Positions 1 to 64,000 of a stretch of DNA of 64,000 bases are shown piece after piece. The notes beneath the pieces are model-generated. The model was not told the origin of the DNA. It worked only from the letters and a program-made list of their open reading frames with translations, and ran no database searches. The DNA lies in the NCBI GenBank assembly GCA_902521325.1, contig CABYRE010000006.1:1-64000 (forward strand), read 5' to 3'. Source of the stretch: an uncultured Alphaproteobacteria bacterium. GTDB lineage: Bacteria; Pseudomonadota; Alphaproteobacteria; HIMB59; GCA-002718135. A program made the translations under genes and the position numbers. The first letter of the stretch is position 1; every line of letters begins with the position of its first letter.

Positions 1-481
1 CAGGTTTACTACCAGGTAGCTTTCTTGTTCCTTCGGGGAAAATAATAATTGAAGATCCAAAAGATAATTTTTTTTGAACTTTTTGTAACATATCTCTCAT
101 AGCTTTTGTTCCACCATCTCTATTGATCGCAACCATATTAGACTTGAATAAATATTGTCCAAAAATTGGTATAAAAAAAAGCTCTCTTTTATGAACAAAG
201 AAACAATCTTTTAAATAGTAATAGAGTGCGAGTGTCTCAAATGCAGACTGATGTTTAGACGCAATTAATACACTTTCATTTGGAATATTTTCTAAACCCT
301 CAATTTTATGTTTAATATTACATATAAGATTAAGAAAAACAAAAATAACACGTATCCAAAGTTTGGTTGGATATTTAAGTAAATAACTTGGTAATAAGAG
401 AAAAGGTAAACATACAATACCCATCAACACAGTCCACATAACCAAGGAAATATAAAATATTATACTTTTTAAAATTAACAT
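1..481 (-). CDS. plsC: 1-acyl-sn-glycerol-3-phosphate acyltransferase (PlsC), C-terminus truncated by window edge
   Basis: Reverse-strand reading from ATG at 481 gives MLILKSIIFYISLVMW...SKHQSAFETLAL...VAINRDGG...IIIFPEGTRKLPGSK; HQSAFE and FPEGTR are acyltransferase motifs. Confidence 0.9.
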   Translation of the reverse strand, partial: MLILKSIIFYISLVMWTVLMGIVCLPFLLLPSYLLKYPTKLWIRVIFVFLNLICNIKHKIEGLENIPNESVLIASKHQSAFETLALYYYLKDCFFVHKRELFFIPIFGQYLFKSNMVAINRDGGTKAMRDMLQKVQKKLSFGSSIIIFPEGTRKLPGSKP

Positions 482-531
482 ACTTAATGATTTTGTTTTA
501 TATACTAGCCTGACTGATCTATATATAATTT

Positions 532-975
532 ATGTTCATTGTTTGCTCTAATTGTGAATTCAAGTATTTAGTAAATTCTGCAGATCTTAAACCAAATGGT
601 AGAATGGTTGAATGCGCAAATTGTAATCATCAATGGTTTCAAGAATCAGATGATACTGACATTACATCATCAGTCCCATCTACAAAAAAAGAAGAATTAG
701 ATCAAAATTTAAAAAATAATAAACAAAAAGAAAAATTAGAAAAAGGTCCAGTCAGAAATTTACCAAGTACAGTTGTAAGACAAGAGAAACCAAGTGTTAT
801 TAATTCAACTATAGTAATTGCTCTAGCTACAGTTGTGATTTTAGCAATATGGATTTATCGATCCTACGGTGTAAATACTTTTATTATTATTGATTTTTAT
901 ATTAGGGAATTTTTCTTTAATTTAAATTTGATAATTTCAGACTTAGCTAAAATTATACACAGTACTTTAAATTAG
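532..975 (+). CDS. MJ0042-type zinc-ribbon domain membrane protein
   Basis: N-terminal CSNCEFKYLV...CANCNHQW zinc ribbon, one C-terminal TM segment. Confidence 0.8.
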   Translation: MFIVCSNCEFKYLVNSADLKPNGRMVECANCNHQWFQESDDTDITSSVPSTKKEELDQNLKNNKQKEKLEKGPVRNLPSTVVRQEKPSVINSTIVIALATVVILAIWIYRSYGVNTFIIIDFYIREFFFNLNLIISDLAKIIHSTLN

Positions 976-2217
976 TGACAACCAACTCGGAATAGTATCA
1001 GCTTCAATTGTTTTCTCAATTTTCTCTGGAGAATAAATAATTGCATAATTATCATTGTGTACTAAAATTTCAGAGGGCAATGGTCTAGAGTTATAATTTG
1101 AAGACATTACTTTTCCATAGGCCCCTGTATTTTTTATAACTAGTAGATTACCAATTTTTTGTTTAGCCAATTTAATATTTTTTAAAAATATATCTGAACT
1201 TTCGCAAATTGGACCAGCAATGGCATAATTCATAAATTCTTCTGAGTTTACATTTATCGCTGATATTTCATGATGAGCACCGTACATAGCTGGACGTATT
1301 AATGTATTCATGCCAGCATCAACAATTAAATAATTTATACCTCCATTATTTTTAATTGTAATAATGGAAGTAACAGTAATTCCTGCTTCAGCAATTAAAT
1401 ACCGACCAGGTTCAAAAGATAATTCATAGTTTGTTTTTGTAAAACAATTATCTAGTTCCTCTTTTACCATCCCAATATTAAAATCTGGATCAGAATCCTT
1501 ATATTTAACATGGAATCCTCCACCCAAATCAACATGTTTTATATTAATACCTGATTCAATAAACTTATTGGCAGCCATCTTCATTTGATTAAAAGTATTT
1601 TTAAAAGCTTCAATTTTACTAATTTGACTTCCAATATGACAGCTAATACCAACTAAATTTAAACTTTTACAACTTTTAACTAATTCAACAATTTTGTCTA
1701 TTTTATCAATTTCGATACCAAACTTATCCGTTTTTTTGCCAGTAGAAATTTTATTCAAAGTTTCTCCATCAATATCTGGATTAAGCCTGACACCAATATC
1801 AACAACCCTATTTTTTTCTGTTGCTAAACTATCGAGCAATTTAATCTCTTCTAAAGATTCAGTATTAATTAATCGTATATTTTTATGCATAGCATAGAGT
1901 AAGTCTTGTTCAGATTTTCCTACGCCTTCAAAAATAATTTTATTTGGATTAAAGCCAGCCTCTAAAGCTCTTTTAAGTTCACCAACTGAAACTACATCTG
2001 CTCCAAGATCTAATGAGTTCATTAATTTCAAAATAGCTTGATTTGAATTAGACTTAATTGAATAAAAAATATTGTTGCCTAATATTTCTTTAGTTTTATT
2101 TACTTGATTAATAATTTTTTCTTGTGAATAAACATAAAAAGGGGTTTCACAAACTTTCACTAAGTCATGCAATGAAGTACCCTCAATATGTGGGTCATTA
2201 TTTTTATAATTAAGCAT
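967..2217 (-). CDS. lysA: Diaminopimelate decarboxylase
   Basis: PLP-binding YSIKSNSN, HIGSQI, GGGFHVKY, FEPGRYL, GPICESSD motifs; next to argH. Confidence 0.95.
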   Translation of the reverse strand: MLNYKNNDPHIEGTSLHDLVKVCETPFYVYSQEKIINQVNKTKEILGNNIFYSIKSNSNQAILKLMNSLDLGADVVSVGELKRALEAGFNPNKIIFEGVGKSEQDLLYAMHKNIRLINTESLEEIKLLDSLATEKNRVVDIGVRLNPDIDGETLNKISTGKKTDKFGIEIDKIDKIVELVKSCKSLNLVGISCHIGSQISKIEAFKNTFNQMKMAANKFIESGINIKHVDLGGGFHVKYKDSDPDFNIGMVKEELDNCFTKTNYELSFEPGRYLIAEAGITVTSIITIKNNGGINYLIVDAGMNTLIRPAMYGAHHEISAINVNSEEFMNYAIAGPICESSDIFLKNIKLAKQKIGNLLVIKNTGAYGKVMSSNYNSRPLPSEILVHNDNYAIIYSPEKIEKTIEADTIPSWLSLI

Positions 2218-2403
2218 TTAATCAGTATTTATAACAACAGATTGTTGACGTTTTTTTTCTTCTTCTAATTTCTCTAAACATGCTTCGTCACATGGGTATG
2301 TAATTACTGATTTGTCTACTTGATCCTCTGGTAAGCTTAATGGGCCAACTTTTCCACAACTAAAAGTAAACAACAAAAATGATAATAATATTAGTCTGAT
2401 CAT
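2218..2403 (-). CDS. lptM: Small lipoprotein (LptM/YifL-like)
   Basis: 61 aa, lipobox-like LFTFSCGKVGPLSLP; between lysA and argH as in many proteobacteria. Confidence 0.75.
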   Translation of the reverse strand: MIRLILLSFLLFTFSCGKVGPLSLPEDQVDKSVITYPCDEACLEKLEEEKKRQQSVVINTD

Positions 2404-3785
2404 TATAGGTATTTTTTTATAGCAAATTTTATCATTTTTTTAGTAATTTTGGGAGCTGTTCCACCAAAACTAGTTTTTGAGTTTACACTATTAATAGCTG
2501 ATAGCACTTTTTTTGCACCTGCGGTTATATTTTTGTCAAACTTTCTTAATTCATCAAGAGATAATGAATCTATATTTATTTTTTTTCTTGAACAATAAGC
2601 AACAACCTTTCCTGTAACATTATAAGCATCTCTAAAAGAATAACTAAGATTTTGGACTAACCAATTAGCTAAATCTGTAGCAGTGGCATTTGAATTGTCT
2701 ATCAACCCTTTCATTTTAGTTTTATTAAATGTTGATTTTGATAAAATTTCATTAATAACTTTTACGCACAAGAAAACATTGTCGTATGAGTTAAAAGTTA
2801 ATTGTTTATCATCTTGTAAGTCTTTACTATATGAAAGAGGCAATCCTTTAACAATATTAAGCATTGAACCTAAATTGCTAATAATAATACTTGTTTTTCC
2901 TCTGACAAGTTCTGCGCCATCAGGGTTTTTTTTCTGTGGCATAATTGAACTGCCAGTTGAAAGATCGTCTGGTAAATTTATAAAATTAAATTGTTGGTTT
3001 GACCAAAGTACAATTTCCTCAGCTATTTTTGACAAATGAACAGCGATCAAAGATAAAACAAATAAAAATTCTATTACAAAGTCTCTATCTGAGACTGTAT
3101 CCATTGCGTTTTTTGTTGGTTCTCTAAATCCTAATTCTTTAGATGTATATTTTCTATCAATAGGGAATGAAGTTCCTGCAAGTGCAGCTGCACCTAATGG
3201 ACTTTCATTTAAACGATATAAACAATCTTGAAGCCTTGTTCTGTCTCTACTAATCATTTCAACATAAGCTAAAACATGATGAGCTAATGATATTGGTTGA
3301 GCAATCTGTAAATGTGTATAACCAGGCATAATTGTTTCAGTATTTTTATTTGCAATATTAATCAAAGTTTTCTGAAATTTCTTTAGTTCACTATCTAAGA
3401 ATTTTGACTCTTTTTTAATCCATAATTTTAAATCAGTTACTACTTGATCATTTCTAGATCTTGCCGTGTGAAGTTTCCCTGCAACCTTTCCAATTTTTTT
3501 AAATAATAAACTTTCAATATTCATATGAATATCTTCAAGTTTTTTTGAAAAAACTACTTTGTTTTTTTCAATATCTCTTTCAATTGCTTTAAGCCCAGAG
3601 ACTATTGCACTTTGTTCTTTTTTGTTTATTATTTTTTGCTTCCCTAGCATTTTAGCATGCGCAATTGAGCCTGCTATATCTTCCTCATAAAGACGCTGAT
3701 CAATATCTATGGATGAATTAATATCATCTAAAATTTCACTTGGTCCTTTTGAAAAATGGACATTTCTTGAAGGGTTTTTTTTCAT
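2403..3785 (-). CDS. argH: Argininosuccinate lyase
   Basis: Signature GSSIMPQKKNPD, HTARSRNDQV, PGYTHLQ. Confidence 0.97.
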   Translation of the reverse strand: MKKNPSRNVHFSKGPSEILDDINSSIDIDQRLYEEDIAGSIAHAKMLGKQKIINKKEQSAIVSGLKAIERDIEKNKVVFSKKLEDIHMNIESLLFKKIGKVAGKLHTARSRNDQVVTDLKLWIKKESKFLDSELKKFQKTLINIANKNTETIMPGYTHLQIAQPISLAHHVLAYVEMISRDRTRLQDCLYRLNESPLGAAALAGTSFPIDRKYTSKELGFREPTKNAMDTVSDRDFVIEFLFVLSLIAVHLSKIAEEIVLWSNQQFNFINLPDDLSTGSSIMPQKKNPDGAELVRGKTSIIISNLGSMLNIVKGLPLSYSKDLQDDKQLTFNSYDNVFLCVKVINEILSKSTFNKTKMKGLIDNSNATATDLANWLVQNLSYSFRDAYNVTGKVVAYCSRKKINIDSLSLDELRKFDKNITAGAKKVLSAINSVNSKTSFGGTAPKITKKMIKFAIKKYL

Positions 3786-3889
3786 TTTCCGGGCCTATAA
3801 GAGATATTTATATTAATTTCCACCCTTATGCTTAAATTATTTTCATACATCAAATTTTTCTTATATAAGCTCAGCTTTATAGAACTCAT

Positions 3890-6124
3890 ATGAATATTAA
3901 AAAAGTAGTAGTTATAGGATCTGGGACTATGGGTAGTGGGATTGCTGCACAGGTTGCTAATGCAGGAATTTCTGTAACTCTTCTTGATCTACCTTCAAAT
4001 GAAGGATCAAGAAATCAAATAACAGAAAAAGCTAAAGAAAGAATTATAAAATCAAGACCTCCACTACTTGTAGAAAAAACTAAGGCAAAACATATTGAAA
4101 CTGGAAATATAGAAGACGATTTCTCTGCTGTCTCAGAAGCTGATTGGGTTGTTGAAGCTGTAGTAGAAAGAATTGATATTAAACACTCTATATATTCTAA
4201 AATACAAGATGCACGTAAACCCTCTTCTATAATCTCATCTAATACCTCAACTATTCCTTTGAAAGTTTTATCTGCAAATATGTCCGAGGATATGAAGAAA
4301 AATTTTTGCATCACACATTTTTTTAATCCAGTTCGTTACATGGCTCTTTTAGAAATTGTTACTGAGCCAATTAATGATACTGAAAAAATTAATTTCTTAA
4401 AATCTTTTTGTGATGAACAACTTGGAAAGGGTGTAATCATTTGTAATGATACTCCAGGATTTATTGGAAATAGGATTGGTGTTTATGCAATGCAAGTTGC
4501 TATGACTGAAGCATTTAAAATGAATATATCAATTGAAGAAGCAGATGCGGTATTTGGCAGACCAATGGGTATTCCTAAAACAGGTATCTTTGGTTTGTAT
4601 GATTTGATCGGTATCGATTTAATGGCAGATGTCTTAAAAAGTTTCATTAAAGAATTACCAATTGAAGATCCCTTTCACGAAGTTGCTCAAGAAATTCCGT
4701 TAGTAAAAAAACTAATTGATACAGGTTATACTGGAAGAAAAGGCAAGGGTGGTTTTTACAGAATGAATAAGTCAGATGGTAAAAAAACTCTTGAAGCAAT
4801 TAACCTGGAAACTGGAGAATACTCTCCTAGCAAAAAAATAAATTTAGGATTAGGTGATAAAATAGATATTAAAAAATTAATCGAAAGAGATGATAAATAT
4901 GGCAAGTATGCAAAATCGATACTAACAAAAGTAATTAGATATGCTGCTTTTCTAATTCCTGATGTTTCATCTAAATATATAGATATTGATGATGCTCTAA
5001 GATTAGGCTTTAATTGGACTATTGGTCCATTCGAGATGTTATCAAATATAGAAACAAATTCTTTTATTCAGGAAAATACTGACATCAACTATTTTGAAAC
5101 AATTCAAAATAATTTTAAATTTGAGAAGAGACCAGGCTATCTTGATCCTAATATTGACAATCTTAGATCTCTTAAATTAGACAAAACATTTCATAACGCT
5201 TCTGCAAACGTACAAGATTCTTCATCTTTTCAAATTGTAGAATTTACCACTAAAGCCAACGCTCTTAGCACAGACTCTATGCTTGCTTTAAAAGAAGCTG
5301 CACAAAATAATAAAAGCACAATTATAATAAATGAAGCAATGCAATTCTCAGCAGGTGTAAATTTAAATTATGTAATGGATTTTGCTAAAAATAATGAGTG
5401 GTCAAAAATTGAAAAATTTATCTTAGATTTTCAACAAACTTGTAAGGCAATCAAATATGCAGATAAACCTTTTATTGCAGCACCTTCTGGTTTAGCAATT
5501 GGAGGAGGATTTGAAGTAGTTCTTCACTGTGATTACTCTGTCTCACATACAAATGTTGTTCTAGGTCTTGTTGAATCTCTAGTTGGTCTAATTCCTGCAG
5601 GTGGTGGGTGTAAGGAAATGTTGTGGCGTTGGCTACAAACACCTGAAGGAAAAGAAAATTCAGAATATGCTTCTATGAAAGTCTTTGATCTTATTGGCTA
5701 TGCTATTACTTCAAGTTCACCAAACGAAGCAAAACCTAATCAATTTTTTCTTAGTAAAGATAAGGTCGTAATTAATAGGGATAGACAACTTACAACAGCT
5801 ATTGAATTACTTAATAATATTGAAAGCAGTTATATCAAACCCAGCGAACCTACATTCAGACTTGGTGGAAGTTCTGTAAAAGATAAAATGTTTGAAAAGT
5901 TAGAAAAACTTTACAGTGAAAAGAAAATAATGGATCATAGCTTAGAAGTTGGAAAACAAATTGCTTTTGTTTTAAGCGGTGGTGATACAAATATGAATTC
6001 TGATCTAACTGAAGATGATCTATACAATTTAGAGCTCGAAGCATTCATGAGACTTATCCAGATGTCTAAAACGCAGGAAAGAATAAAACACACATTAGAA
6101 ACAGGAAAACCATTAGTAAATTAA
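3890..6124 (+). CDS. FadN-type 3-hydroxyacyl-CoA dehydrogenase / enoyl-CoA hydratase
   Basis: N-terminal Rossmann VIGSGTMGSGIAAQ plus NTPGFIGNRIG, C-terminal crotonase domain (GLAIGGGFEVVLHCD, LVESLVGLIPAGGG); dehydrogenase-hydratase domain order as in FadN. Confidence 0.88.
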   Translation: MNIKKVVVIGSGTMGSGIAAQVANAGISVTLLDLPSNEGSRNQITEKAKERIIKSRPPLLVEKTKAKHIETGNIEDDFSAVSEADWVVEAVVERIDIKHSIYSKIQDARKPSSIISSNTSTIPLKVLSANMSEDMKKNFCITHFFNPVRYMALLEIVTEPINDTEKINFLKSFCDEQLGKGVIICNDTPGFIGNRIGVYAMQVAMTEAFKMNISIEEADAVFGRPMGIPKTGIFGLYDLIGIDLMADVLKSFIKELPIEDPFHEVAQEIPLVKKLIDTGYTGRKGKGGFYRMNKSDGKKTLEAINLETGEYSPSKKINLGLGDKIDIKKLIERDDKYGKYAKSILTKVIRYAAFLIPDVSSKYIDIDDALRLGFNWTIGPFEMLSNIETNSFIQENTDINYFETIQNNFKFEKRPGYLDPNIDNLRSLKLDKTFHNASANVQDSSSFQIVEFTTKANALSTDSMLALKEAAQNNKSTIIINEAMQFSAGVNLNYVMDFAKNNEWSKIEKFILDFQQTCKAIKYADKPFIAAPSGLAIGGGFEVVLHCDYSVSHTNVVLGLVESLVGLIPAGGGCKEMLWRWLQTPEGKENSEYASMKVFDLIGYAITSSSPNEAKPNQFFLSKDKVVINRDRQLTTAIELLNNIESSYIKPSEPTFRLGGSSVKDKMFEKLEKLYSEKKIMDHSLEVGKQIAFVLSGGDTNMNSDLTEDDLYNLELEAFMRLIQMSKTQERIKHTLETGKPLVN

Positions 6125-6164
6125 TTTGATTTCTTGTAGTATCGATTAAAATTTGGAGGAATGG

Positions 6165-7796
6165 ATGAATAATTTCGATACAAATCTTGATAAAAATACT
6201 GCTAATTTTGTTCCTTTATCTCCCTTAAGTTTTATTTCTCGTGCTAAAGATATTTATCCAAATTATGAGTCACTTGTTTATGGTAAAAGAAGTTATACTT
6301 GGAAAGAAACCTATAATCGTTGTACGAAATTTGCTAGCGCCTTAGAAAAACAAGGTATTGGTAAAGGAGATACCGTTTCCATAATTGCAGCTAATACACC
6401 TGAAATATTTGAGGCTCATTATTCTATTCCCATGATCGGTGCTGTAATTAATACAATTAATACAAGATTGGATGCAGAAACAATTGCATACATTCTAGAT
6501 CATAGTGATGCAAAATTATTAATCACAGATACACAATTTTCACCTACTATGAAAAAAGCTTTAAGCCTTTATGGAAAAAATATTCTTATTATTGATATTC
6601 ATGATGATCAAGCAATATTCAAAGAAGGTGAGGGTGAAAGAATAGGTAAATGGACTTATGAAGATTTTCTTTTAACTGGAGATGATAATTTTGAATGGTC
6701 TTTACCTGATGATGAGTGGCAGGCTATCTCTTTAAGCTATACCTCAGGAACAACAGGAAAACCCAAAGGTGTTGTCTATCATCATAGGGGTTCTTATCTA
6801 ATGTCAACAGGTAGTGTAACGGCTTGGAATATGACTAATAAATTAACTTTTTTATATACAGTGCCAATGTTTCATTGCAATGGATGGGGTTATCCATGGA
6901 CTGCTGCATTAATTCACGCCAAGGTTGTTTGTTGCCGATATATTATTGCGAAAGATATTTACAATTTGATTGATCAACATAAGGTTACTCATTTTGGAGG
7001 TGCGCCAATAGTATTAAGTTTAATCGCAAATGCAGATGAAAAAGATAAAAAAGTAATCAATCATAAGGTATTTGTTCTAACTGCTGGTGCGCCACCTACA
7101 AGTGCCATCCTTGAGAAAATGGATAACCTAGGTTTTGAGGTAATGCATGTTTACGGATTAACAGAAACATATGGACACATATTACAATGTGCATGGAATG
7201 AGGAATGGAATGAACTTCCTAAAACAGAAAAAGCAGATATTAATTCTAGGCAAGGTGTTCGTTATCCTAATACAGAAGAAGTTATCGTTGCCGATCCAGA
7301 GAGTCATAAACGTGTTCCAATGGATGGTAAGACAATGGGTGAAATACTTATAAGAGGTAATGTTGTGATGAAAGGATATTATAAAAATAAAGAAGCAACT
7401 GAAACATCTATGAAGAATGGCTGGTTTCATTCTGGAGATTTAGCCGTTGTTTATCCTGATGGTTACATTCAAATTAAGGATCGCTCTAAAGATATTATTA
7501 TTTCAGGTGGAGAAAATATTTCATCAGTCGAGGTAGAAAATGTTGTAGCAAAACATGACTCTGTTTCTCTTGTTGCCGTTGTAGCTAAACCAGATGAAAA
7601 GTGGGGTGAAACTCCTTGTGCATTTGTTGAATTAGCCCCTGGAAAAAATGCCACAGAAGATGAAATTATACAGTTTTGTAAAGAAAATATGGCTGGATTT
7701 AAGAGACCAAAGCATGTAATCTTTGGTGAATTACCAAAAACTTCAACTGGGAAGATACAAAAATTTGAATTAAGAACAAAAGCAAAGGAGTTATAA
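6165..7796 (+). CDS. Acyl-CoA synthetase (AMP-binding family)
   Basis: SLSYTSGTTGKPKGVVYHH, GWFHSGDLAVVYPDGYIQIKDRSKDIIISGGENIS; ORF-track start 6153 is TTG, while ATG at 6165 is preceded by ggagga. Confidence 0.9.
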   Translation: MNNFDTNLDKNTANFVPLSPLSFISRAKDIYPNYESLVYGKRSYTWKETYNRCTKFASALEKQGIGKGDTVSIIAANTPEIFEAHYSIPMIGAVINTINTRLDAETIAYILDHSDAKLLITDTQFSPTMKKALSLYGKNILIIDIHDDQAIFKEGEGERIGKWTYEDFLLTGDDNFEWSLPDDEWQAISLSYTSGTTGKPKGVVYHHRGSYLMSTGSVTAWNMTNKLTFLYTVPMFHCNGWGYPWTAALIHAKVVCCRYIIAKDIYNLIDQHKVTHFGGAPIVLSLIANADEKDKKVINHKVFVLTAGAPPTSAILEKMDNLGFEVMHVYGLTETYGHILQCAWNEEWNELPKTEKADINSRQGVRYPNTEEVIVADPESHKRVPMDGKTMGEILIRGNVVMKGYYKNKEATETSMKNGWFHSGDLAVVYPDGYIQIKDRSKDIIISGGENISSVEVENVVAKHDSVSLVAVVAKPDEKWGETPCAFVELAPGKNATEDEIIQFCKENMAGFKRPKHVIFGELPKTSTGKIQKFELRTKAKEL

Positions 7797-9106
7797 TGGA
7801 TCCAAAAACTTATAAATTTGACACACTAAGTCTACATGCTGGTTATCAACCAAGTAAAAACGCTGGCTCAAGACAAGTACCAATTTATCAAACAACTTCA
7901 TATATGTTTGATGATGTTGATCATGCGGCAGCACTTTTCAATTTAGAAAGAGGTGGTCATATTTATAGTCGTATGTCCAACCCAACAGTACAAGTTCTAG
8001 AAGAAAGAGTTTGTGCACTTGAAGGAGGAACAGCTGCTCTTGCAACTGCATCTGGAATGAGTGCAATATTTTTAACTATTATGACTCTATGTAACGCAGG
8101 CGATCACATGGTTGTGTCTTCACAATTATATGGAGGTACAGTAAATTTATTTAGATTAACACTTCCTAAGTTTGGCATTAAAACAACTTTTGTAAAACCA
8201 AGAGATACAGAAGGTTTTAAAAAAGCTATTCAGCCAAATACTAAAGGTATTTTTGGTGAGCTTGTTGGTAATCCTGGTAATGAATTAATGAACATGCCTG
8301 AAGTTTCAAACATAGCAAAAGAAGCAGGTATCCCACTAATAATTGATAGCACTTATCAAACTCCTTATTTGTGTAGACCTTTTGAACACGGAGCTGACCT
8401 TGTTGTACACTCACTAACTAAATGGATGAGTGGTAATGGTTCTTCTATGGCAGGAATATTAGTTGAAGGTGGAACTTTTGATTGGATGCAAAATGATAAA
8501 TTTCCTTCTATGACAGAACCTTACGAGGGCTATCATGGATTATCATTTGCAGAAGAATTTGGCCCAACAGCTTTTACAATGATGGCAAGAGCTGAAGGTA
8601 TGAGAGATATGGGGCCTTGTTTAGCACCACAAAATGCATGGAATATTTTACATGGTTTAGAAACTCTCTCTCTTCGAATGGAAAAACATTGTTCTAATGC
8701 TTTGAAAATGGTTGAGTATTTATCAAATCATGAGAGTGTTGCTTGGGTTTCTCATGCTAGTGCACCAGGACATCCAGACAAAGAACTAGCAGAAAAAATT
8801 CTGCCTAAGGGTACGGGGTCAATGATCGCCTTTGGAATTAAAGGTGGCAAGGAGGCTGGAGCTGCATTTATTAACAATGTAAAACTTGCATCTCATTTAG
8901 CAAATGTAGGTGATGCGAGAACACTAGTTATACACCCAGCATCTGCAACGCACTCACAAATGGATGAGGCAACTTTAAAATTTGCTGGATTATCTCATGA
9001 TATGATTAGATTATCAGTTGGCTTAGAAGACTTTGAAGATATTGTAAATGATTTCGAAGATGGATTCAGAGCAGCAAAAAAACCTCGTTTAGTTGCAAAC
9101 AAATAA
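7796..9106 (+). CDS. metY: O-acetylhomoserine aminocarboxypropyltransferase / sulfhydrylase
   Basis: Cys/Met-metabolism PLP enzyme: YSRMSNPT, DSTYQTPYLCRPFEHGADLVVHSLTKW, length 436 aa. Confidence 0.9.
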   Translation: MDPKTYKFDTLSLHAGYQPSKNAGSRQVPIYQTTSYMFDDVDHAAALFNLERGGHIYSRMSNPTVQVLEERVCALEGGTAALATASGMSAIFLTIMTLCNAGDHMVVSSQLYGGTVNLFRLTLPKFGIKTTFVKPRDTEGFKKAIQPNTKGIFGELVGNPGNELMNMPEVSNIAKEAGIPLIIDSTYQTPYLCRPFEHGADLVVHSLTKWMSGNGSSMAGILVEGGTFDWMQNDKFPSMTEPYEGYHGLSFAEEFGPTAFTMMARAEGMRDMGPCLAPQNAWNILHGLETLSLRMEKHCSNALKMVEYLSNHESVAWVSHASAPGHPDKELAEKILPKGTGSMIAFGIKGGKEAGAAFINNVKLASHLANVGDARTLVIHPASATHSQMDEATLKFAGLSHDMIRLSVGLEDFEDIVNDFEDGFRAAKKPRLVANK

Positions 9107-9922
9107 ATGAAGTTTAAAGTTCGAGGTATTAATACGTTTGCCTCCACTGGAGGCAGACCTTTTGATAAAAATAAACCTCTTATTATATTTGTACACGGTA
9201 GTGGACTAAGTCACATGGTCTGGGTTTTACAAACACGCTACTTTGCATTCCGTGGATATAGCGTTTTAGCTGTTGATTTACCAGGTCACGGATTATCTTC
9301 TGGTGAAAGTTTAAAAACTATTGAAGAAATGGGAAACTGGGTTGGCGATGTAATTGGAGCAGTTGGATGTAAAGAAGCTTCACTAGTTGGGCATTCTCAA
9401 GGATGTCTTGTAACAATGGAATGTGTTGCGCAACACCCAGAAAAAATTAAAACCTTAACTCTTATGGGTGGCGCATCCGCAATTCCAATGAACCCTGAAC
9501 TATTAAGACTTGCTGAAGAGAGTAATCCCAAGGCTGTTGATCTTATGATGGATTTTGCGCACGGTCCAGCAGGACATTTTGGCGGTCATCCTGTTCCCGG
9601 TTTATATCACCTAAATGTTGGCTCTATGATTGTTCAAAATAAAGAAATTAAAGATACCTTAGGTGTGGATTTTAGAGCATGCGATAATTATAAAAACGGA
9701 CCTGAGATTGCAAAAAAATTAGATTTACCAACTCTTTCTATATTAGGTGCACAAGATAGAATGTGCCGTTTAAAAGATGGAAAAATTCTTGCTGATTATA
9801 TTAAAGGCTCGGAAGTAAAGATTATTGAAGATTGTGGTCATATGATGCTCCTAGAAGAAGCAGATCAAACATTAGAAATTTTAAAGAAATTTATAGCCGA
9901 ACATTATCCTTTACCCAGTTAG
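9107..9922 (+). CDS. Alpha/beta hydrolase
   Basis: VHGSGLS, nucleophile elbow GHSQG, C-terminal DCGHMMLLE. Confidence 0.85.
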   Translation: MKFKVRGINTFASTGGRPFDKNKPLIIFVHGSGLSHMVWVLQTRYFAFRGYSVLAVDLPGHGLSSGESLKTIEEMGNWVGDVIGAVGCKEASLVGHSQGCLVTMECVAQHPEKIKTLTLMGGASAIPMNPELLRLAEESNPKAVDLMMDFAHGPAGHFGGHPVPGLYHLNVGSMIVQNKEIKDTLGVDFRACDNYKNGPEIAKKLDLPTLSILGAQDRMCRLKDGKILADYIKGSEVKIIEDCGHMMLLEEADQTLEILKKFIAEHYPLPS

Positions 9923-9960
9923 TAAATTTTAAAAATTTTTAGTAATTAATAATTTTGCTA

Positions 9961-10143
9961 TTACTGATTTTCTTCTTTATCAGGCCTTGTAAGTTCTTCA
10001 AGTTTACGCATTTCCTCTTCCATTTTAAGCTTTTCTTGCTCTTCACGTTTTTTTTTACGTTCCTCAGCCTTCATTTTTAGCTTAAGCTCTTTCTGCATTT
10101 TCCGGTCTCCCGCTTTAGATTTGTGATTAAAGTGAATGCCCAT
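9961..10143 (-). CDS. Small, highly charged hypothetical protein
   Basis: 60-aa Lys/Glu-rich ORF on its own strand between annotated genes. Confidence 0.5.
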   Translation of the reverse strand: MGIHFNHKSKAGDRKMQKELKLKMKAEERKKKREEQEKLKMEEEMRKLEELTRPDKEENQ

Positions 10144-10197
10144 ATAAACCTGTCAACTGTATACTAAATATTATAAAATTTTTCTAGAGTCTAAATA

Positions 10198-10392
10198 CTA
10201 ATTTCTTGCCAGCCAGACAATTAATACAAAAACAAATATAGCTATTGCTTGGAAAAGCACCCTCAGGCGCATTAGTTTATTACTGTGATTTTTATTTAGC
10301 TTTCCATTTACTGCCATTGCTATGACCCCAATGACTACGACTGCTAGAGTTGCAGCCATAAATAAAACTAGTACTATCTGCATTGTACCCAT
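10198..10392 (-). CDS. HIG1-type twin-transmembrane protein
   Basis: Two TM segments around NKLMRLRVLFQAIAI, the HIG1 pattern. Confidence 0.75.
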   Translation of the reverse strand: MGTMQIVLVLFMAATLAVVVIGVIAMAVNGKLNKNHSNKLMRLRVLFQAIAIFVFVLIVWLARN

Positions 10393-10418
10393 ATATATCT
10401 ATATAAAACTTTTCTTGA

Positions 10419-11123
10419 ATGAAGCAAGAATTCATACATAAGGTCAGTATGGACAATATATTATTAGGCCCATCAATATCAAAACACGATAAGCCTAAGA
10501 AATTAATGGTAATGCTTCATGGTTATGGTGACAATGCTGCTAATTTTATTCATTTAGCAGAACCTTTAGACCTAGATGAATGGGAAATGCACTATGTAGC
10601 TTTAAATGCACCAAGTATTATGCCTGGCAATCCAATGGGTTATCAATGGTTTGATTTATACCTGAATGGCGTTTATATTTCTGATGTTGGTCCAAAAGAA
10701 TTTGAAAATGTTAGAAATTTAATAAATGAAAATGTTAAAAAAATTTCTAATACGATATCTCTTCTTACAAATGATTTAAATATTGAGATGAGTGATTGTT
10801 TTGTTATGGGCTTTTCCCAAGGAGGAATAATGGCGTTTGAATTAGGTCAATCTCTTAATCAAAAATTAGCTGGTATAGCAATTATCTCTTCAAGAATAAT
10901 TTCAAGAGAATTTGTTCCTAAAAATTCATTTTTAGAAACACCAATATTTATTTCACATGGCGAACTAGATAATGTATTGCCTGTTTCAAATTTTAATCAA
11001 TCAGTTGAAATTCTAAAAAATTATAATTTCAAATTTGAATCTTACCTTTTGCCAAATGATGAGCATACTATGTCCCAAGAAACAATAACTTTATTCCAAA
11101 ATTTTATTAAAAAAAATATTTAA
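10419..11123 (+). CDS. Phospholipase/carboxylesterase family serine hydrolase
   Basis: MVMLHGYGDNAANF, GFSQGG, HGELDNVLP, DEHT. Confidence 0.88.
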   Translation: MKQEFIHKVSMDNILLGPSISKHDKPKKLMVMLHGYGDNAANFIHLAEPLDLDEWEMHYVALNAPSIMPGNPMGYQWFDLYLNGVYISDVGPKEFENVRNLINENVKKISNTISLLTNDLNIEMSDCFVMGFSQGGIMAFELGQSLNQKLAGIAIISSRIISREFVPKNSFLETPIFISHGELDNVLPVSNFNQSVEILKNYNFKFESYLLPNDEHTMSQETITLFQNFIKKNI

Positions 11124-11187
11124 AGTAATCGAATCTTAATATTATATTACTATCTGAATAATATGACTTGGGTGAGTAAAAAATAAT

Positions 11188-11742
11188 ATGAGTACTGCAG
11201 AAAATCCGGCTTTGGTTCTTAATGCTGATTTTCGGCCACTGTCCTATTACCCACTTTCCTTATGCTCATGGCAAGATGCCATTAAAGCGGTTTTTCTTGA
11301 AAGAGTTTCAGTGATTGAAAATTATGAGCATGAAGTTCATTCTCCAAATCTAACTTTTAAGTTACCAAGTGTAATTGCACTTAAAGATTATGTAACACCT
11401 CAAAGAAGACCTGCGTTCACTCGTTTTAATGTATTTTTAAGAGATAATTTTACTTGCCAGTATTGCACTAATCGTTTCCCTGCTAATGAACTAACATTTG
11501 ATCACCTAGTACCTAAATGCTTAAATGGTAAAACTACATGGGAGAACGTAGTTTCTGCTTGTACGTCCTGTAATTTAAAAAAGGGGAGAAAATTAATTCA
11601 CAATACAGATATGAAACTTTTTAAAAAACCTCTTCGACCATCATCAATTCAATTACAAAATAATGGTAGGAATTTTCCACCAAATTTTTTGCATGAAACT
11701 TGGAGAGACTATTTATACTGGGATACAGAATTAGAAAATTAA
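11188..11742 (+). CDS. HNH endonuclease family protein
   Basis: CQYCTNRF...LTFDHLVPKCLNG...NVVSACTSCNLKKG. Confidence 0.9.
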   Translation: MSTAENPALVLNADFRPLSYYPLSLCSWQDAIKAVFLERVSVIENYEHEVHSPNLTFKLPSVIALKDYVTPQRRPAFTRFNVFLRDNFTCQYCTNRFPANELTFDHLVPKCLNGKTTWENVVSACTSCNLKKGRKLIHNTDMKLFKKPLRPSSIQLQNNGRNFPPNFLHETWRDYLYWDTELEN

Positions 11743-12308
11743 ATTTTTTTTGATATCGCGATTGCTGTTTTACATCCGATCTCTATTACTTTTGACATAA
11801 TTTTATATCCAGGTGCATTTTCAGCATCATGTTCTATTCCAATATCATGATGTTCAAGCTCATCATCTCTAAATTTGGAAATTGTTTTTTTCAAATCTTT
11901 GTGATCATCTCCTAAGAGTTCCAATTGTTCTTGATAATGTTCACCAATAACTTTTTCGACAGCAACTGTACATGCCATCGCAGCTTTTTCACCCATTAAG
12001 GCAGTGGATGCGCCAAGCGCATAACCCGCAACATTCCACAAAGGAAGAAGAGCAGTTGGTCTAACTTTATGTTCCAATATTAATTCATTAAATTTATCAA
12101 TATGCTCTTGTTCTTGGTCAGCCATATGCTGAATGGTTTTTCCAAGCTTTGAGCTTTTCCCAAAAATTGCTATTTGGCCATTATATATTTTAGTTGCGCC
12201 ATATTCACCGGCGTGATCGACTCTTATGATTTCTTCTAAAACTTCTCTATGAGTTATTTTACTTGATGAAGAATTTTTTTTAGATGTTTTTTTCTTTTTT
12301 AAAGCCAT
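11739..12308 (-). CDS. coq7: Demethoxyubiquinone hydroxylase (COQ7)
   Basis: VDHAGEYGA, DQEQEHIDKFNEL, GEHYQEQL, DDELEHHDIG di-iron motifs; start set to MALKKKK. Confidence 0.93.
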   Translation of the reverse strand: MALKKKKTSKKNSSSSKITHREVLEEIIRVDHAGEYGATKIYNGQIAIFGKSSKLGKTIQHMADQEQEHIDKFNELILEHKVRPTALLPLWNVAGYALGASTALMGEKAAMACTVAVEKVIGEHYQEQLELLGDDHKDLKKTISKFRDDELEHHDIGIEHDAENAPGYKIMSKVIEIGCKTAIAISKKI

Positions 12309-12774
12309 TGTTTCTATACAAATAAATAGCATTAAAAATAAAAATAACTAGTAAAACAAGTGTATTAATTGAAGCAGCAGAAATTCCAAACAAACTCCAA
12401 ATTACTTCATCACAACTGATCACTTGCTTTGATAATATCTGGGCTTTTAGGTCGGAAACACTCTCACTGCTTGTTAGCATTGCTGAACAACCCGCTGGTC
12501 CTTTTAGAATTTTATTTTCAACTCCAACATGCCATATAGAATAAAAAAGTCCATATACTGATGCAAATTGAATTACTAAATAAAGCCAGATTTTATATAA
12601 ATTTTTCAAAAAAAATATGAAAACTAAACATATTAAAATTAAATAATATGGATGTCTTTGCTTTAAACATAATTCACAAGGCTGAAGATTAAAAAAATAT
12701 TCCGCAACTAAAGCTGATGATATTGAGATGAACGAAATTACAAATAGAAGCTTGGTCCAATTACGAATTATCAT
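12280..12774 (-). CDS. dsbB: Disulfide bond formation protein DsbB
   Basis: Four TM segments, PCELCLKQRHPYY and distal cysteines (AGCSAML, VISCDEV). Confidence 0.88.
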   Translation of the reverse strand: MIIRNWTKLLFVISFISISSALVAEYFFNLQPCELCLKQRHPYYLILICLVFIFFLKNLYKIWLYLVIQFASVYGLFYSIWHVGVENKILKGPAGCSAMLTSSESVSDLKAQILSKQVISCDEVIWSLFGISAASINTLVLLVIFIFNAIYLYRNNGFKKEKNI

Positions 12775-13361
12775 ATAAATCTAATTATAAATACACTTCC
12801 GAGAAGTAAAATAAAAAAAACAATAGTTAAAATATTAAAATATTTATCAATAATTAACTTAATTTTTTCACCAAAAAAATACAGAAGTATTGCTATTAAA
12901 TAAAATCTTAATCCTCGTCCAATAACAGAAATAATAATAAATAAAAAAATATTTAGTCCAAATACACCACTTGCAATTGTAATAAACTTATATGGAAAAG
13001 GTGTTATACCGGCGCCCAAAACAATTAAAATACCAAATTCTTTGTAGTAATTTTCAAAAACACTAAAGGAATTTTCTAAATGATAAAACTCAACAATATA
13101 AATTCCAACTGAATTATAAAAATAATATCCTATTGCATACCCTAGTATTCCACCAAAAACAGAAAAGATGGTGCAGATAAATGCATAAAATAAAGCCCTT
13201 GCTTTAGAAGCTAAAGCCATTGGTATGAGAAGTATATCAGGCGGAATTGGAAAAAACGAACTCTCTACAAACGCAATTAAACTTAAATACCACTTTGAAT
13301 TTTTATTCTCAGCCTTTTTTAATGTCCAATTATATATATTTCTAAGAAAATTCATTGCCAT
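12771..13361 (-). CDS. YqaA/DedA-like SNARE-associated membrane protein
   Basis: FVESSFFPIPPDILLIPMALA, GAGITPFPYKFITIASG; ORF-track start lies inside the tRNA, so start moved to MAMNFLRN. Confidence 0.85.
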   Translation of the reverse strand: MAMNFLRNIYNWTLKKAENKNSKWYLSLIAFVESSFFPIPPDILLIPMALASKARALFYAFICTIFSVFGGILGYAIGYYFYNSVGIYIVEFYHLENSFSVFENYYKEFGILIVLGAGITPFPYKFITIASGVFGLNIFLFIIISVIGRGLRFYLIAILLYFFGEKIKLIIDKYFNILTIVFFILLLGSVFIIRFI

Positions 13362-13367
13362 TAATTT

Positions 13368-13452
13368 TGGTAGGAGTAGAGGGAATCGAACCCACACCAC
13401 CGAAATGACCGGATTTTGAATCCGGCGCGTCTACCAGTTCCGCCATACTCCC
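13368..13452 (-). tRNA. tRNA-Leu(CAA), CCA encoded
   Basis: Reverse strand gggagtatggcggaactggtagacgcgccggattcaaaatccgg...ggttcgattccctctactcctacca; acceptor GGGAGTA/TACTCCT, anticodon loop TTCAAAA, TTCGA T-loop. Confidence 0.95.
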
Positions 13453-13522
13453 ATATTATTTTTAATCTTACTTGGTTTTTAAATTTTAGTCTATGAAGTT
13501 ATTAGGTTAATTTAAAAAAGTT

Positions 13523-14134
13523 TTATTTTCTATTTAAATTAAATTTAGATGCAACAGTTGTATACTCACTATATCCCATTCTGGCAATATAACGCATTGA
13601 TACACTATCCACTCTATTATTTTTAATAAATTTGTCTTTTATAAAAATACCAATTACTTCGCCGATAATCATTGTTGAAGTTTTTTTTGAATTTGATTTA
13701 AGCTTGATTGTTTTTACTAACTTGCATTCTAAATTTACAGGACTATCCTTAACAGAGGGTACTTTAACAAGTTTTGACTTTTTCTTTTTTAATTTAGATA
13801 AAATAAACTCATCTTCATCTGGTTTAAAATTTCTGGAACTATTATTCATTTGAATTCGTGTTGCTGATGTAGCAAAATTTACTACAAACTCTTTTGTAGA
13901 CAAAATATTTGATAAAGAATCTTTATATTTACTATGAGCGGTGCCTCCATTTGAACAAAACATAATTTGTGGTGGATCATCAGCCACAGAATTAAAATAT
14001 GAATAAGGAGCTATATTGGATACCCCATTTTTGCTTATTGAAGATATCCATCCAATAGGTCTTGGAAAAACTAATGATTTGAAAGGATCTATTTCGAAAG
14101 GTATCCCTTTTTTGGGCTCATAAAACATATTCAA
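13523..14134 (-). CDS. Flavin reductase-like (FMN-binding split barrel) family protein
   Basis: FPRPIGWISSISKNGVSNIAPYSYFNSVADDPPQIMF motif. Confidence 0.88.
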   Translation of the reverse strand: MNMFYEPKKGIPFEIDPFKSLVFPRPIGWISSISKNGVSNIAPYSYFNSVADDPPQIMFCSNGGTAHSKYKDSLSNILSTKEFVVNFATSATRIQMNNSSRNFKPDEDEFILSKLKKKKSKLVKVPSVKDSPVNLECKLVKTIKLKSNSKKTSTMIIGEVIGIFIKDKFIKNNRVDSVSMRYIARMGYSEYTTVASKFNLNRK

Positions 14135-14137
14135 TTT

Positions 14138-14551
14138 TCATGAATAAGAATTTGCATACTCTTTTATTTTTTCTAACATTGAATAAACTCCGTTTCTTCT
14201 TCCAGGAGTTAATAGAGTATCAAGTTCTAAAATATTTAACATATTAAAATCTGAACCCTTAATTTCAGAGGGTTTTCTATCACCATAAATATCACAGAGA
14301 ATAGTTACCATGCCTTTTGATATAAATGCATCAGAGTCGTAATAAAAGGAAAGTTTATCCTCATTTAATTTTGGAACTAACCAAACTTGTGCCTGACATC
14401 CTGAAACTTTAAAAGTCTCATTTCTATATTCTTCTGGAAAGATTTTAGCTTTTTTTGCTTGATCAATTAAAAATTTATACTTATCCATTCCATCATCGAA
14501 TAAATCTAGACTTTCTTTATAATAATTAATTTTTTCTTCTATTGTTTTCAT
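14138..14551 (-). CDS. sufE: SufE family cysteine desulfuration protein
   Basis: YRNETFKVSGCQAQVWLVP active-site Cys region. Confidence 0.9.
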   Translation of the reverse strand: MKTIEEKINYYKESLDLFDDGMDKYKFLIDQAKKAKIFPEEYRNETFKVSGCQAQVWLVPKLNEDKLSFYYDSDAFISKGMVTILCDIYGDRKPSEIKGSDFNMLNILELDTLLTPGRRNGVYSMLEKIKEYANSYS

Positions 14552-15597
14552 GACATAAATTTTCTTAACACATTAGCAGAATCTTCGGGCAATACATCCA
14601 TAATAAAAACACCTGCCATCGATTCTGAGCCTGCTAAAATTTTTGGTTTATCTCCATGTCGTAAGGGTGGATAAAATTCGACATGAAAATGAAAATTATT
14701 GTCATTTAATTCAGGAGATGCATGCAGTCCCATTATATAAGGACATTTTTTATTTAGAAAGGTATCGTATCCTTTTACAACTTTCTGAATACATTTTGAA
14801 AAATCTTCAATCTGATTATCACTAAATTTCCAAGGACCCTCAATCTTATTTTTGGGAATTATCCATACTTCATAAGCATATCTTGCAAAAGGCGGTATAG
14901 CGGCAACAAAATTTTCATTTTGATAAACATAATATTTTTCCTCTAGCTGCTTCATAATATTAATTAAAAAGTTTTCTTTTTTAAATGCTCTTATTTCTTT
15001 TTCAATTACAGGAGGAATAAAAGGATAAGCATAAATTTGACCATGAGGATGATGAAGAGTAACACCGCATTCCTCCCCTCTATTTTCAAAAGGTAGTACA
15101 TATTTAACATGTGTATTTTTTTGTAATTCCTTATACCTATCTATCCAAACCTTAGTTAATAATTCTATTCTGCTTAAAGGCATTTCTGAGATTGTATCTA
15201 AATGTTCAGGAGAGTATACTACTACTTCACACTCTCCTATTGAGGGTTTACTCAAAATATTTTCTAAATGAATATTTTCTCCCATTGAGTTAAAACTTGC
15301 CCATCGATTTGGAAAGACTGCAACTTCAAAGTTTTTAAAAGGTATTTCTGTCGGATAATTTAGATTTCCACCAGGACATAATGGGCAATACTCTTTAGGT
15401 GGAAAAAATGTTCTCTCTTTTCTTCCAGCTGAGTATGTTACCCATTCTTCTCTTGAAGGATTCCACCTCATATGTGGTTTAGGAATATCGTTTACATCAA
15501 GTTCTTGAGAAGGAGTTTCAGTGTGTTCTTGATAACCATAAAGAAGAAGTTCTTTGTTATCATTTCTAGTAAAGGTTCTTTTATGTATTTGATGCAT
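14548..15597 (-). CDS. galT: Galactose-1-phosphate uridylyltransferase
   Basis: ENRGEECGVTLHHPHGQIYAYPFIPP (HPHGQ catalytic motif), CPLCPG zinc site. Confidence 0.93.
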   Translation of the reverse strand: MHQIHKRTFTRNDNKELLLYGYQEHTETPSQELDVNDIPKPHMRWNPSREEWVTYSAGRKERTFFPPKEYCPLCPGGNLNYPTEIPFKNFEVAVFPNRWASFNSMGENIHLENILSKPSIGECEVVVYSPEHLDTISEMPLSRIELLTKVWIDRYKELQKNTHVKYVLPFENRGEECGVTLHHPHGQIYAYPFIPPVIEKEIRAFKKENFLINIMKQLEEKYYVYQNENFVAAIPPFARYAYEVWIIPKNKIEGPWKFSDNQIEDFSKCIQKVVKGYDTFLNKKCPYIMGLHASPELNDNNFHFHVEFYPPLRHGDKPKILAGSESMAGVFIMDVLPEDSANVLRKFMS

Positions 15598-16564
15598 TAA
15601 TTTTTTCTTCCCATTTTATCGATGAATTAATTATTTCTCTAAGATCATTATACTTTGGTTGCCATTTAAAATAATTTAATAATTTAGAAGTATCTGCAAT
15701 TAATTTTTCAACATCTCCTTCTCTCCTATTAGAAAATTTATAAGTAATTTTATTTTGACAGATGCTGTTTGCAGTTTTTACAACATCTAAGACGCTAAAT
15801 CCATTTCCATAACCACAATTAAATAAATTTGATTCTAAATTTTTTAAAAGATATTTTGATACTTCTAAGTGAATATCAGCAAGATCTGATACATGGATGT
15901 AATCCCTAATGGCAGTCCCATCTGGAGTATTATAATTATTGCCAAATATTTCAATTAGATCTCTTTTTCCTACTACAACTTCTGATATTTTTTTTATTAA
16001 ATGAGTTGATTTTTTTGAAATTTGTCCTGATCTTAGTTTTTTATCAGCTCCAGCAACATTAAAGTATCTTAAAATAATATACTGAAATTTATCTTTATTA
16101 TCAAACAAAAATTTTTCTGTTTTAATTTTAGATTCCGCATATGGATTTTGTGGATTTAAATTAGTATGCTCATCAATTAACTTATCTTCACATACTAACC
16201 CATAAGCCGCTGCAGTAGATGAAAAAACTATTTTAGTTAAACCATTTTTTTTGCAAATATTAAAAAGTTTTATTGAATTATTAGTATTGTTTTCAAAATA
16301 TTTCTCTGGCTGATTAACTGATTCTTCAACTTGTATAAATCCTGCAAAATGCATAAGTAAATCGAAATTATTAGATTGTATAAGATTAGAAATTACTTCT
16401 TCATTATTAATATTACAATTAGTAAATTTTGCACTCTTTGGAATTAATATTTCATTTCCAGTCGACAAATTATCAATAATATGAACTTTATGACCGTCAT
16501 CAAGAAGTGACAAAGCTGCATGGCTTCCAATATAACCTGCTCCACCTGTAAGAAGAATATTCAT
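15581..16564 (-). CDS. galE: UDP-glucose 4-epimerase
   Basis: TGGAGYIGSH, SSTAAAYG, NPYAESK, LRYFNVAGA, IRDYIHVSDLA. Confidence 0.93.
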   Translation of the reverse strand: MNILLTGGAGYIGSHAALSLLDDGHKVHIIDNLSTGNEILIPKSAKFTNCNINNEEVISNLIQSNNFDLLMHFAGFIQVEESVNQPEKYFENNTNNSIKLFNICKKNGLTKIVFSSTAAAYGLVCEDKLIDEHTNLNPQNPYAESKIKTEKFLFDNKDKFQYIILRYFNVAGADKKLRSGQISKKSTHLIKKISEVVVGKRDLIEIFGNNYNTPDGTAIRDYIHVSDLADIHLEVSKYLLKNLESNLFNCGYGNGFSVLDVVKTANSICQNKITYKFSNRREGDVEKLIADTSKLLNYFKWQPKYNDLREIINSSIKWEEKINASNT

Positions 16565-16610
16565 TATTTTGTTTCTTAATAAAGTAATTTAAAATAAATT
16601 AGTATAATTT

Positions 16611-18695
16611 ATGTCTATTAATTTAGAATTAGAAAAAAAAATATTAAACCTTATTAAATCTTTTAACCAGAATTTATTTGACGAGGTTATAAAAGATGCA
16701 AGTGATTTATATAAAGAAATAAATAATATATCTGTTATACCAAATTTGATAGGTGCCTCGTATGCAGGTAAAAATAATCATGAAAATGCAGTAATATATT
16801 ATAAAAAGGCATTAGCAATAGATCATAACAATACGGAAATATTAAATAATCTTGCTAAAAGTCTCCTAGCGATTAATCTTTATGATGAAGCAATTGATAA
16901 GTTACAGAAATCGATAATTTTAGATGATAAAAATTATGATACTTATTTTAATTTAGGAATTATTAATTTTAATAAAGGTGAATATGATGAGTCCTTAAAA
17001 AATTACAAACATGCTATAAAACTCAATAATCAGATTGATAAAATACATTACAATATGGCAATTACACTTTCAAAAAAAGGTAATAATAAAAAGGCTATAA
17101 ATTTTTTTCTTAAAACCCTAAGGTTAAATCCGAGACATATTAAAGCATTAAACAACATTGGTTTGCTTTACATTGATAATAATAATTATGAACTTGCATT
17201 TAATTATTTGAAAAAAGCTATTGATTTAAATCCAGTATATTCAAAAGCCTATAACAATCTAGGGGCATTATATTTTCAAATTAAAGATTACAAACAAGCT
17301 CTGTATTGCTTTGATAAAGCATTTAAATTAGATAAAAATCTTTTAAGTGCAGGAGTTCAAAAATATTTTTTAAAAAGGCTTTCTTGTGATTGGTCTGATG
17401 AAAAAGATTTAAAATCACTTTTAATTAAAACAACAAATTCTGATGAATTTGTATCTCCATGGTTTTGTTTATCTATGGAAGATAATATTAATAACCACTA
17501 TTTAAGAGCAAAAAAATTTTCTAGTAAATTTAAATTAAAAAAAGAAAATCATAATTCGTACTTAAATAAAAAATTAAGAATTGGTTATTATGCAGCAGAT
17601 TTTCATCAACATGCAGGTATGATAAATATGGAAGGTATATTCAAAAATCACAATAAAGATGAATTTGAAATAATTGGTTTTTATTATGGTGATATAAAAA
17701 AAGATGAAACACATTACAGGATAAAAAAGAATTTCAATAAATTTTTTTATGTCAATGATCTTGATGATGAAGAAATTTTGAATTTATCTTTAGAAAATAA
17801 AATTGATATCGCTATTTATAGAGCGGGTTTAACCGTTAATGCTAGAAGTAGTATTTTTAGTAAAAAGATTGCTCCAATTCAGGTAAATTTTCTTGGCTAT
17901 CAAGGAACAACTGGACAGGAAGGTATTGATTACATAGTTGCAGATGAATATGTTATTCCAAAAAACCAAGAAAACTTTTACACTGAAAATATTATATATT
18001 TACCTGGAAGTTATTTTCCAAGAGATAACAATAGAACAATTGGAAAGAAAAAATTTACTAGAAACGAATTAAAAATTTCAGAAAATTCATTTGTCTTCTG
18101 TAATTTTAATAACTCCTACAAAATAACTTTGGAAGAATTTGAAATTTGGATGAAGCTACTTCAAAAAATTGATAACTCAATATTATTGCTTTTAGAAACA
18201 AATGACGAAATGAAAAAAAATTTGTATTTTGAAGCGGAGAAATTCAAAATTAATAATGATAGAATAGTGTTTTTAAAAAAAACAATTTTTGAAGATCATT
18301 TATCAAGACATCATTTAGCTGATCTTTTTTTAGATACCTTTAACTATAACGCCCACACAACTGCAGTAGACGCATTATGGACTGGATTACCAATAATAAC
18401 TAAGCCTGGTAACAGTTTTTCATCAAGAGTCTGTGGAAGTCTATTAAAATTTTTTGATTTAGATGAATTGATTCTAAAAAATAAAGATGAGTATTATAAT
18501 AAAGCTTTAGAACTGGCAGAAAACCAACATAAGTTAAAAGCAATAAAAAATAAAATAGTGAAGCATAGGGACTCAAATAAATATTTCGATCCCAAAAACT
18601 ATACTTTAAATTTAGAAAAAGCTTACAAAAAAATTCATGCAATGAGAGTTAATGAAAATAAATTTGAGAATATTCATATTAAAGATATAGAATAA
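16611..18695 (+). CDS. TPR-repeat O-GlcNAc transferase-like (SPINDLY family) glycosyltransferase
   Basis: Multiple N-terminal TPRs; C-terminal GYYAADFHQHAGM, QVNFLGYQGTTG, FCNFNNSYKIT, DLFLDTFNYNAHTTAVDALWTGLPIIT. Confidence 0.92.
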   Translation: MSINLELEKKILNLIKSFNQNLFDEVIKDASDLYKEINNISVIPNLIGASYAGKNNHENAVIYYKKALAIDHNNTEILNNLAKSLLAINLYDEAIDKLQKSIILDDKNYDTYFNLGIINFNKGEYDESLKNYKHAIKLNNQIDKIHYNMAITLSKKGNNKKAINFFLKTLRLNPRHIKALNNIGLLYIDNNNYELAFNYLKKAIDLNPVYSKAYNNLGALYFQIKDYKQALYCFDKAFKLDKNLLSAGVQKYFLKRLSCDWSDEKDLKSLLIKTTNSDEFVSPWFCLSMEDNINNHYLRAKKFSSKFKLKKENHNSYLNKKLRIGYYAADFHQHAGMINMEGIFKNHNKDEFEIIGFYYGDIKKDETHYRIKKNFNKFFYVNDLDDEEILNLSLENKIDIAIYRAGLTVNARSSIFSKKIAPIQVNFLGYQGTTGQEGIDYIVADEYVIPKNQENFYTENIIYLPGSYFPRDNNRTIGKKKFTRNELKISENSFVFCNFNNSYKITLEEFEIWMKLLQKIDNSILLLLETNDEMKKNLYFEAEKFKINNDRIVFLKKTIFEDHLSRHHLADLFLDTFNYNAHTTAVDALWTGLPIITKPGNSFSSRVCGSLLKFFDLDELILKNKDEYYNKALELAENQHKLKAIKNKIVKHRDSNKYFDPKNYTLNLEKAYKKIHAMRVNENKFENIHIKDIE

Positions 18696-18734
18696 AATAT
18701 TCACAAATATTTTAAATATGTTATGCTAACCTTT

Positions 18735-19577
18735 ATGGAATTAATTGATACACATCAGCATCTAATGTACCGTGATCAAGTTGGGTATAGTTGGGCAAAT
18801 GAATTCCCACCAATTGATAAAGGTAATTTTACTTTAGAAGATTATAAAGAACTGACAAAAGACTATGAGATCAAAGGCACACTATTCATGGAAACAGGAG
18901 TAGATGACTCTGATTATAAAAAAGAAACAAAATTCATAAAATCTATAATGGAACAGCCCGGAAGTAATATGAAGGGTTTAATTGTTTCAATAAGACCGGA
19001 AGAGGAAAATGGTTTTGATCAATGGTTGGAAGAAACTATTGATATGAATGTAGTTGGATACAGAAGAATTTTCCACGTAATGCCCGATGAATTTTCACAA
19101 AACACAGTACTAAGAAATAATGTAAAAAAAATTGGGTCAGCTGGGAAACCTTTTGATATTTGTTTTCTGCCAACACAGCTTAAAATTGCAAAAGAATTTG
19201 CAAAAGATTGTGATCAAATGGACTTAGTATTAAATCATTGTGGAGTTCCACCTATTGCATCTGGAGAGATTGATGAATGGGGCAAGGATATTAAATCTCT
19301 TTCTGAACTTCCTAATGTTACTTGTAAATTATCAGGTCTAATGGCCTATTGTGCACCTGGCACTTCCTCTTATGAAACAATAAAGCCATACGTTGATCAT
19401 TCTTTAGAATGTTTTGGTCCCGACAGAATAGTTTGGGGAAGTGATTACCCAGTAGTTAATGCTGGCAAAGGCATTCAAGAGTGGATTAAAGTTACACATA
19501 CTATTCTAGACAATCTTTCAGATGATGAAGCAAGGAAAATTGCAAGCTCTAATGCTGAAAGAATTTATAAGATATAA
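18735..19577 (+). CDS. Amidohydrolase-2 family (COG3618) L-fucono/rhamnono-lactonase-like
   Basis: ELIDTHQHL, VGYRRIFHV, LVLNHCGVP, KLSGLM, RIVWGSDYPV. Confidence 0.8.
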   Translation: MELIDTHQHLMYRDQVGYSWANEFPPIDKGNFTLEDYKELTKDYEIKGTLFMETGVDDSDYKKETKFIKSIMEQPGSNMKGLIVSIRPEEENGFDQWLEETIDMNVVGYRRIFHVMPDEFSQNTVLRNNVKKIGSAGKPFDICFLPTQLKIAKEFAKDCDQMDLVLNHCGVPPIASGEIDEWGKDIKSLSELPNVTCKLSGLMAYCAPGTSSYETIKPYVDHSLECFGPDRIVWGSDYPVVNAGKGIQEWIKVTHTILDNLSDDEARKIASSNAERIYKI

Positions 19578-20606
19578 TTATAGTTTTTTTGCAGTAGCAA
19601 CTAATATTTTTATTTTATTTTTAACAATATCTATTGGTACATGACCAAATCCGCACTCACTTGTTAATAATATTTTTTCTTTAGGAAAATATTCCAGCGC
19701 AGGTGTTATAGCTTTTATAATATCTTCCTCAGTTTCTGTTTTGTCAATTCTTTGATCAATTACGCCAAGAGACACTTTTCCATCAAATTTCCAATCGTTA
19801 AATACATCCAACATTTTATAGTGTAAGCTACAGTGCTCTAGATGTATTTCATCAACGTTTAAAATTTTAAATGCTTCAATCATATCAGTGTATTTTCCAA
19901 AAAAACCTCTTTTCCTGTGAGCATTACCACCACATACATGAAGATTAAAATCTACATTAGGAAATTTTTCAATAATTCCATTTAGTATTTCAGCAGCCCA
20001 TTTTGTTTCATTTACATTTTCTGTCCAAACCGGTTCATCAAATTGAATATAATCACATCCTTCATTAACAACTTCTTCTAGTTCTACGGTTAAAGCATTC
20101 GCATAAGCTTTTGCTAAAGCAATGTCATCAGGATAGAGATCAGGTCTTTTATTAACACTAAATCTTGCTAGCATATGAGGACCTGTTATTGTTTGTTTCA
20201 CTCTTACGTTAGAAGGAGTATTTTCTCTTGCCAACCTCCATTTTTTTGCCAAACCAGTTTTCAGATTTTTAACTTCATCTTTTACAACTGCGCACTCAAT
20301 TCCAAATCCTTTTGTTCCATGGGTCTTGCTTAAATCCACACCTTTGATTGAACCACCGAGGGTGAAATCTTTGCGAATTTTATTTATTGCATCAACCCCA
20401 TCCAGTCGTAATTGGTAGAACCAATACATATTTTCTCTATATCCTTCACCATCAGTAATTATATCAAGACCAAGATCAGACTGTTCTTTAACTGCCCATT
20501 TAATCATTTCAAAAGACTCTTCTTCTGAAACACTTGGTTTACGAAGTGTATCTTTTTGTACTTCTTTCCTTGGATAACTACCTGTGACTGTTGTTGTGTA
20601 GCTCAT
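19578..20606 (-). CDS. MetE C-domain-like (core MetE) Zn methyltransferase
   Basis: 342 aa; VTGSYPR, YIQFDEPVW, Zn ligands HVC...LEHC...SECGFGH. Confidence 0.85.
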   Translation of the reverse strand: MSYTTTVTGSYPRKEVQKDTLRKPSVSEEESFEMIKWAVKEQSDLGLDIITDGEGYRENMYWFYQLRLDGVDAINKIRKDFTLGGSIKGVDLSKTHGTKGFGIECAVVKDEVKNLKTGLAKKWRLARENTPSNVRVKQTITGPHMLARFSVNKRPDLYPDDIALAKAYANALTVELEEVVNEGCDYIQFDEPVWTENVNETKWAAEILNGIIEKFPNVDFNLHVCGGNAHRKRGFFGKYTDMIEAFKILNVDEIHLEHCSLHYKMLDVFNDWKFDGKVSLGVIDQRIDKTETEEDIIKAITPALEYFPKEKILLTSECGFGHVPIDIVKNKIKILVATAKKL

Positions 20607-20609
20607 ATA

Positions 20610-21572
20610 TCAATTACTCTCTCTTACATCTTGTATAAGACATTTAACACCTTCTTCAAAGGATCTTGGATTAAAATCTATTTCTTTTCGAATTCTTTCA
20701 TCATTTTGATCATCAATTAATGGCGTTGATTTTACATTTTCATCAAAATAGATTTCTGCATCTGGAATTATTTTTTTAACAGTTGCTTCTAATTGACCAC
20801 CATCTAAAGTTTCAGCACCTGTATTAAAGCAAGAATAATTTAAAGTTTCTTTTAATGCTAAACGAACAAGTTGTTCAGCACAATCATCTACATAAATCCA
20901 ATTGTCTCTATTTTTTTTTGAAAATGGTAAATGAGCTGCTTGTCCCAAAGCAGGTTTAGCGGCGAAATCTTCAGCCCAGTTTATTGCAGTGTTCTGTCTT
21001 CCATATCCAAAAACTACAGATGGTCTTGTGTAGGCAATACTGCATCCATGTTTTTTGATATATTTTTCTGCCATAAACTCATTAAGCAGTTTCATTACTC
21101 CATAAGTATAAAAATGATTATTAATTCCAGAGTAATCATCTTCTGAAACTGCTCTGTCACCAAAAAATTCTTGATGAGCACCGTAAACTGTTTCGCTACT
21201 AGCAAAGACCAAGCGTCTAATTTTATATTTAACAACCATGTCAAACATAGAAGTAGTTCCAACAATATTTATTTTACTGGCAAGTAATGGGTTTTCTTCA
21301 CATATTGATCCAATTCCATAGGCTAAATTAATAACAGAGTCTATTTTGTTATTCTGAAAAATATTTTCAATCTGTTGATGATCAGTAATATCTAATTTTT
21401 GATATTTTATTTTGTCTTTATCTTTTCCAATTTTTAAGATGTTTTTTTCAAGTTTATGTTTATTTTTTTCAATATCAAGATCAGTAACTAAAACGTCAAT
21501 ATTTCTTTCCAATAATTGAAGTACAACTTTAGATCCAATAAATCCCAAACCACCTGTGACTAAAACCGTCAT
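20610..21572 (-). CDS. NAD-dependent epimerase/dehydratase (extended SDR)
   Basis: VTGGLGFIGSKV, FASSETVYG, YTYGVMK catalytic YxxxK. Confidence 0.88.
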   Translation of the reverse strand: MTVLVTGGLGFIGSKVVLQLLERNIDVLVTDLDIEKNKHKLEKNILKIGKDKDKIKYQKLDITDHQQIENIFQNNKIDSVINLAYGIGSICEENPLLASKINIVGTTSMFDMVVKYKIRRLVFASSETVYGAHQEFFGDRAVSEDDYSGINNHFYTYGVMKLLNEFMAEKYIKKHGCSIAYTRPSVVFGYGRQNTAINWAEDFAAKPALGQAAHLPFSKKNRDNWIYVDDCAEQLVRLALKETLNYSCFNTGAETLDGGQLEATVKKIIPDAEIYFDENVKSTPLIDDQNDERIRKEIDFNPRSFEEGVKCLIQDVRESN

Positions 21573-21575
21573 TAT

Positions 21576-21905
21576 TTATTCCATAAAAAAAATTTGATCC
21601 ATCATAACCCATGACTCGTTGTCATCATTATTAGGAAATGGATTAAAACAATCAATCATCAATTTAGTCCATTTATCAACAATTGGAATTTGCTGCATCT
21701 TTCCCATGTCTCCATCAAAATCATTTCCAGTGTATTCCAGGTATCCAAACATAAAATCTTCCTTTAAAAAAATACTATAATTTTGAACATTAATTTTTTT
21801 TAACTCCTCTAAAACTTCTGGCCAAACATTTGCATGATTCTTAATATAATATTCTCTTTTTTCATCTTTCAATTTAACAGCCATTCCATATCTTTGTATA
21901 ACCAT
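21576..21905 (-). CDS. rhaM: L-rhamnose/L-fucose mutarotase family protein
   Basis: RYGMAVKLKDEKREYYIKNHANVWPEVL...SIFL, 109 aa. Confidence 0.88.
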   Translation of the reverse strand: MVIQRYGMAVKLKDEKREYYIKNHANVWPEVLEELKKINVQNYSIFLKEDFMFGYLEYTGNDFDGDMGKMQQIPIVDKWTKLMIDCFNPFPNNDDNESWVMMDQIFFME

Positions 21906-22054
21906 GCATCCTCCTTAATTTTAATAATTAACTTAGCACAGATCTAATAATGAAATGAAATAAAATCATTAATTATTTGTTATTTTTCTTTCCAAAATTT
22001 ATATAATTGTATGATTTATTGCTTTTTTAAAAAATTTAGATAGAAATATTTTCT

Positions 22055-23140
22055 ATGGAAAAAATTAGTGCTGAGGATATAGTTAATTTAAATACTGTTT
22101 GGGAACTACCAAAAAATAAAAAGCCAATAGCGATTATTGGAGCTGGCGGCATAGTAAGCGATGCTCATCTCCCAGCATATAAAAAAGCTGGGTTTCCTGT
22201 TCTTGGTATATATGATCCTGATCTAGACAAAGCAAAAAAGTGTGCTGAAAATTTTTCTATAGAAAAAATTTATTCTAGTGAGGAAGAGGCTCTTTCAGAA
22301 AAGGACGCAGTATTTGATATTGCAGTACCTCCACAAGTTCTACTTGGTATTGTTCAAAAATTACCTACAAATTCCGTATGTCAATTGCAAAAACCTATGG
22401 GTAATAGTATGACTCAGGCAAAAAGGATCAAAGAAATTATTCATGAAAAAAATATTATTGCATGTGTTAATTTACAATTAAAATTTAGCCCTATGATGAT
22501 AGCTTTAAGAGAAGCTATAGATAGAAATATGTTAGGTAAACTAACTGAATTAGAAATAAGTTTAAGCGTAGGCACTCCTTGGCATCTTTGGCCTTTTCTG
22601 GAGACATTAGATAATGTTGAAGTCCCCTTACACTCTATTCATTATTTAGATTGGATACGATCAGTTCTTGGCAATCCAACAAGTGTACATTGCAAATCAG
22701 TAAAACATCCTAATCTACCAAACTTAGCAGATGCTAGATCAAGTATAATTCTTCAATATGAAGATGATATCAGATGCTGTTTATCTATAAATCATACTCA
22801 TGATAATTCTTCACACGGTATGAAACACTCGCATGCTTATGCTAGAGTTGAGGGCTTGGATGGAGCTGCTTATATTAAATTTGGGTTGCTGCTTAACTAT
22901 CCGAACGGTGAACCAGAAGAGATCGAAATTTCCACAAAAGATACAGAATGGACTAAAGTCAACAATGTTGGAACTTGGTTCCCTGATGCATTTATAGGCA
23001 CTATGTCCAGTCTACAAAGATATGCTTCTGGAGAAGAAGCAGAACTAACTCATTCGGTTGATAACGCTTATAACACAATGGCACTTGTATATGCTTGTTT
23101 AGAGTCAAATACGCAACCTGGGACAATAGTTCACTATTAG
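22055..23140 (+). CDS. Gfo/Idh/MocA family oxidoreductase
   Basis: AIIGAGGIVSDAHLPAY Rossmann motif, LQKPMGN (EKP-position), PLHSIHYLDWIRSVLG. Confidence 0.88.
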   Translation: MEKISAEDIVNLNTVWELPKNKKPIAIIGAGGIVSDAHLPAYKKAGFPVLGIYDPDLDKAKKCAENFSIEKIYSSEEEALSEKDAVFDIAVPPQVLLGIVQKLPTNSVCQLQKPMGNSMTQAKRIKEIIHEKNIIACVNLQLKFSPMMIALREAIDRNMLGKLTELEISLSVGTPWHLWPFLETLDNVEVPLHSIHYLDWIRSVLGNPTSVHCKSVKHPNLPNLADARSSIILQYEDDIRCCLSINHTHDNSSHGMKHSHAYARVEGLDGAAYIKFGLLLNYPNGEPEEIEISTKDTEWTKVNNVGTWFPDAFIGTMSSLQRYASGEEAELTHSVDNAYNTMALVYACLESNTQPGTIVHY

Positions 23141-23219
23141 TAAAAATTTTGACTAAAGTTATTGAATTTTTATCAAATAATTGCATCATAGATTTATTAA
23201 TTAACTAATTTATGGAGGA

Positions 23220-24548
23220 ATGATGTTAAGATTATTTTTATCATTGATTCTTGCCGTTTCTTTTTTTGGTTCTTTTTCAGCAAAAGCAGAAACTGAATTA
23301 TGGGGAGATTATTCAGGTGTAACTCTAAGAGTTAAACTGATCGGTGGAGGTCAATACGAAGGTTTATATAATGAAGTAATTCCATGGTGGGAAGAAAACA
23401 CTGGTGGAAAAATCGAAATCGTAACACAAAAAAATCACTTTGAATTAGACAAAGAGATTAAAAAAGATATTGCCTCAGGCAATCTTGACTTTTGTGTAGC
23501 TTCAAATCATACAAGTTTTGCGGCTCAATACGGAAGTATCTACACTGATCTAAATGATATTATGCCAGCGTCAGTTTTAGCTGACTATACACCATTAATT
23601 TTAGATCACTCAACAGTTGATGGAAGACTTGTTCAAATGCCAAGACACAGTGATGTTAGCAGTTTGTATTATCAAAAAAGTTTATATGAAGATGCAGACA
23701 ATAAAGCTAATTTCAAAGCTGAATATGGTTATGAGTTAACGCCACCAGATACTTGGGATCAAGTTAAGGATCAGTCAATTTTCTTTTCTAATCCACCTGA
23801 TTTTTATGGAACTCAATATGTTGGAAAAGAAGAAGCTATTGCAGGTCGTTTCTATGAACTAGTAGTAGCAAACGGAGGCGCTTTATTTGACGAAGACTAT
23901 AGACCAATATTTAACTCTGATGCTGGTGTTGAATCGCTTGAGTGGTTTATCGATCTTTACAATGCAAAAGCAGTTCCTGAAGGAGTTTTAAACTATCTAT
24001 GGGATGATACAGGCTTAGGTTTTGCAAGTGGAACAATTGCAATGAACCTTGATTGGGCAGGATGGGCTGCTTTCTTTAATGATCCTGAAAACTCTAAAGT
24101 CGCTGGTGATATTGGTCTAATTAGAGCTCCTATGGGTTCTGGTGGATTAAGAACAGGATGGTCAGGTTCACACACCTTCTCAATGACTGAAACTTGTCCT
24201 AATAAAGATGCAGCTGCATCTTTCTTGTGGGCTCTAACAAGTAACAAAGCTCAAATGATTGAAGCAAGAGCTGGGTTATCACCAACAAGACCAGCAATTT
24301 GGGATGCTATTATAGCTGAAAAAGAAGCTGAAGGTGATGAGTTCATGTTAATGGTATTTGAAACATTCAAACAATCATTATCATTAGATGCTTTTACTCC
24401 CCCACTAATTCCAGAGTGGATTGAGTTTACTAACGTGCTATATCCTGAACTTCAGGCAGCAATTTTAGGTGATAAAACACCTCAAGAAGCATTAGAAACT
24501 GCTTCAAAAAAAGCTACTGAAATTATGGAAGACGCAGGTTACTTCTAA
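23220..24548 (+). CDS. ABC transporter sugar-binding protein (CUT1-type, SBP family 1)
   Basis: Signal peptide MMLRLFLSLILAVSFFGSFSAKA; followed by two MalF/MalG-type permeases. Confidence 0.92.
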   Translation: MMLRLFLSLILAVSFFGSFSAKAETELWGDYSGVTLRVKLIGGGQYEGLYNEVIPWWEENTGGKIEIVTQKNHFELDKEIKKDIASGNLDFCVASNHTSFAAQYGSIYTDLNDIMPASVLADYTPLILDHSTVDGRLVQMPRHSDVSSLYYQKSLYEDADNKANFKAEYGYELTPPDTWDQVKDQSIFFSNPPDFYGTQYVGKEEAIAGRFYELVVANGGALFDEDYRPIFNSDAGVESLEWFIDLYNAKAVPEGVLNYLWDDTGLGFASGTIAMNLDWAGWAAFFNDPENSKVAGDIGLIRAPMGSGGLRTGWSGSHTFSMTETCPNKDAAASFLWALTSNKAQMIEARAGLSPTRPAIWDAIIAEKEAEGDEFMLMVFETFKQSLSLDAFTPPLIPEWIEFTNVLYPELQAAILGDKTPQEALETASKKATEIMEDAGYF

Positions 24549-24558
24549 AAATATTTTT

Positions 24559-24586
24559 CCAAGCTCTATTCTAAAATAGAGCTTGG
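24559..24586 (+). terminator. Intercistronic perfect hairpin after SBP gene (attenuator/mRNA-stabilising stem-loop)
   Basis: ccaagctctatt-ctaa-aatagagcttgg, 12-bp perfect stem between SBP stop and permease start. Confidence 0.7.
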
Positions 24587-24600
24587 TTTCCCTTTAATAA

Positions 24601-25488
24601 ATGAAAAAATTTCTCAATGGACCATGGGTTTTAATATTACCTACAATAATAGTTTTAACATGTGTTGTGTTTTTACCATTATTAATTTCTTTATGGACTA
24701 GTTTTACTCCGTTTAAACTTACTAAACCAGATACACTGTATAGATTTGTTGGATTTAGAAATTATGAGAGATTAATTGGTGATTACGATTTTTGGGTTGC
24801 ATTTGGTAGAACGGTTTTGTTTTTAACAATTGCATTGAACCTTGAACTTGTTTTTGGATTAGGCATTGCTTTATTAATAAACAAAATTACTTACGCTCAA
24901 AAAACACTTAGAACATTGATGATGTTTCCAATGATGTTTTCTCCTATACTTGTTGGCTTCCAATGGAAATATATTTTTAATGATAATATTGGATTACTAA
25001 ACAATTTTTTACGTGAATTTGGAGTCATTAATCCTATCCCTTGGTTGGTAGATGCAACTTTAGCAAATATTTCAATAATGGCAGCTGAAATTTGGTCTAG
25101 TACTTCAGTTTTTGCGATACTCCTTTTAGCAGGCTTAATGGGTATACCAAAAGATCCAATAGAGGCTGCTAAAGTTGATGGTTGTAATTCTTGGCAAGTT
25201 TTTAAAAATATAACACTTCCTTTCTTAATGCCTTTTATTTTTATTGCGATGACTATCAGATCTTTAGATGTTGCAAGAGCTTATGATATTGTGCAAATGA
25301 TGACAGGGGGAGGCCCTGCTAAAAGAACAGAGTTATTGTGGACTCTAATTTCAAGAACTGGCTATGTTGATGCAAAAATGGGTATGGCAAATGCTATGTC
25401 TTATATTTCAATTTTTTTATCAATCGCCTTTACTTTCTTTTTCTTTTATAAATTAATGGAGGCAAGAAAAATATTAAGCTATGACTAA
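24601..25488 (+). CDS. CUT1 sugar ABC transporter permease (MalF-type)
   Basis: Six TM; EAAKVDGCNSWQVFKNITLPFLMP EAA motif. Confidence 0.93.
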   Translation: MKKFLNGPWVLILPTIIVLTCVVFLPLLISLWTSFTPFKLTKPDTLYRFVGFRNYERLIGDYDFWVAFGRTVLFLTIALNLELVFGLGIALLINKITYAQKTLRTLMMFPMMFSPILVGFQWKYIFNDNIGLLNNFLREFGVINPIPWLVDATLANISIMAAEIWSSTSVFAILLLAGLMGIPKDPIEAAKVDGCNSWQVFKNITLPFLMPFIFIAMTIRSLDVARAYDIVQMMTGGGPAKRTELLWTLISRTGYVDAKMGMANAMSYISIFLSIAFTFFFFYKLMEARKILSYD

Positions 25489-26341
25489 AAAACAAATAAA
25501 TAATATATTAATCTGGATTGGTGCAATTTTTCTAATTCTACTAATTATGACTCCTGGGTTATGGGTAGTAATAACAGCTTTTAGACCTCAAGTTGATATT
25601 ATGGCAAAGCCTGCTGTTTGGATACCTAGAAATCTAAGTTTTAATCAATTCGAAACTATGTTGTTCGGTGGTTCTGAAGGTTCAATGGGAAGAAGTCCTG
25701 TTCCGGTTTTAAGTTATCTTCGTAATTCTTTAATTATATCCATTGTTAGTACTTCCGTAGCAGTTTTTATAGGTACACTAGGTGGATACGCGTTTGCTAG
25801 ACACGAATTTAAAGGAAAAAATAGTTACTTTTTTCTTATTATGTTAACTAGAGCAATACCTGGTATATCTTTAAGTTTACCAATTTTTATTCTTTTCTCA
25901 AAACTTGGAATTATAGACACTCACTTTGGAATAATAATTGTTTTTGTTGCTTTAAATGTACCATTTACAATTTGGCTTACTGATGGTTTTTTTCGTCAAA
26001 TACCAAGAGCTATGTCAGAAGTCGCTATGACCGATGGCTGTACACGCCTTCAAGCTTTCTGGCATATTGAATTGCCTTTATCTAAATCTGGTATTGCATC
26101 TGCTGGTATCTTTGCCTTTTTAATTTCATGGAATGAATTTGCTCTTGTATCTAATTTAGCAAGGAGTACTGATTCAAAAACATTAACAGTTGGATTGATG
26201 GACTTTACTTCTCAGTTTACAATTAACTGGCCAGGTATGTGTGCATTAGCAGTATTTATTATTATACCTGCACTGATTTTAACTTTTATGGTTCAAAAAC
26301 ATTTAGTTTCTGGTTTAACATTTGGTGGGGTAAAAGGATAA
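25481..26341 (+). CDS. CUT1 sugar ABC transporter permease (MalG-type)
   Basis: Six TM; EVAMTDGCTRLQAFWHIELPLSKSGI. Confidence 0.93.
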   Translation: MTKKQINNILIWIGAIFLILLIMTPGLWVVITAFRPQVDIMAKPAVWIPRNLSFNQFETMLFGGSEGSMGRSPVPVLSYLRNSLIISIVSTSVAVFIGTLGGYAFARHEFKGKNSYFFLIMLTRAIPGISLSLPIFILFSKLGIIDTHFGIIIVFVALNVPFTIWLTDGFFRQIPRAMSEVAMTDGCTRLQAFWHIELPLSKSGIASAGIFAFLISWNEFALVSNLARSTDSKTLTVGLMDFTSQFTINWPGMCALAVFIIIPALILTFMVQKHLVSGLTFGGVKG

Positions 26342-27435
26342 TGGCAAAAGTAACACTTGAAAATGTTTCAAAGTTTTATGGAAATGTTGAAGCAGTTAAG
26401 AAAATTAATTTAGAGATTAAGGATAAAGAATTTTTAGTATTAGTTGGTCCGTCAGGCTGTGGAAAATCTTCTTCATTAAGAATGATTGCAGGTTTAGAAG
26501 AAATAGATGAAGGTATTATAAAAATAGGAGACCAAACTGTAAATGAATTAGAACCAAGAGAAAGAAATGTTTCAATGGTATTTCAAAACTATGCACTTTA
26601 TCCGCATATGACTGTTGAAGAAAATCTTGGTTTCTCTCTCAAGATTGCTGCGCAAGAAAAAAAAGAAATTGAAGAAAGAGTTGAAGAAGCTGCTGAAATT
26701 TTAGATATAACAGAATTTCTTCAACGTAAGCCATCACAACTATCAGGAGGTCAAAGACAAAGAGTTGCAATGGGTAGAGCAATTGTAAGAAGACCAGATG
26801 TATTTTTATTTGACGAGCCGCTTTCTAATTTGGATGCGAAGTTAAGAAATCAGATGAGAACAGAAATTAAAAGATTACATCAAAAAGTATCTACAACAAT
26901 TGTTTATGTTACACATGATCAAGTTGAGGCAATGACACTTGCGGACAGAATTGTTATTATGAAAGATGGAATTATTGAACAAATTGGCTCACCCTTAGAT
27001 TTATTTGAGAGACCTGCAACGAAATTTGTTGCAACATTTATTGGTTCGCCTTCAATGAATATGATTAATGCTACTATTATAAATGAAAATAATCAACTAA
27101 TTATGAAAACTGATGATGGAATATTTGTTCCAGTTCCACAAGATAAGATAAACTCAGTAAAAGACGGTCAGAAGATTTCATTTGGTTTTAGAGCAGAAGA
27201 CATAGTTCCCTTAAGATTTGGGCAAAAACCAAATAATCATTGGGATATGAAATCAAAAGTCAATCTAGCAGAACCTTTAGGTACAGAAACTTTAATATTT
27301 ACAAACTTTGGCAGTGTAGAAATTGTAAGTAGAATGTTCACGCCTGAACAAGTTAATTCAAATGAAAATTTAGATTTTTCACTTAATTTAGACAGAACAT
27401 ATTTGTTTGATGACGAAACTGGCATGGCCATATGA
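26341..27435 (+). CDS. CUT1 ABC transporter ATP-binding protein (MalK/UgpC-type)
   Basis: GPSGCGKSS, LSGGQRQRVAMGRAIVRRP, FDEPLSNLDAKLR, C-terminal TOBE-like domain; start set to MAKVTLEN. Confidence 0.94.
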   Translation: MAKVTLENVSKFYGNVEAVKKINLEIKDKEFLVLVGPSGCGKSSSLRMIAGLEEIDEGIIKIGDQTVNELEPRERNVSMVFQNYALYPHMTVEENLGFSLKIAAQEKKEIEERVEEAAEILDITEFLQRKPSQLSGGQRQRVAMGRAIVRRPDVFLFDEPLSNLDAKLRNQMRTEIKRLHQKVSTTIVYVTHDQVEAMTLADRIVIMKDGIIEQIGSPLDLFERPATKFVATFIGSPSMNMINATIINENNQLIMKTDDGIFVPVPQDKINSVKDGQKISFGFRAEDIVPLRFGQKPNNHWDMKSKVNLAEPLGTETLIFTNFGSVEIVSRMFTPEQVNSNENLDFSLNLDRTYLFDDETGMAI

Positions 27436-28088
27436 CAAATTCGACTGAAATATCAGATAGACTATCAAAATGTTTTAGTAGTGTAATCCACGATGTAATG
27501 CGAGATGATGGTTTTGAAAAATTTGTTTTAAATCCTAATATTAGACCTAATAAAGAAAATCATAAAATTGCAGGTCAAATATTTACTATTGAAGGTCAAA
27601 CAGATAATAATTTTTCACATCATGAAACTTTATTAGCATGGACAGGGCTTCTATCTAAAGCTCCATCAGACAAAGTTCTTATTTGTCAACCAAATGATAA
27701 TAATATCGCTTTAATGGGTGAGCTTAGTGCAGAGACCTTACAAAAGAAAAACATCAGAGGTTATATTGCTGATGGTGGGTGTAGGGATTTAGAATTCATA
27801 AACAAAATTGATTTCCCAGTTTGGTCAAAATTTTATACACCTAAAGACGTTGTTGCTTATTGGAAGCCTACTAAATTTGAAGAAACTATTAAAATTGGAG
27901 AAGTGGAAATACATAACGGTGATTATGTAATGGCAGATATTGATGGTGTTGTTATTATTCCCCAAGATAAAGTAATAGATATTTTGGAAAAATCAGAAAT
28001 ATTAATTAATACTGAAAGCCAAGTTAGAAAAGCTATAAGAGAAGGAATGGATCCACAAGAAGCATATATTAAGTATAGCGTTTTTTAA
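27432..28088 (+). CDS. RraA-family protein (possible HMG/CHA-type aldolase)
   Basis: GYIADGGCRDLEFI (RD motif), DIDGVVIIPQ; 4-bp overlap with preceding ATPase gene. Confidence 0.87.
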   Translation: MTNSTEISDRLSKCFSSVIHDVMRDDGFEKFVLNPNIRPNKENHKIAGQIFTIEGQTDNNFSHHETLLAWTGLLSKAPSDKVLICQPNDNNIALMGELSAETLQKKNIRGYIADGGCRDLEFINKIDFPVWSKFYTPKDVVAYWKPTKFEETIKIGEVEIHNGDYVMADIDGVVIIPQDKVIDILEKSEILINTESQVRKAIREGMDPQEAYIKYSVF

Positions 28089-28534
28089 GTAATTTTTCTT
28101 TCAACCAAAAGTATATGTTCAGAATAACAAACACATTTGTCATTTTGATTTAAAATTTCACACGCCTCATTAACTTGTCCGTATTGAGGTCTTTTCGGAT
28201 CATCTTTTTTTTCTTTTATAGTAACCTTTGTGTGAATTGTATCACCTATAAAAACAGGATTAGGAAAACGAAGTCTTTCAAATCCATAGGTAAAAGCTCG
28301 CTTGTTAACTATTGAAGCAGTAAGTGCGATACCTATCGAAAAAGTACAACTAAATTGTGCTATTCGTTGACCAAATGGACCCTTTTTAGCAAATTCTGCA
28401 TCAGTGTGATGAGGGTAAAAGTCTCCAGAGTGCATTGCGTGCATTACAATATCAGTTTCAGTGATGGTTCTCCCAACAGTGACTCTTTCTGCACCAAGTT
28501 CATAGTCTTCGAAGAATTGTTCTATTTCTACCAT
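28085..28534 (-). CDS. MaoC-family (R)-specific hydratase, catalytic D/H retained
   Basis: SGDFYPHHTDAEFAK hydratase-2 motif. Confidence 0.88.
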   Translation of the reverse strand: MVEIEQFFEDYELGAERVTVGRTITETDIVMHAMHSGDFYPHHTDAEFAKKGPFGQRIAQFSCTFSIGIALTASIVNKRAFTYGFERLRFPNPVFIGDTIHTKVTIKEKKDDPKRPQYGQVNEACEILNQNDKCVCYSEHILLVERKIT

Positions 28535-28582
28535 TTTTATTGAATAAATATTTCTCTGTAATAAGGTAGCACAATTGTAAAA

Positions 28583-29146
28583 ATGAATAAAGATAATAAA
28601 TTTGAAAACACTGTTGGCATTGAGTCAACCTTTCCAAAAGATATGCCCAATGAGCATGGAGAAATTCCAGTATGGAATTCTGAAAACTGGTTTTATGAAG
28701 ATGTTATTGTCGATCATAAAATTAGATCTCTTCGCCGGACAATATCTGAAGGAGAGGCCATGCAATTTAATTGTATGGTTTTAGATATGCATCCTTATGT
28801 AGGCGATGAACATTTTGCCAAAAATGAAGGAATGTTCCAAAAACGATTAGTAGCAGGAGCTATGGTTTTTTCTTATGGGTTAGGTTTAGTTGCAACTAAT
28901 TGTGTAAACTCTTTTAGTTATGGATATGACCGTTTAAGATTCATTAAACCAGTTTTTATTGGAGATACAATTTATACGATTAGAACTAATATGGAAAAAA
29001 AACCAAAATATGAAAAAATGGGATTAGTAAGAACCAGTTACGAAGTTTTTAAAGGTGAAGGCGAAATCGTTCTATATTGTGAGCACCTACATTCAGTTTT
29101 ATATAAAAAACCAGAAGACTTTAAAGATAAATACGAAAAAAAATGA
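28583..29146 (+). CDS. MaoC-like hotdog protein, catalytic His position changed
   Basis: [14 protein letters not shown] aligns to D-x-N-P-x-H-x-D with Val at the His position. Confidence 0.82.
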
Positions 29147-30276
29147 TTAACTTAAAGGGGATGACCTGGGATCATTCTAGAGGTTTTGACCCAATGGTTG
29201 CTACATCTAAAAAATTTCAGGAAATTCATAATAATAAAGTTTCAATTGAATGGGATAAAAGACCGTTACAAGCATTTGCAGATAGACCTATAGAAGACAT
29301 GACTAATGATTATGATTTAATAGTAATAGACTATCCTCATGTTGGTGAAGTGGCTCACAAAGGACTTTTACAAAACTTAAACCTCAATGAATATCAATCT
29401 CAATTAAACGATTTAAAAAAGCAATCAGTTGGAAAATCGCATGAGAGTTATTTTATAGATAATAAACAATGGGCTCTTGCCATAGATGCTGCCTCACAGA
29501 CCGCCTGTTACAGAGAAGATTTAGTTAGAGTACTTCCATCCAAATGGGATGATCTTCTTTCATTAGCAAAAGAGAGAAAAGTTCTTTGGCCTTTAAAACC
29601 AGTTCATGCAATAAGTAGTTTTTATAGTATTTATAACAACATTACTGAAGAATTAATCCCAGAAGAAAAAAATTTTATTAATAAAGATGCTGGAGTTAAA
29701 ACCCTTACAATGATGAAAGCTGTATCTAAAGAAATAATCAATGATTGTTTAAGTATGGATCCAATTCAAACTGCTGAACTCATGACAGAGACTAATGATT
29801 TTTATTATTGCCCATACATTTATGGATTTTCAAATTACTCGAGAAATAATTATAGAAAAAATATTTTGAAATATATTGATGTTTTAGATTTGTTAGGCAA
29901 AGGTCCATCAGGAACACATTTAGGTGGTACTGGCATAGCAGTATCAAATGTTAGTAAGAATAAAGATCTAGCAATTGAATATGCATTTTGGATAGCAGGG
30001 GCTGAATGTCAAAAGTCACTTTTTTACCAAAGTGGTGGACAGCCAGGAAATTCTGAAGCTTGGGAGGATGAAAAGATAAATCTAGAAACAAACGATTTTT
30101 TTAAAGCAACTCGTAAAACTCTTGATTTGGCATGGGTAAGACCAAGGCATAACGGTTATATGGAATTTCAGGACAGAAGTGGTGATATCATTAATGAATA
30201 TCTACAAACAGAAATTTCAGCTGAAAGTATTTGTGAAAAATTATCTGATATGTACAATAAGAGTTTCAAAGAATAA
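29143..30276 (+). CDS. Solute-binding-protein-fold protein lacking a signal peptide
   Basis: Resembles SBP family 1 ([23 protein letters not shown]) but starts [15 protein letters not shown] with no hydrophobic leader; ATGA overlap fixes the start. Confidence 0.75.
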
Positions 30277-30284
30277 ATTATTGT

Positions 30285-31433
30285 ATGACTAAACCATTAG
30301 AAGGATTAACAGTATTAGAATTTAGCCAGTTTTTATCAGGGCCATATGCAGGCTTAAGACTTGCTGATTTAGGAGCAAGAGTAATTAAAATTGAAAGACC
30401 AGAAGTTGGGGATCTTTGTAGAAACTTATATATCAGCGACACTGATCTCGAAGGTGATAGCACTTTATTTCATGCAATTAATAGAAATAAGGAGAGCTTT
30501 GCAGCAAATTTAAAAGATGCCAAAGACATAGAGTTAGTAAAAAAATTAATTGAGAAGGCAGATATAATTACACAAAATTTTAGACCAGGAGTAATAGAAC
30601 GTATTGGTTTAGATTATAAAAATGTAAAAAAAATAAATCCAAAAATAGTTTATGGAACTATTTCTGGTTACGGATCTGATGGGCCTTGGAGTTCATTACC
30701 TGGACAAGATTTATTAGCACAATCTAGAACAGGTTTAGTTTGGTTAAATGGTAATGGAGGTGAAGCACCAACCCCAATGGGTTTGGCAGTTGCTGACATG
30801 TTGGCAGGACATACACTTGTTGAAGGTATACTAGCAGCGGTTATCAAAAGATTTCGAACAGATAATGGATCTCATGTAGAAACAAGTTTAGTTGAGGCCT
30901 TATTAGATTTTCAATTTGAAGTTCTGACGACATATTTTAACGATGGAAACAGAAAGCCGGAAAGAAGTTCGTATAATAATGCCCACGCATATCTGTCAGC
31001 TCCGTATGGAATTTATAAAACATCCAATGGATATATAGCAATTGCAATGACACCACTGCCTCAACTTGGTGCATTACTTGATTTAAATTCAATTAAAGAT
31101 TTACATGATCAAAAAGAATGGTTCACAAAAAGAGATGAAATTAAAAAAGATATTGGCGACTGGATTGAACATCAAACAACAGAACACTGGTTGAGTATTC
31201 TTGAGCCAGCAGATATATGGTGTGCTAAAGTACTCGATTGGGAAACAATGGTTAAACACGAAGGATTCAAGATCCTCGATATGGTTCAGAGAATTAAAAG
31301 AGATGATGGACTTGATATTGAAACACTTCGTTGCCCAATAAAAATTGATGGAGAGATTTTTAAATCAAGTAAGGCAGCTCCAAAAATTGGGAATGACAAT
31401 AATAGTATTATGAAAGAATTTGGTATCTCATGA
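30285..31433 (+). CDS. CaiB/BaiF (class III) CoA-transferase
   Basis: LEGLTVLEFSQFLSGPYAGLRLADLGARVIKIERPEVGD, NRNKESFAANLK, MGLAVADMLAGH. Confidence 0.94.
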   Translation: MTKPLEGLTVLEFSQFLSGPYAGLRLADLGARVIKIERPEVGDLCRNLYISDTDLEGDSTLFHAINRNKESFAANLKDAKDIELVKKLIEKADIITQNFRPGVIERIGLDYKNVKKINPKIVYGTISGYGSDGPWSSLPGQDLLAQSRTGLVWLNGNGGEAPTPMGLAVADMLAGHTLVEGILAAVIKRFRTDNGSHVETSLVEALLDFQFEVLTTYFNDGNRKPERSSYNNAHAYLSAPYGIYKTSNGYIAIAMTPLPQLGALLDLNSIKDLHDQKEWFTKRDEIKKDIGDWIEHQTTEHWLSILEPADIWCAKVLDWETMVKHEGFKILDMVQRIKRDDGLDIETLRCPIKIDGEIFKSSKAAPKIGNDNNSIMKEFGIS

Positions 31434-32536
31434 AAATTAAAGATATAGAAATTCGTATGTGTCGACACAAAGAGCCTGTCATGAAAGATTCAGAAATGAG
31501 AGATGGGAAAAAATCAGATTTAGAATTCTTAGTTATCACATTTCACACTGATGAAGGTCTTTCTAGCTCAACTTTTGGGTTTGCAGGGAGGGGCGCAGAA
31601 ATGGCTGGTGAAATCGCAAATTCAATTTTTAAACCTTTTTTTATTGGCAGAGACCCACTTTATCGTGAACAACATTGGCATGAATACAGAACCGCAGACA
31701 GATGGTGGAACCACGCACCTATATATAGTTACGGACCATTTGATATTAATTGTTGGCTTCTCTCATCTATGCAAGCAGGCCAACCTCTCTATAAGTATTT
31801 AGGCGCTTATAGAGACAAGGTTCAAATTTATGGAAGTTCTCTAGTTTTAAATTCACCTGAGGCTTACGCAAAAGAAGCCTTGGAATATAAAAAGAGAGGT
31901 TTCAATGCTTATAAACTTCATCCTCCTGGAAAATATGATTTTGATTTGGAAGCTCATAAAAAAACACGTGAAGCAGTTGGTGATGAATTTAAGCTTATGA
32001 GTGATCCGGTTGCCCCTTATACTTTTGAACAAGCTCTACGTTTTGGAAGAGAGTTAGAAAAATTAAATTATTATTGGTACGAAGAGCCTTTGTTTGATGA
32101 AAATTTTCATAATCTAAGGGAATTAACTAGAATATTAGATATTCCTATTATTGGAACAGAGGTTATAGCAAAACATCCTTACAGTGTTGCTGAATGTATC
32201 TCTACAAGGGTTGTTGATATGGTAAGAGCTGATGTTTCATGGAGTGGAGGCATTACGGCTACAATGAAAACAGCACACTTAGCAGAAAGTTTTGGCGTTC
32301 AGTGTGAAATTCATACAGCTATTTATCATCCTTTAGAACTTGTTAACTTACATTGTTGTGCAGCTATAAAAAATTCTGAATTTTTTGAAGTCCTTGTGCC
32401 TTATGAATATTTTAATTTTGGTTTAAAAGATTCTATCAAAGTCGAAAATGGTTACGCCCATTTACCTTCTAAGCCCGGTCTTGGCATTGATTTAGATTGG
32501 GATTTTATAGATAATACAACTTTCAAAAAAATTTAA
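31430..32536 (+). CDS. Enolase superfamily, mandelate racemase/muconate lactonizing enzyme-like
   Basis: KLH motif (YKLHPPG), SDPVAPY, WYEEPL, IGTEVI, RADVSWSGG, EIHTAIYHP. Confidence 0.88.
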   Translation: MKIKDIEIRMCRHKEPVMKDSEMRDGKKSDLEFLVITFHTDEGLSSSTFGFAGRGAEMAGEIANSIFKPFFIGRDPLYREQHWHEYRTADRWWNHAPIYSYGPFDINCWLLSSMQAGQPLYKYLGAYRDKVQIYGSSLVLNSPEAYAKEALEYKKRGFNAYKLHPPGKYDFDLEAHKKTREAVGDEFKLMSDPVAPYTFEQALRFGRELEKLNYYWYEEPLFDENFHNLRELTRILDIPIIGTEVIAKHPYSVAECISTRVVDMVRADVSWSGGITATMKTAHLAESFGVQCEIHTAIYHPLELVNLHCCAAIKNSEFFEVLVPYEYFNFGLKDSIKVENGYAHLPSKPGLGIDLDWDFIDNTTFKKI

Positions 32537-32538
32537 AA

Positions 32539-33840
32539 ATGACAAAGATTACTAAATTTAGTGTTCAAGATGTAAGATTTCCTACTTCAAAAGATTTAAC
32601 TGGATCTGATGCCATTCATACAGATCCTGATTATTCAGCAACGTATGTGACCGCTTTTACTGATCAATCAGAGTTAAAAGGATATGGTATTGCTTTCACG
32701 ATTGGTAAAGGAAATGACATTGTTGCTGAATGTATAAAACATTTTTTTCCAATTTTTGAAAATATGGACTTAAATGATTTAGAAAATAACATTGGTAAGC
32801 TCTGGTTCAAGTGTGTTGATCATAGTCAGTTACGATGGTTAGGTCCTGAAAAAGGAGTTGTTCATATGGCTGTATCAGCAATCTTTAATTGTTTATGGGA
32901 TTTAATTGCTAAGAAGCACAAAAAACCTTTGTGGCAGTTCGTTGTAGAAAGTGAGCCTGAAAAAATAGTTAGTTGGTTAACATTTAAATATATTGAAGAT
33001 GTTTTAACTCCAGAGGAAGCGTTAGCGATTTTGTCAAACAATCAAAATGATAAACAAAAACGTATCGATACAGTATTTCAAGAAGGATATCCATCTTACA
33101 CAACTGCTGCAGGATGGCTTGGCTATTCAGATGAAAAAATAATTCAATTATGCAAAGAATATATGGTGAAAGGTTGGAAGCATTTTAAAATCAAGGTTGG
33201 TTTAGATCTAGATGCAGATGTAAAAAGACTTGAGTTAATTAGAAAAACAATTGGTGATGATTGCTCTATTATGGTTGATGCAAACCAACAATGGAACGTA
33301 GAACAATCGATTAAACATATTAATGCATATAAAAAATTTAATTTATTTTTTGTAGAAGAGCCTACAAGTCCAGATGATGTAATGGGTTTTGCCAAAATAA
33401 AAAAAGAAGTTGGAGATGTAAGACTTGCTACTGGAGAAGCATGTGGTGGTCGCATAATGTTTAAGCAATTTCTTGAAACTGGTGCAATGAACATTTGTCA
33501 AATTGATAGCTGCAGATTGGGAAGTATTAACGAAATAATTACAGTATTGTTAATGGCACATAAATTTAATGTTCCAGTATTTCCACATGCTGGTGGTGTT
33601 GGTTTATGTGAATATGTTCAACACCTATGCATGATCGACTATGTTTTAATCAATGGTTCTAAAAATGATAAAGTTGTAGAATATCAAGACAGCTTACATG
33701 AACACTTTGTATATCCATGTAAGATTGAAAATGGAAATTATATGCCCCCACTTGACCATGGATATTCTATTGAAATGAAAGAAAAGTCTGTTAATGAGTT
33801 TTCTTTTCCTAACGGCGAGTATTGGAAGAATAATATATGA
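32539..33840 (+). CDS. fucD: L-fuconate dehydratase (enolase superfamily)
   Basis: VRFPTSKDLTGSDAIHTDPDYSATYV, FKIKVGLD, MVDANQQW, FVEEPTSPDD, PHAGGVGLCEYVQHL. Confidence 0.9.
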   Translation: MTKITKFSVQDVRFPTSKDLTGSDAIHTDPDYSATYVTAFTDQSELKGYGIAFTIGKGNDIVAECIKHFFPIFENMDLNDLENNIGKLWFKCVDHSQLRWLGPEKGVVHMAVSAIFNCLWDLIAKKHKKPLWQFVVESEPEKIVSWLTFKYIEDVLTPEEALAILSNNQNDKQKRIDTVFQEGYPSYTTAAGWLGYSDEKIIQLCKEYMVKGWKHFKIKVGLDLDADVKRLELIRKTIGDDCSIMVDANQQWNVEQSIKHINAYKKFNLFFVEEPTSPDDVMGFAKIKKEVGDVRLATGEACGGRIMFKQFLETGAMNICQIDSCRLGSINEIITVLLMAHKFNVPVFPHAGGVGLCEYVQHLCMIDYVLINGSKNDKVVEYQDSLHEHFVYPCKIENGNYMPPLDHGYSIEMKEKSVNEFSFPNGEYWKNNI

Positions 33841-34574
33841 GATTAAAAGATAAAAAAATAATTGTAACTGCTGCAGCACAAGGCATTGGTAGGGCAACTG
33901 CAATGATGTTTGCAAAAGAAGGGGCTTCTGTTATTGCAACTGATATTAATGAAGAAAAACTGACTGAATTAAATAAAGAAAATAATTCTATCAAAACTCA
34001 AAAATTAGATGCTACAAATAAAAATGCAGTTGAAGATTTTTGTGCTAGCATTGAAACTGTTGATATTCTCTTTCATGCTGTTGGTTTTGTTCATCATGGA
34101 ACATTATTGGAATGTGATGATACAGAATTTCAACGATCTGTTAATGTAAATGTATATTCAGCCTATCTCATGAGTTATAATCTATTACCTAAAATGTTAG
34201 ATAAAGGAAAGGGAAATATAATTATTGTATCTTCTGCTGCTTCAAATGTAAAAGGAGCTCCTAATAGATTTATTTACGGAACAACAAAAGCAGCACTAAA
34301 TGGTTTTGTAAAAGCTCTTGCAGCAGATTATGTCAAAAATGGAATTCGATGTAATGCTATACTTCCTGGAACAGTAGAAACACCATCTTGGGAAGGTAGA
34401 GTGAATATGGCTGATGATCCAAAACAAGCTCGGAAGGATTTTATTGCTAGACAAGCTATGGGAAGATTAGCTCAACCAGAAGAAATTGCTTCACTTGCAA
34501 TTTATTTAGCAAGTGATGAATCAGATTTTGTAACAGGAACACTAAATTTAATTGATGGAGGGTGGGCTTTATAA
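33837..34574 (+). CDS. SDR oxidoreductase, probable 2-keto-3-deoxy-L-fuconate dehydrogenase
   Basis: TAAAQGIGRA, IVSSAASN, YGTTKAA, C-terminal NLIDGGWAL; directly after fucD. Confidence 0.85.
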   Translation: MRLKDKKIIVTAAAQGIGRATAMMFAKEGASVIATDINEEKLTELNKENNSIKTQKLDATNKNAVEDFCASIETVDILFHAVGFVHHGTLLECDDTEFQRSVNVNVYSAYLMSYNLLPKMLDKGKGNIIIVSSAASNVKGAPNRFIYGTTKAALNGFVKALAADYVKNGIRCNAILPGTVETPSWEGRVNMADDPKQARKDFIARQAMGRLAQPEEIASLAIYLASDESDFVTGTLNLIDGGWAL

Positions 34575-35422
34575 TGAAAACTTTAAGATATAGAATTGGT
34601 GAAGGTGTTAAACCAGGAATTTTGGACTCAGAGGAGAACATACGCGATGCTTCTTCCTTGGTAAATGATTGGGATAATAAGAATGTTACTACTGAAAAGC
34701 TGCATGAAGTAAAACTAGTTGATTTAAGTTCATTACCTATTGTTGAAAATCATGACGGTATAGCACCATGTGTTTGTAAAGAAAGTATTGGTAAAATTAT
34801 TTGTATAGGTCTTAATTATTCTGATCATGCAGAAGAAACAGGGCAAAAAGTACCTCCGGAGCCTATTATTTTTGCAAAAGCAACAAGTTCAGTAATTGGA
34901 CCAAATGATGATGTGGAGATTCCTAAAAAATCAGTAAAATCTGACTGGGAAGTTGAATTAGGTGTTATCATTGGAAAAGAAGCGAAGTATATTTCTGAAA
35001 GTGAATCACAATCCCATATTGCTGGGTACTGTGTTATTAATGATTTAAGTGAGAGAGAATTTCAGATTGAACATTCAGGTCAATGGATGAAAGGTAAATC
35101 ATGTGATACTTTTGGACCAATAGGACCTTATTTAGTTACAACAGATGAAATCCCTGATCCTCAAAATCTTAAAATGTGGTTAGAGGTTAATGGTAAAAAA
35201 ATGCAAAATGGGTCAACAAATACGATGGTCTACGGTGTTAACTTTCTCATTAGTTATTTAAGTCAATTTATGTCATTACAGCCAGGAGATATTATCTCTA
35301 CTGGAACTCCTCCAGGTGTAGGTATGGGAATGAAACCCCAAGTATTTCTAAAAGCTGGTGATGTTATGAAATTAGGCATTGACGGCTTAGGAGAACAAAC
35401 ACAAAAAACGATTCAAGTTTAA
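34574..35422 (+). CDS. Fumarylacetoacetate hydrolase family, probable 2,4-diketo-3-deoxy-L-fuconate/rhamnonate hydrolase
   Basis: ICIGLNYSDHAEE, PIIFAKATSSVIGP, DWEVELGVIIGK, GDIISTGTPPGVGMG. Confidence 0.87.
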   Translation: MKTLRYRIGEGVKPGILDSEENIRDASSLVNDWDNKNVTTEKLHEVKLVDLSSLPIVENHDGIAPCVCKESIGKIICIGLNYSDHAEETGQKVPPEPIIFAKATSSVIGPNDDVEIPKKSVKSDWEVELGVIIGKEAKYISESESQSHIAGYCVINDLSEREFQIEHSGQWMKGKSCDTFGPIGPYLVTTDEIPDPQNLKMWLEVNGKKMQNGSTNTMVYGVNFLISYLSQFMSLQPGDIISTGTPPGVGMGMKPQVFLKAGDVMKLGIDGLGEQTQKTIQV

Positions 35423-36576
35423 TGTTTGGAAGCATCAATAATTGTCATAATGTTAAAGACTTTAGAAGTTTAGCAAAGAAAAGACTTCCAAGCCCAATCT
35501 TTCATTATATTGATGGTGCTGCTGATGATGAAATAACTTATAAAAGAAATACTGATGCATATGAAGAATGTGATTTAATTCCAAATGTCTTAAGTGGTGT
35601 TGATAAAGTAGATATGTCAACTACAGTGATGGGACAAAAATTGGATATGCCATTATATTGTGCCCCAACTGCTCTTCAAAGATTATTTCACCATGAGGGT
35701 GAAATTGGAGTCGCAAAAGCTGCTGAAAAATTTGGAACTATGTTTGGAATTTCTTCTTTAGGTACAGCAAGCATAGAGGAGATATCAAGTTTAGTCAAAA
35801 CACCAAAACTTTTTCAACTGTACGTTCATAAAGACAAAGGCTTAAACAAAGCTCTTATACAAAGGTGTAAAGAATCTAATTTTGAAGCAATGGCAGTAAC
35901 TGTTGATACCGCTGTTGGTGGAAATCGTGAAAGAGATTTGTATACAGGTTTTACTATTCCAATGAAATTAAAATTAAATAGTGTGCTTAGTTTTATGCTG
36001 CATCCTAAGTGGGCAATAGATTATTTTACAAAACCTAAATGGGAATTGAGTAATTTAAAAGAGCACATAAGTGAAGGTACAACTGTAATGACTACAATTG
36101 GTGATTACTTCACGAAGATGCTTGATAATTCGATGAGCTGGAAAGATGTTGAAAATATTAACAAAGAATGGGGGCGTCAATTTGCAATCAAAGGCGTTAT
36201 GTCAGTAGATGATGCCAAAAAAGCTATCGATGTTGGTGCTTCTACAATAATGGTTTCAAATCATGGAGGACGACAATTAGATGGGTCAAGATCACCTTTT
36301 GATCAATTAGCTGAAATTGTTGATGCTGTTGGAGACAAAATAGATGTAATTTGTGAAGGCGGTATCAGAAGAGGAACACATGTTTTAAAAGCATTATCTT
36401 TGGGTGCAAAAGCTTGCTCTGGTGGGAGAATGTATCTCTATGCTTTAGCTGCTGGAGGTCAAAAAGGGGTTGAAAAAAGTTTATCTAATTTACGTAATGA
36501 AATTGAACGAGATATGAAATTAATGGGAGTTTCTAACGTAAAAGAGTTAACAAGAAAAAATCTTAAATTCAGATAA
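35422..36576 (+). CDS. lldD: FMN-dependent alpha-hydroxy-acid dehydrogenase (L-lactate dehydrogenase type)
   Basis: FHYIDGAADDEIT, SNHGGRQLDG, CEGGIRRGTHVLKALSLGA. Confidence 0.9.
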   Translation: MFGSINNCHNVKDFRSLAKKRLPSPIFHYIDGAADDEITYKRNTDAYEECDLIPNVLSGVDKVDMSTTVMGQKLDMPLYCAPTALQRLFHHEGEIGVAKAAEKFGTMFGISSLGTASIEEISSLVKTPKLFQLYVHKDKGLNKALIQRCKESNFEAMAVTVDTAVGGNRERDLYTGFTIPMKLKLNSVLSFMLHPKWAIDYFTKPKWELSNLKEHISEGTTVMTTIGDYFTKMLDNSMSWKDVENINKEWGRQFAIKGVMSVDDAKKAIDVGASTIMVSNHGGRQLDGSRSPFDQLAEIVDAVGDKIDVICEGGIRRGTHVLKALSLGAKACSGGRMYLYALAAGGQKGVEKSLSNLRNEIERDMKLMGVSNVKELTRKNLKFR

Positions 36577-36637
36577 ATTCACAATATTTTAAAAAAAAAT
36601 ATTTATTCTCATCTAATTTTATTCTAAAAATTTTATT

Positions 36638-36958
36638 ATGAATGATGAAATAGAGCCAATCTTAATAGGCGAAGTTGATGATATTGATATTGGTTCAGTA
36701 GAAAATTTTGAATATGAAGATATAAATTATGCAATTTATAGACTCGAATCAGGCTTTTTTGCAACTGAAGGAAATTGCCCTTGTGCTGAAAAAACTTTAT
36801 TAAGTGAATCTAGTATTGAAGGTGAAGAACTAGAGTGCCCATCATGCGGTAATAAATTTAGCATTGTATCTGGAGACTCTGTCTCTGATTTAGAACAAAT
36901 TCCATTAAAAATATTTGATGTTACAGAAGAAGATGGAAATCTTTACCTAAATATTTAA
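36638..36958 (+). CDS. Rieske-like ferredoxin with CxC/CxxC ligand set
   Basis: NCPCAEKTLLSE...LECPSCGNKFSI; Rieske-ferredoxin-like layout with both His ligands replaced by Cys. Confidence 0.72.
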   Translation: MNDEIEPILIGEVDDIDIGSVENFEYEDINYAIYRLESGFFATEGNCPCAEKTLLSESSIEGEELECPSCGNKFSIVSGDSVSDLEQIPLKIFDVTEEDGNLYLNI

Positions 36959-36966
36959 CTTATAAT

Positions 36967-37926
36967 TTATTTACTTAAGTCTATAATGTTATTTGGATTT
37001 AATTTTTCTTTATCTTTTAAAAAATGATAAACATTTTCACAGCACTCAATAGCCATTCTTTTACGACACTCTAGGGTAAGAGCAGCGTTATGAGGTGATA
37101 ATATAATATTATCTAATTTAAATAAATCTAAGTCTGAAGGAGGAGGTTCAACTTCGTACACATCTAATCCAGCTCCAAATATACTTTTACTTGAAAGTGC
37201 TTTATAGAGTGCATCTTCATTAATTATTCCCCCTCTAGCTGTATTTACTAAAATAAGATTTTTTTTAAAAATTTTAAATTCATCATACGAAATCAAATTC
37301 TTTGTCTCTTTGTTAAGAGGCATATGTATACTTATGTAATCAGCATTTCTAAATCCTTCTTCTTTGTTAACGGAAGAGCAACCATAATTTACAATATCAG
37401 ATTTTGAAACAAAAGGATCATAAACACTTATTTTTGCTTCAAATCCTAAACATCTTTTAGCGAGAGCTTTACCAATTCTACCAAAACCTAGAATAAATAT
37501 ATTTTTTTTATATAGTTCAAAAAAATTCGGTAATTGTGATTTAAGTTTATAATTTCCACTTTTAACTATTTTGTTAGACTCAAAAATATTTTTTGATAGC
37601 ACGAGAAACATTGTAATTACGTGTTCAGCAACACTTGCAGCATTTGATGTGCTTGTAATTGATAGTGCAATATTATTGCTTTGTAGATATTTTTGATCAA
37701 CATTATCATAACCAACACCATGCCTAGATACAATTTTTAATTTTGGACATGAAGATAAAATTTCACTATCAAGATTTGACGTTCTTAAAATTATTGCATC
37801 AACGTCTGAGAGGCTATGAATTAAATTATTTTTTGAAAATTCTTTAACTTGAATAATATCAAAGTTTTCATTATGTAAAATTTTTAAACCATCCTCGTGT
37901 ACTTCTCCAACAATACCTATTTTCAT
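36967..37926 (-). CDS. D-isomer-specific 2-hydroxyacid dehydrogenase
   Basis: ILGFGRIGKALA, LVNTARGGIINEDAL, SPHNAAL. Confidence 0.9.
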   Translation of the reverse strand: MKIGIVGEVHEDGLKILHNENFDIIQVKEFSKNNLIHSLSDVDAIILRTSNLDSEILSSCPKLKIVSRHGVGYDNVDQKYLQSNNIALSITSTSNAASVAEHVITMFLVLSKNIFESNKIVKSGNYKLKSQLPNFFELYKKNIFILGFGRIGKALAKRCLGFEAKISVYDPFVSKSDIVNYGCSSVNKEEGFRNADYISIHMPLNKETKNLISYDEFKIFKKNLILVNTARGGIINEDALYKALSSKSIFGAGLDVYEVEPPPSDLDLFKLDNIILSPHNAALTLECRKRMAIECCENVYHFLKDKEKLNPNNIIDLSK

Positions 37927-38030
37927 TATGAAAGCTATAAAGTAATATTTGTTAAAAACAAATGTTAGCTATTTAAAAAATATGTTTCTTATATTAATAT
38001 ATTACCTTTTAAGTTTGTTTGGGGGAAAGA

Positions 38031-39875
38031 ATGAAAACAATTAAAATGTCATGTTCTCATGCTTTGATTAAATATTTAACTGCACAAAAAATTTTAATTA
38101 ATGGTAAAAAACTACCATTATTTCCTGGTGCTTTTGGCATTTATGGACACGGAAATGTAGCTTGTATAGGCCAGGCAATGGAAGAATTTCAAGATGAGTT
38201 ACCTGGTTATAGAGGCCATCATGAACAAAATATGGCATTAACTGGTATTGCTTATGCAAGAGCAATGCGAAGAAAGCAAATTTTTATTGCAACTTCCTCA
38301 GTAGGACCTGGCTCTACAAATATGGTTACTGCTGCTGCTGTAGCTTTAAGCAATAGATTGCCTATTCTTTTACTTCCAGGAGATACATTTTCTAGTCGCT
38401 TTCCAGATCCAGTTCTACAACAAGTTGAACATTTTAACTCTCCATCAGAGACTCAAAATGATTCATTTAAATCTGTATCAAGATATTTTGATCGAATAAC
38501 TAGACCTGAACAAATTTTAACATCTTTACCTCAAGCAATTAATGTGATGCTAGATCCTGCGGATTGTGGTCCTGCAGTAATTTCAATGTCACAAGATGTT
38601 CAAGGAGAGGCTTATGATTATCCCGAAATCTTTTTTGAGGAAAAAATTCATGAAATAAGAAGAATTCACCCAGATCCAAATCAAATACAAAAAGCAGCTG
38701 ATAAATTAAAAAAATCAAAACAACCAATTATTATTTCTGGAGGAGGTGTTTTATATTCAGAAGCAGAAGAGGAAATTTCTGCTTTTGCAAAGAAACATAA
38801 TATTCCCGTAACTGCAACTGTAATGGGTATTGGATGTATGAATAAAGATGATCCCTATTATATAAGTGCAATTGGATGTTTAGGAGAAGGCTCATCTAAT
38901 AACCTTGCTACTGATACAGATTTAGCACTAGCTGTAGGAACAAAATTAGGAGACTTTACAACTGGCTCTTGGACAAATTTTGAAAATGAAAATTTTCAAC
39001 TTTTATCAATAAATACTTCACGATTTGACACTACAAAACATCGCGCAACTCCTGTTGTAAGTGATGCAAAAATTGGACTTCAAGAATTATCAAAAGCATT
39101 AGGAGATTGGAAAGCTCCAGATAATTGGTACCAACGTTCTATTGAGGAAAGAAATAAATGGGATGAATATGTTGCTAAAGAGAGTGGGCCAACAAATCAA
39201 GAACTTCCTTCTTATGCTCATGCAGTAGGTGCAGTTTATAGAAATTCAGATCCATCAGATATTGTTGTAACTGCAGCAGGAGGACTAGTAGGCGAAGTGG
39301 TTCAAATATGGAAACCTAAAGAACTAAATACCTTTGAAACTGAATGGGGATTTAGTTGCATGAGTTATGAAATATCAGGGGCACTTGGAATTAAAATGGC
39401 AAAACCTAATCAAGATGTAATTGTATTTGTAGGAGATGGTTCATACCTCTTACAAAACAGCGATATCTACAGTTCTGTTTTGTATGATAAAAAATTAATA
39501 ATAGTTGTTTGTGACAATGGCGGTCATATGGTGATTAATAGATTACAACTAGCAAAAGGCGGAAATGAATATCTTTGTAATCTCAATGCTGCTAGGGCTA
39601 CAAATTTACAGTTCGTAGATTTTGAAGCTCACGCAAAAAGTATGGGAGCAAATGGTGAAACTGTTAAATCTATTGCAGAATTAGAGGCAGCTTTTAAGAG
39701 AGCGAAAGAATCAGACAAAACCTATGTGATTTCAATGAAAACAGATGGGTATGAATGGTTGGAGGGCACAGCATTTTGGGAAAGCCCAACTCTTCAAGTT
39801 GATAATACGGAGGGTAAGAAATCAGCTCTTAATGAATTTTTAGAAGGTAAAAATAAACAACGTAAAGGCGTATAA
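38031..39875 (+). CDS. iolD: ThDP-dependent IolD-like 3D-(3,5/4)-trihydroxycyclohexane-1,2-dione acylhydrolase
   Basis: YGHGNVACIGQAMEE, GHHEQNMALTGIAYAR, VFVGDGSYLLQNSDIYSSVLYDKKLIIVVCDNGG; start set to ATG 38031. Confidence 0.85.
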   Translation: MKTIKMSCSHALIKYLTAQKILINGKKLPLFPGAFGIYGHGNVACIGQAMEEFQDELPGYRGHHEQNMALTGIAYARAMRRKQIFIATSSVGPGSTNMVTAAAVALSNRLPILLLPGDTFSSRFPDPVLQQVEHFNSPSETQNDSFKSVSRYFDRITRPEQILTSLPQAINVMLDPADCGPAVISMSQDVQGEAYDYPEIFFEEKIHEIRRIHPDPNQIQKAADKLKKSKQPIIISGGGVLYSEAEEEISAFAKKHNIPVTATVMGIGCMNKDDPYYISAIGCLGEGSSNNLATDTDLALAVGTKLGDFTTGSWTNFENENFQLLSINTSRFDTTKHRATPVVSDAKIGLQELSKALGDWKAPDNWYQRSIEERNKWDEYVAKESGPTNQELPSYAHAVGAVYRNSDPSDIVVTAAGGLVGEVVQIWKPKELNTFETEWGFSCMSYEISGALGIKMAKPNQDVIVFVGDGSYLLQNSDIYSSVLYDKKLIIVVCDNGGHMVINRLQLAKGGNEYLCNLNAARATNLQFVDFEAHAKSMGANGETVKSIAELEAAFKRAKESDKTYVISMKTDGYEWLEGTAFWESPTLQVDNTEGKKSALNEFLEGKNKQRKGV

Positions 39876-39909
39876 AAATAAATTTCTTTTTCTAAAATTT
39901 AAAAATTGT

Positions 39910-40938
39910 ATGAGTCAAAACAAGCCTATAATTTTATTAGATCCATATCCTAGAACTATGGATCTACTTTTTTCTAAAGAAAATTTAAACTATTTAAAAA
40001 AAAATTTTAAACTCATTACTGCTCCAAATAAAAATAAAAAATATTTTTATGAAAAAAATTTACCAAATGCAGATTATATTTTTGGGCAACCCAATTTACC
40101 TTCATTTTTAATTTCTAAAACCACAAAACTTAAAGCAATATTTAATGTGGAGAGCAATTTTATGGATAATATGGATTACGATTATTGTTTTAGAAAAGGA
40201 ATACATGTTTTAGCAACATCTCCTGTTTTTTCTCAACCCGTTGCTGAAATGGCAATGGGACTTACTTTATCAATAGCAAGAAGTATTCATATTGCCCACT
40301 CAGACTTTATTTTAAAAAAAGAAAAGTATGGAGGAGAAATTAGTCAGAATAATTTTTTAATAAAAAATAAAACATTTGGTTTAATTGGTTTTGGTGATTT
40401 AGCAAAATCTCTTACCCCTATACTAAAAGCATTCTCTAATAATATCATCGCCTATGATCCTTGGATTCCTGATAAAGAAATTGAAAAAATGGATGTTAAG
40501 CCTACCAGTTTGAATTTGTTACTCAAAAATGCTGACATTATTTATGTATTAGCTTCCATTACTTCTTCTAATGATTCTATGATTAATTCTTCAAAGTTTA
40601 AATTAATAAAAGATGGATCAGTGTTTGTATTAATGAGTAGAGCAGCCATAATAAATTTTGATGATTTTTTTAATTTTTTAAAAAATAGAAATGTGTTTGC
40701 TGCTATTGATGTTTTTCCTCAAGAACCGTTTCCTAAAAATCATAAATTAAGAAAACTTAAAAATGTAATTTTTTCACCACATAGGGCTGGTGCATTAGAC
40801 AGCGCATTTAAAGAGATGGGTGAATTAGTAATTCAAGATCTAAAACTTATCTCGAAGGGCCTACCTCCTAAATTATGTAAAAAAGCTGAGAGAGAAACTG
40901 TTAAATATTTACGTTCAAAACCAGTTGATATTAATTAA
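39910..40938 (+). CDS. D-isomer-specific 2-hydroxyacid dehydrogenase family protein (divergent)
   Basis: FGLIGFGDLAKSL, AYDPW, VLMSRAAIIN, FPQEPFP, FSPHRAGAL. Confidence 0.82.
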   Translation: MSQNKPIILLDPYPRTMDLLFSKENLNYLKKNFKLITAPNKNKKYFYEKNLPNADYIFGQPNLPSFLISKTTKLKAIFNVESNFMDNMDYDYCFRKGIHVLATSPVFSQPVAEMAMGLTLSIARSIHIAHSDFILKKEKYGGEISQNNFLIKNKTFGLIGFGDLAKSLTPILKAFSNNIIAYDPWIPDKEIEKMDVKPTSLNLLLKNADIIYVLASITSSNDSMINSSKFKLIKDGSVFVLMSRAAIINFDDFFNFLKNRNVFAAIDVFPQEPFPKNHKLRKLKNVIFSPHRAGALDSAFKEMGELVIQDLKLISKGLPPKLCKKAERETVKYLRSKPVDIN

Positions 40939-40959
40939 AATTTATTTAAAAATACAATT

Positions 40960-41706
40960 ATGTCAGATGAATTAGTACTGGAAGCTAAATCAGTCTCAAA
41001 ATTCTTTGGTACTATCACAGCTCTTCAAAATGTAGATCTTCATTTAAATAAAGGAGAAGTCCTTGGTGTTGTTGGTGATAATGGAGCAGGGAAATCCACA
41101 TTAATGAAAGTTTTATCTGGATTATATAAGCCAAGCGAAGGTGCGCTTTTTTTTGATAAGGAAAAAGTAACTTTAAATAGTCCAAGAGACTCTCAAAATT
41201 TAGGCTTAGAAATGGTCTACCAAGATTTAGCCCTAGCTGGCAATCTTCCTATCGGTGATAATATTTTTTTAGGAAGAGAACCAACAAGAAAAGTTGGCCC
41301 TTTCAATTTTTTGGATCATAAAAAAAGAAAACAGTTAACTGAAGAACATCTCGCAAAACTAAAAATAAATGTAAAGAGTGCTGATCAAAAGGTTGAAGAA
41401 TTATCAGGTGGACAAAGACAAGCGGTTGCAATTGCTAGAGCTACAGCCTTTAATGCAAAAATTGTATTAATGGATGAGCCGACAGCTGCACTAGCTGTTA
41501 AGGAAGTTGGAAAAGTTTTGGATCTAATTTTAAATCTAAAAAAATTGGGTGTTAGTGTTATAGTAATTAGCCATCGAATGGATGATATTTTTACTGTTTG
41601 TGATCGAGTGATGGCATTATTCCAAGGAACAAACTTTGCAGAATCAGAATTAAAAAATACTTCTAGAGATGAAGTTATTGGATGGATCATGGGGAAAAAA
41701 GATTAA
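40960..41706 (+). CDS. CUT2-type sugar ABC transporter ATP-binding protein (single NBD)
   Basis: GDNGAGKSTLMK, LSGGQRQAVAIARA, LMDEPTAAL; 248 aa. Confidence 0.93.
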   Translation: MSDELVLEAKSVSKFFGTITALQNVDLHLNKGEVLGVVGDNGAGKSTLMKVLSGLYKPSEGALFFDKEKVTLNSPRDSQNLGLEMVYQDLALAGNLPIGDNIFLGREPTRKVGPFNFLDHKKRKQLTEEHLAKLKINVKSADQKVEELSGGQRQAVAIARATAFNAKIVLMDEPTAALAVKEVGKVLDLILNLKKLGVSVIVISHRMDDIFTVCDRVMALFQGTNFAESELKNTSRDEVIGWIMGKKD

Positions 41707-42713
41707 TGAATAAGAATCAAGAAACTTTATTTGTAAGACTCATTCCTTTTTTTGAAAGATATGGAATCTTATTACTTATCTTAATAATGATTGCCGTTTT
41801 GCATTTATTGCAACCTGATGTTTTTTTGTCATGGAGGAATGTAACAAATATTTTTAAACAAGTTTCTTGGCAGTCTATGTTAGCACTTGGTGTCTTTATG
41901 GTCATTGTAACTGCAGGAATAGATCTATCAGTTGGCTCAATTATCATGCTATCATTAATGGGACTAGCTATTGCTTCTAAAGCAGGAATGCCTTGGTACG
42001 TTGTCATGTTAGTTGCTCCAGCAATTGGATTTTTATGTGGTATGTTTAATGGTATTGGCATTACGTTACTTCGAATGCCTCATCCATTCATCATGACACT
42101 TGGTACTCTTTATATATTTAGAGGAATTGGGAATCTAATTTCAGGTGGTGTACCAATAACAGGCTTTGCTGAACAGATAAGAGTTATTGGAAATGGTAAA
42201 ATCAAACTAGACGCATTCTTTGGAGAAGGGGCAAGAGAGTACATACCCACAAGTTTAATTTTGATGATAGTAATATTTTTTATTTTTTGGATATTTTTAA
42301 ATCATACAAGAATTGGTAAATGGATCTACGCGATTGGAGGTAACCCTGGAGCTGCAAGAGCAGCTGGTATTAATGTAGATCGAATTTTAATCGTAGTTTA
42401 CACCCTTTGCGGTTTTTTGGCAGGCATTGGAGGTTTAATTTTAGCTGGAAGAACGAATTCTGCTTATCCAAATGCTGGTTTACAATCTGAGTTAGATGCA
42501 ATTGCGGCAGTCATTATTGGCGGAGCAAGTTTCTTTGGTGGCAGGGGAACAGTTTTAGGAGTGTTTGCTGGAGTTATGATAATGGGTATACTCCGAAATG
42601 GCCTAAATTTAATGAATGTTAGTGTTTTCTGGCAACAAGTTCTGATTGGTTCCATTATTATTTTGGCCGTTTATATTGATGTTTTAAGAAGACAACTTGC
42701 AACCAGAACATAA
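41706..42713 (+). CDS. CUT2-type sugar ABC transporter permease
   Basis: GIDLSVGSIIMLS, GNPGAARAAGINVDR, IIGGASFFGGRGTVLG. Confidence 0.94.
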   Translation: MNKNQETLFVRLIPFFERYGILLLILIMIAVLHLLQPDVFLSWRNVTNIFKQVSWQSMLALGVFMVIVTAGIDLSVGSIIMLSLMGLAIASKAGMPWYVVMLVAPAIGFLCGMFNGIGITLLRMPHPFIMTLGTLYIFRGIGNLISGGVPITGFAEQIRVIGNGKIKLDAFFGEGAREYIPTSLILMIVIFFIFWIFLNHTRIGKWIYAIGGNPGAARAAGINVDRILIVVYTLCGFLAGIGGLILAGRTNSAYPNAGLQSELDAIAAVIIGGASFFGGRGTVLGVFAGVMIMGILRNGLNLMNVSVFWQQVLIGSIIILAVYIDVLRRQLATRT

Positions 42714-42802
42714 TATTAAAAAATAATCACTTTCTGACAAACAGTCTCTTGATTAGATTTTCATTTTTGATTAATGATTAAAAAAAAAATTTAGGAGGAA
42801 AA

Positions 42803-43720
42803 ATGAAATTTTTTATTTCTATAATTACTACTTCTTTATTGTTAGTTTCAGGTGGCCTTCTTGCAGGCTCACATGCTAAAACAATAATGCTAAGTACCAA
42901 AGGACCAGGTGCTGGAAACCCTTTTTGGGCGTCAGTTGAAGCTGGTGCAAAAGATGCTGCTGAAGAATTAGGAGTAAACCTAATTATCCTTTCACCACCG
43001 CAAGAGAGTGATGTTATGGCTCAGGTAGCGCAAATTGAAGACCAAATTGCTAAAGGTGTTGATGGTATTGCAATCGCACCAACTGACCCGAACGCAGTTG
43101 CTCCAATTCTTGATGATGCAATGGCTTCAGGTGTTCCTGTTGTATACATTGATACTAATGGAATAAATGAAGGTGTAACTTTCATTGGAACTAACAATAT
43201 TAATGGTGCTGCTTTAGCCGCTCAATACATTTGTGATAATGTTCCAAGTGGTTCTGATGTTGCAATTCTTCAAGGAATGATTACTCAAACAACAGGTCAG
43301 CACAGAGCAGAAGGATCTCACAAAGGTCTCGAAGCATGTGGTATGAACATTGTTGCTGAACTTCCAGCTAACTGGGATACCGCACAAGGTATGTCAGTAA
43401 CTGAAGACATCTTAACTGGTAACCCTAATCTAAAAGCAATCTTTGCTTCTAATGATAATATGGGTCTAGGAGCTATCCAAGCATTAAAAAATGCTGATAT
43501 GCTAGATGATGTTGTAGTTGTTGGATTTGATGCTAACCCTGATGCTGCTGCAAGTGTAATGGCTGGTGAAATGTCAGCTACTATTGCTCAATTCTCATAC
43601 AACATGGGATACATGGGTGTAGAAAATGCACTTAAATTAGCTAATGGTGAGAGCATTCCTGATAACATTGATACTGGAACTGTACTAGTTACTAAAGAAA
43701 ACGCATCAGACTTTATGTAA
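42803..43720 (+). CDS. CUT2-type sugar-binding protein (ribose/fructose-type periplasmic SBP)
   Basis: Signal peptide; GAGNPFWASVEAGAKDAAEELG, GVDGIAIAPTDPNAVAPIL, GFDANPDAAA. Confidence 0.93.
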   Translation: MKFFISIITTSLLLVSGGLLAGSHAKTIMLSTKGPGAGNPFWASVEAGAKDAAEELGVNLIILSPPQESDVMAQVAQIEDQIAKGVDGIAIAPTDPNAVAPILDDAMASGVPVVYIDTNGINEGVTFIGTNNINGAALAAQYICDNVPSGSDVAILQGMITQTTGQHRAEGSHKGLEACGMNIVAELPANWDTAQGMSVTEDILTGNPNLKAIFASNDNMGLGAIQALKNADMLDDVVVVGFDANPDAAASVMAGEMSATIAQFSYNMGYMGVENALKLANGESIPDNIDTGTVLVTKENASDFM

Positions 43721-43744
43721 GTCAAAGCTATACTTTATTTTAAG

Positions 43745-43772
43745 GGCCGTAATTTTTACGGCCTTTTTTTTT
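43745..43772 (+). terminator. Rho-independent terminator
   Basis: ggccgtaa-ttt-ttacggcc followed by a T9 run. Confidence 0.92.
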
Positions 43773-43811
43773 ACTATTCCATTTCTCACAATTAATTTAT
43801 AGAAATAACAT

Positions 43812-44966
43812 ATGAAAAATATTGGTCTTGTAGGCTGTGGGAATATTGCAGAAACATATTTTAGAGCTCAAGAATATTTTAATAACATAAATTTTGTAGC
43901 TTGTGCTGATATCAATCTAGATGCAGCTAAAAAAACAGCTGAGCAGTACAATATTGCAGCTTTATCAGTGGATGAAATATTTAATGATAAAAATGTAGAC
44001 ATTATTCTTAACCTCACAATTCCTCAAGCGCACTATGAAATATCGAAAAGAGCTCTTGAGGCAAACAAACATGTTTATTGTGAAAAACCAATGAGTGTTA
44101 AATTTGATGATGCTAAAGAATTATTAAATTTAGCAAAAAAAAATAGTTTATATATTGGTAATGCTCCCGACACTTTTTTAGGAGGAGGAGGACAGCTTAC
44201 CAGAAATTTAATTGATAATAATGATATTGGACAAGTTCTAACTGGTAATTTTATATTTGCTTTTCCTGGTGTTCAAGATTTTCATCCAAGTCCTGAGTCT
44301 TGGTTTCAAGAAGGCGGAGGGCCTGTAATAGATATGGGTCCATATTTTTTTACAACACTTGTTAATCTTCTAGGTCCTGTAAAAAATATAAGAGGAAGAG
44401 GAGCGAAATTTTTTGATAAAAGAGAATACAAAGCTGGTCCAAAAAAAGGAGAAACTTTTAATGTTGAAATTCCAACTTCCTATATGTTTAATATTGAGTT
44501 TCAAAATAAAGCTATCATTCAAGGTTTCATTTCATTTGATGTTTTAAATCATAAACGTAATCACATGGAACTCTATGGAACAAAGGGATCAATTGTAGTT
44601 CCTGACCCTAACATGTTTGGTGGTCCAGTATCTATAGCAGGGGAATTTGGATCAGATTGGAAAGATATAAGTGTTGAAGACAAGCCTCTTGGAAAGACAA
44701 ATATTGTTAATCATAGTGGCAGAAGTAATGAGGCACCCGAACAAGCAAATTATAGAGGTATTGGACTTGCTGAAATGATTGATGCGATAGAAAATAATAG
44801 AATGCATAGATGTAATGGGGAGTTGGCTCTTCATGTTCTAGATGTAATTGAATGTGCCATGATTTCATCAATTTATAAAGTAGAAGTAGAACTCAGATCT
44901 TCTTGTGTGAAGCCAGAGCCAATGCATGATGATTTCATTAGGCAAATCCTAAAAAAAGGATTGTAA
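43812..44966 (+). CDS. Gfo/Idh/MocA family oxidoreductase
   Basis: GLVGCGNIAETYF, YCEKPMS, GPVIDMGPYF. Confidence 0.9.
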   Translation: MKNIGLVGCGNIAETYFRAQEYFNNINFVACADINLDAAKKTAEQYNIAALSVDEIFNDKNVDIILNLTIPQAHYEISKRALEANKHVYCEKPMSVKFDDAKELLNLAKKNSLYIGNAPDTFLGGGGQLTRNLIDNNDIGQVLTGNFIFAFPGVQDFHPSPESWFQEGGGPVIDMGPYFFTTLVNLLGPVKNIRGRGAKFFDKREYKAGPKKGETFNVEIPTSYMFNIEFQNKAIIQGFISFDVLNHKRNHMELYGTKGSIVVPDPNMFGGPVSIAGEFGSDWKDISVEDKPLGKTNIVNHSGRSNEAPEQANYRGIGLAEMIDAIENNRMHRCNGELALHVLDVIECAMISSIYKVEVELRSSCVKPEPMHDDFIRQILKKGL

Positions 44967-45075
44967 ATTATAATTCTGTAATTGAGTGCGATAATTTTTC
45001 ACCAAAAAAGCTTATATTTCTGCTTGTTTTACAAATATATTCTTGTTAGGGCACACATATAAATAGGAGGAATGC

Positions 45076-46041
45076 ATGAAAAAATTTGCTTCAATTATTT
45101 TAGCTTCAGTAGCACTTTTCGCTACTTCAGCAAAAGCAGAATATAAATTTAACTTTGTAATGCATAGTGACACAAACAACGCTTTTTGGGCAGCAGTTCA
45201 TAAAGGTTTTAAAGATGCTTGTGCACAAATTAATGCAGATTGCCAAATGTTAACTCTATCAGGTGATGGAGACCAACAGGAGCAATTACAAAACTTAGAA
45301 TCTTCAATCGCTCAAGGTGTTGATGGTATTGTAACTACAATTACAAACCCAACTATTTTTGATGCCGCTGTTGATGAAGCTTTAGCAGCTGGAATTCCAG
45401 TTATTACAGCTAATACAGATGACCCAGAGGGTGCTGCAGGTAGTAATAGACTTGCATACGTTGGACAAGATTTGGAAGCAGCAGGTTATGAACTTGCAGC
45501 AACTTTATCTAAACAATTTCCTGATGGACCAGTACATGTTCTTATAGGTGTAGCAGACATGAACCAATCATGGGCTTACACAAGAGCTAACGGTATTGCA
45601 AGATTTATGGATGACTATAAAGCTGCAAATCCAGATAGAGAAGTAACTTACGAAAAAATCGAATCTGGAATGGATCTATCAACTGTAGGAAACAGAGTAG
45701 CTTCATATGTTCAAACTAATCCAAATACTACTGCATATTTCGATGTAGGATTTTGGGAAGCAGGAGCAGCTCAAGGTATCAGAAACCTTGGTTATGAGCC
45801 TGGTCAAATGTTGCTTGCAGGATTTGACTTAGTTGACGTCGTATTTGAAGAAATGGAAAAAGGTTATGTTCAACTAACCGTTGACCAACAGCCATACTAT
45901 CAAGGTTATATGTCAGTTCACCAACTATACTTAATGAACAAGTATGGTTTAAGTGCACTTGATATCAACACTGGTAAGGCAATGATTGGCCCGGATGATG
46001 TTGCACAAATCCGTTCTTTCAAAGGAATGTCAGTTAGATAA
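45076..46041 (+). CDS. CUT2-type sugar-binding protein
   Basis: Signal peptide MKKFASIILASVALFATSAKA; NNAFWAAVHKGFKDAC, GVDGIVTTITNP, AGFDLVD. Confidence 0.92.
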   Translation: MKKFASIILASVALFATSAKAEYKFNFVMHSDTNNAFWAAVHKGFKDACAQINADCQMLTLSGDGDQQEQLQNLESSIAQGVDGIVTTITNPTIFDAAVDEALAAGIPVITANTDDPEGAAGSNRLAYVGQDLEAAGYELAATLSKQFPDGPVHVLIGVADMNQSWAYTRANGIARFMDDYKAANPDREVTYEKIESGMDLSTVGNRVASYVQTNPNTTAYFDVGFWEAGAAQGIRNLGYEPGQMLLAGFDLVDVVFEEMEKGYVQLTVDQQPYYQGYMSVHQLYLMNKYGLSALDINTGKAMIGPDDVAQIRSFKGMSVR

Positions 46042-46053
46042 TAAAAACAATGT

Positions 46054-46085
46054 AAAGCCGGATAAATTTTATCCGGCTTTCTTTT
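46054..46085 (+). terminator. Perfect hairpin after SBP gene (terminator/attenuator-like)
   Basis: aaagccggataa-att-ttatccggcttt then cttttaaaa, upstream of permease start. Confidence 0.78.
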
Positions 46086-46099
46086 AAAAAAGAAGTAAT

Positions 46100-47134
46100 A
46101 TGAAAAGTAACAGACTAAAATCCATATTGATGCGCCCAGAAATAAGTACGTTCATAATGTTTGTAGTAATTATGACCGCTTTCTTTATTGCTAATGATAA
46201 ATTTCTTAGTCCTAGAAATATTCGAATAGTTATGGGAATAACACCTGAGTATATCATCGTTGCTATTGGTATCGCTATATTAATGATCTCTGGTGAATTT
46301 GATTTATCAGTTGGATCTGTTTTTGCACTTGTACCTATGACAATGGTTCAATTAGTACATCAAGGTATTCCACCTTGGTTTGCCATAGCATTAGGATTAT
46401 CAATTGGTATCGCTGTTGGTTTTGTAAATGGTTTTATAACGATCAGGTTTGGAATACCCTCCTTTATAGCCACTTTAGGAATGCTATACATTGCTAGAAG
46501 TTTAACTACTGTTGCAACAGGCGGATTTCCTCCACCATTCCCTCACTCATTACCAAATGAACTTTTTGTTTTTCAATTTGAAGTTTTTAGAGCATCATTA
46601 TTTTGGATGCTTGGAGTTGCATTTGTTGCTGGCATAATGCTCCATAGAAGTAACCTTGGAAATTGGATTTATTCTACAGGTGGTGATACTGGCGCTGCAT
46701 CATCAATGGGAATAAAGACTAACAATGTAAAAATGTTCTGTTTTATACTTTGTGGATTTTTAGCTGGCTTTGCAGGAATGATTCAAACTTTTAGAATCGA
46801 AGCTCCTTTACCTTCTCAGGGATATCTTCTTGAATTAGAGTCTATCGCTGCAGCAGTAATTGGAGGGGTCAGCTTATTTGGTGGAGTTGGAACTATATTC
46901 GGAGCTGCAATTGGAGCAATACTTATTCGCTTTCTTGAAAGTGGAATTATAATGGCGAGAATAGATGCCGAATGGTTTAGAGCAGGACTAGGATCTTTAA
47001 TTATTATCTCCGTTGTATTTAATACTTGGGTTGTAAGAAGAGGTGAAAATATGGTTCATAAAAACCAAGCTGAAGAAAATGAAATTGACTCTAAGAAAAA
47101 TACTCAGAAAAGTGAAGGAGAAACTAATGAGTAG
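46100..47134 (+). CDS. CUT2-type sugar ABC transporter permease
   Basis: GEFDLSVGSVFAL, GGVSLFGGVGTIFG, multiple TM. Confidence 0.93.
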   Translation: MKSNRLKSILMRPEISTFIMFVVIMTAFFIANDKFLSPRNIRIVMGITPEYIIVAIGIAILMISGEFDLSVGSVFALVPMTMVQLVHQGIPPWFAIALGLSIGIAVGFVNGFITIRFGIPSFIATLGMLYIARSLTTVATGGFPPPFPHSLPNELFVFQFEVFRASLFWMLGVAFVAGIMLHRSNLGNWIYSTGGDTGAASSMGIKTNNVKMFCFILCGFLAGFAGMIQTFRIEAPLPSQGYLLELESIAAAVIGGVSLFGGVGTIFGAAIGAILIRFLESGIIMARIDAEWFRAGLGSLIIISVVFNTWVVRRGENMVHKNQAEENEIDSKKNTQKSEGETNE

Positions 47135-47870
47135 TGAGAATATTATTGAATGCAAAGATCTTAATAAATATTATTCTGGAGTTCATGCACTTAAAAATCT
47201 CAGTTTAAAAATAAAAAAGGATACGGTTGTTGGTTTAATTGGTGATAACGGTGCTGGTAAATCAACACTAATTAAAATTCTATCTGGTGCTCATGCACCT
47301 GACTCTGGCCACATTTACTTTGAAGGAAATGAAGTGAAATTTAAGTCTACTAAGGAAGCGATGAATTTAGGAATAGAAACTATCTATCAATATTCCGCAT
47401 TAATTCCACAGATGTCTATTGCACGAAATATTTTTATCGGAAGAGAGCAGACAACTTTTTCACTTGGATCAATTGGTTTAATGAAATCTAAATCAATGGA
47501 TAAAGCTGCGATGGAAGCGTTAAATGATGTTGAACTTCATCTAAGGTCTCCTGAAACACCTGTAAACCAACTCTCAGGAGGAGAAAGACAAGGTGTTGTA
47601 ATTGCAAGAGCTATGTATTTTAAATCAAAAGTTTTAATCTTGGATGAACCAACAAACCACTTATCAGTTAAAGAAACAAATAAAGTTCTTCGGTTCGTTG
47701 AAGGATTAAAAAAACAAGGTGTAACATCCATATTTATTACTCACAACTTGAGTCACGTCTATCCTATTGCAGATCATTTGTGTGTTATGGCAAGGGGTGA
47801 AAAAATTGCTGATTTAGCAAAAGAAGATACAAACATTGATGAGTTAACTGATTTGCTAGTAAATGGATAA
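47127..47870 (+). CDS. CUT2-type sugar ABC transporter ATP-binding protein (single NBD)
   Basis: GDNGAGKSTLIKIL, LSGGERQGVVIARAM, ILDEPTNHL; start set to MSSENIIE. Confidence 0.92.
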   Translation: MSSENIIECKDLNKYYSGVHALKNLSLKIKKDTVVGLIGDNGAGKSTLIKILSGAHAPDSGHIYFEGNEVKFKSTKEAMNLGIETIYQYSALIPQMSIARNIFIGREQTTFSLGSIGLMKSKSMDKAAMEALNDVELHLRSPETPVNQLSGGERQGVVIARAMYFKSKVLILDEPTNHLSVKETNKVLRFVEGLKKQGVTSIFITHNLSHVYPIADHLCVMARGEKIADLAKEDTNIDELTDLLVNG

Positions 47871-47908
47871 ATATTGTTTAAGATCACTTATAAATATGGA
47901 GGCGATCA

Positions 47909-48844
47909 ATGATTAGTAAAACACAAATAGAGCAATATAATGAAGAAGGATATACAATAGTTGAAGACGTATTTAGTATGGATGAATTAAATCCAATATT
48001 AAATGAGTTTGAGGAAATCGTCGAAGATTTTGCAGACAAAGCTTTTAAAGCAGAAAAAATTTCAAATAAACATGAGGATAAGGATGTTTTCAAAAGATTA
48101 GCTGCTCTTGAGAAAGATTTTAAAGGATCATCTGTTTTAATTCATCATAGAGGAGAACTTAAACCTGCACTCGCAAATTTGTGGGGGTCAAAAAAACTTC
48201 TAGACATTGTTGAGAATTGGGTAGGGAAAGACATCTCAGGCCATCCTGTTTGGAACATTAGATCAAAAACTCCACAAACTGCAAGAATGACAGTTCCTTG
48301 GCATCAAGACTCAGCTTATTTAAAAGAAGGTGCTGAAAAAACGACACAACCAGCTGCCTGGATTCCCTTTCTAGATGTAAATAAGGAAAATGGATGCATG
48401 CAGGTACTACCTGGAGGACATAGACCAGAAAGAGTATTGAACCACAAACTTGAAAAAAAAGATGGTTCTGTAAAAGACTCTTGGTATTTATTTATTGAAG
48501 AAAAAGATATTCCTGAGGAAAAAATAGTTACCTGTGATATGAAGGCTGGTTCTGTTCTATTCCTTCATCAATTGGTTCCACATAGATCACTTGAAAACTT
48601 ATCTGATTCCGTAAGATGGAGTGTTGATTTAAGATTTCAAAATCCAAAAGATGAAGCTGGATTTCATACTGGTTTAGTTGACCCAATCATAATGAGAAAA
48701 TCTGATGACGTTAACTATACTGCTGATTGGAATTCTTGGTTCGAAGGATATGAAGAACAACATACAAAATTTAGAGGCACTTCTAAAAAAGATCAGTTTG
48801 ATTCTAGTGTTGATGGAAGCTGGCTTGAACGTTGGGATAATTAG
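47909..48844 (+). CDS. Phytanoyl-CoA dioxygenase (PhyH) family protein
   Basis: VPWHQDSAYL (HxD), MQVLPGGHRPERV, HQLVPHRS. Confidence 0.9.
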   Translation: MISKTQIEQYNEEGYTIVEDVFSMDELNPILNEFEEIVEDFADKAFKAEKISNKHEDKDVFKRLAALEKDFKGSSVLIHHRGELKPALANLWGSKKLLDIVENWVGKDISGHPVWNIRSKTPQTARMTVPWHQDSAYLKEGAEKTTQPAAWIPFLDVNKENGCMQVLPGGHRPERVLNHKLEKKDGSVKDSWYLFIEEKDIPEEKIVTCDMKAGSVLFLHQLVPHRSLENLSDSVRWSVDLRFQNPKDEAGFHTGLVDPIIMRKSDDVNYTADWNSWFEGYEEQHTKFRGTSKKDQFDSSVDGSWLERWDN

Positions 48845-48859
48845 ACTAAATATAATTAG

Positions 48860-49843
48860 ATGCACGTTAATTTAGAAGATTGGTATAAACCAGAATTAGA
48901 TAAAAAGGTTTTAAAAAATTTATCAAAAAGAAAAGACCTACCTGGTCTAATACATTTCTTTTTTTACTTTTTATCTTTAATCGTCTCGGGTTATCTTGCT
49001 TACATAACTCTAGGTACTTTATGGACGTACTTATTCTTTTTTATATATGGAACAATTTATGCGTTCAGTGTAGCTAACTGGCATGAAACTGTGCACCGAA
49101 CTGCATTCAAAACAAGATGGATAAATGAAATTTTTTATCACATTAGTTCTTTCATGTGTGATTTTGAAGGATTCCGATGGAGATGGAGTCATACATTCCA
49201 CCATTCCAAAACTCTTCAAACTGAAGATGATTATGATCATGAAATTCAAGTTTCAAGACCTGTAGAATTGTTAGCATTCTTTTTAAATTTTATTCCACTA
49301 ACTGATTTACTTTATCCACATAAACTTATTAAGTACGAAGTTTTAAAACATGCCTTTGGAAAATTTTCCCCAGTTATTGATATTACTGCCCCTAAAGAAG
49401 AAAAGAAAAAAATATTATGGAACTCAAGATTATATGTTTTGATATGGGCAATAGTAATTGCTTATTCTTTTTATATTGGCTCTATCTTACCAATTGTCTA
49501 TATTATTTTACCAACATATATTGGTAAACCAATCTGGTTTGCTGTTAATGTAACACAACATTTAGCAGCAAAAGTTGATACAAAGGATCATCGTTTAAGC
49601 ACTTATTCAGTAAGAATAAATCCTATTTTAAGTTTTTTATACTGGCATATGGAATATCATCTAGAACATCATATGTACCCAATGGTTCCTTCGTATAATT
49701 TAAAAAAACTTCGCAAAGAAATTGATTCAGAACTTCCCAAACCCTTTAATAGCCTTTTTGATTTTTATAGAAAAGTTTTACCTTCAGTAATAGCTTTAGC
49801 CACCAATCCAGATAAATATTATAAAGTAAAATTAAATAATTAA
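48860..49843 (+). CDS. Fatty acid desaturase / membrane di-iron hydroxylase family protein
   Basis: HETVHR, HTFHHSKT, HLEHHMYP histidine boxes and TM segments. Confidence 0.9.
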   Translation: MHVNLEDWYKPELDKKVLKNLSKRKDLPGLIHFFFYFLSLIVSGYLAYITLGTLWTYLFFFIYGTIYAFSVANWHETVHRTAFKTRWINEIFYHISSFMCDFEGFRWRWSHTFHHSKTLQTEDDYDHEIQVSRPVELLAFFLNFIPLTDLLYPHKLIKYEVLKHAFGKFSPVIDITAPKEEKKKILWNSRLYVLIWAIVIAYSFYIGSILPIVYIILPTYIGKPIWFAVNVTQHLAAKVDTKDHRLSTYSVRINPILSFLYWHMEYHLEHHMYPMVPSYNLKKLRKEIDSELPKPFNSLFDFYRKVLPSVIALATNPDKYYKVKLNN

Positions 49844-49844
49844 A

Positions 49845-50270
49845 TTACCAAGAACCAGAATTTTCCATAGACTTCCAAGGCTCCTGCTCTGGAAGTGACT
49901 CACCCTCTTGTAAAATTTCAATTGAAATTCCATCAGGAGAACGAACAAATGCCATATGTCCATCTCGCGGTGGTCTGTTTATAATAACGCCATTATTCAT
50001 TAGTTTTTCGCAAACTTCATATATATTTTTGACACTATAAGCGAGATGTCCAAAATTTCTTCCACCAGTATATTTTTCAGGATCCCAGTTATATGTTAAT
50101 TCTAATAAACCAGTTTTTTCATCACTATTTTCTGCAGCTAAAAATATTAATGTAAATCTTCCTTTTTCATTTTCTACTCTTCTAACTTCTTTCAATCCAA
50201 GTTTATTGCAGTAAAAATCAAGTGATGCATCAATATTTTCAACTCTCACCATTGTATGTAAATATTTCAT
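49845..50270 (-). CDS. gloA: Lactoylglutathione lyase (glyoxalase I)-like
   Basis: LHTMVRVENIDASLDFYCNKLGLKEVRR, ELTYNW, GHLAYSV, FVRSPDGISIEIL. Confidence 0.92.
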   Translation of the reverse strand: MKYLHTMVRVENIDASLDFYCNKLGLKEVRRVENEKGRFTLIFLAAENSDEKTGLLELTYNWDPEKYTGGRNFGHLAYSVKNIYEVCEKLMNNGVIINRPPRDGHMAFVRSPDGISIEILQEGESLPEQEPWKSMENSGSW

Positions 50271-50327
50271 TGTAAATAAATATAATACTAATAATAATTT
50301 TAAATCAATTATTATTTATTTATAAAG

Positions 50328-52388
50328 CTAATATTCCAAAACTAATGCTTCATGTATTTGAAACTTATCCACTTTAATTTGGATAGATTTTCTATCTTCT
50401 ATTTTGATTTCTTTTTCTAAGTTTATGAAATATGCTTTTTTAATTTTTTTATTTAGATTAATATTTAATTCAACACCGTGAATTTCAGGCACATCTTCAA
50501 TTATTAAACATCTTCCTCTTTGTAGTGGAGGAGCATATAAGAGATGAATAACATATCGATTTTTATCTTCTTGATGAAGCAATGTTATTCTCCCAGAACT
50601 TGGTAGACCCTTAGTTTGTATCAATAGATTTTTGTGTAAGTGTCTAATGGTATTTCCAAATAGTTGTCGATGAACTTTTGATCCATTTTCTGCATATATC
50701 CTATCTAAATCATGAGCAAAAAAAACTGTGTTATTATATTGTATTAAAGCTGGATAATTTTCTTTATCAAGTTTGTTTGGTGCATATAAGTGTCCATTAT
50801 ATTTTTTTAACGTTCGACTAAAATATGGTACTTTAATATCTGCTAAAATTTTACTATCCTCAACAGCTTCTGATTTAATACCAGGTAAATAAGTTATAAA
50901 CGGAGAAGAAACTAAATTATTTGATAACTCTTTTCTTACTTGTACATAATCCATATCAAAATCAGAGGGTCCAATATATTTTGCCCCAAGATCAAAAATA
51001 AATTTATCTCTTTTATTATTAAGAGCGCCTTTCCCAATTACAACTAACGTCCCACCTTTATTCTGAAAATCTTTAAGTTTATTTATTTCCTCTTCCGATA
51101 GAGTATTTGATGATGGAATAATAATTAATTCAAAGTTGTTAATCCTTTCTTGAGAAGCGTTAATACTTACAACTTCGTATTCAATATGCTCTTCCAATAA
51201 CATTCTAGCAACACCATCATCTGCATTGTAAGAACCTGTTAAATAAAGAGCAACATTTGAAAAAGGTTTGCCATCAATTCCATAATCTTCAATTTTCTTT
51301 ATATACTCGAATGCAATTCCAACATTTTTGTAGGTATCTAAATCCATTTCACCACTTGGGTGAAGATGATCGCCAAAATTACAGCGTGCACCGTGGGAGA
51401 TCATAGCAGCAGCCTCATATTTTAGTGCTTCAGGATATTTGAAACCTCCAAATTCTCCCCATGAAGTATGAAATTTACCACTCATACCAATGATAGGTTT
51501 ATTTGGATAATTATGAAAATATCTAGATTGAGTAGCTATCTTGTCATAACCACCCCAAGTTGTTGGTAAATCTTCTAAATCATTTTTAGTTGAGTTTTCG
51601 TGAACGCGGTAAAGTAAATTTTCTTTTCTCTCAAGAACAGTTAAACCATTATAAAATATACTTGCATCTGGTCTCAAAGACTGAATATGAGTAGTCATAT
51701 TTTTTGTAAAATTTTTTAAAATAATTTCATTCCAATGAGCATTTACTTCTTCAGGATTATTAATATCATATCCAGTTTCCTTCATAGATTGCTTACAATT
51801 ATCACAGTAACATTTTAGTTGTGTAAAATGTATATCAAAGAAATAACCATCTACTTGATAATTTGAACACAATTCAGTTACCATATTTGAAATTAATTCT
51901 TCATAATATCCTGTAGGACACATAAATTTCCAATTTCCATAGGGTTTAAAATTTTTATCTTTATATCGTATTTCTTTATCGCTATGCTGACCAGTGCTAG
52001 TAATCTCTTCAATTCCATTTCCTAATTTTTTATTGTGTTCAATTATACTGCCATCTATGTTTCTTGCGCACCACTCTGGATGAATTTCTGCATCATGTGC
52101 TGACCATCCAACTGTTAAATATATTGGTGCTTTTACATTAATTTCGTGACAAGCTTCAATTTGTTGACCAAGTAAATCAAAATTTAAATTTGGATGAATT
52201 TTCGCATGCTTTACTTTTGTTGGATAATAACACCAACTATGATGACATTTTCCAAAAATATTAATTTGATTAATATGTCCAATTTGTAGAGCTTCTTTAA
52301 ATTGTTCTTTTGAAAAATATTTTCCAACATCAGGGATATGCTCTGAAGTGTGAAAATCTAAGTGTATTTGCCTTGATGGTTCATTCAT
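50328..52388 (-). CDS. Glycoside hydrolase, GH151-like alpha-L-fucosidase / GH42-like TIM barrel, no signal peptide
   Basis: RQIHLDFHTSEHIPDVG...FGKCHHSWCYYPTKV...YLTVGWSAHDAEIHPEWCAR, GYFFDIHFTQLKCYCDNC; resembles GH151 as I recall it. Confidence 0.6.
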   Translation of the reverse strand: MNEPSRQIHLDFHTSEHIPDVGKYFSKEQFKEALQIGHINQINIFGKCHHSWCYYPTKVKHAKIHPNLNFDLLGQQIEACHEINVKAPIYLTVGWSAHDAEIHPEWCARNIDGSIIEHNKKLGNGIEEITSTGQHSDKEIRYKDKNFKPYGNWKFMCPTGYYEELISNMVTELCSNYQVDGYFFDIHFTQLKCYCDNCKQSMKETGYDINNPEEVNAHWNEIILKNFTKNMTTHIQSLRPDASIFYNGLTVLERKENLLYRVHENSTKNDLEDLPTTWGGYDKIATQSRYFHNYPNKPIIGMSGKFHTSWGEFGGFKYPEALKYEAAAMISHGARCNFGDHLHPSGEMDLDTYKNVGIAFEYIKKIEDYGIDGKPFSNVALYLTGSYNADDGVARMLLEEHIEYEVVSINASQERINNFELIIIPSSNTLSEEEINKLKDFQNKGGTLVVIGKGALNNKRDKFIFDLGAKYIGPSDFDMDYVQVRKELSNNLVSSPFITYLPGIKSEAVEDSKILADIKVPYFSRTLKKYNGHLYAPNKLDKENYPALIQYNNTVFFAHDLDRIYAENGSKVHRQLFGNTIRHLHKNLLIQTKGLPSSGRITLLHQEDKNRYVIHLLYAPPLQRGRCLIIEDVPEIHGVELNINLNKKIKKAYFINLEKEIKIEDRKSIQIKVDKFQIHEALVLEY

Positions 52389-52549
52389 TAAATCAGCTTA
52401 TTTTATAAATTATTAAATTTAAATAATTTTTTGAAAAAAATTTAAAATAAAAATTAAGTAATTCTCTAGTTTTTTTTATACTCTTAAACTGAATTAACAT
52501 ACAAAAACATTCAAAAAGTATTTATTTTTGACTCTTTTATGCTAACTTC

Positions 52550-52567
52550 TCCTTATCTTAATAAGGA
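52550..52567 (+). promoter_or_regulatory. Short inverted repeat overlapping the Shine-Dalgarno of the SBP gene
   Basis: tccttat-ctta-ataagga; the 3' arm contains the AAGGA of the SD aaggagga. Confidence 0.45.
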
Positions 52568-52577
52568 GGAATGTAAG

Positions 52578-53861
52578 ATGAAATATTATTTTAGTCGAAT
52601 ATGGGCTGGTATATTAATTACTTTACTCTCTTTTTCATTCACTAGTAGCTCTTATGCAATTGATATTAAACTTTGGGATCTTTCTGCAAGACAAGGTCAA
52701 GACGAGTTCTATGAATTATTAAAGAAAGAAGTTAAAAAATATAATCCAGATATTAATGTTATTGTAACTGAGTGGGAAAATGAGGCATATAAAACTCAAA
52801 TTCAACTTGCTCTTAATGGTGACGATGGACCTGATGTCTTCTTTAACTGGTTTGGTGAAGATAGTGCAAGACTAGCAAGAGCTGGTTTAGCACTCGATCT
52901 TACGCCTTACGCTGATATGGAAGGTGGATATGGAAACTTTATAAGTAAAGGTTGGCAAGATGCTGGAGCAGTAGATGGAAAAATTTATGGAGTTGCTAAT
53001 AAAGCAGTTTCAAAATACTTCTATTACGATCCTGCATTCTTTGATCAACATAACTTATCTGTTCCCACAACATTTGGAGAGTTAATTGATACTTGTAAAA
53101 GTATAAAAGCAATAGATTCTTCAATCGTTCCATGGCCAATGGGTAATTCTGAGAGGTGGAAATTAAATCATGTTATTACTATGCTTAATCAAAGAGTAGT
53201 AGGAGCAGAAAACACAAAAGCGGATTATGCGTTAACTGCACCTGATGATGAATTATTCACAAATCCTAAATATGTTGAAGCTTGGGAAAAAGTTGTTGAA
53301 CTAAATGAAAATTGTTTCAATGATGCACCAAATGCAACTAATCCAGAATTAACGAGATCAATGTTTGCAGCCCAAATTTCACCTATGATGTATTGTGGAA
53401 CTTGGTGTGGAGGTATTTTTGCTTCTGAAGGTTTTACAGATTTTAAAATGTTTAGATTTCCACGAGTTGAAGGTGGAGCTGATGATGGAACTGTAGGCTT
53501 TCTAGTTGCAGAAGGAATGCAAGTATCGGCAAAAACTAAACATCCAGAAGCAGCAGCTTTGGTAGCATCAATTAACGTCTCCGATATTATGGCATTAGCA
53601 GATGCTGAGTTGAGAGGTAGTTTGATATCCAATGCAGCTTTAATTGATCAAATGGAAGATGCTCCTCATTGGTTTACGTTTTATGTCAATGATATCGCTG
53701 ACAAAAGTGCACATGTAAATGTTTTAGATGTTCTTTTAGAAGCGAATGTATCTAATGCTTATCTTGATATGGGAACTGAAGTTCTTAATGGAACAAAATC
53801 TCCTCAAGAAGCAATGGATTTCATTAGAAAAGTTGCTTTAGAAGCTAAAGCAGCAATGTAA
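52578..53861 (+). CDS. ABC transporter sugar-binding protein (CUT1-type)
   Basis: Signal peptide MKYYFSRIWAGILITLLSFSFTSSSYA; IDIKLWDLSARQGQDEFYELLKKEVKKYNPDINV; followed by two permeases; strong SD taaggaggaatgtaagATG. Confidence 0.9.
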   Translation: MKYYFSRIWAGILITLLSFSFTSSSYAIDIKLWDLSARQGQDEFYELLKKEVKKYNPDINVIVTEWENEAYKTQIQLALNGDDGPDVFFNWFGEDSARLARAGLALDLTPYADMEGGYGNFISKGWQDAGAVDGKIYGVANKAVSKYFYYDPAFFDQHNLSVPTTFGELIDTCKSIKAIDSSIVPWPMGNSERWKLNHVITMLNQRVVGAENTKADYALTAPDDELFTNPKYVEAWEKVVELNENCFNDAPNATNPELTRSMFAAQISPMMYCGTWCGGIFASEGFTDFKMFRFPRVEGGADDGTVGFLVAEGMQVSAKTKHPEAAALVASINVSDIMALADAELRGSLISNAALIDQMEDAPHWFTFYVNDIADKSAHVNVLDVLLEANVSNAYLDMGTEVLNGTKSPQEAMDFIRKVALEAKAAM

Positions 53862-53874
53862 TTTAAAAATTAAT

Positions 53875-53901
53875 TTCGGCTATTATTAACTAATAGCCGA
53901 A
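53875..53901 (+). terminator. Intercistronic perfect hairpin after SBP gene
   Basis: ttcggctatta-ttaac-taatagccgaa, 11-bp perfect stem, no long U-tract. Confidence 0.65.
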
Positions 53902-53909
53902 GTTATCAT

Positions 53910-54815
53910 ATGAATAAAACTCAAATAAACTCAATTGGTTTTTCTTTATCAAGTGATAGGGTTTCCGTAATTATTCTCTTAATTCCAGCTCTAATTTTTT
54001 GTACAGTATTTATATTTATTCCAGCATTTTGGGCCATCGTCGGATCCTTTTATAGTTATGGGATGACTTCTCTTAATGACTGGAAGTGGGTTGGCTTTGA
54101 TAATTATATAAAAGCATCCCAGGATGAATTTTTTTGGATTGCATTAAAGAATAACTTTATAATTGTCTTTGCCTCAATCGTTCTTCAAGTAGGTGTAGGT
54201 ACAATACTAGCAGCAATCTTAGATCGAGGAATAAAATATGGAAAAGTAATTTTTCGAACTATTATATTTACTCCAATGGTCATATCATCTGTTGCAGTAA
54301 GTATAATTTGGTTACTAATTTATGATCCAAATTTTGGAATTTTAAATAACATATTAAAAGCAATAGGTTTGCCCACACCTACAATGGGCTGGTTAGGTGA
54401 TCCCGATATATCTATTTGGATGATTATGATTGTTGCGGGCTGGCAAAATACCGGATTTATGATGGTTTTAATCTTAGCTGGTTTACAAGGAGTTTCAAAA
54501 GAAGTTTATGATGCAGCAGAGATAGATGGTGCGACGGGTGTAAAAGCATTTTGGTATATTACTCTTCCAATGATTAGAAATATTTTAATTGTTGCAATTT
54601 TGATAACAACTATTGGTGCATTTAAAGTATTTGAATTTGTTTATGTCTTAACGCAAGGTGGTCCATCTAATGCAACTCAAGTCTTGGGAACATACATTTA
54701 TTTACAAGCATTTAATTTATTGCATATGGGTTATGCCAATGCTTTGTCAGTTATACTATTAATTATTGCTTTAATTTTAGGTTGGTTTCAACTTAAAGCA
54801 AGTAGGAGAGCGTAG
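53910..54815 (+). CDS. CUT1 sugar ABC transporter permease (MalF-type)
   Basis: Six TM, EVYDAAEIDGATGVKAFWYITLPMIRN. Confidence 0.93.
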   Translation: MNKTQINSIGFSLSSDRVSVIILLIPALIFCTVFIFIPAFWAIVGSFYSYGMTSLNDWKWVGFDNYIKASQDEFFWIALKNNFIIVFASIVLQVGVGTILAAILDRGIKYGKVIFRTIIFTPMVISSVAVSIIWLLIYDPNFGILNNILKAIGLPTPTMGWLGDPDISIWMIMIVAGWQNTGFMMVLILAGLQGVSKEVYDAAEIDGATGVKAFWYITLPMIRNILIVAILITTIGAFKVFEFVYVLTQGGPSNATQVLGTYIYLQAFNLLHMGYANALSVILLIIALILGWFQLKASRRA

Positions 54816-55633
54816 TGAGTAAATTTAAGTTAGCTAATATATTTGCTTACGGTTTCGTAACTCTCTTTAGTATCTATGTACTATTACCAATAATAGTGAT
54901 GATACTGACCACTTTTAAAACAAGAAAAGAAATTTTTTTAGAACCACTTGGCTTACCAGGTCAATTCAATTTTTCTTCATTTGAAAAGGCATTATCTATT
55001 GGCCTTGGAGGTTTCATCTTTAATTCTTTCTTAGTTTCCTTATTTTCAGTTATTTTAATTGTTATAATTTCAGGAATGGCTGCCTATGTTCTAGCAAGAA
55101 TTGATTTTAGAATAAATAGATATGTATATTTATTAATCGTTGCAGGTTTCGCAATACCTCCAGCAGCTGTACTTGTGCCACTTTATGTAACAGTTTCAAA
55201 TTTAGGATTATTAAATAGTATATATGGTGTTGTGATGCCGTTAACTGCATTTGGTATCCCATTCACCGTTATTTTATTTTATGCTTTTTTTTTAGATTTC
55301 CCAAAAGAAGTTGAGGAAGCAGCGACTATTGATGGTTGTAGTAAAATGCAGATTTTTTTTAGAATTATTATTCCATTATCTGGTCCAGCCATTGCTAGTG
55401 CAGCAATTTTTCAAACTGTATGGATCTGGAATGAATTTCTACTAGCATTAATTATGTTGACATCAGATGAAGTAAAAACTTTGCCATTAGGATTAATGAA
55501 GCTGAGAGGAGAATGGTCATCTGATTGGCCATCAATTATGGCTGGACTAACTATAGCAATCTTACCAGTTCTTATAGTATTCTTGATTTTCCAAAAATAC
55601 TTTGTAAGATCTTTGGCAGGTTTAGGAAAATAA
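54815..55633 (+). CDS. CUT1 sugar ABC transporter permease (MalG-type)
   Basis: Six TM, EVEEAATIDGCSKMQIFFRIIIPLSGP. Confidence 0.93.
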   Translation: MSKFKLANIFAYGFVTLFSIYVLLPIIVMILTTFKTRKEIFLEPLGLPGQFNFSSFEKALSIGLGGFIFNSFLVSLFSVILIVIISGMAAYVLARIDFRINRYVYLLIVAGFAIPPAAVLVPLYVTVSNLGLLNSIYGVVMPLTAFGIPFTVILFYAFFLDFPKEVEEAATIDGCSKMQIFFRIIIPLSGPAIASAAIFQTVWIWNEFLLALIMLTSDEVKTLPLGLMKLRGEWSSDWPSIMAGLTIAILPVLIVFLIFQKYFVRSLAGLGK

Positions 55634-55638
55634 ATAAT

Positions 55639-55917
55639 ATGGCCAAAAGACAAAAAGTTTTAGTTCTCTATTTGAAGTTACCAAGCTTAGAAGGAGAAGT
55701 TATTTCTTGGGCAACCTTTGATGGTACGGGAAAAAAACTGCATATGACAGGTGATAGTGATGAGCCTCCTTATCCCACAGGTTTGGATGCCTTGTTAGAT
55801 GGCTGGAGATTATTTCAAGCAAGTCAAGCTATTCCAGAGCACCCAGGTCAAGAGTTCAGAACATCGTATTTAAAGCATGAATTTTTTTTTGAAAAATTAG
55901 AGGAAGGAGATTTTTAG
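55639..55917 (+). CDS. Conserved-looking hypothetical protein, 92 aa
   Basis: ORF with 5-bp and 1-bp gaps to its neighbours; start set to MAKRQKVLVLYLKLP because the upstream extension overlaps the permease. Confidence 0.7.
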   Translation: MAKRQKVLVLYLKLPSLEGEVISWATFDGTGKKLHMTGDSDEPPYPTGLDALLDGWRLFQASQAIPEHPGQEFRTSYLKHEFFFEKLEEGDF

Positions 55918-55918
55918 T

Positions 55919-56839
55919 ATGGCTAAGTTATTAACAACAGAACAAATGGCTGAATTTGCAAATAGTGGCTGTTTATTTTTTGATGAATTAATTGATGAAC
56001 AAACTAACAAAGAGTTTTTAGATGATATTGGTCATACAGAAATTGATGATGTCGATAGTGTTCAGGAATACTATAGAAATATAAAAGCTACTAGCAGTAT
56101 TCCAAGAATACCAGCAGGAAAAAAACTTAAAGACGCTTATCCAAAAGGCTCACCTTTAGAAAAAATTTTTGGAAATGAAGTTGTTGATGGTGCTATTAAA
56201 AGTTTAGTTGGCAGTAACACAATTATTGATCACCAATTTCTGCACATAACATTTCCTACCAAATATTTTAAACAAGCACATCAACGTCAAATGTCTCAAC
56301 AAAATCATCAAGATAGTACAATTGATCCAAGAAGTACTTTTGATGTACAATTATTTTATTTTCCAACAGAGGTAACAAAAGAAATGGGAGGAACAAGATT
56401 TCACCCTGGCACACATTTACGTATTGTTAATGAATTTGGAATTGCAAAATATCAAAATATTTTAGGCCAAAAGAGTATAGTGTGTAAACCTGGTACAATT
56501 GGTATTTTCCATAGTGGATTATGGCATGGTGCGGGTGTAAATTTTTCAGAAAATATTCGCTATATGTTTAAAGTGAGGCTTCAACCCACAGAGAAACAGG
56601 AATTACTATGGGATCCTGAAAAAAAATATCAACCATTGCCAAATCGTGCTCTTTATTGGACGGATGAAAGTAAGGATAAAACAATAAATGATATTTTAAT
56701 GAGATCTTATCCTTGGCAAGAAGCAGATACAAACAGACTAGATAAAATCAATGTGGTCAAATTTTGGAGATTATTAACTGGTCATAAGAAAATGGATGTT
56801 GATTATTGGTTAACACGCATTGAAAATGAACTATACTAA
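55919..56839 (+). CDS. Phytanoyl-CoA dioxygenase (PhyH) family protein
   Basis: NHQDSTIDPRSTFDVQLFYFPT (HxD), GGTRFHPGTHLRI, GLWHGAGVNFSENIRYMFKVRLQP. Confidence 0.82.
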   Translation: MAKLLTTEQMAEFANSGCLFFDELIDEQTNKEFLDDIGHTEIDDVDSVQEYYRNIKATSSIPRIPAGKKLKDAYPKGSPLEKIFGNEVVDGAIKSLVGSNTIIDHQFLHITFPTKYFKQAHQRQMSQQNHQDSTIDPRSTFDVQLFYFPTEVTKEMGGTRFHPGTHLRIVNEFGIAKYQNILGQKSIVCKPGTIGIFHSGLWHGAGVNFSENIRYMFKVRLQPTEKQELLWDPEKKYQPLPNRALYWTDESKDKTINDILMRSYPWQEADTNRLDKINVVKFWRLLTGHKKMDVDYWLTRIENELY

Positions 56840-56883
56840 ATAAATTATTTTCATCACGATTATTTAAAAAAAGAAATTACTTA

Positions 56884-58026
56884 ATGAAAACTGGAATAAT
56901 TGGTTGTGGAAATATTGCAGACATATACTTCTCTAATTCAAAAAAATATTTCAATAATTTTGAAATTGTAGCTTGTGCTGATATTAAACCAGAAGCTTCT
57001 AAACATTATGCTAATATTTATAATGTAGAAAATTTAACTATTGATCAAATACTTAATCATGAAGCAATAGAGTTAATTATCAACCTAACATTCCCAGATG
57101 TCCATTTTGAAGTTTCTAAATCGATTATACAATCTGGAAAACATGCTTATTCAGAAAAACCATTATCAATTGAGTTTAATCATGGAAAAGAACTTTTAGA
57201 ATTATCACGTCAGAAAAATTTGTATTTAGGATGCGCACCTGATACCTTCTTAGGTGCTGGCATTCAAGAATCAAAAAAAATTTTATCTAATAACTTAATT
57301 GGTAATATCGTATTAGGCAGTATTTCAATGGGTGTGGCTGGTCATGAAATTTGGCATCCAAATCCAGATTTTTATTATCAATATGGTGGTGGTCCAGTCC
57401 TTGATATGGGACCATATTATTTTACTGCTCTTGTGAACTTATTAGGACCAGCTAAAAATATTTATTCACAATCTAGGACTGTTTACAACAAAAGAGTTAT
57501 TGGAAGTGGAGAAAGAAAAAACCAACAAATAAAAGTAGATATTCCTACTACTTTAGTTTCACAAATTGAATTTGATAACGGTACATTAATAGACTCATTT
57601 TTCTCTTTTGATATTTGGAAGCATAACAGAAATCATATTGAGCTTTATGGAGATTTGGGATCTATAAATATTCCTGATCCAAATACTTTTGGAGGTTCTA
57701 TACAATTATGTACAGAGAAAAATGGCGAATGGAAAACTATAGGGACTAACGAAAATAATTTAGGTAGAATAAATGTTGAAAATAGTAAAAAAACTAATGA
57801 AAAACCAGGCATAGCAAACTACAGAGGAATAGGGGTTAGTGAAATGGTTGATTCTATTAGAAATAATAGATTAAATAGATGTAACGGTGAGTTAAGTCTT
57901 CATGTTTTAGATATCTTAGACACCATAATTAAATCTGCTAAAGAGAATAAAAAATTAGAATTAAGAAGTTCTGTATCAGCGATTGAATATTTTTCAGAAG
58001 AGGAAAATTTTAAATTATTAAAATGA
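56884..58026 (+). CDS. Gfo/Idh/MocA family oxidoreductase (paralogue of 43812..44966)
   Basis: GIIGCGNIADIYF, SEKPLS, GPVLDMGPYYFTALVNLLGP. Confidence 0.9.
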   Translation: MKTGIIGCGNIADIYFSNSKKYFNNFEIVACADIKPEASKHYANIYNVENLTIDQILNHEAIELIINLTFPDVHFEVSKSIIQSGKHAYSEKPLSIEFNHGKELLELSRQKNLYLGCAPDTFLGAGIQESKKILSNNLIGNIVLGSISMGVAGHEIWHPNPDFYYQYGGGPVLDMGPYYFTALVNLLGPAKNIYSQSRTVYNKRVIGSGERKNQQIKVDIPTTLVSQIEFDNGTLIDSFFSFDIWKHNRNHIELYGDLGSINIPDPNTFGGSIQLCTEKNGEWKTIGTNENNLGRINVENSKKTNEKPGIANYRGIGVSEMVDSIRNNRLNRCNGELSLHVLDILDTIIKSAKENKKLELRSSVSAIEYFSEEENFKLLK

Positions 58027-58039
58027 AGGGAAATTTATA

Positions 58040-58753
58040 ATGAAAAAAGCATTAATCGTGTTTGGAGGCTGGCCAGGACATGAGCCTGAAAAATGTAACG
58101 AAATTTTAACTAAATTGTTAAATTCTGAAGGTTACGAAGTTAGGTCTGAAAATTCAACAGAAGCTTTTGCTCAAGATTATGTACATGACATGGATTTGAT
58201 TATACCAATCGTTACAATGGCTTTTCATCATTCTCCAAGAGGAGAAATAAAGAAAAATGAAGTTAATAATGTAATAAAAGCAGTTGTAAATGGTTGTGGT
58301 CTCGCAGGTCATCATGGTGGGATGTGTGATGCTTTCAGACAATCAATTGATTGGCAATTTTTAACTGGCGGCCAATGGGTAAGTCATCCTAATGGTATTC
58401 ATGATTATAAAGTTAATATTACAAAAAGAAATGATCCAATAATGGAAGGTGTTGAAGATTTTGATTATCATTCTGAACAATATTATATGCACGTAGATCC
58501 AATGAATGAAGTTTTAGCAACAACTACATTTCAAGGTCATGAAATGTGGAAATTAGAACAAGAGCCAGGAACGCCAGGAGAAGATCAATACCAAACAGAA
58601 TGGATAAAGGATGTTGAAATGCCAGTTGTATGGAAGAGAAAAATTGGAAAGGGAAAAATTTTTTACACCTCTCTTGGTCATTTTGCTGATGAGCTTAATC
58701 ATCCAGAAATGAGAAAAATTTACCATCGCGGTTTGCTTTGGGCATCAAGATAG
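58040..58753 (+). CDS. ThuA-like (glutamine amidotransferase-like) domain protein
   Basis: FGGWPGHEPEKC, GCGLAGHHGGMCDAFR, DFDYHSEQYYMHVDP, PVVWKRKIGKGKIFYTSLGH. Confidence 0.88.
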   Translation: MKKALIVFGGWPGHEPEKCNEILTKLLNSEGYEVRSENSTEAFAQDYVHDMDLIIPIVTMAFHHSPRGEIKKNEVNNVIKAVVNGCGLAGHHGGMCDAFRQSIDWQFLTGGQWVSHPNGIHDYKVNITKRNDPIMEGVEDFDYHSEQYYMHVDPMNEVLATTTFQGHEMWKLEQEPGTPGEDQYQTEWIKDVEMPVVWKRKIGKGKIFYTSLGHFADELNHPEMRKIYHRGLLWASR

Positions 58754-58777
58754 AGTAAGATAATTTAGGGATATCAT

Positions 58778-60091
58778 ATGTCAGATTATTTTAAAAAAAT
58801 ACCAGATATTAAATATGAAGGAGAAAATAGCTCTAATCCTCTAGCATTTAAATTTTATGATGAAAATAAAGTTGTTTTAGGAAAGACAATGAAAGAACAT
58901 TTAAGATTTGCTACTTGTTATTGGCACACATTTACTTGGCCTGGTCTTGACCCATTTGGAGGTCAAACATTTGATAGACCTTGGATGCAAGCAGGAGATG
59001 AAATGAAAATGGCTGAAATGAAACTTGATGCTGCTTTTGATTTTTTTACAAAAATTAAAACACCCTTTTTCTGTTTTCACGACAGAGATATTTCACCTGA
59101 AGGTTTAAATTATGCTGAAACACAAAAAAACTTTTTCCATATTATAGATTTAATGGAACAAAAAATAAATGACTCAGGTATGAAATTACTTTGGGGAACT
59201 GCAAATGCTTTTTCTCACAAAAGATATATGAGTGGTGCTTCTACTAATCCAGACCCAGAAGTTTTTGCTTATAAAGCTGCGCAAGTAAAAGATTGCTTGG
59301 ATGCAACTATGCGATTAGGTGGACAAAACTATGTTCTCTGGGGTGGAAGAGAAGGATACGAAACAATCCTTAACACTGACATGGCAAAAGAAACTAACAA
59401 CCTTCAAAGATTTTTAGAATTAGTTGTTAATTACAAATACAAGATTGGATTTAAAGGTCAAATTTTACTGGAACCAAAACCTCATGAACCAACTAAACAT
59501 CAATATGACTTTGATTCTGCAACTTGCTTAGCGTTTTTACGCAAAGCGGGTTTAGAAAATGAGATTAAACTAAATGTTGAAGTAAATCATGCTACTTTAT
59601 CTGGTCATAACTTTGAACATGAAATTGCTTATGCTACTTCAAATAAAGCGTTAGGAAGTATTGATATTAATAGAGGTGATACTTTATTAGGGTGGGATAC
59701 CGATCAGTTTCCAAACAATCCTGCCGATTTACTTATGTCATTTTATTTTATCTTTAAGAATGGTGGTTTAGGTCAAGGCGGAATGAACTTTGATGCAAAA
59801 ATAAGAAGACAATCAATTGATCCTGAAGATTTATTTTATGCTCATGTTGGAGGAATGGATGTTTGTGCTAAAACACTAATAGCTACTGAAAAACTTATGA
59901 ATGACAATGTTATTCCTAAATTTATTGAAGATAGGTATTCTGATTGGAATGAAAATCTAGGACAATTCATTCATAATAAAGATACTGGATTAGATGATAT
60001 TAATAAAAAAGTAATTGATGATAATATTGAGCCAGAACCTCGATCAGGTAGACAAGAATATCTTGAAAATATCTTAAATAAATATTTGTAG
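58778..60091 (+). CDS. xylA: Xylose isomerase
   Basis: FFCFHDRDI, WGGREGYE, LEPKPHEPTKHQYD, LNVEVNHATLSGH. Confidence 0.96.
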   Translation: MSDYFKKIPDIKYEGENSSNPLAFKFYDENKVVLGKTMKEHLRFATCYWHTFTWPGLDPFGGQTFDRPWMQAGDEMKMAEMKLDAAFDFFTKIKTPFFCFHDRDISPEGLNYAETQKNFFHIIDLMEQKINDSGMKLLWGTANAFSHKRYMSGASTNPDPEVFAYKAAQVKDCLDATMRLGGQNYVLWGGREGYETILNTDMAKETNNLQRFLELVVNYKYKIGFKGQILLEPKPHEPTKHQYDFDSATCLAFLRKAGLENEIKLNVEVNHATLSGHNFEHEIAYATSNKALGSIDINRGDTLLGWDTDQFPNNPADLLMSFYFIFKNGGLGQGGMNFDAKIRRQSIDPEDLFYAHVGGMDVCAKTLIATEKLMNDNVIPKFIEDRYSDWNENLGQFIHNKDTGLDDINKKVIDDNIEPEPRSGRQEYLENILNKYL

Positions 60092-60133
60092 TTACTAATC
60101 ATAAGTTTCTATACTAATTGATTTATAAATATT

Positions 60134-61063
60134 ATGAAAATTTATAAATTAGACACTGAATCAGATTTTGAAAAATTAGACTTATGTCTAGCGATCGGTA
60201 ACTTTGATGGAATACACAAAGGACACCAAGAAATCATAAATAAAATTAAGGAGATTGCATCAAACAATAATTTATTATCTTCAATAATGAGTTTTAATCC
60301 TCATCCTCGTATTTTCTTTAATCAAATTAATGATCCTTTTAATATTTATACCCAAAGCAATAAAATAAATTTTCTTGAACAATTGGGTCTAGATATATTT
60401 ATAGATTTTTCTTTTGATAAAAATTTATCAATACTATCTGCTGATGATTTCGTAACCAAAATTCTTATTGATAAATTAAATATTAAATACTTAGTTATAG
60501 GTACTGACTTCAAATTTGGGAAAGACAGAAAAGGTAATTTTAATACATTAGAAAAATATGCTAAAAAAAATGATTTTAATATTCATTTAATTGATCCTAT
60601 TATGCTTACTGATAAATCGGATAAATATTCATCTTCAATAATTCGATCACAAATAAAAGATGGGCATATAGAAGACGTTGCAGAGTCTTTAGGAAGGCCT
60701 TGGCATATGCATGGAACAATAATTGAAGGTGATAAAAGAGCTAGAGAAATCAATTTTCCAACTGCTAATATAATACCAGATCAACATATATTACCAAAGA
60801 GAGGTGTTTATTGTGTAGAAGCACTATTAGAAGGAAAAAAATATAAAGGTGTTTCTAATTTTGGTTTAAGACCAACAGTAGATGGCAGTAAACTCCTTTT
60901 AGAGACACATATGTTTAATTTTAGTGAAGAAATATATGGTAAAGAATTGACTGTTGAATTCCTTACATTTATTAGATCTGAACAAAAATTTAGTAATTTT
61001 GAAGAATTAACCAAGCAAATCAACAAAGATATAAATAAAGCTAAAGAATATCATCAACTGTAA
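60134..61063 (+). CDS. ribF: Bifunctional riboflavin kinase/FAD synthetase
   Basis: AIGNFDGIHKGHQ, TDFKFGKDRKGN, REINFPTANI, GVYCVEALLEGKKYKGVSNFGLRPT. Confidence 0.95.
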   Translation: MKIYKLDTESDFEKLDLCLAIGNFDGIHKGHQEIINKIKEIASNNNLLSSIMSFNPHPRIFFNQINDPFNIYTQSNKINFLEQLGLDIFIDFSFDKNLSILSADDFVTKILIDKLNIKYLVIGTDFKFGKDRKGNFNTLEKYAKKNDFNIHLIDPIMLTDKSDKYSSSIIRSQIKDGHIEDVAESLGRPWHMHGTIIEGDKRAREINFPTANIIPDQHILPKRGVYCVEALLEGKKYKGVSNFGLRPTVDGSKLLLETHMFNFSEEIYGKELTVEFLTFIRSEQKFSNFEELTKQINKDINKAKEYHQL

Positions 61064-63840
61064 TGGAATATAAAGATACAATTTTTCTTCCCAAAACATC
61101 TTTTGAAATGAGAGCTAATCTTCCTTCAAAAGAACCTGCAATAATAGATGAATGGGATAAAGAAAATATTTTCAAAAAGCTTAGAGATAAATCCAAAGGT
61201 AGAGAAAAATTTGTTCTTCATGATGGTCCACCATATGCAAATGGACATATTCATATGGGTACAGCTTTAAATAAAATTTTAAAAGATGTCATTGTTCGAA
61301 CACAACAAATGGCAGGTAAAGACTCTATCTATGTTCCTGGATGGGATTGCCACGGTTTACCAATTGAATGGAAAATAGAAGAAGAATATAGAAAAAAGGG
61401 AAAGAACAAGGATGATGTCCCAACTGTACAATTTAGAAATGAGTGTAGGGAATTTGCAGAAAAATGGATCGAGATACAAAAAAAAGAATTTAGACGTCTT
61501 GGTGTTGAGGGGGATTGGGATAATCCTTATCTTACAATGTCGAATCAGGCAGAAGCACAAATTGTTCGAGAGCTTGGAAAATTTCTTCTTGATGAAAGTT
61601 TGTATAAAGGTGCAAAACCAGTTCTATGGTCCGTTGTAGAAAAGACAGCTCTAGCTGATGCTGAAGTTGAATATGAAGATCATACGTCCAACACTATCTA
61701 TGTTAAATTTTTAATTAAAAATTCTTTTGATAAAGATTTAATTGACTCAAATATTGTTATTTGGACTACAACTCCTTGGACTATTCCAGGCAACAGAGCT
61801 TTAGCTTATGGTAAAGAATTAGATTATTCACTTATTGTCGTTGAAGAATTAGAAGAAGATAGTTTAGTCAAAAAAAATGATAGATTAATATTTGCTTCAG
61901 AACTTTTAGAAAATGTAACCAAAGAAATTGGAATTAAAAAATTTAGTACAAAAAAGAAATTTAAAGGAGGTAATTTATCTTCTTGCGAATGTGAACATCC
62001 ATTTAAACAATTGGGATACGATTTTATTGTAAAACCATTTCATGGGGATTTTGTAAACTTAGAACAGGGAACAGGAGTTGTGCATATAGCTCCGGGACAC
62101 GGAGATGACGACTATGTTTTAGGTATAAAAAATAATGTTGATATTATCCAGACAGTTCAAGATGATGGAAAATATAATCAACATGCCGTTGGGTTTGAAG
62201 GTGAACATATTTATAAAGTAGATCACAAAATTGCAGATAAATTAGAAGAATTTTCAAAATTATTATTTAAAGGAACCCTTCGTCATAGCTACCCACATTC
62301 ATGGCGCTCTAAAGCTCCTCTTATTTATAGGAATACTCCACAATGGTTCATTTCCATGGAAAAAAATAATTTAAGAGACATTGCTCTTAAATCAATTGAT
62401 GAAACTATTTTCTATCCTCCTCAAGGTCAAACAAGGCTTAGATCAATGATTGAGACTAGACCAGATTGGTGTGTATCTAGACAGAGAGTTTGGGGCGTAC
62501 CTTTACCATTATTTGTAAATAAAAAAACAGGCCAACCTTTAAGAGATGAAAATATTATCAATAGAATAGCTGACATATATGAAAAAGAAGGAAGCAATAC
62601 TTGGTTTACCGAAGATCCACAAAGGTTTTTAGGGGATGAATATTCACTTGAAGATTATGAACAGGTAAAAGATGTGGTTGAAGTATGGTTTGATAGTGGC
62701 TCTACACATGCTTTTTGTCTAGAACAAAGAGAAGATTTGAAATGGCCTGCTTCGATGTATTTAGAAGGAAGTGATCAACACAGAGGATGGTTTCATTCAT
62801 CTCTTTTAGAGTCCTCTGGCACAAGAGGTAAAGCGCCTTATGAAAGTGTGCTGACACACGGTTTTGTTGTTGATGGAAGAGGACGCAAAATGTCTAAATC
62901 TTTAGGTAATGTAATTTCTCCTGATGATATATTAAAAAAATATGGAGTAGATATTTTAAGATTGTGGGTTGTCGCATCTGATTATTATGATGATCTTAAG
63001 CTTGATAATGCTATTCTCCAATCGCAAGCTGAGTCTTATAGAAGAATAAGAAACACCTTTCGTTTTTTAATTGGCAATTTAAGTGATTTTACTAAAGAAG
63101 AAGCTATCGATGAGAGTGAGTTTCCAGAGTTAGAAAAATTTCTTCTACATCGGTTGTGGGAAGTTGATCAAGTTGTTCAAAAATGTGTATCAACATTTAA
63201 CTTTCACTTAATGTTTACAACACTTTTAAATTTTTGTTCAAGTGATCTTTCAGCTTTTTATTTTGATATTAGAAAAGACACTATATATTGTGATAGTAAA
63301 GAGTCCGTTCAAAGAAGATCTACTAGAACTCTATTAAATATAATTTTTAATTATTTAGTAAGATGGTTTGCCCCATCTATTTCCTTTACTTCTGAAGAAG
63401 CTTGGAAAGCTATGGGAAATAAAGAAAGTATACACCTACAAGATTTTTTACAATGTAAAAATGAATATGAAGATAATCAATTAAATGAAAAATGGAATTT
63501 AATTAAAAATATTAGAAAAGTTGCTACTGGAGCAATTGAAAAAATTAGAGAAGAAAAAATTATTCGCTCAAGTCTTGAAGCACACATAGATATTTTTGTT
63601 TCTGCAGAAAGTTATAAAAAACTAGAGAAAGTAATGTTTGATGAAATTACAATTACTTCATCACATTCTTTGTATGTTATTGACGAAAAATCCAAAGGTT
63701 TTTCAATTGAAGATATTTCTGATGTTATCGTAAAAGCTTCAAAGGTAAATGGAGATAAATGTCAAAGATGTTGGAAATATGAGGCAAAGTTAATAAATGG
63801 TGAAGTTTGTAACAGGTGTAATACTGTAATATTTAAGTGA
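61063..63840 (+). CDS. ileS: Isoleucyl-tRNA synthetase
   Basis: HDGPPYANGHIHMGTALNKILKD, GWDCHGLPIEWK, GRKMSKSLGN, C-terminal Zn CQRCWKYEA...CNRC. Confidence 0.98.
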   Translation: MEYKDTIFLPKTSFEMRANLPSKEPAIIDEWDKENIFKKLRDKSKGREKFVLHDGPPYANGHIHMGTALNKILKDVIVRTQQMAGKDSIYVPGWDCHGLPIEWKIEEEYRKKGKNKDDVPTVQFRNECREFAEKWIEIQKKEFRRLGVEGDWDNPYLTMSNQAEAQIVRELGKFLLDESLYKGAKPVLWSVVEKTALADAEVEYEDHTSNTIYVKFLIKNSFDKDLIDSNIVIWTTTPWTIPGNRALAYGKELDYSLIVVEELEEDSLVKKNDRLIFASELLENVTKEIGIKKFSTKKKFKGGNLSSCECEHPFKQLGYDFIVKPFHGDFVNLEQGTGVVHIAPGHGDDDYVLGIKNNVDIIQTVQDDGKYNQHAVGFEGEHIYKVDHKIADKLEEFSKLLFKGTLRHSYPHSWRSKAPLIYRNTPQWFISMEKNNLRDIALKSIDETIFYPPQGQTRLRSMIETRPDWCVSRQRVWGVPLPLFVNKKTGQPLRDENIINRIADIYEKEGSNTWFTEDPQRFLGDEYSLEDYEQVKDVVEVWFDSGSTHAFCLEQREDLKWPASMYLEGSDQHRGWFHSSLLESSGTRGKAPYESVLTHGFVVDGRGRKMSKSLGNVISPDDILKKYGVDILRLWVVASDYYDDLKLDNAILQSQAESYRRIRNTFRFLIGNLSDFTKEEAIDESEFPELEKFLLHRLWEVDQVVQKCVSTFNFHLMFTTLLNFCSSDLSAFYFDIRKDTIYCDSKESVQRRSTRTLLNIIFNYLVRWFAPSISFTSEEAWKAMGNKESIHLQDFLQCKNEYEDNQLNEKWNLIKNIRKVATGAIEKIREEKIIRSSLEAHIDIFVSAESYKKLEKVMFDEITITSSHSLYVIDEKSKGFSIEDISDVIVKASKVNGDKCQRCWKYEAKLINGEVCNRCNTVIFK

Positions 63841-64000
63841 TTAAAACAGCAGTATTTATTTCTTTGATATTATTAGATTTATTAACAAAATTTTTTATTC
63901 AGAATAATTTATTTTTAAATCAATCAATAAAAATCAATGAATATTTTGATTTAGTTTATGTTCAGAACTTTGGTGTCTCTTTTGGTTTATTTTCTGGTTA
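63837..64000 (+). CDS. lspA: Signal peptidase II (LspA), truncated by window end
   Basis: GTG-initiated reading (V/M)IKTAVFISLILLDLLTKFFIQNN...VYVQNFGVSFGLFSG; overlaps ileS stop. Confidence 0.85.
   Translation, partial: MIKTAVFISLILLDLLTKFFIQNNLFLNQSIKINEYFDLVYVQNFGVSFGLFSG

Follow-up and report, generated by a model that had tools for sequence, protein, structure and literature searches.

A conserved four-cysteine variant of the Rieske ferredoxin fold in one family of Alphaproteobacteria

Background

As the defining mark of Rieske proteins, two histidine ligands bind the metal cluster together with two cysteines and set its potential. What becomes of such a site when both histidines are replaced by cysteine in nature is the question raised by a small gene found in a 64,000-nucleotide stretch of contig CABYRE010000006.1 from an uncultured alphaproteobacterium (the whole stretch is called the window hereafter). 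A natural all-cysteine version offers a direct test of whether the Rieske scaffold holds a four-thiolate cluster or reverts to a mononuclear site, a matter which has so far been approached with engineered mutants, and of these the double-cysteine form assembled poorly. In the open-access literature searched we found no report of a natural all-cysteine Rieske protein.

Results and discussion

The gene and its fold

The gene is read from the forward strand at 36638..36958, stop included, with the ATG at 36638 and the stop codon at 36956-36958, and it encodes a protein of 106 residues. Its cysteine codons begin at 36776 (C47), 36782 (C49), 36836 (C67) and 36845 (C70), which gives the spacing CxC-X17-CxxC at the places where Rieske proteins have CxH and CxxH. 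Metal loop 1, C47-P-C49 (36776..36784, forward strand), has C49 in place of the first histidine ligand of the canonical C-x-H; the following AEKTL stretch from C49 to an LSE motif (36785..36799, forward strand) is one residue longer than in comparable canonical Rieske ferredoxins; and metal loop 2, C67-P-S-C70-G71 (36836..36850, forward strand; canonical C-P-x-H), reads as a CxxCG like that of rubredoxins and zinc knuckles. No histidine occurs in the whole 106-residue protein, which is strongly acidic (pI 4.05; 26 Asp/Glu and 4 Lys/Arg).

The initial annotation had described a Rieske-like ferredoxin with both histidine ligands changed to cysteine. Its coordinates, frame, motif and clear cysteine codons are all exact, and the scaffold that it proposed is borne out by the Pfam profile PF00355 (24.5 bits against a cutoff of 20.3; E 2.5e-5), by the predicted fold and by 60/60 orthologues. 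Among solved structures the best match is CarAc (E 1.3e-9), a Rieske ferredoxin whose C-T-H and C-P-F-H align with C-P-C and C-P-S-C of the four-cysteine protein. Structure prediction, which had been named as a check, returned a Rieske fold and not an unrelated one: the AlphaFold model, built from 18 orthologues, has a mean pLDDT of 89.7 and matches Rieske ferredoxins in Foldseek at TM 0.84-0.89.

Seen against known families, the protein has fold, length, strand order, the first cysteine of each loop and the surroundings of both loops in common with CarAc/BphF/MocE-type Rieske ferredoxins (PF00355; TIGR02377), but differs from them by the two His-to-Cys replacements, the additional residue after loop 1, the total lack of histidine, and a gene adjoined by neither an oxygenase nor a reductase gene. 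The ligand set CxH...CxxH (two histidines and two cysteines) is replaced by CxC...CxxC in the window and in 60/60 orthologues, and the score for the MocE family ferredoxin (TIGR02377, 35.6 bits) lies below its cutoff of 136.15. The top NCBIfam match is NirD, the small subunit of assimilatory nitrite reductase (TIGR02378, 40.6 bits, below the cutoff of 74.65), which likewise has a Rieske fold without canonical ligands; here, however, four cysteines are kept and the operon is not one of nitrite reductase. With rubredoxin and LysW-like zinc-ribbon Cys4 sites the protein shares four thiolates and the CPxCG knuckle of loop 2, but of the rubredoxin set CxxC...CxxCG only the second knuckle is present, the first being CxC, and the whole chain has the Rieske fold. 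The zinc-ribbon matches are weak and stay far under their cutoffs (LysW 15.1 against 27 bits in Pfam, E 0.018, and 26.6 against 75 in NCBIfam, E 4.6e-6; Trm112p, E 0.035). In fold the protein belongs with the MocE/CarAc-type Rieske ferredoxins, both histidine ligands having become cysteine in one lineage.

Conservation and origin

A scan of the genome collection gave 60 orthologues with 66-99% identity, and all four cysteines are kept in every one of them, while residue 48 between the first two varies among P, N, T, Y, H, S and L. Each cysteine codon uses both TGT and TGC by synonymous change, and the median dN/dS is about 0.07; together with the invariance of the cysteines this indicates a site under strong purifying selection. 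The initial annotation had held that histidines in the same columns of homologues would point to a sequencing error, yet the aligned orthologues have cysteine throughout and histidine is found in paralogues only. An error of sequencing or assembly is contradicted by the same four cysteines in orthologues from many separate assemblies and by their synonymous codon changes, and a pseudogene or decaying canonical Rieske gene is ruled out by the dN/dS and the conservation; no support was found for either, and we give them practically no chance. At the sequence level, the all-cysteine variant is confirmed as real and conserved in nature.

Regarding its distribution, four-cysteine proteins were seen in only one family of the order to which the window belongs, where other genera hold additional members with the same pattern. 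Besides the four-cysteine gene, related genomes often have a canonical one in another gene neighbourhood, whose product (CTHE...ECPMHQG) is about 30% identical; the window's own assembly (57% complete) yielded none. This canonical paralogue often adjoins an apparent ferredoxin reductase in the relatives (L063-L074). In an unrooted tree of 88 proteins the four-cysteine set is a single group (support 100/100) among canonical Rieske ferredoxins, set on a long stem of 2.17 changes per column; a separate group holds the canonical paralogues. Canonical CxH/CxxH proteins were all that profile searches met in the loci read from 385 class-level and 399 phylum-level genomes, and codon-pattern scans, run on 299 and on 279 genomes, turned up no further Rieske-like four-cysteine frame; both kinds of search cover samples short of the whole known diversity. 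No relative was found in phages or viral contigs, and a plasmid search returned a single weak match (31%). Since the distribution is so narrow and the tree is unrooted, we infer from the former that the four-cysteine state is derived.

Operon context and upstream element

Upstream of the four-cysteine gene and on the same strand lie, in one operon, genes for an SDR-family dehydrogenase (33837..34574), an FAH-family hydrolase (34562..35422), whose best NCBIfam model, 2,4-didehydro-3-deoxy-L-rhamnonate hydrolase, scores below cutoff, and an LldD-type, FMN-dependent enzyme (35422..36576), the usual upstream neighbour, whose best match, L-lactate dehydrogenase, is also below cutoff. The naming of FAH and LldD would fit a pathway that splits a deoxysugar acid into pyruvate and lactate, and by its gene content the operon that ends in the four-cysteine gene looks like one for such a cleavage. 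In AEGEAN-169, the group to which the window probably belongs, some members are known to have a fucose operon (PMC11366302), and the literature on this group that was searched, including that work, mentions neither a Rieske protein nor a ferredoxin. The genes upstream of the SDR gene show two arrangements among the relatives (L004 and similar): dehydratase/CoA-transferase genes as in the window, or homologues of window positions 13526-16564.

The initial annotation had suggested that the protein may serve LldD or a PhyH/di-iron oxygenase of the region. The PhyH gene lies about 11 kb away and nothing supports a link with it. For LldD the adjacency stands: the four-cysteine gene is directly 3' of the LldD-type gene in 59/60 loci, and a close LldD orthologue is also present in 84/86 genomes with the four-cysteine protein, the exceptions being G008, where the contig stops 19 bases past the start codon, and G103 (L039/L078), where the order is SDR-FAH-ferredoxin and LldD is absent. 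What does not stand is LldD as an obligate partner, which is weakened by G103 and by the reverse cases: G109 (L160) has LldD without SDR, FAH and the ferredoxin, G118 has FAH-LldD without the ferredoxin, and other members of the sister family likewise have LldD but no ferredoxin. Where LldD loci from other orders were read, none had an adjoining Rieske gene, and the sole motif match (L144) resembles a zinc-type cysteine motif in a Nudix-like frame.

The roughly 60-base gap ahead of the four-cysteine gene contains a conserved AT-rich element, TTTATTCT-N9-TTATTYTA (36602..36626, forward strand), which is kept with small changes in nearly all loci read, also in those without LldD. It occurs as a single exact copy in the window and in its own assembly, and near-matches are no commoner than in a reversed control, so that no regulon was seen there; it is most simply read as a putative separate promoter of the four-cysteine gene. 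No Shine-Dalgarno sequence is visible upstream of the gene, sigma-70 and terminator scans around it gave nothing useful, and no Rfam family was found in 30000-42000. Downstream, the convergent D-2-hydroxyacid dehydrogenase gene (36967-37926, reverse strand) is unusually variable, the window copy being about 55-66% identical to those of close relatives, and a TPP enzyme (38019-39875) scores 766.7 bits against the cutoff of 715 for IolD of myo-inositol metabolism, though it stands beside deoxysugar-acid genes.

The metal site

Canonical relatives mostly have CxH-X16-CxxH, against CxC-X17-CxxC in the four-cysteine family. With the conserved L-[SE]-[ED] stretch as reference, the additional residue falls between that stretch and C49, and consequently C49 corresponds to the first histidine if one counts from the N-terminal side and to the position following it if one counts from the C-terminal side. 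Cysteine has likewise been put for histidine on the scaffold of the archaeal Rieske ferredoxin ARF from Sulfolobus solfataricus: H64C formed a [2Fe-2S] cluster of low potential with 3Cys-1His ligation, cluster assembly failed in H44C and was largely impaired in H44C/H64C, and H44I/K45C/H64C, with a ligand shift of one residue, formed a mononuclear rubredoxin-like Fe(Cys)4 site (PMC2946596, a review). The present protein is natural and conserved and has the CxC of the double mutant, but its loop 1 is longer, the natural feature closest to the shift in the triple mutant.

Because the longer loop most resembles that shift (PMC2946596), we rank first, with a probability of roughly 45%, a mononuclear Zn or Fe site on the Rieske fold with a role in the deoxysugar-acid pathway. 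Four thiolates would bind one metal ion, either Zn or Fe as in rubredoxin, as the CxxCG of loop 2 and the extra residue in loop 1 suggest, and this residue could place C49 where a mononuclear site needs its ligand. With iron the protein would be an acidic one-electron carrier, most simply fed by the neighbouring FMN 2-hydroxyacid dehydrogenase; with zinc it would take no part in redox chemistry and would assist the same pathway as an accessory protein. The weak zinc-ribbon matches and the adjacency to the LldD-type gene are further points in favour of this reading. Against it stand the scores of those matches far under their cutoffs, the genomes in which LldD and the ferredoxin occur apart, the lack of an adjacent reductase gene, and the CxC (not CxxC) of loop 1, which in spacing matches both Rieske itself and the ARF double mutant and so leaves room for a [2Fe-2S] core.

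It is quite conceivable, if somewhat short of even odds, that the protein is instead an ordinary one-electron ferredoxin with a low-potential [2Fe-2S] cluster on four cysteine ligands. Bfd and NifU hold a [2Fe-2S] cluster by just such a CxC...CxxC set, the ligand positions counted N-terminally fit the Rieske pattern, and the protein's relatives carry electrons as [2Fe-2S] ferredoxins. However, a low potential is to be expected of an all-cysteine cluster, and this makes it an awkward acceptor from lactate oxidation, and the operon has no ferredoxin reductase gene. The engineered proteins bear on both sides, since H64C still formed its cluster while H44C and the double mutant did so poorly or not at all (PMC2946596). 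On balance the mononuclear site may be narrowly favoured over the all-cysteine cluster.

The site might also be free of metal in the cell, as free thiols or disulphides in a structural or regulatory subunit like the cluster-less NirD, whose structures 2jo6 and 3c0d are among the fold matches and whose model, although below cutoff, heads the NCBIfam list; the extra cysteines 42 and 81 in one of two allele types would agree with this. We consider it improbable, for four invariant cysteines at the ligand positions amid varying neighbours better fit metal ligation, and a reducing cytosol is the likely surrounding of a protein without signal sequence.

Two allele types

The four-cysteine gene exists in two types about 68% identical, A (that of the window) and B, the latter with the motif CNC...CVGCGNTY and usually the two additional cysteines. 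When L010 is compared with L056, DNA identity is 93-99% in the flanks and 66-73% in the four-cysteine gene; the drop is limited to the region from about base 20 to about base 340, counted from the start codon. LldD is at least 95% identical in 1268 pairs, and in 618 of them the four-cysteine protein is less than 75% identical, oftener than any neighbour; the LldD tree, with its 59 loci, requires at least 16 changes between A and B, near the shuffled mean of 17.5. From these comparisons, recombination between two long-separated alleles, exchanged as a single gene among near-identical loci, is well supported, and for such a small soluble protein in marine bacteria exchange at gene size is unusual.

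More doubtful is a wider scenario, in which a natural Rieske lineage went from [2Fe-2S](His)2(Cys)2 to mononuclear Cys4 through a loop insertion of one residue, comparable to the ligand move of the engineers, and in which the two old alleles, whose differences lie partly close to the metal loops and include the extra cysteines, are kept and swapped as single genes, perhaps for differences in metal, potential or partner. Of the 21 fixed differences between A and B, 10 fall in the 30-residue neighbourhood of the metal loops (p = 0.055, for a region picked post hoc). Loci with single-gene allele exchange are L010, L056, L060, L009, L046 and L054.
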